From NCBI GenBank assembly GCA_018883125.1, contig VEQR01000021.1:1-42661 (forward strand): DNA of 42,661 bases. The letters are read 5' to 3'. Origin of the DNA: Candidatus Kapaibacterium sp. Lineage in GTDB: Bacteria > Bacteroidota > Ignavibacteria > Kapaibacteriales > Kapaibacteriaceae. Positions 1 to 42,661 of this stretch are shown in pieces (within the stretch, counting starts at the first letter, position 1; every line of letters starts with the position of its first letter). The position numbers and the translations under genes are program-made. Under the pieces are notes generated by a model that saw only the letters and a list, made by a program, of their open reading frames with translations, searched no databases and had not been told where the DNA came from.

Positions 1-73
1 GGGCTGCTTGGCCCCCAATGCGACAGAAGCTGGTAGCATAGCGAGAACTTGCCGACGGTTCATAGGTTGCGCT

Positions 74-93
74 TATGTGTGTTGCGACACATA
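74..93. other. Perfect 7-bp inverted repeat (TATGTGT-GTTGCG-ACACATA), possible hairpin
   Basis: Read directly in sequence; function unknown. Confidence 0.4.
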
Positions 94-288
94 ATATACG
101 CAGGTCTGTTGGCTTCTACTCTAAGCGTCTACATCGCCTGACAGAGAGACGTGCTCACGAGTAGGAGTTGCCATTCGGAGTGCGTCGGGTCGATACAGCA
201 TCTATCCGGGGAAATCTATGGTAATGGAACGAATCCAACACTTGCTCCGTTGAAGCCGCTTTCTCACCACAAAGAAAAGGTACAGTCG

Positions 289-1995
289 ATGAAGACTTTC
301 ATCATCCATATGGCGCTGCTCTTAGCGGCTACGTCATATCTGCAGGCTGCTGGTACGGCAAAACTTCAGGTCATCCACAATGCTGCGGACCCCGCTGCTG
401 AGACGGTAGACATCTACGTAGGCGCAACAAAGGCACTTGACGACTTCAAATTCCGCACGGCATCGCCATTCGTGGATCTTCCGGCCGGTGTTCCCTTGAC
501 GATCGCTGTAGCCCCCGCATCAAGTATGTCGGTAGCTGATGCACTGGCAACGTTCACCGTGACTCTCGAAGAAAACGGAACCTATCTTGGAATCGCAAAC
601 GGTGTTCTTGCTCCCGACAAATTCGCCGCCAACCCCGCTGGTACTCCTATTGCCTTTAAGATCTTCGCCATTGATAAGGCTCGTACAAAGGCCGACAGCA
701 CTTCGAGTGTTGACATCAAGGTGTTCCACGGCGCTACAGATGTCGGCGCGGTTGATATCTACGCTGGCGACAACAAGATTCTGACTGGAGTTGGGTATGG
801 TGTATCGTCACAGTACCTGACCGTGCCCCCTGCCTCGTATGTGATTGGAGTTGCTCCAGCCGGTGGCGCCCCGATCGCGCGTTTTACTGCCAATGTTTCT
901 TCGCTTGCAGGGTCAGCGATCACAGTTCTGGCCTCAGGCTTCCTGGATCCTAGTAAGAATGGCACAGGCGCAGCGTTTGGTCTCTTCGCAGTAACCAGTG
1001 CCGGTGGACCTTTCATCGCACTGCCGGCCGTTCCGGCGCAGGAGAAGGCCATCATCCAGATCGTGCACAACTCGGCCGATCCTATCGCGGCTAGCGTTGA
1101 CATTTACGTTGACGGTACGCTTGCCGTCAACGACTTCGCCTTCCGCACGGCAACTCCTGCCATCGAACTTGATGCCAACAAGGCCTACAAGGTTGGCGTG
1201 GCTCCACCAACGAGCACATCGGCTTCGGACACACTCGTGAACTTCAATGTTGCACTCCCCGCTGGGCGCTACGTTGTCTTTGCCAATGGCCTCGTTCAAC
1301 CGGGATTCGCCGCAAATCCATCCGGCGAGAGTACAGGCTTCACGATCTATCCGATCACGAGTGTACGCACGTCCGCACAGTCGCCTGACAATCTCGATTT
1401 TGCTGTGTTCCACGGTGCAACTGACGCCCCCGCTGTAGATGTGCGCGTCGGAGGCTCAAACATCGTTTCGTCGCTGGCATACGGCAAGAGCACGCCCTAC
1501 ATCTCTGTTCCAGCTCAGAACTATGTAGTTGATGTAGCTCCCGCAGGCGGTGCAGTTCTTGCTTCGTACAGCGTTCCGGGTCTTGCGCTGAAGGGACAAA
1601 GTGCCATCGTCTTTGCAAGTGGATTTCTTACACCCGCTGAAAACAAGAACGGTCCGAGCTTTGGCCTCTACGCCCTGGTTGGCAACAACGTTGTCAAACT
1701 TGAGCAAGCAACTACAAGCGTGCGGGATGTACCAGAGCTTCCGGAAGCATCGGTTGCACCAAACCCAACGGCAGGTGATGTATCAGCCCGCTTTATGATG
1801 CCATCAGACGGCTCGGTGAAGATTCGTGTTCATGACCTTGCCGGTAGCATCGTTAAGGAAGCGACACTCGGATATCTGACTGCTGGTCAGCACGATGTAC
1901 CAGTGACGATGATGTCGGCACCTTCCGGCAGCTATATCATGACGATCGATGCCGGAACACACCGCTCTGTGATCCCGTTCGCAGTCAGCCGCTAA
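289..1995 (+). CDS. Secreted DUF4397-repeat protein with T9SS-type C-terminal sorting domain
   Basis: ORF 151..1995; signal peptide starts at internal Met (MKTFIIHMALLLAATSYLQA). Repeated 'VIHNAADP..VDIYV' and 'VFHGATD..VDI' units and 'VAPNPTAGDV...GSYIMTI...' C-terminus. Confidence 0.8.
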   Translation: MKTFIIHMALLLAATSYLQAAGTAKLQVIHNAADPAAETVDIYVGATKALDDFKFRTASPFVDLPAGVPLTIAVAPASSMSVADALATFTVTLEENGTYLGIANGVLAPDKFAANPAGTPIAFKIFAIDKARTKADSTSSVDIKVFHGATDVGAVDIYAGDNKILTGVGYGVSSQYLTVPPASYVIGVAPAGGAPIARFTANVSSLAGSAITVLASGFLDPSKNGTGAAFGLFAVTSAGGPFIALPAVPAQEKAIIQIVHNSADPIAASVDIYVDGTLAVNDFAFRTATPAIELDANKAYKVGVAPPTSTSASDTLVNFNVALPAGRYVVFANGLVQPGFAANPSGESTGFTIYPITSVRTSAQSPDNLDFAVFHGATDAPAVDVRVGGSNIVSSLAYGKSTPYISVPAQNYVVDVAPAGGAVLASYSVPGLALKGQSAIVFASGFLTPAENKNGPSFGLYALVGNNVVKLEQATTSVRDVPELPEASVAPNPTAGDVSARFMMPSDGSVKIRVHDLAGSIVKEATLGYLTAGQHDVPVTMMSAPSGSYIMTIDAGTHRSVIPFAVSR

Positions 1996-2027
1996 GAACG
2001 CCCCCTCTCCTCCATTTCCCCTCCGCT

Positions 2028-2060
2028 GAGGGCAACACATCATAGATATGTGTTGCCCTC
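2028..2060. terminator. Intrinsic terminator, 13-bp perfect stem
   Basis: GAGGGCAACACAT-CATAGAT-ATGTGTTGCCCTC followed by TTTCATTT, directly after the DUF4397 gene. Confidence 0.8.
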
Positions 2061-2170
2061 TTTCATTTATAAACCCAAGTCACTGGTTTGGTTTCGTAGG
2101 TGGACAGTTGTATTGTCGTGGCCGGCACTGTGCCGCACCTCTTTGCTTCGCAACCGACCCGACATACAGA

Positions 2171-4177
2171 ATGTCTGTCCCTGGCAATAATCCTGACCTT
2201 GTTGAGCGCCTCACTGAACTTGAAAGGCGACTCACGAGTGGCACAGCCAGCTATGCGCAGCTGGAAACAGATGTGCAAGCATTCCTTGATGAACTGTCCA
2301 CTACGGACAGTGGCTCTGGCGGCGAGCATACAGGTGCGCTGCGCAACCGAGGTCGTCTGCTTTTGGGAAACTGCCTGTGCCAGCGTGGCATGAATAGAGA
2401 GGCTCTCCCCATTGCTGAAAGCGTTCTCACTTTGTATCGTGCGCAAGGCACAGCAGAGAATATCGCGCAGGCGAGCTCCCTTGTTGGTCGCATACTGATG
2501 AATGTTTCAGAGTATGCGCGGGCAGAGGATCATCTTGAAATCGCGCTTCAGACTTTTACCGATCTGAAGGATGTGAAGGGAATCGCGCAGGTAACGTCCA
2601 ACCTTGGAATCCTGTGCCAGCGCCGGTCAGAGTTTCCGCAAGCGCTGGAGCGATACGAGACGGCACTCGATCTTTATGCCGAAACATCGAATGATTTGGG
2701 CGTTGCGCGCACGTGCGGCAACATCGGCGGTATCCATGTTCATTTGTCCGATTACGGCAGAGCTCTTGAATACTATGAAAAGGCTTTGTTGATTTATGAG
2801 CGACTGGATGTAAAACAATCAATCGCCACCATATTGAGAAACATCGGCCTTGTACACGACCGTCTCGGCGATACCAATCTCGCAATGGAGTGTTTTGAGC
2901 GCGCCCTTGGGTTGAATATCGAAATAGGTGATAAACTCGGCGAAGCAGATGCAACCTCCAGTATTGGTTCATCCCTTCGATCAATGAACGAATACGATGG
3001 TGCACTGGCCAAGTACGAAAGAGCACTGTCCCTTTACAATGAGACCGGATACCGGCTGGATGTTGCCGAAGTCAATCAGAATATTGGAATGCTTTTCTCT
3101 TATAAACGCAACTATCTGCGTGCACTTGAGCATTTTGAAAAGGCAAGAGAGATCTACCAAGACATCGGTGATCAAGTTCGAATGGCAAGTATCGTCGGAG
3201 GCATTGCAGACATCTATTCACGTGACGACTTCGAAGGTCGCGATGTGAGTTTTGCTGAGTCCAGTCTGCTCGACGTGCTTCGAGTATTCGAAAGCGCTGG
3301 CATCAAGAGCAACCAGGCAATAGCACATCAGTTGCTATCGAATCTCTACGAAACGATGGGGGACTGGAAGTCCTGTGTTCATCACCTACGTCGGCACGTT
3401 GAACTTGAAGAAGAAACGCGTGGCGTGAAGGTAACGCGTCAAGCACAGCAGTATGAGCACCAACGACGTCAGGCTGCGATCGAAAGGGAACGCATTGTCG
3501 AACGTGCCGCAGCAGATGCGCGGATATCCGAACAGCAGAAGCTGCTTCATCTAATGCTACCAGCACAGGTGGCCAAGCGCCTACTCAACGGAGAACACAT
3601 TGCCGACTACTACGAAAAGGTATCGATACTCTTCGTCGATATTGTTGGCTTTACCCCAATTGCTGCAAGGATGCCTGCCAAGGCTGTGTTGGCCCTTCTG
3701 AATCACGTCTTCAGTGAGTTCGATCAGATCGCCGAGCGTCACGGATGCGAGCGAATCAAGACCATTGGTGATGGATATCTGGTTGTTGCGGGAGCGCCTG
3801 AAGAATGCAGTGACCACGCAGAGCGCATTGCCCGCGCCGCCATAGACATCATGGCTGGCATTACCGTACCGGAGGACATACGGCGACTCGTCCCCAAGGA
3901 TGCCGAGTTTCATTTGCGTGCTGGCATTCATACAGGAAGTGTGTTTGCTGGCATTGTAGGCGACAAGCGGTTTGGCTATGACGTCTGTTCGGATGCCGTC
4001 AACTTGGCATCTCGCATGGAGACTAGTTGCGAGCCGGGTAAAATCCAGTGCAGCTCAGAGTTCGCCTATCACCTGCAAAACAGAGACGACCGGTTTCAGT
4101 TTGAAGAACGAGGAGAGATTGAAGTGCGCGGAAAGGGGCTGATGAGAACGTTCTATCTAACGCAAGTGCGAGGCTGA
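2171..4177 (+). CDS. TPR-repeat protein with class III adenylate/guanylate cyclase catalytic domain
   Basis: ORF 2048..4177. TPR array followed by 'VSILFVDIVGFTPIAARM...KTIGDGYLVVAG...RAGIHTGSVFAGIVGDKRFGYDVCSDAVNLASRME'. Start at 2171 preferred because 2048 lies in the terminator stem. Confidence 0.88.
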   Translation: MSVPGNNPDLVERLTELERRLTSGTASYAQLETDVQAFLDELSTTDSGSGGEHTGALRNRGRLLLGNCLCQRGMNREALPIAESVLTLYRAQGTAENIAQASSLVGRILMNVSEYARAEDHLEIALQTFTDLKDVKGIAQVTSNLGILCQRRSEFPQALERYETALDLYAETSNDLGVARTCGNIGGIHVHLSDYGRALEYYEKALLIYERLDVKQSIATILRNIGLVHDRLGDTNLAMECFERALGLNIEIGDKLGEADATSSIGSSLRSMNEYDGALAKYERALSLYNETGYRLDVAEVNQNIGMLFSYKRNYLRALEHFEKAREIYQDIGDQVRMASIVGGIADIYSRDDFEGRDVSFAESSLLDVLRVFESAGIKSNQAIAHQLLSNLYETMGDWKSCVHHLRRHVELEEETRGVKVTRQAQQYEHQRRQAAIERERIVERAAADARISEQQKLLHLMLPAQVAKRLLNGEHIADYYEKVSILFVDIVGFTPIAARMPAKAVLALLNHVFSEFDQIAERHGCERIKTIGDGYLVVAGAPEECSDHAERIARAAIDIMAGITVPEDIRRLVPKDAEFHLRAGIHTGSVFAGIVGDKRFGYDVCSDAVNLASRMETSCEPGKIQCSSEFAYHLQNRDDRFQFEERGEIEVRGKGLMRTFYLTQVRG

Positions 4178-4270
4178 TCTAGACATTAGTTGTAACTTTT
4201 CATGAAATGACGTCATCCTGTCCTCTGTACAAAACACATGAAGTCACCGATTCTCGAAGGTCAATACATT

Positions 4271-6541
4271 ATGAAGCAATTCATCTCGATGCTTTTCGCG
4301 GCTGTTATCGTGACGATCACAGCCTGTAACCCATTTGTTGATCCGGGCGCGCCTGACGATACCACCACCGTTCGTACGACCCTTACCGGACGCGTCGTTG
4401 ACGAAGCCGGCAAGTCTGTTGCCGGGGCTTTGGTCAAGGGGCATGGCAAGACAGCCACCACGAACGCCAATGGTGTGTTTGTGTTGAGCGACGTCACAGT
4501 TCCCTCTACCCGCGCGGTGGTGATCGTCTCAAAGGGCGGTTACTTCACGGGCGCACGGGCAGCGCATCCGTCGGCATCTAAGACCACGACAATGCTTCTG
4601 ACGCTTCAGCTGGCAAAGCAGACGCGCACCATAAGCGCGGCCAGCGGGGGACAGGTGGTTGTCGGCCCAGCTACAGTGGACCTACCGGCAAATGGCTACG
4701 TCGATGCCCAAGGCAACACCTACTCCGGAACCATAAGCGTGGCGGCGCGATATCTGGATCCGACGGCGCCAAACTTCTACGACAGTTTCTCGGGCGACAT
4801 GGCGGCACTGCGTGCGGATGGATCATCGACCGAGCTGATCTCCTATGGTGTGCTGCGCGTCCTTCTCACTGGCAGCCAGGGTCAGCCCCTTAACCTGCGT
4901 CAAGGCGCAACGGCAACCCTTACCTATCCGACCGTCGGCGCAGCGGACGCATCGATTCCATTGTGGCATTTCGATGAGACGCGCGGCATCTGGGTTGAAG
5001 AAGGAACGGCTACGCGTGTCGGTGGCAACTACGTGGGCACGGTATCGCACTTCACGGATTGGAACCTTGATGTTCCCAATGCGCGCCGTGCGTTCATTGA
5101 AGGTCGTGTTACATGCGGTGAGAACATCCCGCTGGCGGGCATCGTTGTTGACATTGGACAGGTTCATGTGGTGACCGACCAGGATGGCGTGTATCGACGT
5201 CGGGTACCGGCCGACATCACGTTTGATGTAGAGGTCAAGGGCAGTCGCAACGAAGGGGTCAGTTCAAGCCCCTTGACCGTTGGACCCATTTCGGAGAACC
5301 AGACACTTCAGAAGGACATTGTTGTTTCCTCGTGTCCGACTCTTCTGCAAGCTCAGATCGTAGGCTGTGACGATAAGCCGGTAGGGGGCTTTGTGCAGGT
5401 GATCACACCGAACGGTGTCAAAATCGCTTCGTCGACCACGGGCAAGTTCGTCATGACGGTGCCCGGTGGCACGGCTCTTACCCTGGAGGGTTACAGCACG
5501 GAAGCACTGACATTTCCTTCTACGCCGGTAGCGGCAATTCCTGCTGGAACGGTCTTTGATGCAGGCAACCTCAAGGCATGCAGCGGCGTAACGACGGAGT
5601 ACCTGGACATACCACTGCCGGATGGGGAACCGGCACGGATGGTGGCACTGAATGGCAATGGAAGTAGAGTTGCCGTGGTGACACAGCAGAACGTTCATCT
5701 GTATGACGCAACCACCGGCACCAAGCAGTGGAGCGCATCAGTACAGGGTACTACGCAGTATCCAACGTCATTGCGCTTCGTGGCAAACGGTCAGCGCGTA
5801 GCGCTGATGACCAGCAAGGGCACAACGGTCTTTGATGCAGCTACGGGTCAGGTTGTTGGCCAAGTCAATGCCTCGGGCCGACAGCACATCACGGCCGACG
5901 GAGCGTCGGTGTATGTTGTCGCAGACACATCCAGCTCATCCAGCATCATTGAGTACGACGCTTCCACCGGAGCGCAACGCCGCACGATCTCCATTTCTGG
6001 ACAAGCAAAGCAGTTCAACTTCGTTGGCCTGCAGGGAGACAACTTTGCCGTTATCCAGCGATACTCTCCCGCAGCGATTTTGACGATAGATCTTGCTACG
6101 GGCGATGTGGTTCGCACGTACGATGGTGCAAGTGATTCGACTACCGTCAGCGAGTCGGCCGCACTCTCTCCATCCGGAAAGATCATTATCCTGTATGGTC
6201 GAGGTAGCAGCGGCACCACGGGCGGACTCACCGCCGTAGACCTTGTGACCGGATCGATAGTCTCCCGTATCCAAACCCAGGCGTCGATCATGGCCATCTC
6301 CCCGGATGACGCCGAGTACGTGTCCCGTATGTATACGCAGGGAGCTCTACCGACGCTTATGACGCTTCGCACGCAACAGCTTAAGCGCTTGCTTCCATGG
6401 AATGCACAATCGCAGTCAGACACGCCCTCAGCGTTCACCTTCTCCGGCGATGGTTCCCGATTGGCGGGCATGTCATCAGGTGGGGCGAATACGCCAAATG
6501 GCACAGGAACGGGGCGCGTGAGGATCTACACTGTAAGGTAA
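4271..6541 (+). CDS. Lipoprotein with carboxypeptidase-regulatory-like domain and C-terminal beta-propeller-like repeats
   Basis: Lipobox (MKQFISMLFAAVIVTITAC), 'LTGRVVDEAGKSVAGALVKGHGKTATTNANGVFVLSDV', later 'VHLYDATTGTKQW' type repeats. Confidence 0.65.
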   Translation: MKQFISMLFAAVIVTITACNPFVDPGAPDDTTTVRTTLTGRVVDEAGKSVAGALVKGHGKTATTNANGVFVLSDVTVPSTRAVVIVSKGGYFTGARAAHPSASKTTTMLLTLQLAKQTRTISAASGGQVVVGPATVDLPANGYVDAQGNTYSGTISVAARYLDPTAPNFYDSFSGDMAALRADGSSTELISYGVLRVLLTGSQGQPLNLRQGATATLTYPTVGAADASIPLWHFDETRGIWVEEGTATRVGGNYVGTVSHFTDWNLDVPNARRAFIEGRVTCGENIPLAGIVVDIGQVHVVTDQDGVYRRRVPADITFDVEVKGSRNEGVSSSPLTVGPISENQTLQKDIVVSSCPTLLQAQIVGCDDKPVGGFVQVITPNGVKIASSTTGKFVMTVPGGTALTLEGYSTEALTFPSTPVAAIPAGTVFDAGNLKACSGVTTEYLDIPLPDGEPARMVALNGNGSRVAVVTQQNVHLYDATTGTKQWSASVQGTTQYPTSLRFVANGQRVALMTSKGTTVFDAATGQVVGQVNASGRQHITADGASVYVVADTSSSSSIIEYDASTGAQRRTISISGQAKQFNFVGLQGDNFAVIQRYSPAAILTIDLATGDVVRTYDGASDSTTVSESAALSPSGKIIILYGRGSSGTTGGLTAVDLVTGSIVSRIQTQASIMAISPDDAEYVSRMYTQGALPTLMTLRTQQLKRLLPWNAQSQSDTPSAFTFSGDGSRLAGMSSGGANTPNGTGTGRVRIYTVR

Positions 6542-6585
6542 GATTGGTAGCACACGATATCGTGGGAGACAGTTGCCCCCGCCTG

Positions 6586-8289
6586 CTACCTCGTTACCCG
6601 CAGCTGATGCGTTGTCGATGATTGCTTGCCACTCTTTAGGACGTAGCGAAGCACATAGCTGCCTGAAGCTAGACCGCTCGTTTCGATGACGGTTTCCGTC
6701 GCGTCATTTGTCGCTTTCGAAACGACAACAGCACCAAGCTGATCATACACAATGATATGATCAATGGGGTCTGCTGAACGAACGGTGACGTGTTCATACG
6801 CCGGATTTGGGTAGACCACGACGCCACTTATGGCAACCTCTGCAACATCTGTCGGTGGAGGAATAACGACGAACTGGCCCATCATGCCCTCGTCTTCGTG
6901 CAATGCGATGTGGCAATGGAACATATACGGATGGTCGGCATCAGCGAAGTTCTCAAATCGGGCAATGAACCTCACTGTTTCGCGGGCCTTCACGAGGACG
7001 ACGTCCTTCCACCCCTGTTCGTAGGCCGGTGGTTGAGCACCGTTGCGAGTGAGAACGTTGAACTCGACATCATGGATGTGGAAGGGGTGCGCAAAGTTTC
7101 CAGAATTGGATATCTCCCAGATCTCCACGTTGTCAAGGGGCACGCGGTAGTCGATGTAGTCCATGTTGAACAAACGGTGGTTCAACAGGAATGTAGCCCC
7201 CGGGATGCCGGGAATCATCGTGTCGGAAATGGTGAGCTTGCGCGTAAGCATCGCAAGCGTTGCCTGATGCGGTTGTACGGTGACGAGGCTCTGGGGAGTG
7301 GTTGTTACCGGATTATCGGTTGGATCGCCAACTATGATCCGAAGAAGGTTGAAGTCTTTGCGTGCGAGTGCGTTACGAAATGGCTCCACGGGAATCACGT
7401 CACCACCCGGGATGTTCTGCGCCAGTGTGGAATTGAACGCTGTGAGATAGAAGCTCTTCCCTTTGTCTGCCGTCATATCTACGAGGATCTCAACTCGTTC
7501 GCCCGACGAGAGAAGCAGACGATCGACCTCCACCGGCCTCTCAAGGAGTCCGCCATCACTGGCAATGATGCGAAGCTTGCGACCATCGCTGAAACCGAGG
7601 TTATATGAGCGCTCGGTTGATGCGTTAAGAATGCGAAACCGCACAACTTGTGCCGGAGCGTTCCATTCGGCGCGCAGCACGCCGTTGACTTGCGCCGAAT
7701 CACCATACGGCACGTCTGAGATCTGCTGTGAAGCATCAAAGGCTCGGTCAGACAATGCAAGGGGAATATCATCAATGCCGTATCGGCGTGGCAGATTCAG
7801 AGCAGCCTCTTGTTCATCGCGAACGATGATCATCCCGCCCAGCCCCATAAGCAATTGCTGTTGTGCCATGTGATGAAGGTGCGGGTGATACCAGTAGGTG
7901 GCCGCATGGTTTTTAACCTCCCAGTAAGGTCTCCATGTCTGACCGTCCTTGATGACCTGATGCGGACCACCATCCATGATCGCCGGCAGGTGCATGCCGT
8001 GCCAGTGCACGGTTGTTTCCTCACCAAGATTGTTGGTCACGTTCATGCGCACCGTATCGCCTTTGCGGAAGATCAACGTCGGTCCCCAGAACGCCCGCCC
8101 CGTGGTCTCAACATTGAAACCCGCGGTCATGGTCTGCGCTTCACCAAAGAAGTGCATGTGGCCGGGGGCCATTGTCAGATTGAACTCCGGACCGGCCAGC
8201 GTATCGGGGATCCATAGGGGGTTACCCGTCTGTGCATGGGTGGTGCTGAAGGTCAGTGCAACGAGAAGGCAGGCAACGAATAGGCGCAT
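6586..8289 (-). CDS. Multicopper oxidase (CotA/FtsP-like) with T9SS sorting domain
   Basis: Copper motifs 'HWHGMHLP', 'WYHPHLHH', 'HPFHIHDVEF', 'FHCHIALHEDEGMMG'; C-terminus 'VVVYPNPAYEHVTV...GSYVLRYVLKSG'. Confidence 0.9.
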   Translation of the reverse strand: MRLFVACLLVALTFSTTHAQTGNPLWIPDTLAGPEFNLTMAPGHMHFFGEAQTMTAGFNVETTGRAFWGPTLIFRKGDTVRMNVTNNLGEETTVHWHGMHLPAIMDGGPHQVIKDGQTWRPYWEVKNHAATYWYHPHLHHMAQQQLLMGLGGMIIVRDEQEAALNLPRRYGIDDIPLALSDRAFDASQQISDVPYGDSAQVNGVLRAEWNAPAQVVRFRILNASTERSYNLGFSDGRKLRIIASDGGLLERPVEVDRLLLSSGERVEILVDMTADKGKSFYLTAFNSTLAQNIPGGDVIPVEPFRNALARKDFNLLRIIVGDPTDNPVTTTPQSLVTVQPHQATLAMLTRKLTISDTMIPGIPGATFLLNHRLFNMDYIDYRVPLDNVEIWEISNSGNFAHPFHIHDVEFNVLTRNGAQPPAYEQGWKDVVLVKARETVRFIARFENFADADHPYMFHCHIALHEDEGMMGQFVVIPPPTDVAEVAISGVVVYPNPAYEHVTVRSADPIDHIIVYDQLGAVVVSKATNDATETVIETSGLASGSYVLRYVLKSGKQSSTTHQLRVTR

Positions 8290-8467
8290 GGAACGGGAGA
8301 GTCACTGAGTGAAGATTGGCGTATGAAGAGGAGCAGACTGCTCCGGAAGCAAGAACCTCTCAAGCGCAATTCGTTACACCAACCGTATGGTGATCTGCAA
8401 GGTATGCGAGAGTACATCGGTGCATCGTGATGCACGCTGGCGATGCGATAAGCCCCTTTGGTGAATG

Positions 8468-10246
8468 TCAGGGGGCCTTTGGTGTGCCCTGTTGTGCTGC
8501 AATGAGACCTTTGATCTCAGCTAGTGCCTGTTGAGTGATCGGTTCATCGGGCTTCTTTTCAACAGAGACGGTGAGATCTTCAAGAGCCCGCTGCAATTGT
8601 CCTACCTGGAAGTAGGAGATGCCTCGGGCACGATATACCTGGTAGTCGGTCTGCCCCTGATTCATCGTTGTCGTAAATGCATCTATTGCCTCAGCATGGC
8701 GCGACAGATACTGAAGTGCCACACCATACGCTCGGTAACTGTCGGCGTGGTTGACCCGTGCCCTGGAAAGGACGGCGAGATCGGCGGCACCGCGCTCGTA
8801 CTGCTGGGTCTTGATGTAGTGGATACCTCTGTTGCTGTAGGCGTAAAGAACACCCTTTTTGACGACGATATCGCCACCATCGGTGGACCGGAATTCATAC
8901 GGGTATTGCTCTATCACATCCGTCCAAAGTATCTCGGAATTCTTCCATACACCAATACGATCATTGCTGAGCCAAGCCATGGCGATGCCGATAACGCCAA
9001 TGGCAGACAAGGCGATAAGGGGCGAGCGCATCCGCGAAGCGAGGTGCTGTACTCCAAGACCGATGACGATGAAGAAGCCGATGTAGGGAACGTAGGTGTA
9101 GCGATCCGCCATTGAGGCGCCCCCTACGGAGATCACCTGCAGAACCAGTGACGCGGTGATGAAATAGAATGCTAAACCAAAGACGATCGTGTTCCAGACT
9201 GTTCCTCGGGATCGTCGCCACGCTACCACGAAACCGACAACAGTGAGTACCATCAAGACGGCCCCTGCAATCATGAAGAACGGGGTGTTGCCTGGGCGGA
9301 GGTCATTCGGATATGGATAGAATGCGGAAAGGTGAACGGGCAAGATCAGCTTATAGAGGTATTGAACGACGCCGTAGCCGGCAAACACCAAGCGGTTTGC
9401 AAGTGAATACGTGGTCGTGTCCACAAGGCCGACACTTGCTGACGACTGAATCGAAAGGACCATAAGACCGAACGCAATCGAAATGGCCATAAGAGGAAGC
9501 TTTTCCACCACGGGACGCACCCACCCCTGCCGGAATCTTCCAACATACATGTCGATTGCCAACAGAAGCACCGGCAGCGTAAGTGCCATCGGCTTGGATA
9601 GACACGAGAGGAGAAACAGCAGCACGGTTGCGCCGTAGGTTAACCATGCCGATGTACGCGTATACCGCACATAGGCAATGCAGGCCAAAAGGTAGAACAG
9701 CGTGTACAGAACATCCTTGCGTGCCGCGGCCCAGGCAACACTCTCAACGTGCATAGGATGTACTGCAAACAGAAGCGCCGCAGTAAAGGCCAGCGGAACA
9801 CTTCCGTTGAACATCATCATCATGAGCACGAACACGAGAACGGCGTTCACCGTGTGCAACGCCAGATTCGTTTGCATGAATGACTTCATCGTCATGCCCC
9901 CTCGCTCAACGTCGATAGCCAGAGAGAGCATGGTCAGCGGATGGTAGTTGGCAGACACGGTGGTCTTCGTGTCGAACATCTCCCGTATGCTCTTCTTGGA
10001 AACTGACTCAACAAGCGGCTGCTCGGTGATGTAGTAGTCATCATCCCAGTTCACGAACTGCTTCGATTCGTCGAAGATGGGCTGATAGCAAACAAGCGTG
10101 AGCAACACCACGAACAGGATGGAGCCCAGAGCCCATGGATTTTGCCACGTTCTGTGCGGTTGTTGCATTCGGGATGGTTGCGAGCTCTTCATGGGGCTAT
10201 CCAATACTCCACATTGCTGGTGCGCTTGGGTGAAAGGAAACCGCAA
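8468..10246 (-). CDS. Polytopic membrane protein with C-terminal TPR (TMTC/PMT-like)
   Basis: Many hydrophobic segments, 'FVNWDDDYYITEQP', 'AVHPMHVESVAWAAARKDVLYTLFYLLA', then TPR-like repeats. Alternative start at 10192. Confidence 0.7.
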   Translation of the reverse strand: MRFPFTQAHQQCGVLDSPMKSSQPSRMQQPHRTWQNPWALGSILFVVLLTLVCYQPIFDESKQFVNWDDDYYITEQPLVESVSKKSIREMFDTKTTVSANYHPLTMLSLAIDVERGGMTMKSFMQTNLALHTVNAVLVFVLMMMMFNGSVPLAFTAALLFAVHPMHVESVAWAAARKDVLYTLFYLLACIAYVRYTRTSAWLTYGATVLLFLLSCLSKPMALTLPVLLLAIDMYVGRFRQGWVRPVVEKLPLMAISIAFGLMVLSIQSSASVGLVDTTTYSLANRLVFAGYGVVQYLYKLILPVHLSAFYPYPNDLRPGNTPFFMIAGAVLMVLTVVGFVVAWRRSRGTVWNTIVFGLAFYFITASLVLQVISVGGASMADRYTYVPYIGFFIVIGLGVQHLASRMRSPLIALSAIGVIGIAMAWLSNDRIGVWKNSEILWTDVIEQYPYEFRSTDGGDIVVKKGVLYAYSNRGIHYIKTQQYERGAADLAVLSRARVNHADSYRAYGVALQYLSRHAEAIDAFTTTMNQGQTDYQVYRARGISYFQVGQLQRALEDLTVSVEKKPDEPITQQALAEIKGLIAAQQGTPKAP

Positions 10247-10297
10247 GATCGCTCAACAGATGAACTGCTGCAACGGATATGATTTGCCGATACAGCA

Positions 10298-11065
10298 ATG
10301 TCTCTCGGGTACTTCATAGTTTTGTGCGTGACTTCACCACGTTACGCTCGATTGATCTCTGGGTTAGTCTTCATACTTCTGCTGACTGTAAATGCCGTCG
10401 GTCAGCAGAACTTTTTCAATGTACCGAGCTCCGATATCACAGAACGCACCAAGGTATTCTTTCAGCAACAGTTCAATCTGTTCAGCAACAGCTGCACAAG
10501 TAACTCCACATTCTGTTATGGCGTTGGGCAAGGGACAGAAATCGGTGTTAACGTACTGGGCGTCTCCTATGACTTCGCTCAGAGAACGATGGTTGCGAGT
10601 CCGAAGGATGAGCAACCCGTGTACCCATCATTTGGGCTGAATGCACAGAAACTCTTCGAACTCTCCGACGTCTATGCTTTGTCGGTCGGTGCACAGCTGT
10701 TGTTCCCGCGGCAAGCTCATCGTTACGAATGGTATGCATATCTCAACAATCGAGTCGAGCTTCATCGATTGAAGCTTATCCTCGGCCTCTACGGAGGAAA
10801 CGATAACTACTTCGACAGCGAGCCACGCTTCAGTGGTTCGAATCGCTCGCTTGGTGTTCAGGCCGGTATCGAGTATGAGTTGATTGCCGATCGCATCTAT
10901 CTGCAGGCAGACTACCTCACTGGTCGAACAGCCCTGAGTAATCTGATTGTCGGAGGTGCCATCAAGGTCACGCAGTCCTTGTTTCTTTCAGCAGGATATC
11001 AGCTTCCAAACAACGTGCAAACATCCGCGAAGGGGCTGGTGCTTGAGATTACCTTCGTTGAGTAA
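10298..11065 (+). CDS. Putative outer-membrane beta-barrel protein
   Basis: Hydrophobic N-terminus ending VNAVGQQ, alternating amphipathic strands, terminal 'LVLEITFVE'. Confidence 0.5.
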   Translation: MSLGYFIVLCVTSPRYARLISGLVFILLLTVNAVGQQNFFNVPSSDITERTKVFFQQQFNLFSNSCTSNSTFCYGVGQGTEIGVNVLGVSYDFAQRTMVASPKDEQPVYPSFGLNAQKLFELSDVYALSVGAQLLFPRQAHRYEWYAYLNNRVELHRLKLILGLYGGNDNYFDSEPRFSGSNRSLGVQAGIEYELIADRIYLQADYLTGRTALSNLIVGGAIKVTQSLFLSAGYQLPNNVQTSAKGLVLEITFVE

Positions 11066-11276
11066 TGCTCCTTACATCGAGTGCACCCGATCGCCAACCA
11101 GAAACAACACCGCAACATCCATCAGCATGATTTCAGCTTGAGACGAAAACCGGAAACCCGGTCGGCAAGATGACGCATTGATGTGCTTTCGTTCTTCGTG
11201 TCTGCGTCTCGGTTTCGCGAAAACCACCATGAGCACAATGCACGGAGCCTACTGCTTTCTGGCAAAGGAGTTGGAA

Positions 11277-11633
11277 TGATCGATCTCATTCGGAAGCCAT
11301 ATCATCACCTCGTCATTAGGTTTATGTATAACCGGCTTCGTCGAAAGCGGAGTGACATCAACGAACATTTGCCAACCCTTTATTCATATGCTTCGAAGTG
11401 TACGAATATTCTCGAGCTCGGCGTTCGTGGTTGTGTGTCAAGCTTGGCGCTGCTCTATGGACTTATCCGCAACGAGACCCCAGCGCCCAAACGACTTCTG
11501 TTGAATGACATCGAACCTTGTGATATCGATACGCTGCTTCGCGTTTCAGCCTCAACAGGTGTGCGCGTCAGCTACGAATGGATTAATGACCTTCAATACG
11601 AACTGGTCGATACTGATCTTCCCCCCATTGAGT
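11277..11633 (+). pseudogene. Truncated SAM-dependent methyltransferase-like gene, cut at the left end of the IS element
   Basis: MIDLIRKPYHHL...NILELGVRGCVSSLALLYGL...LLLNDIEP..., frame runs into IS left end. Confidence 0.55.
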
Positions 11634-11684
11634 TGACAGTTGGAGTGTTGAGAAATCGCCAGATTTGCTGGCAAGGAGACACCC

Positions 11685-12092
11685 ATGGGAAACACAACAA
11701 ATCACGGTCGTCGCTACGACGATGAGTTCAAGCAGCAGGCGGTGTTGCTTGTCGTGCGTGACGGGCTGGCGATACGACGTGTGGCATCAGATCTCGGCGT
11801 ATCGGAGCAGACGCTTGTGCGATGGGTCGATGATAATAGGCGCAGTACAAGTCCGGCCGGTGCACTAGCCAAGGATGACGAGCTTCGACGCTTGAGGAAA
11901 GAGATGGAGCTGGTCAAGACCGAGCGAGACATCCTAAAAAATGCGTCGGTATCTTCTCGCAACTCCCGAAATGATGTTTGCCTTCATCCACGAGCATCGA
12001 CTGGTATGGAGACTATCGGTGATGGCGCGCGTGTTGGGAGTCACTCGGCAGGGATACCACAAGTGGGCGGTGCGCCAACCGTCAAAGCGTGA
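11685..12092 (+). CDS. IS3-type transposase OrfA (HTH); 3' part of this frame looks out of register
   Basis: MGNTTNHGRRYDDEFKQQAVLLVVRDGLAIRRVASDLGVSEQTLVRWV...ELRRLRKEMELVKTERDILK; after the A6 run the -1 frame gives the usual KKCVGIFSQLPK* ending at 11974. Confidence 0.8.
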   Translation: MGNTTNHGRRYDDEFKQQAVLLVVRDGLAIRRVASDLGVSEQTLVRWVDDNRRSTSPAGALAKDDELRRLRKEMELVKTERDILKNASVSSRNSRNDVCLHPRASTGMETIGDGARVGSHSAGIPQVGGAPTVKA

Positions 12093-12870
12093 GCTGCGCC
12101 ATCGAGACTTGCGTCTTCGAATCCGGACGATCTACGAAGAGAGCAAGGGTAGCTATGGCAGTCCACGCATCACCTCGGAGTTGATCGAAGAGCACGGAAT
12201 CGTCGTCACCAAGAAGACCATCGAGCATCTCATGCGCCAGGAGGGCCTTTCTGTCAAGCCCAAGAGTCGATTCCGACCGACGACAGATTCCTCAAAGACG
12301 TTGGCTCCAGCACCGAATCGGCTCGACAGAATCTACTTGACGGATGTGGTCAATCGCGTCTGGCTGAGTGACTTTACCGAAGTGATCTGTCGTGAAGGTA
12401 AAGTGTACGTTGTTGCGATCATCGACATGGCTTCGCGACGTGTCATAGGGATGAACGTACATCACCGAATGCATACAGAGTCGCTGATGATCGCGCTACA
12501 TCGTGCGTGCAAGACGCGACAGACTTTTCCGAAGCTTGAAGGGCAGCGTCAGATCATCTTTCATTCAGATCGTGGCTCGCAATACAACTCGGAAACCTTT
12601 CGCAAGGCTCTGCTTCGACACGACATTGTTCAGAGTATGAGCGGTGTTGGGAATTGTTATGACAACGCTCCTATGGAGTCTCTATGGGCACGGATGAAAA
12701 CAGAACTGGCTTTCAACATGCCCTTTCGTGACCCAGACGAGGCTATCCATCGCATCAACCAGTATATTCACGTGTTGTACAACAGGAAACGGCGTCACTC
12801 TGGAATCGGCAACATTTCACCCGTCGAGTTTGAGGGGCGCTACATTCGTTCAATTCGACACTCTTCCTGA
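11941..12870 (+). CDS. IS3-type transposase OrfB (DDE integrase core)
   Basis: 'VWLSDFTEVICREGKVYVVAIIDMASRRVIG', 'IIFHSDRGSQYNS', 'QSMSGVGNCYDNAPMESLWARMKTE', 'LYNRKRRHSGIGNISPVEFE'; likely start at 11971. Confidence 0.92.
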   Translation: MRRYLLATPEMMFAFIHEHRLVWRLSVMARVLGVTRQGYHKWAVRQPSKRELRHRDLRLRIRTIYEESKGSYGSPRITSELIEEHGIVVTKKTIEHLMRQEGLSVKPKSRFRPTTDSSKTLAPAPNRLDRIYLTDVVNRVWLSDFTEVICREGKVYVVAIIDMASRRVIGMNVHHRMHTESLMIALHRACKTRQTFPKLEGQRQIIFHSDRGSQYNSETFRKALLRHDIVQSMSGVGNCYDNAPMESLWARMKTELAFNMPFRDPDEAIHRINQYIHVLYNRKRRHSGIGNISPVEFEGRYIRSIRHSS

Positions 12871-12872
12871 CA

Positions 12873-13639
12873 ACCAAACCGGGGGAAGATTAAATGCCGT
12901 TGTGGCACTAGTGGTGTTTGGCATACTGCTCGTGATGAATGCTGCAGCCAACTACACGCTCCATAGGGCATATGAGAGCCCCTTGACATTTGCCTAAGCT
13001 GCCCTTTCCGCTGATGACCGGTCGGCCCTGGCGCACTTTCTCCGTGGTAACCAGCTGTATCAAAAGGGAGACAGTCTGGGGGCAATGCGCGACTTTACCG
13101 CGGCCCTTGAGCGCTACCCCGAGTTCCATGAGGCACGCTACAATCGTGCCCTTCTCCTCCAGAAGAGTAATAATCTTCAGGCGGCGTTGGGAGACCTCGA
13201 TCTCTTGCTTGGTTCGAAGCCCGACTACAGTGCCAGTGCATGGGAATCCCGAGCAATCATCAAAGCAACATTGCGCGATGGCAAGGGGGCGAATGAGGAC
13301 TTCCAACAGGCATTGCGCATGGAACCGCAGAATCCGAAGATACAGAGGAACTACAGCGTCTTCACGTCAACGTTGAACGCTGATCCCAACACATTGGCCG
13401 AGTCGGACCGGCTCAGTGAGCAGGGCATTCAGCTCGCACAGAAGGGTCAATTGAAAGAGGCACTCTCGCTCTTTCAGCGGGCGGCCGAGCTGAGTCCTAA
13501 TGATCTGCGTTCACGGGTCAATATCGGTAACTGCCTCCATGCCATGGGAGACCTGCCCGGTGCATGCCGGTCTTGGAAGCAAGCTGCTGCAGGGGGCAAT
13601 CGCTACGCTCAATCGATGGTAGATCGGTTCTGCAAATGA
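12873..13639 (+). pseudogene. TPR membrane-protein remnant: N-terminus missing at IS junction and in-frame TAA at 12995-12997
   Basis: Same frame gives GRLNAVVALVVFGILLVMNAAANYTLHRAYESPLTFA*AALSADDRSALAHFLRGNQLYQKGDSLGAMRDFTAALERYPEF..., so ORFs 12728..12997 and 13085..13639 are one broken gene. Confidence 0.7.
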
Positions 13640-13814
13640 ACAGTTAAGCTCGTCGACAATCTGCACGCGGCAAACGGTGCTTCATTAGGCCCGGATTGCA
13701 TGGTTGACAAAACTACAGCAACATTCGTCTCCCATGTACGTAGACCACCCACCCGATCGATGTACTCGCTCTGCATATCTTCGAACGTTGCAACCCTAAC
13801 CATGAGAGGTGACG

Positions 13815-14231
13815 ATGTCACATGACAGAATATCGATCAGTGCCACTGTGTCTGCTGATAAAAGGAAGGTATGGGAGTGCTACACAAACCCTGAACACAT
13901 TACGAAGTGGAACTTTGCCGACCCTAGCTGGCATTGTCCAACCGCAACGAACGATCTAACGGTTGGAGGACGATACGTTGCACGAATGGAGGCTAAAGAC
14001 GGCAGCTTTGGATTTGACTTTGATGCCGTCTATACGGACGTGGCCATCGAGGAGAGTATCACTTATGAGTTTGGTGGACGGTATGCAACGATCTCGTTTG
14101 CTGAAGTGAATGGTCAGGTGGAGGTTTCAATCACCTTTGATCCGGAAACTCAAAACCCTATTGATTTACAACGAAACGGCTGGCAGGCCATCTTGGACAA
14201 CTTCAAACGATACACCGAAGCAAACGGCTGA
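13815..14231 (+). CDS. SRPBCC / AHSA1-like protein
   Basis: 'ISISATVSADKRKVWECYTNPEHITKWNFADPSWHCPTATNDLTVGGRYVARMEAKDGS...GWQAILDNFKRYTE'. Confidence 0.85.
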   Translation: MSHDRISISATVSADKRKVWECYTNPEHITKWNFADPSWHCPTATNDLTVGGRYVARMEAKDGSFGFDFDAVYTDVAIEESITYEFGGRYATISFAEVNGQVEVSITFDPETQNPIDLQRNGWQAILDNFKRYTEANG

Positions 14232-14469
14232 AGAACCGGCCACACAAGATCACCATACCAACGCGCCTGATATGATCGCGGAGTGCTTCATTAAGAGCTG
14301 ACTGTTGAAAATGATAGTTTGGCCCTCGGACGAAATGCGCGACCGTTGTGCTGTTTGTTGCGCGATCACAAGAGGTGAAGGTTAACGAACAAATTGCGTC
14401 CGTCTCGTACCGGCAGAGGCACGTTACGGCGAACATTTGACCACATGAAGTGCAGGAGAAAACAAACCG

Positions 14470-14856
14470 ATGAAAAGAGAACAAGTAGTCTACTGGGCAG
14501 CAACAACAGTAATTGCACTGTTTGAAGGAGTTGTGCCGGCGTTGACTTCACAAACTGAACTTGCAAAAGAAGGAATCAGACATTTAGGGTATCCAGAGTA
14601 CTTTGGAAACGCTCTTGTGGTTTGCAAGATATTGGGGGTTTTAGCGTTGGTTTTGCCGCGAGTTCCCAAACGAGTAAAAGAATGGGCGTATGCAGGATTC
14701 GCTTTTGACTTCATTTTCGCCACGATTAGCCACGGCGCAGTGGATGGGATGATTGGGCAAACATTCTTCCCATTGGTCGTCTTGGGGATCTTGGCCATAT
14801 CATACATTTACTACCACAAGCTACAGTCGCCTACAAATCAAGCCTCAATGGACTGA
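14470..14856 (+). CDS. DoxX-like integral membrane protein
   Basis: 'YWAATTVIALFEGVVPALTSQTELAKEGIRHLGYPEYFGNALVVCKILGVLALVLPRVPKRVKEWAYAGFAFDFI'. Confidence 0.8.
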   Translation: MKREQVVYWAATTVIALFEGVVPALTSQTELAKEGIRHLGYPEYFGNALVVCKILGVLALVLPRVPKRVKEWAYAGFAFDFIFATISHGAVDGMIGQTFFPLVVLGILAISYIYYHKLQSPTNQASMD

Positions 14857-14908
14857 AGACATATACTTTTCGACTACTTATTGTGATTCTAGCGTAATCA
14901 GAAACGAA

Positions 14909-14941
14909 AAAGTCCCATCACAACGAGTGCAATGGGACTTT
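14909..14941. terminator. Hairpin terminator
   Basis: AAAGTCCCAT-N13-ATGGGACTTT, flanked by A and T runs. Confidence 0.65.
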
Positions 14942-14960
14942 GTAGTCTTTGAAGAATAAC

Positions 14961-15130
14961 GCGTCCGTACCTCCGTACTTCCGTACTTCCGTACTTCCGT
15001 ACTTCCGTACCTCCGTACTTCCGTACCTCCGTACTTCCGTACCTCCGTACTTTCTTCTTCGTACTTCCGTACTTCCGTACTTTCTTCTTCGTACTTCCGT
15101 ACTTCCGTACTTTCTTCTTCGTACACCGTA
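14961..15130 (+). repeat. Degenerate 8-bp tandem array (ACTTCCGT/ACCTCCGT) followed by 30-bp units, running into the tRNA-Glu 3' end
   Basis: 8-bp period from 14961 to 15050; 30-bp units TTTCTTCTTCGTACTTCCGTACTTCCGTAC at 15051-15080 and 15081-15110; third partial unit from 15111. Confidence 0.95.
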
Positions 15131-15193
15131 CGGGAATTGAACCCGTGTTACCGCTGTGAAAGAGCGGTGTCCTAACCCCTAGACGAACGGTGC
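15122..15193 (-). tRNA. tRNA-Glu (anticodon TTC), CCA not encoded
   Basis: Minus strand GCACCGTTCGTCTAGGGGTTAGGACACCGCTCTTTCACAGCGGTAACACGGGTTCAATTCCCGTACGGTGT; acceptor, anticodon (CCGCT-CTTTCAC-AGCGG) and T arms pair. Confidence 0.92.
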
Positions 15194-15239
15194 GTTCTGA
15201 AATTCAGAGCCGCAAATATACGAAGGAATCATAAACCCG

Positions 15240-15247
15240 TACCTTTG
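15240..15247 (+). promoter_or_regulatory. Candidate Bacteroidota-type -7 box TAnnTTTG (TACCTTTG) just upstream of coaE
   Basis: Motif match only; -33 element not clear. Confidence 0.4.
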
Positions 15248-15251
15248 TGCC

Positions 15252-15863
15252 ATGACACTCGTAGGAATTACTGGCGGAATCGGCTCGGGCAAGTCCACGG
15301 TGGCGGAGCTTTTGAAGGGGCGTGGGTGGACGGTGTTTTCGTCGGACCAGACCGCCAAGCAGATCATGGCGACCGACCCAGACGTCCGCTCGGAGCTGGC
15401 TGCGGCTTTCGGCGAGCAGATCCTTACGCCGAGCGGCGTGAACGCCCCCTTGCTGGCAACCTTGGTGTTTGGGGCCGACCCCGAGAGCGGCAAACGTCTG
15501 GCCCGCCTCAACGGCATCGTACATCCACGCGTGCTGGACGTGCACATGCACGCAATACAGGAAGAGGAGAAGCGCGGTACGAGGTTCGTGGCCATCGAAA
15601 GTGCCCTGATCTACGAGGTCGACCTCGAAGATGGGTTCGATTACGTTGTGGTTGTGGATGCACCACACGAAGCCTGCCTTGAGCGCGTCATGCAGCGTTC
15701 AAAACTCACCCGACAAGACGTCGAGCGCCGGATGGCCGAACAGATGTCCCCGGAAGAGAAGCGAGGTCTGGCCGATTTCGTGATTGACAATGCCGGCACC
15801 TTGGATGATCTGAAGGGGGCTACCCAGACGGTGGCCATGGTGATCGAAGCCATGGCAGGATGA
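15252..15863 (+). CDS. coaE: Dephospho-CoA kinase
   Basis: 'MTLVGITGGIGSGKSTVAELLKGRGWTVFSSDQTAKQI...' P-loop and overall CoaE pattern. Confidence 0.93.
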   Translation: MTLVGITGGIGSGKSTVAELLKGRGWTVFSSDQTAKQIMATDPDVRSELAAAFGEQILTPSGVNAPLLATLVFGADPESGKRLARLNGIVHPRVLDVHMHAIQEEEKRGTRFVAIESALIYEVDLEDGFDYVVVVDAPHEACLERVMQRSKLTRQDVERRMAEQMSPEEKRGLADFVIDNAGTLDDLKGATQTVAMVIEAMAG

Positions 15864-15876
15864 CGTTATCAGTCCG

Positions 15877-15884
15877 TAACTTTG
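15877..15884 (+). promoter_or_regulatory. Candidate -7 box TAACTTTG upstream of trxA
   Basis: TAnnTTTG match 40 bp upstream of the ATG. Confidence 0.45.
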
Positions 15885-15923
15885 CCGTCCAACATCTCCA
15901 CCTCGTACAAGGATATTGTTCTC

Positions 15924-16247
15924 ATGGCACACGCCACACATCTCACCGATGAAAACTTCCACGCCGAGATCAACTCGGGTCGCGTAGTTCTTGTTGACTT
16001 CTGGGCAGCCTGGTGCGGACCGTGCCGCGCGATTGCCCCGATCGTTGATGAGCTTGCGATCGATTACGCCGGCAAGGCAACGATCGCAAAGGTCGACGTT
16101 GACAATAACCCCCGCACGGCAATGGAGTTCGGTATCCGCTCGATCCCCGCGCTGCTGATCTTCAAGGGCGGCAAGGTTGTCGACACGATCGTCGGTGCCG
16201 TTCCAAAGGCCTACATCACCGAGAAGCTCAACGCTCAAATGAATTGA
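15924..16247 (+). CDS. trxA: Thioredoxin
   Basis: 'VVLVDFWAAWCGPCRAIAPIVDELA', 'RSIPALLIFKGGKVVDTIVGAVPK'. Confidence 0.95.
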   Translation: MAHATHLTDENFHAEINSGRVVLVDFWAAWCGPCRAIAPIVDELAIDYAGKATIAKVDVDNNPRTAMEFGIRSIPALLIFKGGKVVDTIVGAVPKAYITEKLNAQMN

Positions 16248-16258
16248 TCGACTGAACG

Positions 16259-16567
16259 ATGCCACGCCCCCTTCCCCTTGGCGAGGACGAGCTTCGCGAT
16301 CATCTCGTAGATATTCCCCTGTGGCGCCTCGACGGCGCCACACTTGTTCGTGAGATACCCGCCTCCGACTTCGCAGCCGCCATCGGCCTTGTCAACACTG
16401 TTGCCTTGATCGCTGAACGCATGGATCACCACCCGGATATCCTCATCTTCGGGTGGAACAAAGTGCGGTTCACACTTAGCACGCACGATCAAGGTGGCAT
16501 CACGATCCTGGATGTTCAACTTGCTAAACGCATTGATGAGATCAAGTTCAACATGCTGAGTTACTGA
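16259..16567 (+). CDS. Pterin-4a-carbinolamine dehydratase
   Basis: 'LWRLDGATLVREIPASDFAAAIGLVNTVALIAERMDHHPDILIFGWNKVRFTLSTHDQGGIT'. Confidence 0.9.
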   Translation: MPRPLPLGEDELRDHLVDIPLWRLDGATLVREIPASDFAAAIGLVNTVALIAERMDHHPDILIFGWNKVRFTLSTHDQGGITILDVQLAKRIDEIKFNMLSY

Positions 16568-16606
16568 GTTACAGAGGTACGGAGGTACAGAGTTACAGAG
16601 GTACGG
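16556..16606 (-). repeat. Degenerate 8-bp array (units read on minus strand: AACTCAGT, ACCTCTGT, ACCTCCGT...)
   Basis: GAGTTACTGAGTTACAGAGGTACGGAGGTACAGAGTTACAGAGGTACGG; contains the upstream gene's stop codon. Confidence 0.9.
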
Positions 16607-16691
16607 GATCTTTTACCGTCGGCACAAAAGGTGGATCATCGTCCGCATGAATCTTCGTATTCGCTAAACTAACACTCGAATTTGTCCATGA

Positions 16692-18133
<1,442 letters not shown>

Positions 18134-18142
<9 letters not shown>

Positions 18143-18547
18143 TGCTGGATTGCGAAGGTTTTCCTTTGTTGTCTTTATGGCGGCCCGAAGCATCCTGCGC
18201 ACTTCAAGGGCTGTGTTTTCCAGCTCCTGGGTTGTTTGAGATGCCGTAATGGAAGGATCGGAATGCAGCAGCCCAAACCAGAAGAAGAATTCGCCTAGTT
18301 CCTTCTCTGCGATTTTTAGTTTGTGCAAGAAGACCCTCCGGGATTCGCCGAATTGCGCTTCCCTGATGTTTGCACCCACGGAAGTACCAGAACGATAGAG
18401 CTGTCGAAGAGAACTCTCGTCAATCTCAACCTTGCCGGTGAGTTCCCGGCACCATCGCCGAACTGTCCTTGAGAAAATCACTGACGTTTTCTGAAGAGGC
18501 CCTTGGCGCTCCCCAGAGAATATTATGTCACGCTCATTCATTGACAT
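18134..18547 (-). CDS. Four-helix-bundle protein (23S rRNA-intervening-sequence / S23-like family)
   Basis: 'VIFSRTVRRWCRELTGKVEIDESSLRQLYRSGTSVGANIREAQFGESRRVFLHKLKIAEKELGEFFFWFGLL' family pattern. Confidence 0.75.
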
Positions 18548-18570
18548 GATAGTGCGAGTTTCTCACAAAA

Positions 18571-18651
18571 CGTGACTCCGTACCTTTGTAACTCCGTCCC
18601 TCAGTAACTCCGTCCCTCAGTAACTCCGTCCCTCAGTAACTCCGTCCCTCT
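18571..18651 (+). repeat. Degenerate 8-bp array (AACTCCGT CCCTCAGT doublets) ending 3 nt before the next gene's ATG
   Basis: Four GTAACTCCGTCCCTC units in 16-bp register. Confidence 0.95.
18581..18588 (+). promoter_or_regulatory. Candidate -7 box TACCTTTG embedded in the 8-bp array
   Basis: TAnnTTTG match created by variant unit ACCTTTGT. Confidence 0.3.
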
Positions 18652-18654
18652 CCC

Positions 18655-20055
18655 ATGAACATCATCTTTGGCACCGACGGCTGGCGTGGCCTGATCGCCC
18701 GCGACTACACGTTTGACAACCTTACGTTGGTGGCGCACGCCACGGCGCGATACGTGAAGAAGCTCAAGAAGGAAGGGGCTTCTGTGGTGGTGGGGCACGA
18801 CACTCGGTTCCTGTCGCGCGAGTTTGCGATGGAGACCGCTCGTGTGCTTGCAGCCAATGGTATTACGGTGCATATCAGCGACACCATATCGAGCACGCCA
18901 CAGGTGTCCTTTCACACGAAGAAGAAGAAGGCGCAGCTGGGAGTGGTGATCACGGCATCTCACAACCCTGCGCAATACAATGGCTACAAGCTCAAGGGGT
19001 CGTTTGGTGGACCCGCCCTACCGGAACAGATCGCCGAGGTAGAGAAGGAGCTGGCCAAGCTCAAGGGTGTAGCACCGAAGATGAAGGTTGAGACCTTTGA
19101 TGCCTACGTGAAGTCGAAGAAGATCAAGCTCTTCGATGCCAAGGTCGATTACATCGCTGATCTTCGCAAGAAGATCGACTTTGACGCGATCCGCACGAGC
19201 GGCCTGAAGTTTGTGTATGACCCGATGCACGGCGCCGGCATCGACTTTATGCACCGCCTCTTCGATGGTGTCTATGAGATTCACGGCGAATACAACCCGT
19301 CGTTCGGAGAGGTCGATCATCCAGAACCGATCGCTGAGTGCCTTGAGCCCCTTTCCAAAGCTGTCCGCAAGAGAAAGGCAGACATGGGGCTTGCCACCGA
19401 CGGAGATGCCGACCGCGTGGGTGCGGTGGACCACACCGGTGCCTTTGTGGATCCTCATCGCATCTTCATGCTGCTGATGAAGTACCTCTACGAGTACAAG
19501 AAGCGTCGTGGCGCGGTGGTTAAGACCGTATCGCTGACCTCCATGGTGAGTGCGTACTGTGAGAAGCACAAGATCAAGGTGCACGAAACGCCTGTTGGCT
19601 TTAAGTACGTTGCCAAGCTCATGAACGAGGAGAAGATCCTGATAGGGGGCGAGGAGTCCGGCGGATTGGGTACGTCTCTGCATATTCCTGAACGTGACGG
19701 GATCTTCAACGGTCTCCTGCTTCTGGAGATGATGGCCGTGACGAAGAAGTCGCTCAAGCAACTGTGTGACGAACTTGATGAGGAGTTCGGTCCGCACCGC
19801 TACCGCCGTCGTGACGTGCATGTGACCAATGAGGTCAAGAAGGCGATCCTGGCCGCCTGTGCCAAGAAGCCCACCTCGATCGCCGGCTACCCCGTCGAGC
19901 GGATCGACACCCGGGACGGGTTCAAGTTCTACGTCAACAATGGCTGGCTCTTGATCCGCGCTTCGGGTACCGAGCCGCTGGTGCGATTCTACGCCGAGGC
20001 TCCGTCGCTGGAGATGGTCAACGCGCTTCTGGATGCCGGACTGCGCCTGAAGTAG
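18655..20055 (+). CDS. Phosphoglucomutase/phosphomannomutase (alpha-D-phosphohexomutase) family
   Basis: 'IIFGTDGWRGLIA', 'GVVITASHNPAQYNGYKLK', 'LATDGDADRVGAVD', 'GGEESGGLG', 'LIRASGTEPLVRFYAEA'. Confidence 0.93.
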   Translation: MNIIFGTDGWRGLIARDYTFDNLTLVAHATARYVKKLKKEGASVVVGHDTRFLSREFAMETARVLAANGITVHISDTISSTPQVSFHTKKKKAQLGVVITASHNPAQYNGYKLKGSFGGPALPEQIAEVEKELAKLKGVAPKMKVETFDAYVKSKKIKLFDAKVDYIADLRKKIDFDAIRTSGLKFVYDPMHGAGIDFMHRLFDGVYEIHGEYNPSFGEVDHPEPIAECLEPLSKAVRKRKADMGLATDGDADRVGAVDHTGAFVDPHRIFMLLMKYLYEYKKRRGAVVKTVSLTSMVSAYCEKHKIKVHETPVGFKYVAKLMNEEKILIGGEESGGLGTSLHIPERDGIFNGLLLLEMMAVTKKSLKQLCDELDEEFGPHRYRRRDVHVTNEVKKAILAACAKKPTSIAGYPVERIDTRDGFKFYVNNGWLLIRASGTEPLVRFYAEAPSLEMVNALLDAGLRLK

Positions 20056-20139
20056 CCCCCCCCTGCATGTTGGGCGGTGTTGCTTAGCACAGCATTGCCC
20101 CTATATTGACCCTAGGGGACAATCTATGGGGGCAGTGGT

Positions 20140-21939
20140 ATGCGAACGGCTTTTCGCGTGTTCTGCGTTGTTGCTGGTGTTCTTGCTGGCGTATCGGTGT
20201 ATGCCCAGGAAGAAACACTGGATGATACAACTAGGAGCACGCCGTGGGTAACAGTCAGTGGCAGCGCATCGGTTTCGTCGGACTTCTACGAGTTCACGGC
20301 CGATCCTTTGGGATCTCAGCGTGGACGTCGTCCACCCGTCCTGCATCGGCTATTATTCGCACCGACGATCACGATCGGCGGCTTCCTTACGTTGCCGTTG
20401 AATCTAATGATCACGTATCCGGAAACGAATACGACCACGCCGACGCTGTCTGCCCCCTCCCTGCAGGAGTTCTTCTCGAATCCGGCCAATGCTCTTGGCC
20501 TATCAAGTTTCTCGCCGAAGTTCGGCTGGGCACAGATTCACCTTGGCTCACACACGCCCAAGATGTCAGAGCTTTCCGGTGGAGATCTTCAGCTTTTCGG
20601 CGGCGGCTTTGATCTGCGTCCGGGACCCATTCAGCTTGCCGCGTCGGCAGGGGTAACGCAGCGTGCCGTTGAGCCGGACGCTGTAAGCGGACGATTGGGG
20701 GCGTATCGACGTGAGATGATCATGGCGCGCGTTGGATTCGGCACTCCCGATACGAATGCGGTCGGGATCAATGTCGTGTATGCTAAGGACGATACGAATT
20801 CGATCAGGAACAACATTGTCTCGATCCTTCCAAGTCGACCTTTTGAGGATGACACAGCGGTGACCCTTCCACCGGACACGTTGCGTCTTCGGGCGGAAGA
20901 GGGGTTCATCGCTTCACTAGACACAAAGCTTCGTATTGCGCCGGGGGTGACGTTCTCGGCCGAGGGGGCTGTATCGGTCTTCACGCGTGATCAACGCGCC
21001 GATACACTGGCAAGTACGGACAACCCGCTGGCCGGATTCTTTGTTGCTCGCACCTCAACGCGTATCGATGGCGCAGGTAGTGCAAACTTGTCATTGCGAT
21101 ACTCCACTTGGGGCATAACATTCACCGGATTGTATATGGGCGCGGGCTTTCAGCCCCTTGCCTATCCATTCATACAGTCAGATCGAATTGATCTGAAGGT
21201 ATCACCGATGCTGAATCTCTTGGATGGAGATTTCACGCTCTCTGGTACCATTGGTCAACGTGTGAACAATCTCTCGCAAACCAAGGGAGAGGCAATGACG
21301 CAGGCAATCGTCAATGGACAACTTTCGATACGGCTTTCGGATGTCGTCTCGCTGTCGTCAGCGTACTCCAACTTTGGCATTCGTAACAACCGACAGAATC
21401 CTCTTGATTCACAACGAATCCAGAACGTCAGCGAGTCGTTTAGCATTGATCCGATGATCATGTTTTCAGCTGCATCCATGATGCATACGATTACGGCAAG
21501 CATTGGTGTGGATCGCTTTGATGACTTCAATATTGTTAGCGGTGTGGAGACATCTAATGACACACGCAGTGCGACATTGTCCTACACCGGTATGTTCGAA
21601 GAAATGCCGTTAACAATTGGTGCGCTTGCGAGCTACCTTGATAATGCTCTCTCGGCGGGCACGCTCACCATTCAATCGTACGGGGTGAACGCTTCGTACC
21701 GTTTGTTAGGGGGCAAGCTGTTACCGACAGTATCACTGACATTGACGAATTCGACATTCGGGGCGAATCCCGCAGACGCGCAGACCTTTCTCCGAGGGGG
21801 CGTGCGTTGGCGTGCAGCGAAGAATGTGACGCTTGTGGGTAACTACGGTGTGAACTCGTACACCTATGGGGTGGCGTCCACCCGTGGGAGCGGCTTTACC
21901 GAGCAGACTCTTCAACTGTCGGTGTCGACAACCTTCTGA
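20140..21939 (+). CDS. Putative outer-membrane beta-barrel protein, first gene of a three-gene envelope operon
   Basis: Signal peptide (MRTAFRVFCVVAGVLAGVSVYAQ), alternating beta strands, terminal 'EQTLQLSVSTTF'. Confidence 0.6.
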   Translation: MRTAFRVFCVVAGVLAGVSVYAQEETLDDTTRSTPWVTVSGSASVSSDFYEFTADPLGSQRGRRPPVLHRLLFAPTITIGGFLTLPLNLMITYPETNTTTPTLSAPSLQEFFSNPANALGLSSFSPKFGWAQIHLGSHTPKMSELSGGDLQLFGGGFDLRPGPIQLAASAGVTQRAVEPDAVSGRLGAYRREMIMARVGFGTPDTNAVGINVVYAKDDTNSIRNNIVSILPSRPFEDDTAVTLPPDTLRLRAEEGFIASLDTKLRIAPGVTFSAEGAVSVFTRDQRADTLASTDNPLAGFFVARTSTRIDGAGSANLSLRYSTWGITFTGLYMGAGFQPLAYPFIQSDRIDLKVSPMLNLLDGDFTLSGTIGQRVNNLSQTKGEAMTQAIVNGQLSIRLSDVVSLSSAYSNFGIRNNRQNPLDSQRIQNVSESFSIDPMIMFSAASMMHTITASIGVDRFDDFNIVSGVETSNDTRSATLSYTGMFEEMPLTIGALASYLDNALSAGTLTIQSYGVNASYRLLGGKLLPTVSLTLTNSTFGANPADAQTFLRGGVRWRAAKNVTLVGNYGVNSYTYGVASTRGSGFTEQTLQLSVSTTF

Positions 21940-21968
21940 TCATGACCACGTATTTGGGGACGATCATC

Positions 21969-24900
21969 ATGAGCACAACGCTACGAACAGCCGCGCTCTG
22001 CATTGCAATGATGGTGCTTTGCAGCATCACGACGTTCGCTCAACTCCGTGTGAGCGTCAACATCAGCTCAAGACCTGATCCATATCTGTCGAACTGGGCG
22101 CAACGCAAAGATGTTGTCGTCGTTACCGTGACCAACACCGGTACCACGGAAGTGCAGGCGAAGTTTAATTGTCAGATCAACAAGGACGGTTCCTTTCTGG
22201 TAAGGACCAAGCCTGAGCTGATGCCGATGATGACGATTCCGATAGGAACTACGCAGTACTTTGCCGAGGATATCATTCCCCTTGATGCAACAACAGCAAC
22301 CGACGGACTTGCTGCTAAGACACTTCGAACAGGGATGTTGCCGGCTGGGCTCTACGAGTTTTGCGTAAGCATGATTGAACCAACAACGTTCGTTGTGATC
22401 TCTCAGCCGGTGTGTAGGAACTTTTCGATCCGGGCATATCAGGCTCCAATTCTGCTGCTTCCAATCGACAAAGCTGAGGTGGCGTTCGGCTCACGGCCGA
22501 TGCTCCGCTGGACTCCTGTCTCGCCCCGTGCAGAGTTTTCTGTGGTCTATCGAGTGCAGGTCTTCGAGGTTCTACCGGGTCAAACACCGATCAACGCATT
22601 CCGCGTGAACAGGCCGATCCTTGATGTCTCCGACGTCACAACCACGCAGCTGCTCTGGCCGCCGGACTTCGAGCTGCCACGTAGTGGTCAGCAGTACATC
22701 TGGACGGTACGTGCGACTGACGACAGAGGGAGCGCTATGGGTGAGCCCGATGGATACGCCACGCCTTTCACATTTACGTGCTTTCAAACCGGTCTTCGCG
22801 GTGGCGATGAGGGGGCGAAAAGGTCCGGCGGTGGAGATACGACAACGTTTGCGAAGAAGTCCGGCGGAGGCGGAGAGAACACCGGAAACAAGACGAAGTC
22901 AGCCGGTACTGGCAACCAGGGAGTTGACTCGGCCCTGATAGACCCCAATCCCCCGGGTCAGCCTTGTGGAACATGCGGCGCAGCAGTTGTCCTGACCGAC
23001 ACTCTTGCTGGCTCCCAGCCCGTTGTTGTGAACGACTCGCTGGTGGTTGGCAAGTTCATGATGAAGGTAACCGAAGTAACGAATGCTGCGCCTGGAAGTG
23101 CCGCCGGCAAGGGTGAGATTGTGATTCCGTGGCTTCTGGCTCGTGTGAAGGTAACATTTGACAACATCGTCATCAACGCCTCCCGACGTGTTGTCGCCGG
23201 TCAGGTAAGCGCAGAGGTGGACGCATCGGCGCCCCAGTATCCGCAGCAGTGGGCCATCAATCAGGTGACCAGCTGGAACTGGGTGAAGAACACCGTTGCG
23301 GCCGTGGACCAATGGGTGAAGGCCAATGGTCAGCTCGTTAAGCAGGTCAATAGTATGAACACGCCGCTGAAACTCCCACTGGGTTTCAACAACGTCAAGG
23401 GCTACACGATCTGCATCTCTGAGATGAAATTCCTGCCAACGGAGGCCGTGATGGCGTCGGTGGCAACCTTGCCCGTAACGAAACTCGACGATACTTTGAG
23501 CTTTGGTCTGAAGCAACTGCCAATCTGTCCGGAGGGCGTGGGCAAGTCCGGACGGCTCGAGCTTTTGCAGGACATCGACATTCGCGGCATCACTTCTTCG
23601 CAGCCCACGTTCACCATCGCAGCTAAAGCAAAAACAGCAACACGTCCGGGCTGCTACGTTACGTGGGGCTGTGATAACAACTCTGACACGATGTCGCTTG
23701 ATATCGACATCATGTTCCCACGCGCATGGATGACGCCGCGTCCGGATGTTGACACGACCAAACAGTCGATCGCAACCCTTCGTGGAAAGACGATCGACTG
23801 GAAAGAATGGATGCTGATCGGCAATCTGACGCCCGCGACTTTCGCCGGCACAAACGGCTTGGGGCTTCAGATTGATACGATGACGTTTGACTTCAGTGAT
23901 CTGGAGAATGCTCCCGGGATGACGTTCCCGGCCAACTACGTTGGTACGCAGGACATAACGTTCAATGGTTTCTATGCCAAACAAATCAAGATGTTTATGC
24001 CCGATGGATGGCGAACATTTGCTGACAGCAATGCGGCACCACAGTTCATCGCACAGAACCTGATCATCAACAAGAACGGCTTCACCGGCACCATGCTTGC
24101 CGCCAACGTGGTGATGTTCCCGTCAATGAACCTGAACCGTCTTGGAGCAAGTGTGGACACGGTGAAGGTGGTCATGCTTAACAGCAACCTCACACAGGCA
24201 TATATGCGTGGACGCATGCTGTTGCCGGTAACGGATTCGACGCCTCAGAATGCGATCATGTACAAGGCACTTTTCAACAACGTGCAGAAGACGTTCGATT
24301 TCTCCATGCAGCCGCAGAACGATATTGAGATGAAGCTCTTCGGCAATGCGAAGCTGAAGATCGAACCGACATCGACCTTGACCATGGCGCTGAAGAAGGG
24401 TCGCAAGAAGTTTCTCATCAACCTTAATGGCGAGGCAGGCTGGAGCGATGCGACATTGCAAGTTGGCTCAAAGTCAATCACGCTGGACCTGGCACCTGAC
24501 TTCGAGAACATGCGTATGTTCTTTGATGATTCGTTGTCCAAACCATTTGGCTATGACGCCGGCGATTGGAGCTTTGCGAGTCCGCAGAAGAAACTTGCCA
24601 AGTTCCCGATCACCATCGACAAGGTGAAGTTCGATCAGGCAACTCCGCAGGGGAACGAGCTCTTCCGCGGCAAGCTGGGGTTTGACGTTGTGGTGGCACT
24701 TGATTCGAATCGCATTGGAGGAAGGGGCTCCTTCGAGGTCATCGGCGCGGTAGAGAAGACGACTCCAAATGCGAACTTCAAGTTCAAGCCGAAGTTTGTT
24801 GATTTCAACGTCAGCAAGATCATCGTTTTCGCAAATCTTCCGGCCGTTCAGATGAACGGCGAGCTGAATTTTTACAACTCAGACCCGACATGGGGCAATG

Positions 24901-26960
24901 GCTTTGCCGCCGTGATCAAGGCCAAGTTCAAGGAGTTGCAGATGCAGCTCGACGCGGAGGCACGATTCGGTTCAAAGGTCGACAACAACGTTCGGTATCG
25001 GTACTGGTATGCCAGCGCAAAGGCAATACTTCCGCCCCCTGGCATCGTATTTCTGCCCGGCTATGCCTTCTATGGATTCGGTGTTGCGGCCTGGCGCAAG
25101 GTCAACGTGAACATGCTTCCTGCGCAACCGAACATCAACGCGGTAGCAGCAGCCGGCACAACCACGACGTCAGCTACCAGCGGCGCCACGATGGTACCGG
25201 ATCGCACAGTGGCCTTTGGCTTCCGTGCAATGGCGGTTCTTGGCACGTCGCCTGATCCGAAGAAGATGAACGCTGACATCGCCCTGTTCGGACAGTTCAA
25301 CAACTCCGGAGGTATGAGCTACATCGGCCTGCAAGGTGATCTGTGGCTTCAGGCAAAGTTGCTCGAACGTGCCAACGCTCCTGTGAAGGGTACGCTGAAC
25401 ATCGTATATGATTTTACAACCAAGATCTTCGATCTGAACGCCGGTGTGATAGTCAACAAAGCGCCGATCACCGGCAACGCCAATCTGAATATTCACATCG
25501 AAGGCAAGAGTGGTATCTGGTGGGTGAAGCTTGGTGATCCGGTGAGCCGAAACGTTGTGAACGTGAACGTCTTCAACACAAACATCAGCTCAAACTCCTA
25601 CTTCATGTTCGGTAAGAACATTGCGCCACCAAGTGGATTTACGGCACGCACGAACAACGGCCTCGCATCGGTGGGGTGCTATGGAATGTCTCCGAGTGCT
25701 GCCGCTACATCAGATGCGATAGCCGGCAATGGTTTTGCCGGTGGAGCGGATCTTGGATTTGACACTGGGGACAGAAGCAAGCACCTTTTCGGACGTGTGA
25801 ACGTCAAGTGGCGCTTTGGAGGAGGTATGGAGTTTAACGCCTCCTTCCTGCGATATCCGGAAGGCTCACTCTGTGGTCAGAACGGCTACAACTGGTGGTA
25901 CTTCCGTGCGAATGCCGCTGCATGGGCTAACGCATCATGTGGTATTGAGGTCGAAAAGGGCAAGGTGTATTGTAGGGATGGCTGTTACTGGGGTCTGGCA
26001 AGTCTAAAGTTCGGTGCTTGGGCGCAGGCGGGATTTCCAAATTCTTCATGGGTCGAAGGTCAGGCCTCGGGATCCTTCGACTTTCTTTCGGGTGTCGTCA
26101 AGGGGAGCTTCAATGTCGAGTTCGACATGGGCAACAAGTGCTACCCAGCCGCTCCGGCTGCCACAACGACAACTGCGCAGGATGTGGCAGCAGAGCAGAA
26201 GAACCAGCTGGTGAAGTCCATCTCACCGGCAGTGCCTGCCGTCAACGTCGCATTAACGGAGCCGGTGACGGTGGTCTATAACTTCGTGCCCGGTGCAAGC
26301 TTCGAGCTTCAGGAGATGACGGGCGGAGCGTCGGGTAACACCATCAATCGCACGTTTCAGGTCACCTACACGGTAGGTATCGACGAGAAGGATGGGGCAA
26401 CATGGAAGCCCCTTACCCTGCAGTCAACCAAGGATGCGTTGGGTGCGTATCTGTTCCGTAAGAAGAAGAGCATCGTGCTGAATCCCGTTGTAACGCAGAT
26501 CGCAACAGCAAAGACGTCCTTCGCTGGTAAGGGTGGCGGATCGTCTCCGGCCCCTGGGAATATTTCGGTAGGGGGCTTGCAGTTCACAGCGCAGGTTGTT
26601 GCGCCCCCTTCGCCGCCGCCGAGTTCGCCGATAAAGGGCGTTGCCACACCGAAGAATCCGGGCACGTTTCTGAACGATCCGGAAAAGACGGCGCCAACGC
26701 CAACGGAGAGCGACAATTTCAGTTTCGACAATAGCGGAACGCAGAACTTTTTAACGGGAACTGCGGACTGGGAAAAGTCCAAGACGTACCGCGTCACAGT
26801 CGTCGGCACACTATGGGAGCTCGTAAGTGGAAACTGGGTGGTAGCCAGGGACCGTGCAACGAACCAGGACGTTAAGCAAACGGTGATGCAGAACTTCTCA
26901 ACGCCGATTGATCTGGTGGTGATTGAGAAGAATGCGAAGCCGATCAATTCCAACAAGTGA
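21969..26960 (+). CDS. Very large (about 1660 aa) secreted/envelope protein of uncertain family
   Basis: ORF 21942..26960; signal peptide at internal Met 21969 (MSTTLRTAALCIAMMVLCSITTFAQ). Start nearly coupled to upstream stop; several Cys-rich and beta-rich segments. Confidence 0.75.
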   Translation: MSTTLRTAALCIAMMVLCSITTFAQLRVSVNISSRPDPYLSNWAQRKDVVVVTVTNTGTTEVQAKFNCQINKDGSFLVRTKPELMPMMTIPIGTTQYFAEDIIPLDATTATDGLAAKTLRTGMLPAGLYEFCVSMIEPTTFVVISQPVCRNFSIRAYQAPILLLPIDKAEVAFGSRPMLRWTPVSPRAEFSVVYRVQVFEVLPGQTPINAFRVNRPILDVSDVTTTQLLWPPDFELPRSGQQYIWTVRATDDRGSAMGEPDGYATPFTFTCFQTGLRGGDEGAKRSGGGDTTTFAKKSGGGGENTGNKTKSAGTGNQGVDSALIDPNPPGQPCGTCGAAVVLTDTLAGSQPVVVNDSLVVGKFMMKVTEVTNAAPGSAAGKGEIVIPWLLARVKVTFDNIVINASRRVVAGQVSAEVDASAPQYPQQWAINQVTSWNWVKNTVAAVDQWVKANGQLVKQVNSMNTPLKLPLGFNNVKGYTICISEMKFLPTEAVMASVATLPVTKLDDTLSFGLKQLPICPEGVGKSGRLELLQDIDIRGITSSQPTFTIAAKAKTATRPGCYVTWGCDNNSDTMSLDIDIMFPRAWMTPRPDVDTTKQSIATLRGKTIDWKEWMLIGNLTPATFAGTNGLGLQIDTMTFDFSDLENAPGMTFPANYVGTQDITFNGFYAKQIKMFMPDGWRTFADSNAAPQFIAQNLIINKNGFTGTMLAANVVMFPSMNLNRLGASVDTVKVVMLNSNLTQAYMRGRMLLPVTDSTPQNAIMYKALFNNVQKTFDFSMQPQNDIEMKLFGNAKLKIEPTSTLTMALKKGRKKFLINLNGEAGWSDATLQVGSKSITLDLAPDFENMRMFFDDSLSKPFGYDAGDWSFASPQKKLAKFPITIDKVKFDQATPQGNELFRGKLGFDVVVALDSNRIGGRGSFEVIGAVEKTTPNANFKFKPKFVDFNVSKIIVFANLPAVQMNGELNFYNSDPTWGNGFAAVIKAKFKELQMQLDAEARFGSKVDNNVRYRYWYASAKAILPPPGIVFLPGYAFYGFGVAAWRKVNVNMLPAQPNINAVAAAGTTTTSATSGATMVPDRTVAFGFRAMAVLGTSPDPKKMNADIALFGQFNNSGGMSYIGLQGDLWLQAKLLERANAPVKGTLNIVYDFTTKIFDLNAGVIVNKAPITGNANLNIHIEGKSGIWWVKLGDPVSRNVVNVNVFNTNISSNSYFMFGKNIAPPSGFTARTNNGLASVGCYGMSPSAAATSDAIAGNGFAGGADLGFDTGDRSKHLFGRVNVKWRFGGGMEFNASFLRYPEGSLCGQNGYNWWYFRANAAAWANASCGIEVEKGKVYCRDGCYWGLASLKFGAWAQAGFPNSSWVEGQASGSFDFLSGVVKGSFNVEFDMGNKCYPAAPAATTTTAQDVAAEQKNQLVKSISPAVPAVNVALTEPVTVVYNFVPGASFELQEMTGGASGNTINRTFQVTYTVGIDEKDGATWKPLTLQSTKDALGAYLFRKKKSIVLNPVVTQIATAKTSFAGKGGGSSPAPGNISVGGLQFTAQVVAPPSPPPSSPIKGVATPKNPGTFLNDPEKTAPTPTESDNFSFDNSGTQNFLTGTADWEKSKTYRVTVVGTLWELVSGNWVVARDRATNQDVKQTVMQNFSTPIDLVVIEKNAKPINSNK

Positions 26961-26985
26961 TCACGTCGACAAAAGGAACATCACC

Positions 26986-29139
26986 ATGAAGACGAAGACG
27001 ATGATATCCCTACTGACGATCGTGATCGCTGTGTGCAGCGTCGTCAGTATATCACATGCCCAGACCCCTGCACAACTCGATGTGGCATTGCAGCACCGAG
27101 TGGCGGGAATCGCAAAGCGCTATGCTGATTCCGTCGTTCTGCGATGGGCACCGAGCACATCGGCACTCTGGACAAAGGCGAAGAAGTCGGGTTATCGTAT
27201 CGAGCGTGCCGAACTTCAGGGCGGGCAGGTCGGTGCTTTCGCGACTCTTTCCGATGCACCCGTCAAGCCTTGGACAACGGCCCAGTGGGAGCAGTATGCG
27301 AACGATACCAAGAGTACGGACATGGACGTTATGGGACCCGTGGCGGTGGCCGCCATGCTGTCGGAAGAGACAATGGATCCGGCGGACTATCCTACCAACG
27401 ACCCCGGTCAGCTTGATGCCTTGCGCGAAGCACGAAGTCGATTTGAAATGGCCTATGGCATGGCCGCTTTGGCCGCTGAGAGAAGTCGTGATGCTGCCAC
27501 GGGGCTGGGCATGCGGTTTGTCGATAAGTCTGCCCGCACGGGCGTTGCGTATCGCTATCGAATTACGCTCCTTGGTGACACGAAGCCATACCGAGTGGAC
27601 CCCGCACTGATCGACGTCGGGCCCGAGCCAACGCGTGTAACGTTCGACAATGCTGGTTTGTCTGTTGATGAGTTCGATGGATCGGTGCTGATCAAATGGA
27701 ACAACTCAACCGGTCACTCCACGTTTGACGTGTATCGTTCGACGGATGGACAGAACTTCAGTAAGCTGACGCAATCACCGATGCTCACGCTCAACAGTGG
27801 CAACGGCCCTGCATCTAACAGCTTCCTCGATTCGAACCTTATCAACTACCGCACATACACCTACAAGGTCGTTGGTAATAATGCCTTCGCCGAGACCGAT
27901 GTGATCGGCATTCTCAAGGCAACGCCGCGGGACATCACGCCCCCTGCCATGCCTATCGGTGTGAAGGCTATCCATGAAGGCGTTCGCGACGTGGTCATAA
28001 CCTGGGAGATGGCCGAGCCGGTGAGCCCGGACCTTGCCGGATTTCTCATCATGCGCGATACGGCAATCGACGGGACATTCGACCGCGCGATCGTGGATAA
28101 GCCCCTTGAAAAGGGGGCTCGCACGTTCCGCGACGAAAACGTGATTCTTGGTGGTACCTACTACTACCAGGTCGTGGCCGTCGATACTGCCCGCAATGCC
28201 GTCCGATCATATCCTGCCTATGTGGCGTTTGCCGATAGTGTGCCACCATCGCCGGGCGTGCTTGTCTCCGGCCAAATGGACACCAACGGCGTGGTGCGGA
28301 TTGTTGTGCGGCATCCGTCAGACCGGGACCTTATGGGTTATCGTCTTCTTCATGCGAATGATCCGTCGCACGAGTTCACCGTACGACGTGATCTGTTTCA
28401 TGAGGATTCGGCATTCGATCGTACGGATACGATCATCGTTGATACGCTTGCAGTGCGGACGCTGACGAAGAACGCGTACTATCAGGTGGTGGCTCTCGAT
28501 TACCATTACAACGAAGCAGCTGTGAGTAATACGCTTGTTGTGCCCCGTCCCGATATCATTGCACCCGTTGCGCCGGTGATCAGGGATTACGTTGTGACTG
28601 ACACCACCATTGCTCTTGATATTGTACCGAGCTCCAGCCGCGACGTCCGCAACCATGTGGTGCTGCGTCGGCTATTGGATGCGCAGAACCCCGATCGTAT
28701 AACATGGGACTCACTGCAGCGGACTGGCAGGCGAGACAGTGTTGTTGAAGATCGTTCGCCGGCACGTTCCAAAACGTATCAGTACGCCGTCGTTGCCTAC
28801 GACAGCGCCGGCAATAAGTCGCCCCTTTCCAATGTTGTATCGATCACACGTGTCGACAACATGATGCGTGCGCCCGTGAGGGATCTGTCGGCCACGTATG
28901 ATTCCACAGCAAAGCGCACAACGTTGCGGTGGACGTATGAGGCACTCGATGAACCACACAGTTTTGTGGTGTACAAGCGCAGCGGATCAGGGATGCAGTC
29001 GTATGCACTCATCAAGGATTCATCACGGCGCGAGTATATCGACGCTGGAGCCGGTCGCAAAGATGAAGTGTACGCGATCAAGGTCGTCTGCACATCGGGT
29101 GCTGAGTCGCCCCTTAGTCAGCCTACAACATCACGCTGA
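26986..29139 (+). CDS. Secreted protein with several fibronectin type III-like domains
   Basis: Signal peptide MKTKTMISLLTIVIAVCSVVSISHAQ; repeated 'YRYRITLLGD', 'YTYKVVGNNAFAET', 'YYYQVVAVDTARN', 'YQYAVVAYDSAGNKSPLSN'. Confidence 0.8.
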   Translation: MKTKTMISLLTIVIAVCSVVSISHAQTPAQLDVALQHRVAGIAKRYADSVVLRWAPSTSALWTKAKKSGYRIERAELQGGQVGAFATLSDAPVKPWTTAQWEQYANDTKSTDMDVMGPVAVAAMLSEETMDPADYPTNDPGQLDALREARSRFEMAYGMAALAAERSRDAATGLGMRFVDKSARTGVAYRYRITLLGDTKPYRVDPALIDVGPEPTRVTFDNAGLSVDEFDGSVLIKWNNSTGHSTFDVYRSTDGQNFSKLTQSPMLTLNSGNGPASNSFLDSNLINYRTYTYKVVGNNAFAETDVIGILKATPRDITPPAMPIGVKAIHEGVRDVVITWEMAEPVSPDLAGFLIMRDTAIDGTFDRAIVDKPLEKGARTFRDENVILGGTYYYQVVAVDTARNAVRSYPAYVAFADSVPPSPGVLVSGQMDTNGVVRIVVRHPSDRDLMGYRLLHANDPSHEFTVRRDLFHEDSAFDRTDTIIVDTLAVRTLTKNAYYQVVALDYHYNEAAVSNTLVVPRPDIIAPVAPVIRDYVVTDTTIALDIVPSSSRDVRNHVVLRRLLDAQNPDRITWDSLQRTGRRDSVVEDRSPARSKTYQYAVVAYDSAGNKSPLSNVVSITRVDNMMRAPVRDLSATYDSTAKRTTLRWTYEALDEPHSFVVYKRSGSGMQSYALIKDSSRREYIDAGAGRKDEVYAIKVVCTSGAESPLSQPTTSR

Positions 29140-29147
29140 GAAGAGAC

Positions 29148-29822
29148 TTAGCGCCGGTCGGCAAATGTGAGTACAACAACATATCCTGTGCCGAGAATGG
29201 GGTGGTTTTTGCAGGGGGCTCCCCCGACTCCTACCGACCGGAATTCGGGGTCGAAGAGCGTTCTGCGATGACCTCGGTCGGGTACATCCGGGTCGAACAG
29301 GAGTCTCAGGATCACCGTAGAGGCATTCGCACTCAGATGATCGATGCATTCAGCGAAGGAAGTGACATCGGGACACGCATTTCGGACGCGTTGGGTAAGC
29401 GTTGCACCAGCTGATGAGGTGTGTCGCACGCGTCCCGGATTGCTGGATACGTCCACAGCGTGCAATGATGCCACGCGCTGTAGGCACGTGCTTCTTGACA
29501 CAGCACAGGCAGCCGACACGGTATCAAGAAAAATTCGCACCTCCTGCAGCAATGAAGCACCTTCTGAACCCAGTAGATGCTGAAGCATACGTGGTGGACG
29601 TCCCACCTCAAGCCACAGAATCATCGTATCGATGAGCCTGGCCCAGGATTGAGGCGACGTACGGAGTGAGTTGAGCACGCCAATGATGCTCTGCTCATCG
29701 GCTTGGGAGTGTTCAATAAATCGATCGGGTTGAAACCACGAACGAAGTTCGTCTGCCTGCCCTTGGGCGCTAACCTTGATGGTGAAAATGATGAGTACGG
29801 CAAGGACGCGATATGTGCACAT
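29148..29822 (-). CDS. Secreted CAP (SCP/PR1-like) domain protein
   Basis: Signal peptide MCTYRVLAVLIIFTIKVSAQG; 'VASLHAVDVSSNPGRVRHTSSAGATLTQRV...DRGHRRTLFDPEFRSVGVGGA'. Confidence 0.65.
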   Translation of the reverse strand: MCTYRVLAVLIIFTIKVSAQGQADELRSWFQPDRFIEHSQADEQSIIGVLNSLRTSPQSWARLIDTMILWLEVGRPPRMLQHLLGSEGASLLQEVRIFLDTVSAACAVSRSTCLQRVASLHAVDVSSNPGRVRHTSSAGATLTQRVRNACPDVTSFAECIDHLSANASTVILRLLFDPDVPDRGHRRTLFDPEFRSVGVGGAPCKNHPILGTGYVVVLTFADRR

Positions 29823-29954
29823 GGTCTGAGCTCCGAAAACGGGATGGCCATGACGCGCCTCTTCAATACCCAGTGCGTCAGATGTGAGCGTTTGATGAGT
29901 TTGCCGTAGCAGGTGTGCGTGAGCTGGGTGATGATGGTAGTTTTGGACACAACT

Positions 29955-32762
29955 ATGACACGACGGATTCTCAGCCTTGCTTTTTTCGCTATCACGATGC
30001 AGATGTTCCTGCAAGCGGCGGAGCAGTTTCAGTTTCGTCGAATCAGCCTTGATCAGGGCCTTCCACAGATGGACGTCCACTCCATTACACAGTCAACCGA
30101 TGGATTCATCTGGCTTGGCACTCAGGACGGACTCTGCAGATATGATGGTCAGCGATTGGACGTGTATCGAGGCGCAGGTATGGGGAACGGGCAGCTTGTT
30201 TCAAGTCACATTCGGTATTTGACGCGCGGCAGCAGAGGCGACGTAGATCTTGTGTCGGGGAACACCTGGATGCGCTACAGGGCCGCCAGCGACGACTTTG
30301 TTCAAATTCCGAAGCCGCCCAATGTCTCGGTAAATGACCCCTCGGATTCGTATTACACGCCTCATCAGATCACCGTGCGTTTCACCGATTCCCATGGTCG
30401 CCGATGGAACGGAACGCGTTCCAGCGGTGCATACATGCACGACCCGGAAACTGGCCGCAACCTGCATTTCGCAATGAATGCCCCTTCATCAGCCCGACTG
30501 CTTTCGAACGAGATATGGTCGATCGCCGAGGATGCCTTGGGCCGAGTATGGCTAGGAACATACGGTGGCGGTGTTTCGATCATAGATGGCGATAAGGTTA
30601 TACAGACACTGCTATACGATGCGGATGATCCAAAGTCCATTGCGGGAAACATCATTCGGTCGATCTATCGAGATGACGCAGGTGTGATGTGGGTTGGAAC
30701 CTTCGGTGGAGGGGTTTGCTCATGGGATCCTTCGGGGAGTCTGTTTCAAACCTTTCGGCTTAAGCACCATACAAACTTGTACGAAGACGAATATGTGCGC
30801 GCATTTGCAGTCGATAGCAAAGACCAGCTATACGTGAGCACACGAGCTGGTATCGTGGTAATGGATAAAGATCGCCGACAACAGCGCACACTTCTGTCGT
30901 TGGCTACTACCAGCACATCGCTAGATCTTGTCCGGGCACTGTATGTCGATCGGTTCGATAACGTTTGGTTCGGTACCGAGAGAAGAGGTGTCGGAATCAT
31001 TCGAGCCGGCACTTCCAGAGTTACGTGGCTGAATGGTCCACAATGGAGGCCCGATATACGTTGCAGCAATGTATTCTCTATTACTGAGGTTGGCACGGAT
31101 ACGCTCATCATTGGTACAGGGTACTCGATTGCCATTGTTCATCCAACCAAGCGAGAGCCGGTGTGGTACAGAGGACCAGTTGCTGATCGGCCGAAGTCCA
31201 TTCTGAAAGCGGTAACTAGCATATTCACAATCGCCGAGACAGGGGAACTCCTCATTTCCTCGGAGCTTGGTCTCTTGAGAGGTAGTCTGAAGCGCGGCTT
31301 TTCGTTCATCAAGTGTCCTGATACCAATGCCATTCGGCCGAATATTGATGTAATGCGGGCAGCCAACCGACGAGGTGACACGCTCTATGTTGGTACGTGG
31401 GGGGGAGGAATCCGAATCTTTCATCTCCCCTCATGGCGTGAGACGGTTGTTGACAGCCGGCATGGACTTCCAAGTAACACGATCTATGCCGCGATCCCCC
31501 TTGATGACGGCGGGTGGATAGCATCTTCAAATGCCGGAATTATCTACTGGCGTAATCTTAATGCTTTCATCAGCTACGGGGTAGATCAGGGGGCTCAATC
31601 GAACGAGTTCAATACTGGTGCATTTATGAAGTTGCGAGATGGGACGATACTTCTTGGTGGGGTCTCGGGCTTCAATGTGATACCGAAAAAGTTCACGTCG
31701 ATGGATGTGCCTCCACCCAAGAATTACATCCATTCGATTACGATGAACGGGGCCCCGATTTCCATTCGAGGATGGAGACCAGAACATGGGGTGATGTCTG
31801 GACCGGGACCGAAGAATATCACAATCTCGTTCAGCAGCATTGCAACTTCCCGTCCGAGTTCGGTTTCGTACCGCGTGCGGTTACTTCCGGTAGATACGAA
31901 TTGGAGTTATGTCCAGTCGCCAACGGTAACATATCTACAGATGCCATCAGGGCAGTATACCGTGGAGATCGAGTCTGCGTTCCGAGGAGGTTCATGGGGT
32001 GCTCGACTTTCCATGCCGATTGACATTGAAACCGTCATCTGGGAAACCCGATGGTTTTTCGTGGCGTCGATGCTGCTCATCGTTAGCGTCCCAATTGCGG
32101 CAAGCCGGGTTCTCAACCGTCTTCGCCAACGACGTACAATGGAACGAGAAGATCTCCTGCGGCAGGAACGGGAGCGTATTGCCCGAGATCTTCATGACGA
32201 CGTCGGTGCAGGACTCACGCGTATCGTCGTTATCGCCGACTCACTCGGCAGCAAGGATGCTATCGAAAGAGGGGATGTCTCGCGGATCTCGGAGATGGCA
32301 CGAACGGCCATTGAAAGTGTCCGTTCTATTGTGTGGGTTGTAAAGTCCACAGATACGTCATTGAAGAACACAGTCTATTTCATTCGGGACAAGATGGGTG
32401 AGATGCTCGCTGACCGTGGGGTAGACTTTGTTTTTCAGGGACCTCGAGAGTGGCCCGAAGTGTCGTTGTCCATCATCGCCCGAAGGAACATTGTTCTCTC
32501 GTGTCAGGAAGTGGCCACTAATATTCTGCGGCACAGCCATGCAACGTCCGTTGTGTATTCCGTAGCCACCTCGGGAACAAGAGTATCGATCATCATCGAG
32601 GACAATGGGCTGGGAATCAGTTTCGACGGGTTGTCCTATTCGAATGGTCTCGATAACATACGGGTGCGAACGAGAGAGCTTGATGGAACGTGCGAGATCG
32701 TTCGATTGGAGTCCGGTGGCACGCGAGTGTCGTTTCACTTCAACTTGCAATTCGGGGGCTGA
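29955..32762 (+). CDS. Two-component-regulator propeller sensor histidine kinase (HisKA_3 type)
   Basis: 'SLDQGLPQMDVHSITQSTDGFIWLGTQDGLCRYDG' propeller repeats, Y_Y_Y-like region, TM, 'RERIARDLHDDVGAGLTRIV', 'IIEDNGLGISFDG...GLDNIRVRTRELDG'. Confidence 0.9.
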   Translation: MTRRILSLAFFAITMQMFLQAAEQFQFRRISLDQGLPQMDVHSITQSTDGFIWLGTQDGLCRYDGQRLDVYRGAGMGNGQLVSSHIRYLTRGSRGDVDLVSGNTWMRYRAASDDFVQIPKPPNVSVNDPSDSYYTPHQITVRFTDSHGRRWNGTRSSGAYMHDPETGRNLHFAMNAPSSARLLSNEIWSIAEDALGRVWLGTYGGGVSIIDGDKVIQTLLYDADDPKSIAGNIIRSIYRDDAGVMWVGTFGGGVCSWDPSGSLFQTFRLKHHTNLYEDEYVRAFAVDSKDQLYVSTRAGIVVMDKDRRQQRTLLSLATTSTSLDLVRALYVDRFDNVWFGTERRGVGIIRAGTSRVTWLNGPQWRPDIRCSNVFSITEVGTDTLIIGTGYSIAIVHPTKREPVWYRGPVADRPKSILKAVTSIFTIAETGELLISSELGLLRGSLKRGFSFIKCPDTNAIRPNIDVMRAANRRGDTLYVGTWGGGIRIFHLPSWRETVVDSRHGLPSNTIYAAIPLDDGGWIASSNAGIIYWRNLNAFISYGVDQGAQSNEFNTGAFMKLRDGTILLGGVSGFNVIPKKFTSMDVPPPKNYIHSITMNGAPISIRGWRPEHGVMSGPGPKNITISFSSIATSRPSSVSYRVRLLPVDTNWSYVQSPTVTYLQMPSGQYTVEIESAFRGGSWGARLSMPIDIETVIWETRWFFVASMLLIVSVPIAASRVLNRLRQRRTMEREDLLRQERERIARDLHDDVGAGLTRIVVIADSLGSKDAIERGDVSRISEMARTAIESVRSIVWVVKSTDTSLKNTVYFIRDKMGEMLADRGVDFVFQGPREWPEVSLSIIARRNIVLSCQEVATNILRHSHATSVVYSVATSGTRVSIIIEDNGLGISFDGLSYSNGLDNIRVRTRELDGTCEIVRLESGGTRVSFHFNLQFGG

Positions 32763-32877
32763 CGCGGTAGAAACCACTGAAATACTGCATAAGCCATCTT
32801 GTGCATGTTTCGACGCGTAACCATTTTGCTCGCGGACTCGCATCCTTCTTTTTCAACCCAGGCAGTACCTACGTTCA

Positions 32878-33519
32878 ATGTCCGATCACAAGATTCGCAT
32901 CGCTATCGTCGAAGACGACACGGTCGTTCGGTCCGCCCTCGCAACAAACATCAACTCGGATTCGCGATTTGAGTGCCGCTATGCGATGGCAAGCATCGAA
33001 CAGCTGCTTGGCGCACCGGCTCTTTCTGATGTCGATGTGTTCCTACTCGACATTCAGCTTCCCGGCATGACGGGTATAGAAGGGATCGAATTCATCCGGC
33101 AACGAAACACCAGCGGTCAGGTTCTGATGCTGACGAACTTCGAGGACAACGAGCGCATTCGCCTTTCTGTTCTTGGTGGGGCTCGTGGTTACCTTCTCAA
33201 AACCACACCAACGCACAAGCTGCTCGACGCACTGCAGGAGATTCATGAAGGGGGCGCCCCGATGACGAGTCACGTGGCGCGGATTATCCTGGAATACATG
33301 GCTCAACTGCCGAAGCCATCCAAACTGGATGATCTCACGGAGCGTGAGATGGATGTTCTGCAGCTGATCTCCGACCGGCGTCAGTATCGGGAGATCGCCG
33401 ACACATTGTTCATCAGTCTTGATACGGTCCGCACGCACGTACGAAACATCTACGCCAAGCTCAACGTCCACAAGCGCCGCGAAGCCGAGAGAATCTATCG
33501 GCAAGGAATGCGCCGATAA
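32878..33519 (+). CDS. NarL/FixJ (LuxR-HTH) response regulator
   Basis: 'IRIAIVEDDTVVRSAL...DVFLLDIQLPGMTGIEGI', 'LTEREMDVLQLISDRRQYREIADTLFISLDTVRTHVRNIYAKLNV'. Confidence 0.93.
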   Translation: MSDHKIRIAIVEDDTVVRSALATNINSDSRFECRYAMASIEQLLGAPALSDVDVFLLDIQLPGMTGIEGIEFIRQRNTSGQVLMLTNFEDNERIRLSVLGGARGYLLKTTPTHKLLDALQEIHEGGAPMTSHVARIILEYMAQLPKPSKLDDLTEREMDVLQLISDRRQYREIADTLFISLDTVRTHVRNIYAKLNVHKRREAERIYRQGMRR

Positions 33520-33529
33520 GCTGACCAGA

Positions 33530-33558
33530 TAAAAAAAGCGCTCCACAAGGGAGCGCTT
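33530..33558 (-). terminator. Intrinsic terminator between convergent genes
   Basis: AAGCGCTCC-ACAAG-GGAGCGCTT with poly-T on the minus strand. Confidence 0.8.
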
Positions 33559-33595
33559 GGTTCACATTCTGTGATAAGGCTTGTTGTCCGATTGC

Positions 33596-34252
33596 TTACT
33601 GAACCACATGGAACAGGTAGTTCAGACCAAGGGAAATGCCAGCGCTTGAAGGGTTTGTTGTATTCAGAGCCGTTGGGTACGTCCGCACGTCCGTGGTGTA
33701 ATGTCCGCCAAGCATATAGCTGCCGCGGATAGTGACGTTCAGGTCTCCGGTCTTGCCACGCATTACTGGAAACATCGCCCCGATTCGTGCTTCAAGCACC
33801 GGTGATTCTACCTCTCCATTGATGGTATACTCAGAGTTCCCATCAACGGATTTGGTGGTTTGACTTCCTGGGAGAGAGATTCCGACGCCGAGCATCAGAC
33901 CACCGAGATAGAGTGACGGCGCAATCGTGATGGCGCTGTGACGAGTGACGTACGTGTTAGCGTCATTGGCAACGTCGGCATTTTCCGGACGCATGATATA
34001 CCCGTAGCCGGTCATCTCAATATCAAGAGCCAGGCCGAGATTCATATCCTTGGCAAACATCAGTCGAGTCGTCAAACCAAGATCGGGCATGTTGTTGAAC
34101 GTAAATCCAGTCTTCAGACCTGTGCCGGGATCAACCGTATTCACCGTTGCCTTTGCACCAATTGCCGGGCCAAGGCTGACTTCGATTGCAGAAGCAGACT
34201 GCATCACGCATGCGAGCGCTACAGCAGAAACGAGGAGCGATTTCATCGCCAA
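33596..34252 (-). CDS. Putative outer-membrane beta-barrel protein
   Basis: Signal peptide MAMKSLLVSAVALACVMQSASA; alternating beta pattern; 'GISLGLNYLFHVVQ' end. Confidence 0.5.
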   Translation of the reverse strand: MAMKSLLVSAVALACVMQSASAIEVSLGPAIGAKATVNTVDPGTGLKTGFTFNNMPDLGLTTRLMFAKDMNLGLALDIEMTGYGYIMRPENADVANDANTYVTRHSAITIAPSLYLGGLMLGVGISLPGSQTTKSVDGNSEYTINGEVESPVLEARIGAMFPVMRGKTGDLNVTIRGSYMLGGHYTTDVRTYPTALNTTNPSSAGISLGLNYLFHVVQ

Positions 34253-34331
34253 TCCTTTTCAAAAAAGTGTGAGGAAAGTAGTATCCGCGGCAAAGTTGCC
34301 GTATTGCCGCGAATCCACCAATCGTGAACTC

Positions 34332-35606
34332 TCACCGAACCTTAAGCATTGTGCTGGAACGCACCGTACCCGTGAAGACTACCATCATGTAGTTGCCGGT
34401 CGGCAGTCTTGAAACATCTACCGAACCAGTATTGGATGTGGCAACTTCCTGACCAATGAGGTCATAGACCACGGCCTGGTCGCCGTCAAACAACACGGTT
34501 GTGCTTGCGGGATTTGGCCAAATGCGCAAAGATGGTTCGTCGGCTTCGTCAACCGTCGTGTTGCAAGGAAGGGCATTGATGTATCTCCAGATTTCATCGT
34601 CAAATCCGCTGATAGCGGCTGCGACTGTATCAGCAGGGTTGCCCAGGCGCACCACGACCATGCGCTGACTTGGCACCACGTACACACGCTGATCGTTCTT
34701 GCCCATGCCGGCGTACATGTCTTTGGGTGCTGACGGCACAAGGTCCCGCGGATAGACAAATGGAATTGACGGCTGCATAAAGCTTCCCTTACCGTTCAGC
34801 CAGTAGAGGTAACCGTAAGACTTGTTAAGCTGTTGCGAAGTGCTGATCATCGCATTGAAATACTCGCGATCCGTGATGATGGTGTCGCCGTTCCAGACGC
34901 CCCCTGCTAAGAGCATCAGACCAAAGCGAGCCATGGCAAGGGGCTTTGACCAGAGTGTTCCGTTGATCCAAAGGCCGGGCATTGCAAGGGGCTTGGCCAG
35001 CTTGGTGCTGTAATACGACTGATACGTAACGCCAGTGGCCTTGGCTACCATGTCCTGAAGGAGCAAGTAACAGGCATTGTGGTAGTCCCAGATGGTTCCG
35101 GGTTCGGCCCTGTAGGTTAGACATTCGGGCTTTGTACAATCATCATTGCTTCTCTCAAAGCCGATTCCGGTTGTCATGGTCAAGTGATGGCGGACGGTGA
35201 TCTTCGACTCCTGCTGCGGTGTGCAGGATGACCAATTGCTACCGAGGTAGGTGGCGCTGGACTTTGTGATGTCCAGCAGTCCTTCGCGCTGAGCAACGCC
35301 AATCAACACCGACGTCACGGTCTTTCCGGCCGATGCCCAGTACCACACGCTGTCCTTGGTGAACGTTCCGAAGTATCGCTCGAAGGCAATCTTCCCATCT
35401 TTCAGAATGATCAGGGCCTTGGTGTCCGAGCGCTGGCCGTAGCTCACAAGCGAGTCAAGCTTCTCCGCACACCACCCGAGTTGGGAAGGGGCTATTCGTT
35501 CCCACGCATCGTTACTGGCGGGAGGGAAGTACAGAGGTTGTGACGCTGCATTTGCGGCAGCAAGTACGAGCAGTAAGAACAGTGATCGCATACGATGCTT
35601 GTTCAC
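34332..35606 (-). CDS. Serine hydrolase (class C beta-lactamase-like) with T9SS sorting domain
   Basis: 'VWYWASAGKTVTSVLIGVAQREGLL', 'HHLTMTTGI', C-terminus 'SLRIWPNPASTTVLFDG...GNYMMVVFTG'. Confidence 0.85.
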   Translation of the reverse strand: MNKHRMRSLFLLLVLAAANAASQPLYFPPASNDAWERIAPSQLGWCAEKLDSLVSYGQRSDTKALIILKDGKIAFERYFGTFTKDSVWYWASAGKTVTSVLIGVAQREGLLDITKSSATYLGSNWSSCTPQQESKITVRHHLTMTTGIGFERSNDDCTKPECLTYRAEPGTIWDYHNACYLLLQDMVAKATGVTYQSYYSTKLAKPLAMPGLWINGTLWSKPLAMARFGLMLLAGGVWNGDTIITDREYFNAMISTSQQLNKSYGYLYWLNGKGSFMQPSIPFVYPRDLVPSAPKDMYAGMGKNDQRVYVVPSQRMVVVRLGNPADTVAAAISGFDDEIWRYINALPCNTTVDEADEPSLRIWPNPASTTVLFDGDQAVVYDLIGQEVATSNTGSVDVSRLPTGNYMMVVFTGTVRSSTMLKVR

Positions 35607-35688
35607 AGTAGTGGAAGGAGCGCCTGCGATTCGTGCTGCCCATGAATGGTTTAAGTTACAGCATGAAAGTTGGAAGGGTCAACCGTAA

Positions 35689-36366
35689 ATGATCATGTTC
35701 TCCGGCACGCACTGGGCGGTGCTCGTTGTGACGTGTCTCCTCTGCATTACCATGCCGGTGTGGGTGCGTCAGCGTCCAGACAAAGCTGACGTCATCCGCC
35801 GGACGTTGGCATGGACCCTCATCGTAAACATCGTGATCTACCAGTTCTATCGCATTGCCGCCGGGTACTGGTCTGCCTCTACAGACCTTCCAATGCATCT
35901 CTGCGCTTGGGCGAATGTGGTGACGGCTCTCGCCCTGCTTACCCGGAAGCCCCTTTTCGCCGAGATCGCTTGGTGCTGGGGGATGACCGGCAGCGTAAAC
36001 GCACTGATTACGCCACAGCTGGACAATCCCTTTCCTGAGGTACCATTCATCTACTTCGTTATCGGCCACACGGGGCTTATCACTGCAGTCTGTACCATCG
36101 TCTTCGGATTTGACATCCGTCCACGTCCTGGTGCATGGCTCCGAGTGATGGTTGCCTCACAGGTGTACTTTCTCAGCGCCATCGCCGTGAATGCCATCAC
36201 CAACGCAAACTATGGCTTCCTCGATCCAATGGATCCGTTTCGAAATCAAACCGTCCTTGCGGCCTTCCCTAACGATGGTATCTGGTTCTACGTGACATTT
36301 GAATTGGCCGGTGCTCTGCTGTTTGGGCTGGTGCTATTGCCGTTTCGGTATAGCGAGAAGAGATGA
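35689..36366 (+). CDS. YwaF/TIGR02206-like integral membrane protein
   Basis: Six to seven hydrophobic segments, 'LPMHLCAWANVVTALALLTRKPLFAEIAWCWGMTGSVNALITPQL'. Confidence 0.7.
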   Translation: MIMFSGTHWAVLVVTCLLCITMPVWVRQRPDKADVIRRTLAWTLIVNIVIYQFYRIAAGYWSASTDLPMHLCAWANVVTALALLTRKPLFAEIAWCWGMTGSVNALITPQLDNPFPEVPFIYFVIGHTGLITAVCTIVFGFDIRPRPGAWLRVMVASQVYFLSAIAVNAITNANYGFLDPMDPFRNQTVLAAFPNDGIWFYVTFELAGALLFGLVLLPFRYSEKR

Positions 36367-36487
36367 TTACTGATTACTGATGACTGATTACTGATGACTG
36401 ATTAGATGACTGATGACTGATGACTGATTACTGATTGCTGATGACTGATTGCTGATGACTGATTGCTGATGACTGATGCCTGATTGC
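36363..36487 (-). repeat. Degenerate 7-bp tandem array (ACTGATT/ACTGATG/GCTGATT)
   Basis: About 17 units starting at the stop codon of the membrane-protein gene. Confidence 0.95.
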
Positions 36488-36491
36488 CGTC

Positions 36492-36511
36492 ATTCCCCCG
36501 GAAGTGGGAAT
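36492..36511. repeat. ATTCCC-N8-GGGAAT inverted repeat (dRS3-like form)
   Basis: ATTCCCCCGGAAGTGGGAAT read directly. Confidence 0.6.
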
Positions 36512-36549
36512 CCACTGACAACAGACGAGAGCTAGCGTGCCCTTAATAG

Positions 36550-36569
36550 CCCCGGGCCTTGGCCCGGGG
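36550..36569. repeat. Perfect palindrome CCCCGGGCC-TT-GGCCCGGGG (REP-like)
   Basis: 9-bp perfect stem with 2-nt loop. Confidence 0.7.
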
Positions 36570-36586
36570 TACGAGATACGGCAGCG

Positions 36587-36638
36587 TTATCAGTAATCAG
36601 TAATCAGTCATCAGTAATCAGTCATCAGTAATCAGTCA
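36587..36638 (+). repeat. Degenerate 7-bp tandem array (AATCAGT/CATCAGT), inverted relative to 36363-36487
   Basis: About 7 units ending next to the stop of the di-haem peroxidase gene. Confidence 0.95.
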
Positions 36639-36645
36639 CCAATCC

Positions 36646-37716
36646 CTACGGCATCCGATACAACGGATTCGTCAGGAACTGCTCATCTGTAAGCGTTTTC
36701 AGGAAGGCTACGAGGTCGGCCTTATCCTGGGCGTCAAGCTTGAGACCCGGTGCAAGATTGAACTGCATCAGCGCATCAACGGTAGAAGAGCGACGCACGC
36801 CGATGTTGTAGAAATCGACAACCTCTTCGAGTGTTTTGAAGCGACCATCATGCATGTAGGGGGCGGTTCGGGCGATGTTGCGCAGCGTGGGGACGCGGAA
36901 CTTGGCACGGTCACTGGCAAGCCCCGTCACGCGTTCGCGTCCGAGGTCCAGAAACATCGCGTCGTCATCGAGGCCGTTGTTCATGAATCGGTCATTGGTG
37001 AAAAACGGTGCTGCGTGACAATGGAAGCACTCGGCACCCTTTTTCTTGTAGGTCGGATCGAACTCGCGCATGAACAGCTGACGTCCGCGTTCCTCCGTTT
37101 CGGATAGCACGGCATAGCCTGCAAGGGCACGATCGTATTTGCTTTGTCCCGATATCAGGATCAGCATGAACTGCTCAAGGGCGATGCCGATCCGTTCCGG
37201 CGTAATGCTATCAGAGCCGAAGGCGCGGGTGAACATTGAGCGATACATGCTTGACGTTGACAGCTTCCTGACGACGTTGTCGAGTGTCTCGTCCATTTCC
37301 AGTGTATCAACGATCGGGTGTAATGCCTGATCCCGAAGCGTTGGAGAGCGACCATCCCAGAAAAAGCCACGGTCGCTCCAGGCAAGGTTCACGAGTGCCA
37401 TAGCCTGGCGTGTTCCGGGAAGTCCACGAACGCCGATACTGTATTTGCGATTGTCCGAGAATGCGGCTGCCTGAGAGTGACACGTTGCACAGCTCTGCGT
37501 ACCGGTCCGGGAAAGCTGTCCGTCGTGGAAGAGTGTTCGACCCAAGCTGACCCGTGTCTGTGTCAGAGGGTAATCCGTTGGCAGGATCGGCTCCGGCAGA
37601 TCTTCAAATCGAACCGGATACGGAGTTTCATCCAAAGTGATCGGCACATCGGGATCGGTACATCCGACTACGATCGCAGCGGCGATGACGAAGAGAATAA
37701 TGCAAAGGGGCTTCAT
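36646..37716 (-). CDS. Di-haem cytochrome-c peroxidase / MbnH-like lipoprotein (paralogue 1)
   Basis: Lipobox VVGC; two haem motifs CATCH and CFHCH; 'RVSLGRTLFHDGQLSRTGTQSCATCHSQAAAFSD'. Confidence 0.9.
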   Translation of the reverse strand: MKPLCIILFVIAAAIVVGCTDPDVPITLDETPYPVRFEDLPEPILPTDYPLTQTRVSLGRTLFHDGQLSRTGTQSCATCHSQAAAFSDNRKYSIGVRGLPGTRQAMALVNLAWSDRGFFWDGRSPTLRDQALHPIVDTLEMDETLDNVVRKLSTSSMYRSMFTRAFGSDSITPERIGIALEQFMLILISGQSKYDRALAGYAVLSETEERGRQLFMREFDPTYKKKGAECFHCHAAPFFTNDRFMNNGLDDDAMFLDLGRERVTGLASDRAKFRVPTLRNIARTAPYMHDGRFKTLEEVVDFYNIGVRRSSTVDALMQFNLAPGLKLDAQDKADLVAFLKTLTDEQFLTNPLYRMP

Positions 37717-38738
37717 GGACGAAACCGAGGATTGGTGGTGAATCGATCGTCGGTGAGGGCCAGCAAAAATGCTTCGAGATCATCACATTCCGAAGCCGAG
37801 AGGTTCAATGGTTTCAGAAGCATGTCCTTGTTTGGGTGTGGATAGCCCCCTGAATTGTACCGTTGAATGACGACGGTCAAGGATGCTATGGAGCCGTTGT
37901 GGAGGTAGGGCGCTGTACGACCCACATTCCGCAGTGATGGAACACGGAACACTGCTTCATCGGACGCGTTGTTTGTGAGCCGTGCCCGCCCCCTGTCAGC
38001 ATACGACTCCAAGAGTCCGTTACAGGCCATACGGTTATTCGTATAGAGCGGTCCACCATGACACGTTCCGCAGCCAACGCGATGGAAGATTTCCTTACCG
38101 CGGCGTTCGGCATCAGAGAGACGGCCTTCATCAGCGCGCGATCGGCCACTTACCAGCGTCCGCTCGAATGACGCGATGGCGCGGGTGATGACCCAGATGT
38201 CCAGCGGACGTGAATAGGCCCAACGACTCATCTGCTGAAGCGCACTGTCCACCGAGAGCCGGCTCACCAGGAAAGGGGCTTCCAGGTCAAACTCTGCATG
38301 TTCCTGGATGGGAACCAGGATCTGCATTTCCAATGTGGGGACGCCCCCTTCACGCATCAGTGCCGGCAGATAACCCACATTGGCCAGGGAAGGGGCGTTG
38401 CGGACGCCCATACGTCCGGACGTGCCGCGTGATGTTGGCAGACCGTCGGTAAAGGCCTTGGCAGGATCGTGGCATGTGCCACAGGAAACGTCGTTGGCGT
38501 TCGACAAACGCAAATCATAGAACAGGCGTTTACCGAGAGCAACACGCTCGGGTGTTGGGACGTTATCGGGCGGGTATGTCTGCTCGGCAAATCCCGGAGG
38601 AACGTCAACAAGGGGCTCCGCATCAGTGGCTGATTGCGGGTCAACAGCGCATGCCGTTAGAACTGCGGCTGCCAGAGTGGCCAGCCACACGCGATATCTA
38701 GCGAACGATAACAAGCAACTCGTGGCGGATGCTGCCAT
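37713..38738 (-). CDS. Di-haem cytochrome-c peroxidase / MbnH-like lipoprotein (paralogue 2)
   Basis: Two CGTCH motifs; 'RVALGKRLFYDLRLSNANDVSCGTCHDPAKAFTDG'; 4-bp overlap with paralogue 1. Start at internal Met (MAASATS..LTAC) preferred over 38771. Confidence 0.9.
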   Translation of the reverse strand: MAASATSCLLSFARYRVWLATLAAAVLTACAVDPQSATDAEPLVDVPPGFAEQTYPPDNVPTPERVALGKRLFYDLRLSNANDVSCGTCHDPAKAFTDGLPTSRGTSGRMGVRNAPSLANVGYLPALMREGGVPTLEMQILVPIQEHAEFDLEAPFLVSRLSVDSALQQMSRWAYSRPLDIWVITRAIASFERTLVSGRSRADEGRLSDAERRGKEIFHRVGCGTCHGGPLYTNNRMACNGLLESYADRGRARLTNNASDEAVFRVPSLRNVGRTAPYLHNGSIASLTVVIQRYNSGGYPHPNKDMLLKPLNLSASECDDLEAFLLALTDDRFTTNPRFRP

Positions 38739-39648
38739 CGGCGCGCCGGAGAATAACACTGTAGGTACCATTTGGCAGGGTGCTCACCGAGAGAAGCGGT
38801 GAACCGGCTGTAATGGACGCAGACAGAACGGTGGCTGAGGACATGTCTGAGATACGGACCTCCACAACATCGGTTTGTAGCTGCACAACATCGGTGGCAG
38901 GGTTTGGAGCAAGCGAAGACGTACGCTCGTCGTCGGCTTCAACAGAGGTGGTGATGCCCGGGGAGTATACCGCGGACCCCATGTTGCGCATCAGCGTGAT
39001 CGCCTCGTCGGTGCTGCCATGCATGATGAGCCCCTTGGACACATCAATGGTCTCGAGTAGGCGTCCGTAGTCAGCCCGCAGCGGAACATCGAGTCCGACT
39101 GCCGTGCGGGTGGACGAAGCGGCGCAGGCAACGCGGGTGTACAAGGCATCGTCGAGCGTATGGATCTGAAAGCCCGCCGTGAGCTTTGACTCCGATGTGC
39201 CAGCCATTCCCTCATAGGTCACAAATCGATAGCCGGCAGCCCATCCCCAGTGCATTGATGGCGTCTTCAGGGCCAGTGGGTGCCATTCCGGATATGTCGT
39301 GGGGTCAAGGTGATTCCGGTCTTTATCCACCCCGATGAAGAAGGTGATTGAATCCACGGATCCAACATCGAGGTCGCCAAGCGAATACCGTTGCACTTCC
39401 TTTACATCCACCAAGATGTAGGTGTCTGGAAGGGGCGTGTGCTTTTCCCCGTCGTGGTGGATCGTGATCTGGGAGATGTAGTAGCGCAGCAGCTCCGGAC
39501 GGTAGAATGACCCCGCACGAATGCCCGGATAGACCGATCCGAGTCGGAAAGGGGCTTTCCCATTCACCCCGTCCAGCACGAGAGTTACATCAGTGCTTCT
39601 GGCAACAGTGGCTGTCAGCAAGAGTAGAAGAAGAATTCGAGCGGTCAT
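38698..39648 (-). CDS. MbnP-like protein with T9SS sorting domain
   Basis: 'FYRPELLRYYISQITIHHDG', 'DSITFFIGVDKDRNHLDP', 'MHWGWAAGYRFVTYEG'; C-terminus 'SLAPNPATDVVQL...GTYSVILRRADG'. Confidence 0.8.
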   Translation of the reverse strand: MTARILLLLLLTATVARSTDVTLVLDGVNGKAPFRLGSVYPGIRAGSFYRPELLRYYISQITIHHDGEKHTPLPDTYILVDVKEVQRYSLGDLDVGSVDSITFFIGVDKDRNHLDPTTYPEWHPLALKTPSMHWGWAAGYRFVTYEGMAGTSESKLTAGFQIHTLDDALYTRVACAASSTRTAVGLDVPLRADYGRLLETIDVSKGLIMHGSTDEAITLMRNMGSAVYSPGITTSVEADDERTSSLAPNPATDVVQLQTDVVEVRISDMSSATVLSASITAGSPLLSVSTLPNGTYSVILRRADGSIRHELLVIVR

Positions 39649-39780
39649 GTACGCCTCGGTTTATCAGGATATCCACATCTGCGGACAAAAACACCGACGA
39701 AACTACGCTAGGTTCCGCCTATCTGACGCGTGGATGCGTATTTTCCACGTAACCGCTTATTTCAATGTTGGGAAGGCCGT

Positions 39781-42661
39781 ATGAAGCGCTTTCTACCCCT
39801 GGCGTTCATTGCCACGCTCGTCGTCGCTAATCTTAGCGCACAAGACATTACTACCCTACTAGGTCGACGCGAAGCGCGCACAGAACTGCAGAACCTCTTC
39901 ACAACGCTATCGCGTGGTGAGGTATTCTCGAATTCAGAGGTTCCCTCGGTGCCTCATGAAGCGTCATTCGTGAGCATTGACCAGAGTCTGTTTCAGCAGG
40001 CGCGGCAGCTTCCGGACAACATCCCGTTCAGCCTGACGGTAAATCTTCCCGGCATTGGCCCTGTCCAAGCCATCGTTGCCCGGTATCGTGTTATTGACGA
40101 AACAACGGAGCTGCTTGCGATGACCGATGATGGGCCCGTGAAGATCCCGGCTCCGCAAAGCGTTCTCATCCGGGGTTTCATACCGTCGATGAAGGGATCG
40201 TTTGTGGTTGCCGCGATCTATTCTGATTATGCCACCGGAATGATCACAACCGGCGCTGATAACGGAGATCGCACGTTTCTGATAAGCCCCCTGAAGATCG
40301 ACAAGCCTCAATCAACAATGGTCATCTACGACCAGTCGCTCGTGCCGTCGCGCAATGAATGGGCCTGTCATGCGAAGGAGCCGGAGAACTTTGACGCGCG
40401 CATCAGAGAAAGAAAACAATCCGAGAATTCACAGGTTCGGTATCGTCAGATCAAGATCGCCCTTGAAGGTGATTTCGACTACTATATCGATCACAATAGG
40501 GACCTCGCCAAGGCAACGAAGTACGCAGAGTCTGTCGTGGCTGCCTCAAGCGCTATTTACGAGCGTGATGTCACCGCAACGTTGATCATCGCTCAGCTCA
40601 ATATCTGGACAACAAATGACCCCTACACAGGAACGAACACAACAACACTGCTGGGACAGTTTGCCAATCGGTGGACGGCCAACTTTGGGAATGTGAATCG
40701 CACGCTGGCGCACCTATTGTCGGGAATCAATGGCATTGGAGGTGTAGCCTATCTGGAGACCATGTGCAACAAGCAGTATGGTTACGCCGTAAGTGGACTG
40801 AACAACAACATCACGTACCCGGCTGCCGGGTATGTGTGGGACACGGACGTGTTCTCGCATGAAACTGGTCACAATGTCGGTTCGCCACACACCTTTAACT
40901 GTGGCTGGGCTCCGCCGATCGATTCCTGTGTTGCGGCTGAAGGGGGCACATGCTACACGGGCACCAAAGCCGTCAAGGGGACGATCATGTCCTACTGCCA
41001 TCTGACGGCTCAGGGGACAAACCTGCTCTTTCACCCGAGGGTGATTGCCGTGATGCAGAACCGGCTTCAGAACGATGCTTGCACGCCCCTTACGTATGAA
41101 CTTACCGTGAAGATTGCCGACACTGTTCGCGCGTGTCGGAATGGTGATAAGATTGTTTCAGCTACCGCTACAGCCGGAGCCGAGCCGTACACCTATCGTT
41201 GGTTCAGTTCGTACTTCGACACGGTTACGACGGTGAATTCATTTCTCATCAAACAGCCACGCAATTTTTCCTTCTTTGTCGAAGCACGCGATGCCGTTGG
41301 AAACGTCGCCAGAGACACCTGCGTGATGACAGTGTTTGAGCCTCCGCAGGCAAAGCTTAAGACAGCTTCGACGAAGCTGTGTTCAGGGAAAAGTGCTGAC
41401 ATCCAATGTGAGATCACCGGAGGTAAACAGCCGTTTTCCTACCAGTGGCTTCGTAACGGGCAGCTCGTTGCCAATGTAGGTGAATTCTATTCGCAGCGTG
41501 TGGACGACGCAACCCGCGTATCGGTGATCGTTACCGATGGGAATGGTTGTGCGGATACAGCCAATCTCGATCTGAAGCCCTATGACTTTCAGATGACCTT
41601 TCAGCCGGCGTCGATCACCATGCCGCAGCTACCGCCGTGTAAGAACTCATTTCTGCAAGAGTACACTCTGAGAAATACTGGGGCCGATACCATTGTGATA
41701 GACTCGGTAAGTTCTGGTGCTGCGATCAAGCCTACGATGCAGTTGCCGATCACCATCGTGCCCGGAGCATCGGTAAAGGTGCCGATCACGGTGACGGTGC
41801 GCGGTACGGGAACGATCCGAGATGACATTCTCTTTCTCGAAAAGAACTGTCGCTGGCGATTCCGAACGCCCGTGACCGGACAGCGGAGCCTGCCAAAGAT
41901 CTTTTCGGCTCTCCCGTTCGACCTCGGGACGAAGATCCTTTGTGATTCCGCCACTCCGCGGACGATCGTCCTTGGTTTCAACAACCCGACCTCCTTCACG
42001 ATGAGATTCTCTGCCGTGTACGCAAAGTCAACAGGCACAACCGTGGCTTTTGATAGAGCCCCGTTCGTGCTGCCTGCCGGCGCTGACCGGTCGGCGTTGA
42101 TCAATCTCACATCAGCACTGCCCGCGGGTACCTATACCGACACGCTGACCTTGACCTATGAAAGCGACGGTTGCGAGGGATCGTTCACAGCTCCGATCAT
42201 CTATCGGAATGCGCAGGTGAAGATCACGAATCCGACTGCGGTGAATTTTGATACGGTGAAGTCGGACTCCAAGCCGATTGTGCGAACGCTTCCGATATCA
42301 GCAACGTTTACCGGTGCACCTTCCGCAACGGTGCAATACGTTGAGATCACTGATCCGTTTGTGACATCGATGAAGCAAGGCCTTGTGTTGCCGAATGGCA
42401 AGACGACGAACGTTACCGTGACACTTGATCCAAAAGACATCACTGCGGGTGGTGTGCTTAAGGGTACGCTTCGATATCTCGTTGATTCGTGCGCCGCCCC
42501 TTACGATATCCAGCTGACCGCCAACGTGGTGGTGGTTGGCGTCGATGAGGATAAGGGGGCTGACGCGGCCCGTATCAGTGTGAGCGATGACGGTATTGTG
42601 GTGTCCGATGCACGCGGTCGCGTTGAGGTGTACGATCTCCGTGGACAGCTTGTGGCAAGTG
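39781..42661 (+). CDS. Secreted zinc metalloprotease (HExGH, reprolysin-like) with Ig-like repeats; truncated by window end
   Basis: MKRFLPLAFIATLVVANLSAQ; 'DTDVFSHETGHNVGSPHTFNCGW', 'GTIMSYCHL'; C-terminal part enters 'ISVSDDGIVVSDARGRVEVYDLRGQLVAS' (sorting-domain-like). Confidence 0.88.
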   Translation, partial: MKRFLPLAFIATLVVANLSAQDITTLLGRREARTELQNLFTTLSRGEVFSNSEVPSVPHEASFVSIDQSLFQQARQLPDNIPFSLTVNLPGIGPVQAIVARYRVIDETTELLAMTDDGPVKIPAPQSVLIRGFIPSMKGSFVVAAIYSDYATGMITTGADNGDRTFLISPLKIDKPQSTMVIYDQSLVPSRNEWACHAKEPENFDARIRERKQSENSQVRYRQIKIALEGDFDYYIDHNRDLAKATKYAESVVAASSAIYERDVTATLIIAQLNIWTTNDPYTGTNTTTLLGQFANRWTANFGNVNRTLAHLLSGINGIGGVAYLETMCNKQYGYAVSGLNNNITYPAAGYVWDTDVFSHETGHNVGSPHTFNCGWAPPIDSCVAAEGGTCYTGTKAVKGTIMSYCHLTAQGTNLLFHPRVIAVMQNRLQNDACTPLTYELTVKIADTVRACRNGDKIVSATATAGAEPYTYRWFSSYFDTVTTVNSFLIKQPRNFSFFVEARDAVGNVARDTCVMTVFEPPQAKLKTASTKLCSGKSADIQCEITGGKQPFSYQWLRNGQLVANVGEFYSQRVDDATRVSVIVTDGNGCADTANLDLKPYDFQMTFQPASITMPQLPPCKNSFLQEYTLRNTGADTIVIDSVSSGAAIKPTMQLPITIVPGASVKVPITVTVRGTGTIRDDILFLEKNCRWRFRTPVTGQRSLPKIFSALPFDLGTKILCDSATPRTIVLGFNNPTSFTMRFSAVYAKSTGTTVAFDRAPFVLPAGADRSALINLTSALPAGTYTDTLTLTYESDGCEGSFTAPIIYRNAQVKITNPTAVNFDTVKSDSKPIVRTLPISATFTGAPSATVQYVEITDPFVTSMKQGLVLPNGKTTNVTVTLDPKDITAGGVLKGTLRYLVDSCAAPYDIQLTANVVVVGVDEDKGADAARISVSDDGIVVSDARGRVEVYDLRGQLVAS

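Follow-up and report, generated by a model that had tools for sequence, protein, structure and literature searches.

MbnH, a di-haem enzyme, is said, in work attributed to Manesis et al. 2021, to oxidise the first Trp of a WxW motif in its partner MbnP to kynurenine, a step required for Cu(I) binding. In the window, the 42,661-nucleotide stretch of Candidatus Kapaibacterium DNA analysed here, a gene for an MbnP-like protein with a T9SS tag adjoins two genes for di-haem enzymes. The locus raises the question of what two such enzymes would do for one MbnP, and where the three proteins would act.

Cassette layout and the MbnP-like protein

We confirmed three tightly packed open reading frames on the minus strand, in the order first described: MbnP (38698..39648; 316 residues, with a signal peptide and no lipobox), MbnH-A (37713..38771; a lipoprotein of 352 residues) and MbnH-B (36646..37716; a lipoprotein of 356 residues). 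The two enzyme genes overlap by 4 nt. The overlap between the MbnP and MbnH-A genes is 74 nt with the listed ATG of MbnH-A; an alternative start, TTG at 38714, leaves an overlap of only 17 nt and gives a tidy lipoprotein signal, MLSFARYRVWLATLAAAVLTA-C. The gap downstream of MbnH-B (36364-36638) is taken up by tandem repeats of seven bases (TGATGAC / ATCAGTA).

The MbnP-like protein matched PF20243 with an E value of 7.6e-26 and 91.6 bits (cut-off 27), and this match and a profile search of relatives placed the MbnP domain at residues 19-205 (39034..39594, minus strand). Its AF2 model has a pLDDT of 93.6, and the six best PDB matches of the model in Foldseek were all 7l6g, the solved MbnP (E 1.8e-7, prob 1.00). 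The score against NCBIfam TIGR04052 (MbnP_like_WxW) was 35.8 bits, below the cut-off of 140; judged by these profiles, the window MbnP is outside the equivalog and inside the wider Pfam family. A profile search found a single MbnP in the window genome.

Alignment with the GMAWNW stretch of 7l6g identifies the WxW motif as M132-H133-W134-G135-W136 (39241..39255, minus strand), in which W134 is the predicted kynurenine and M132 a predicted copper ligand. The alignment pairs a further predicted ligand, H163 (39160..39162, minus strand), with the MVH His of 7l6g; H163 is invariant, and is present in the Methylocystis parvus MbnP too. Across 87 relatives W134, W136, M132, H163 and H210 were conserved at 100% and H133 at 99%, values that for MHWGW are partly built in because the 80 relative loci were picked by a pattern containing this motif; this does not affect the members that the profile search recovered in the window's family and phylum. 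No other conserved Trp was found among the 87, and the set of conserved His residues is enlarged (65, 123, 133, 163 and 210). The target Trp is present and invariant as W134, and the protein is a probable copper-binding protein by these residues.

The preliminary description had given MbnP a T9SS sorting domain, and this holds. A type A C-terminal sorting domain at residues 247-316 (38701..38910, minus strand) exceeded the TIGR04183 cut-off in a genome search (25.0 vs 23 bits), and the tail of the model matched the T9SS C-terminal domains 8qb1 and 8gl6; the Por_Secre_tail score was below the Pfam cut-off (24.2 of 27 bits). SprA and 88 T9SS tails are encoded in the 2.9 Mb genome, whose closest named relatives are Kapabacteria/Ignavibacteria MAGs. 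With a signal peptide, a sorting domain and SprA in its genome, MbnP is predicted to be T9SS cargo. The tail motif recurs in 84/87 MbnP relatives, and no credible lipobox was found among them.

Two MbnH-like enzymes and the residue between the haems

Both enzymes matched CCP_MauG (E 4e-38 for MbnH-A, 3e-51 for MbnH-B), and the best solved relative of both was 6e1c, the Methylosinus MbnH (E 1.7e-38 and 1.8e-50), which was also the top fold match of the MbnH-A model (TM 0.79). TIGR04039 (MbnH family di-heme enzyme) was the best NCBIfam match for both, at 212 and 234 of 363 bits; on this measure MbnH-A and MbnH-B are MbnH-like and outside the equivalog. Identity with MauG was rejected, the TIGR03791 cut-off being missed at 154 and 183 of 444 bits. 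With PF20243 in MbnP and both enzymes nearest to 6e1c, the assignment to an MbnP/MbnH-type system is supported.

Each enzyme has two CxxCH haem sites on the minus strand: C97-G-T-C-H101 (38469..38483) and C234-G-T-C-H238 (38058..38072) in MbnH-A, and C76-A-T-C-H80 (37477..37491) and CFHCH (37015..37029) in MbnH-B. The low-spin (E) haem ligand was Met in 4/4 CcpA references; the corresponding position is Y305 in MbnH-A (37857..37859; Tyr in 74/75 A-type enzymes) and Y303 in MbnH-B (36808..36810; Tyr in 70/70 B-type). The residues for peroxide cleavage are kept, with two CxxCH sites and the distal Glu in all and the Gln in 70/75 A-type and 70/71 B-type proteins.

In a tree of 238 proteins, built without the columns around the inter-haem site, the A-type (79) and B-type (70) enzymes formed one clade each with 99% support, and both lay with MbnH, away from CcpA. 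A smaller first tree had grouped A loosely with methanotroph MbnH (89%). Classical CcpA peroxidases are ruled out by the Tyr at the ligand position and by tree placement, and with W134 invariant the locus is not a CcpA pair beside an MbnP that has lost its target. The two enzymes are related, as the word paralogues in the preliminary description implied, but they are 42% identical and not recent copies: a recent tandem duplication is rejected by the separate 99% clades, and on the tree A and B are an ancient split into different MbnH lineages. MbnH-like genes also occur outside this arrangement. One family-wide clade (L071, G000:C68:63490-63930, and relatives) has no adjacent MbnP, and the L071 enzyme carries PYMASGDSDKGP in place of PYMHDG. 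On a Methylocystis parvus plasmid, an MbnH-like gene (L085:3884-5044) is annotated 'MATE transporter MbnM', which is likely a naming error.

A fixed difference lies between the haems. MbnH-B has W120 (37357..37359, minus strand) in the sequence FWDGR, at the position of MauG Trp93 (a numbering verified by a count from His35), and Trp was found there in 70/70 B-type enzymes. MbnH-A has R140 (38352..38354, minus strand) instead; Arg occupies the site in 70/75 A-type enzymes and Trp never does. The Trp is common but not universal, as judged from its occurrence in 70/82 other MbnH-like proteins. In MauG this residue has been reported as critical for the bis-Fe(IV) state (PMC6405878), and MbnH-A, which is without it, may therefore be a weaker oxidant. 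BthA of Burkholderia (6nx0) has Ser257 at the site where A has Arg, yet it reaches a bis-Fe(IV) state of unusual stability, so function may survive without the Trp; BthA is a longer protein of another family, and a partnership with MbnP is not stated for it in that paper (PMC6405878). The replacement of this Trp by Arg in A appears to be new.

Lipoboxes are present in both enzymes (LTA-C41 in MbnH-A, VVG-C19 in MbnH-B), which agrees with their original description as lipoprotein-like; by a simple rule, they were found in 57/68 A-type and 48/67 B-type relatives. At least two acidic residues at +2 to +7 after the lipidated Cys occurred in 40/48 B-type and 21/57 A-type proteins, and in 5/22 lipoproteins taken from the same loci as a small control set. 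In the window, the sequences after the lipobox are CTDPDVP in MbnH-B and CAVDPQSATD in MbnH-A. Acidic stretches of this kind are similar to the surface-export signal of Bacteroidetes (PMC5080379), and by this resemblance B may sit on the outer face in many relatives, a hint at the level of a motif. The localisation of MbnP, A and B is likewise read from motifs.

Distribution and proposed maturation of the trio

A genome scan gave 407 relatives of this MbnP, of which the best 80 loci were analysed; incompleteness of metagenome-assembled genomes may hide genes in the counts that follow. Both enzyme types accompany MbnP in 58 of these 80, in the order MbnP-A-B at 47 and MbnP-B-A at nine; of the remaining two, one has an extra upstream MbnH-like gene and in the other B is cut by a contig end. 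The other loci comprise MbnP-B (9), MbnP-A (8), two MbnP with A (1), and cut or bare loci (4). The relatives span Kapabacteria, Saprospiraceae, Flavobacteriales and others, and a T9SS-MbnP was also found in the cultured Phaeocystidibacter luteus (L174/L210) and Acidiluteibacter ferrifornacis (L164). Within the genus, MbnP, A and B were side by side in 5/5 sampled genomes with this MbnP, the window's included. The three-gene arrangement, at 5/5 and 58/80, is far beyond chance, and the cassette is widespread in Bacteroidota; an oddity specific to one locus is rejected by the same 58/80.

The two enzymes are not equally independent. A occurs without a true B in five genomes (G059, G232, G307, G309 and G311). 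Eight of the nine genomes with an MbnP-B locus have an A-type gene elsewhere (six confirmed at loci, two by score only); in two of the six, A stands alone in the stretch read, and in the others it lies beside a T9SS-type MbnP. Genomes with A and no true B thus exist, but B is hardly ever seen without A; this pattern suggests A as the core partner and B as an accessory. Solitary A-type genes are seen at L207 (G304) and L208 (G305), with no adjacent MbnP in the stretch read and the T9SS-MbnP sitting with B. At another locus (L061 of G109, 6875-10671) the order is P'-B-P-A, with B next to a lipoprotein-type MbnP of its own and A next to a T9SS-type one. The pairwise distances among P, A and B are equally well correlated (0.75-0.77), and therefore do not indicate which enzyme is the closer partner of MbnP.

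With moderate confidence, we read the cassette as encoding a T9SS-exported kynurenine-copper(I) protein that would be matured mainly by MbnH-A, with MbnH-B as a second enzyme. At least one of the two probably oxidises a Trp of MbnP, enabling it to hold copper. What follows on kynurenine, copper binding, the sequence of steps and the parts played by A and B is inferred. MbnP would enter the periplasm via its signal peptide and fold. The lipoprotein MbnH-A, with peroxide at its two haems, would turn the leading Trp of the WxW motif, W134, into kynurenine, and this residue, M132 and H163 would together form a Cu(I) site. T9SS would then carry the folded MbnP out of the cell, where it would stay attached to the surface or be released and could capture or sequester copper. 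MbnH-B would cooperate with A, either by completing or refreshing that oxidation or by acting on MbnP that is already outside. A more specific version is tentative: A would oxidise its partner without the Trp relay, using Arg instead, and B, with the relay, would act at a different step or place, possibly the surface, in a T9SS-routed system widespread in Bacteroidota. The division of labour suggested in the preliminary description has become likelier through the deeply separate, co-conserved clades and the fixed inter-haem difference, but the role of each enzyme is something we infer.

The assignment of the main oxidation to A could be reversed, B with its inter-haem Trp making the kynurenine and A serving as a helper, be it a peroxide scavenger, an electron shuttle or a docking partner for MbnP. 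The canonical FWDGR relay, kept in 70/70 B-type enzymes and lost in A, and the reported importance of this Trp in MauG (PMC6405878) speak for such a reversal; we nevertheless consider it unlikely, given that A stands without B next to an intact T9SS-MbnP in G059, G232, G307 and G309, that B is almost never without A, that A keeps both haems, the Glu and the Gln, and that BthA works with Ser for Trp (PMC6405878).

Alternatively, A and B might each have a target of their own in MbnP, such as W134 and W136, or a neighbouring His or Tyr, to give a doubly modified copper site. MbnP does have exactly two invariant Trp and the enlarged His set, and the two enzymes are conserved together, with fixed differences between them. 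Ordinary MbnP proteins served by a single MbnH also have both Trp of WxW, however, and no MbnP column was found to covary with the presence of A or B among P-A, P-B and P-A-B loci, so we regard double modification as rather improbable. A separate partner for B is a further thought: B would belong to a second MbnP (P'), be retained in the operon by history and have no action on the T9SS MbnP. The P'-B-P-A order of L061, the separate P-A and P'-B-like pairs of G041, and the separate P-A and P-B loci of G297, each with its own T9SS MbnP, fit this idea. Its probability is low, since the window genome has one MbnP and yet an intact MbnH-B, 81% identical to that of the nearest relative, and the commonest form is MbnP, A and B with no second MbnP at the locus. 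That A and B are plain H2O2-reducing peroxidases protecting the surface, beside an MbnP that binds copper without kynurenine, is very unlikely even though the superfamily includes peroxidases and the peroxide-cleavage residues are kept, given the Tyr rather than Met ligand, the tree position with MbnH away from CcpA, and the strict linkage of A and B to a WxW MbnP.

Known systems and genomic neighbourhood

MbnP and MbnH of Methylosinus trichosporium OB3b (7l6g, 6e1c) have the same folds as the proteins described here. The OB3b MbnP likewise has WxW, a Met two residues before it and a conserved His, its MbnH is a di-haem enzyme with Tyr at the low-spin ligand position as in A and B, and the genes lie side by side, as the window trio does. 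In OB3b they belong to methanobactin operons with one MbnH and no T9SS tail on MbnP, whereas the window has two MbnH and a tail, and the Arg of MbnH-A sets it apart from the OB3b enzyme. Ordinary Bacteroidota pairs (such as L006, L010 and L020) also have MbnP followed by MbnH, but mostly with a lipoprotein MbnP, no T9SS tail and one enzyme.

CorA/CorB of Methylomicrobium album BG8 and MopE/SACCP of Methylococcus capsulatus resemble the proposed system in having a surface or secreted kynurenine-Cu(I) protein. CorA and MopE are co-transcribed with a MauG-like di-haem protein (PMC3912023, PMC3423442), are reported not to be markedly similar to MbnP in sequence, and bind copper through a Kyn-x-His motif and a distant His (PMC3621798); they differ from the window trio in having a single di-haem partner and no T9SS tag. 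Of the surface-exported variant first proposed for the locus, the T9SS-built MbnP stands, but surface export of a kynurenine-copper protein is already known from CorA and MopE, and the new parts are for that reason the T9SS route and the second enzyme. This route, with two conserved enzyme types, appears to be new. Among the papers searched we found none joining MbnP with Bacteroidetes (the PNAS 2021 and JBC 2019 MbnP/MbnH papers lay outside the scope) and none joining T9SS with copper and cytochrome c peroxidase. The cassettes would extend the kynurenine-copper idea beyond methanotrophs, to Bacteroidota that are common in water and soil, and would add a defined export route and, through neighbouring genes, a connection to copper efflux. 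They also offer many natural A/B pairs that differ at the residue thought to relay charge, so the need for this residue is directly testable.

The link to copper efflux comes from the relatives. At 24/80 loci, a gene for a CusA/CzcA-type efflux protein, CusB, HYC_CC_PP or a CopZ-like protein occurs no farther than about 5 kb away. CusA alone does so at 7/80; our own estimate from genome density (about 1.8 over-threshold copies per about 3.4 Mb genome) would predict about 0.6%. No copper gene was found among the neighbouring genes checked beside the window's own cassette, which are those for a TMEM164-like membrane protein, a beta-lactamase-like T9SS protein and an M12-type metallopeptidase. 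The last (39730-42660, plus strand; M12/reprolysin-like) is divergent from MbnP and runs off the end of the window. The second is a beta-lactamase-fold hydrolase with a T9SS tail (34332-35606, minus strand); a relative of it comes right after B in about ten loci belonging to the same group, and because of this adjacency the hydrolase may belong to the operon there. Farther off, 28 kb from the cassette, a multicopper oxidase (6586-8289, minus strand) bears a T9SS sorting domain too (Por_Secre_tail E 4.4e-9), which makes it a second exported copper protein of the window and a possible client for surface copper. A related multicopper oxidase directly follows the cassette at one locus (L148).
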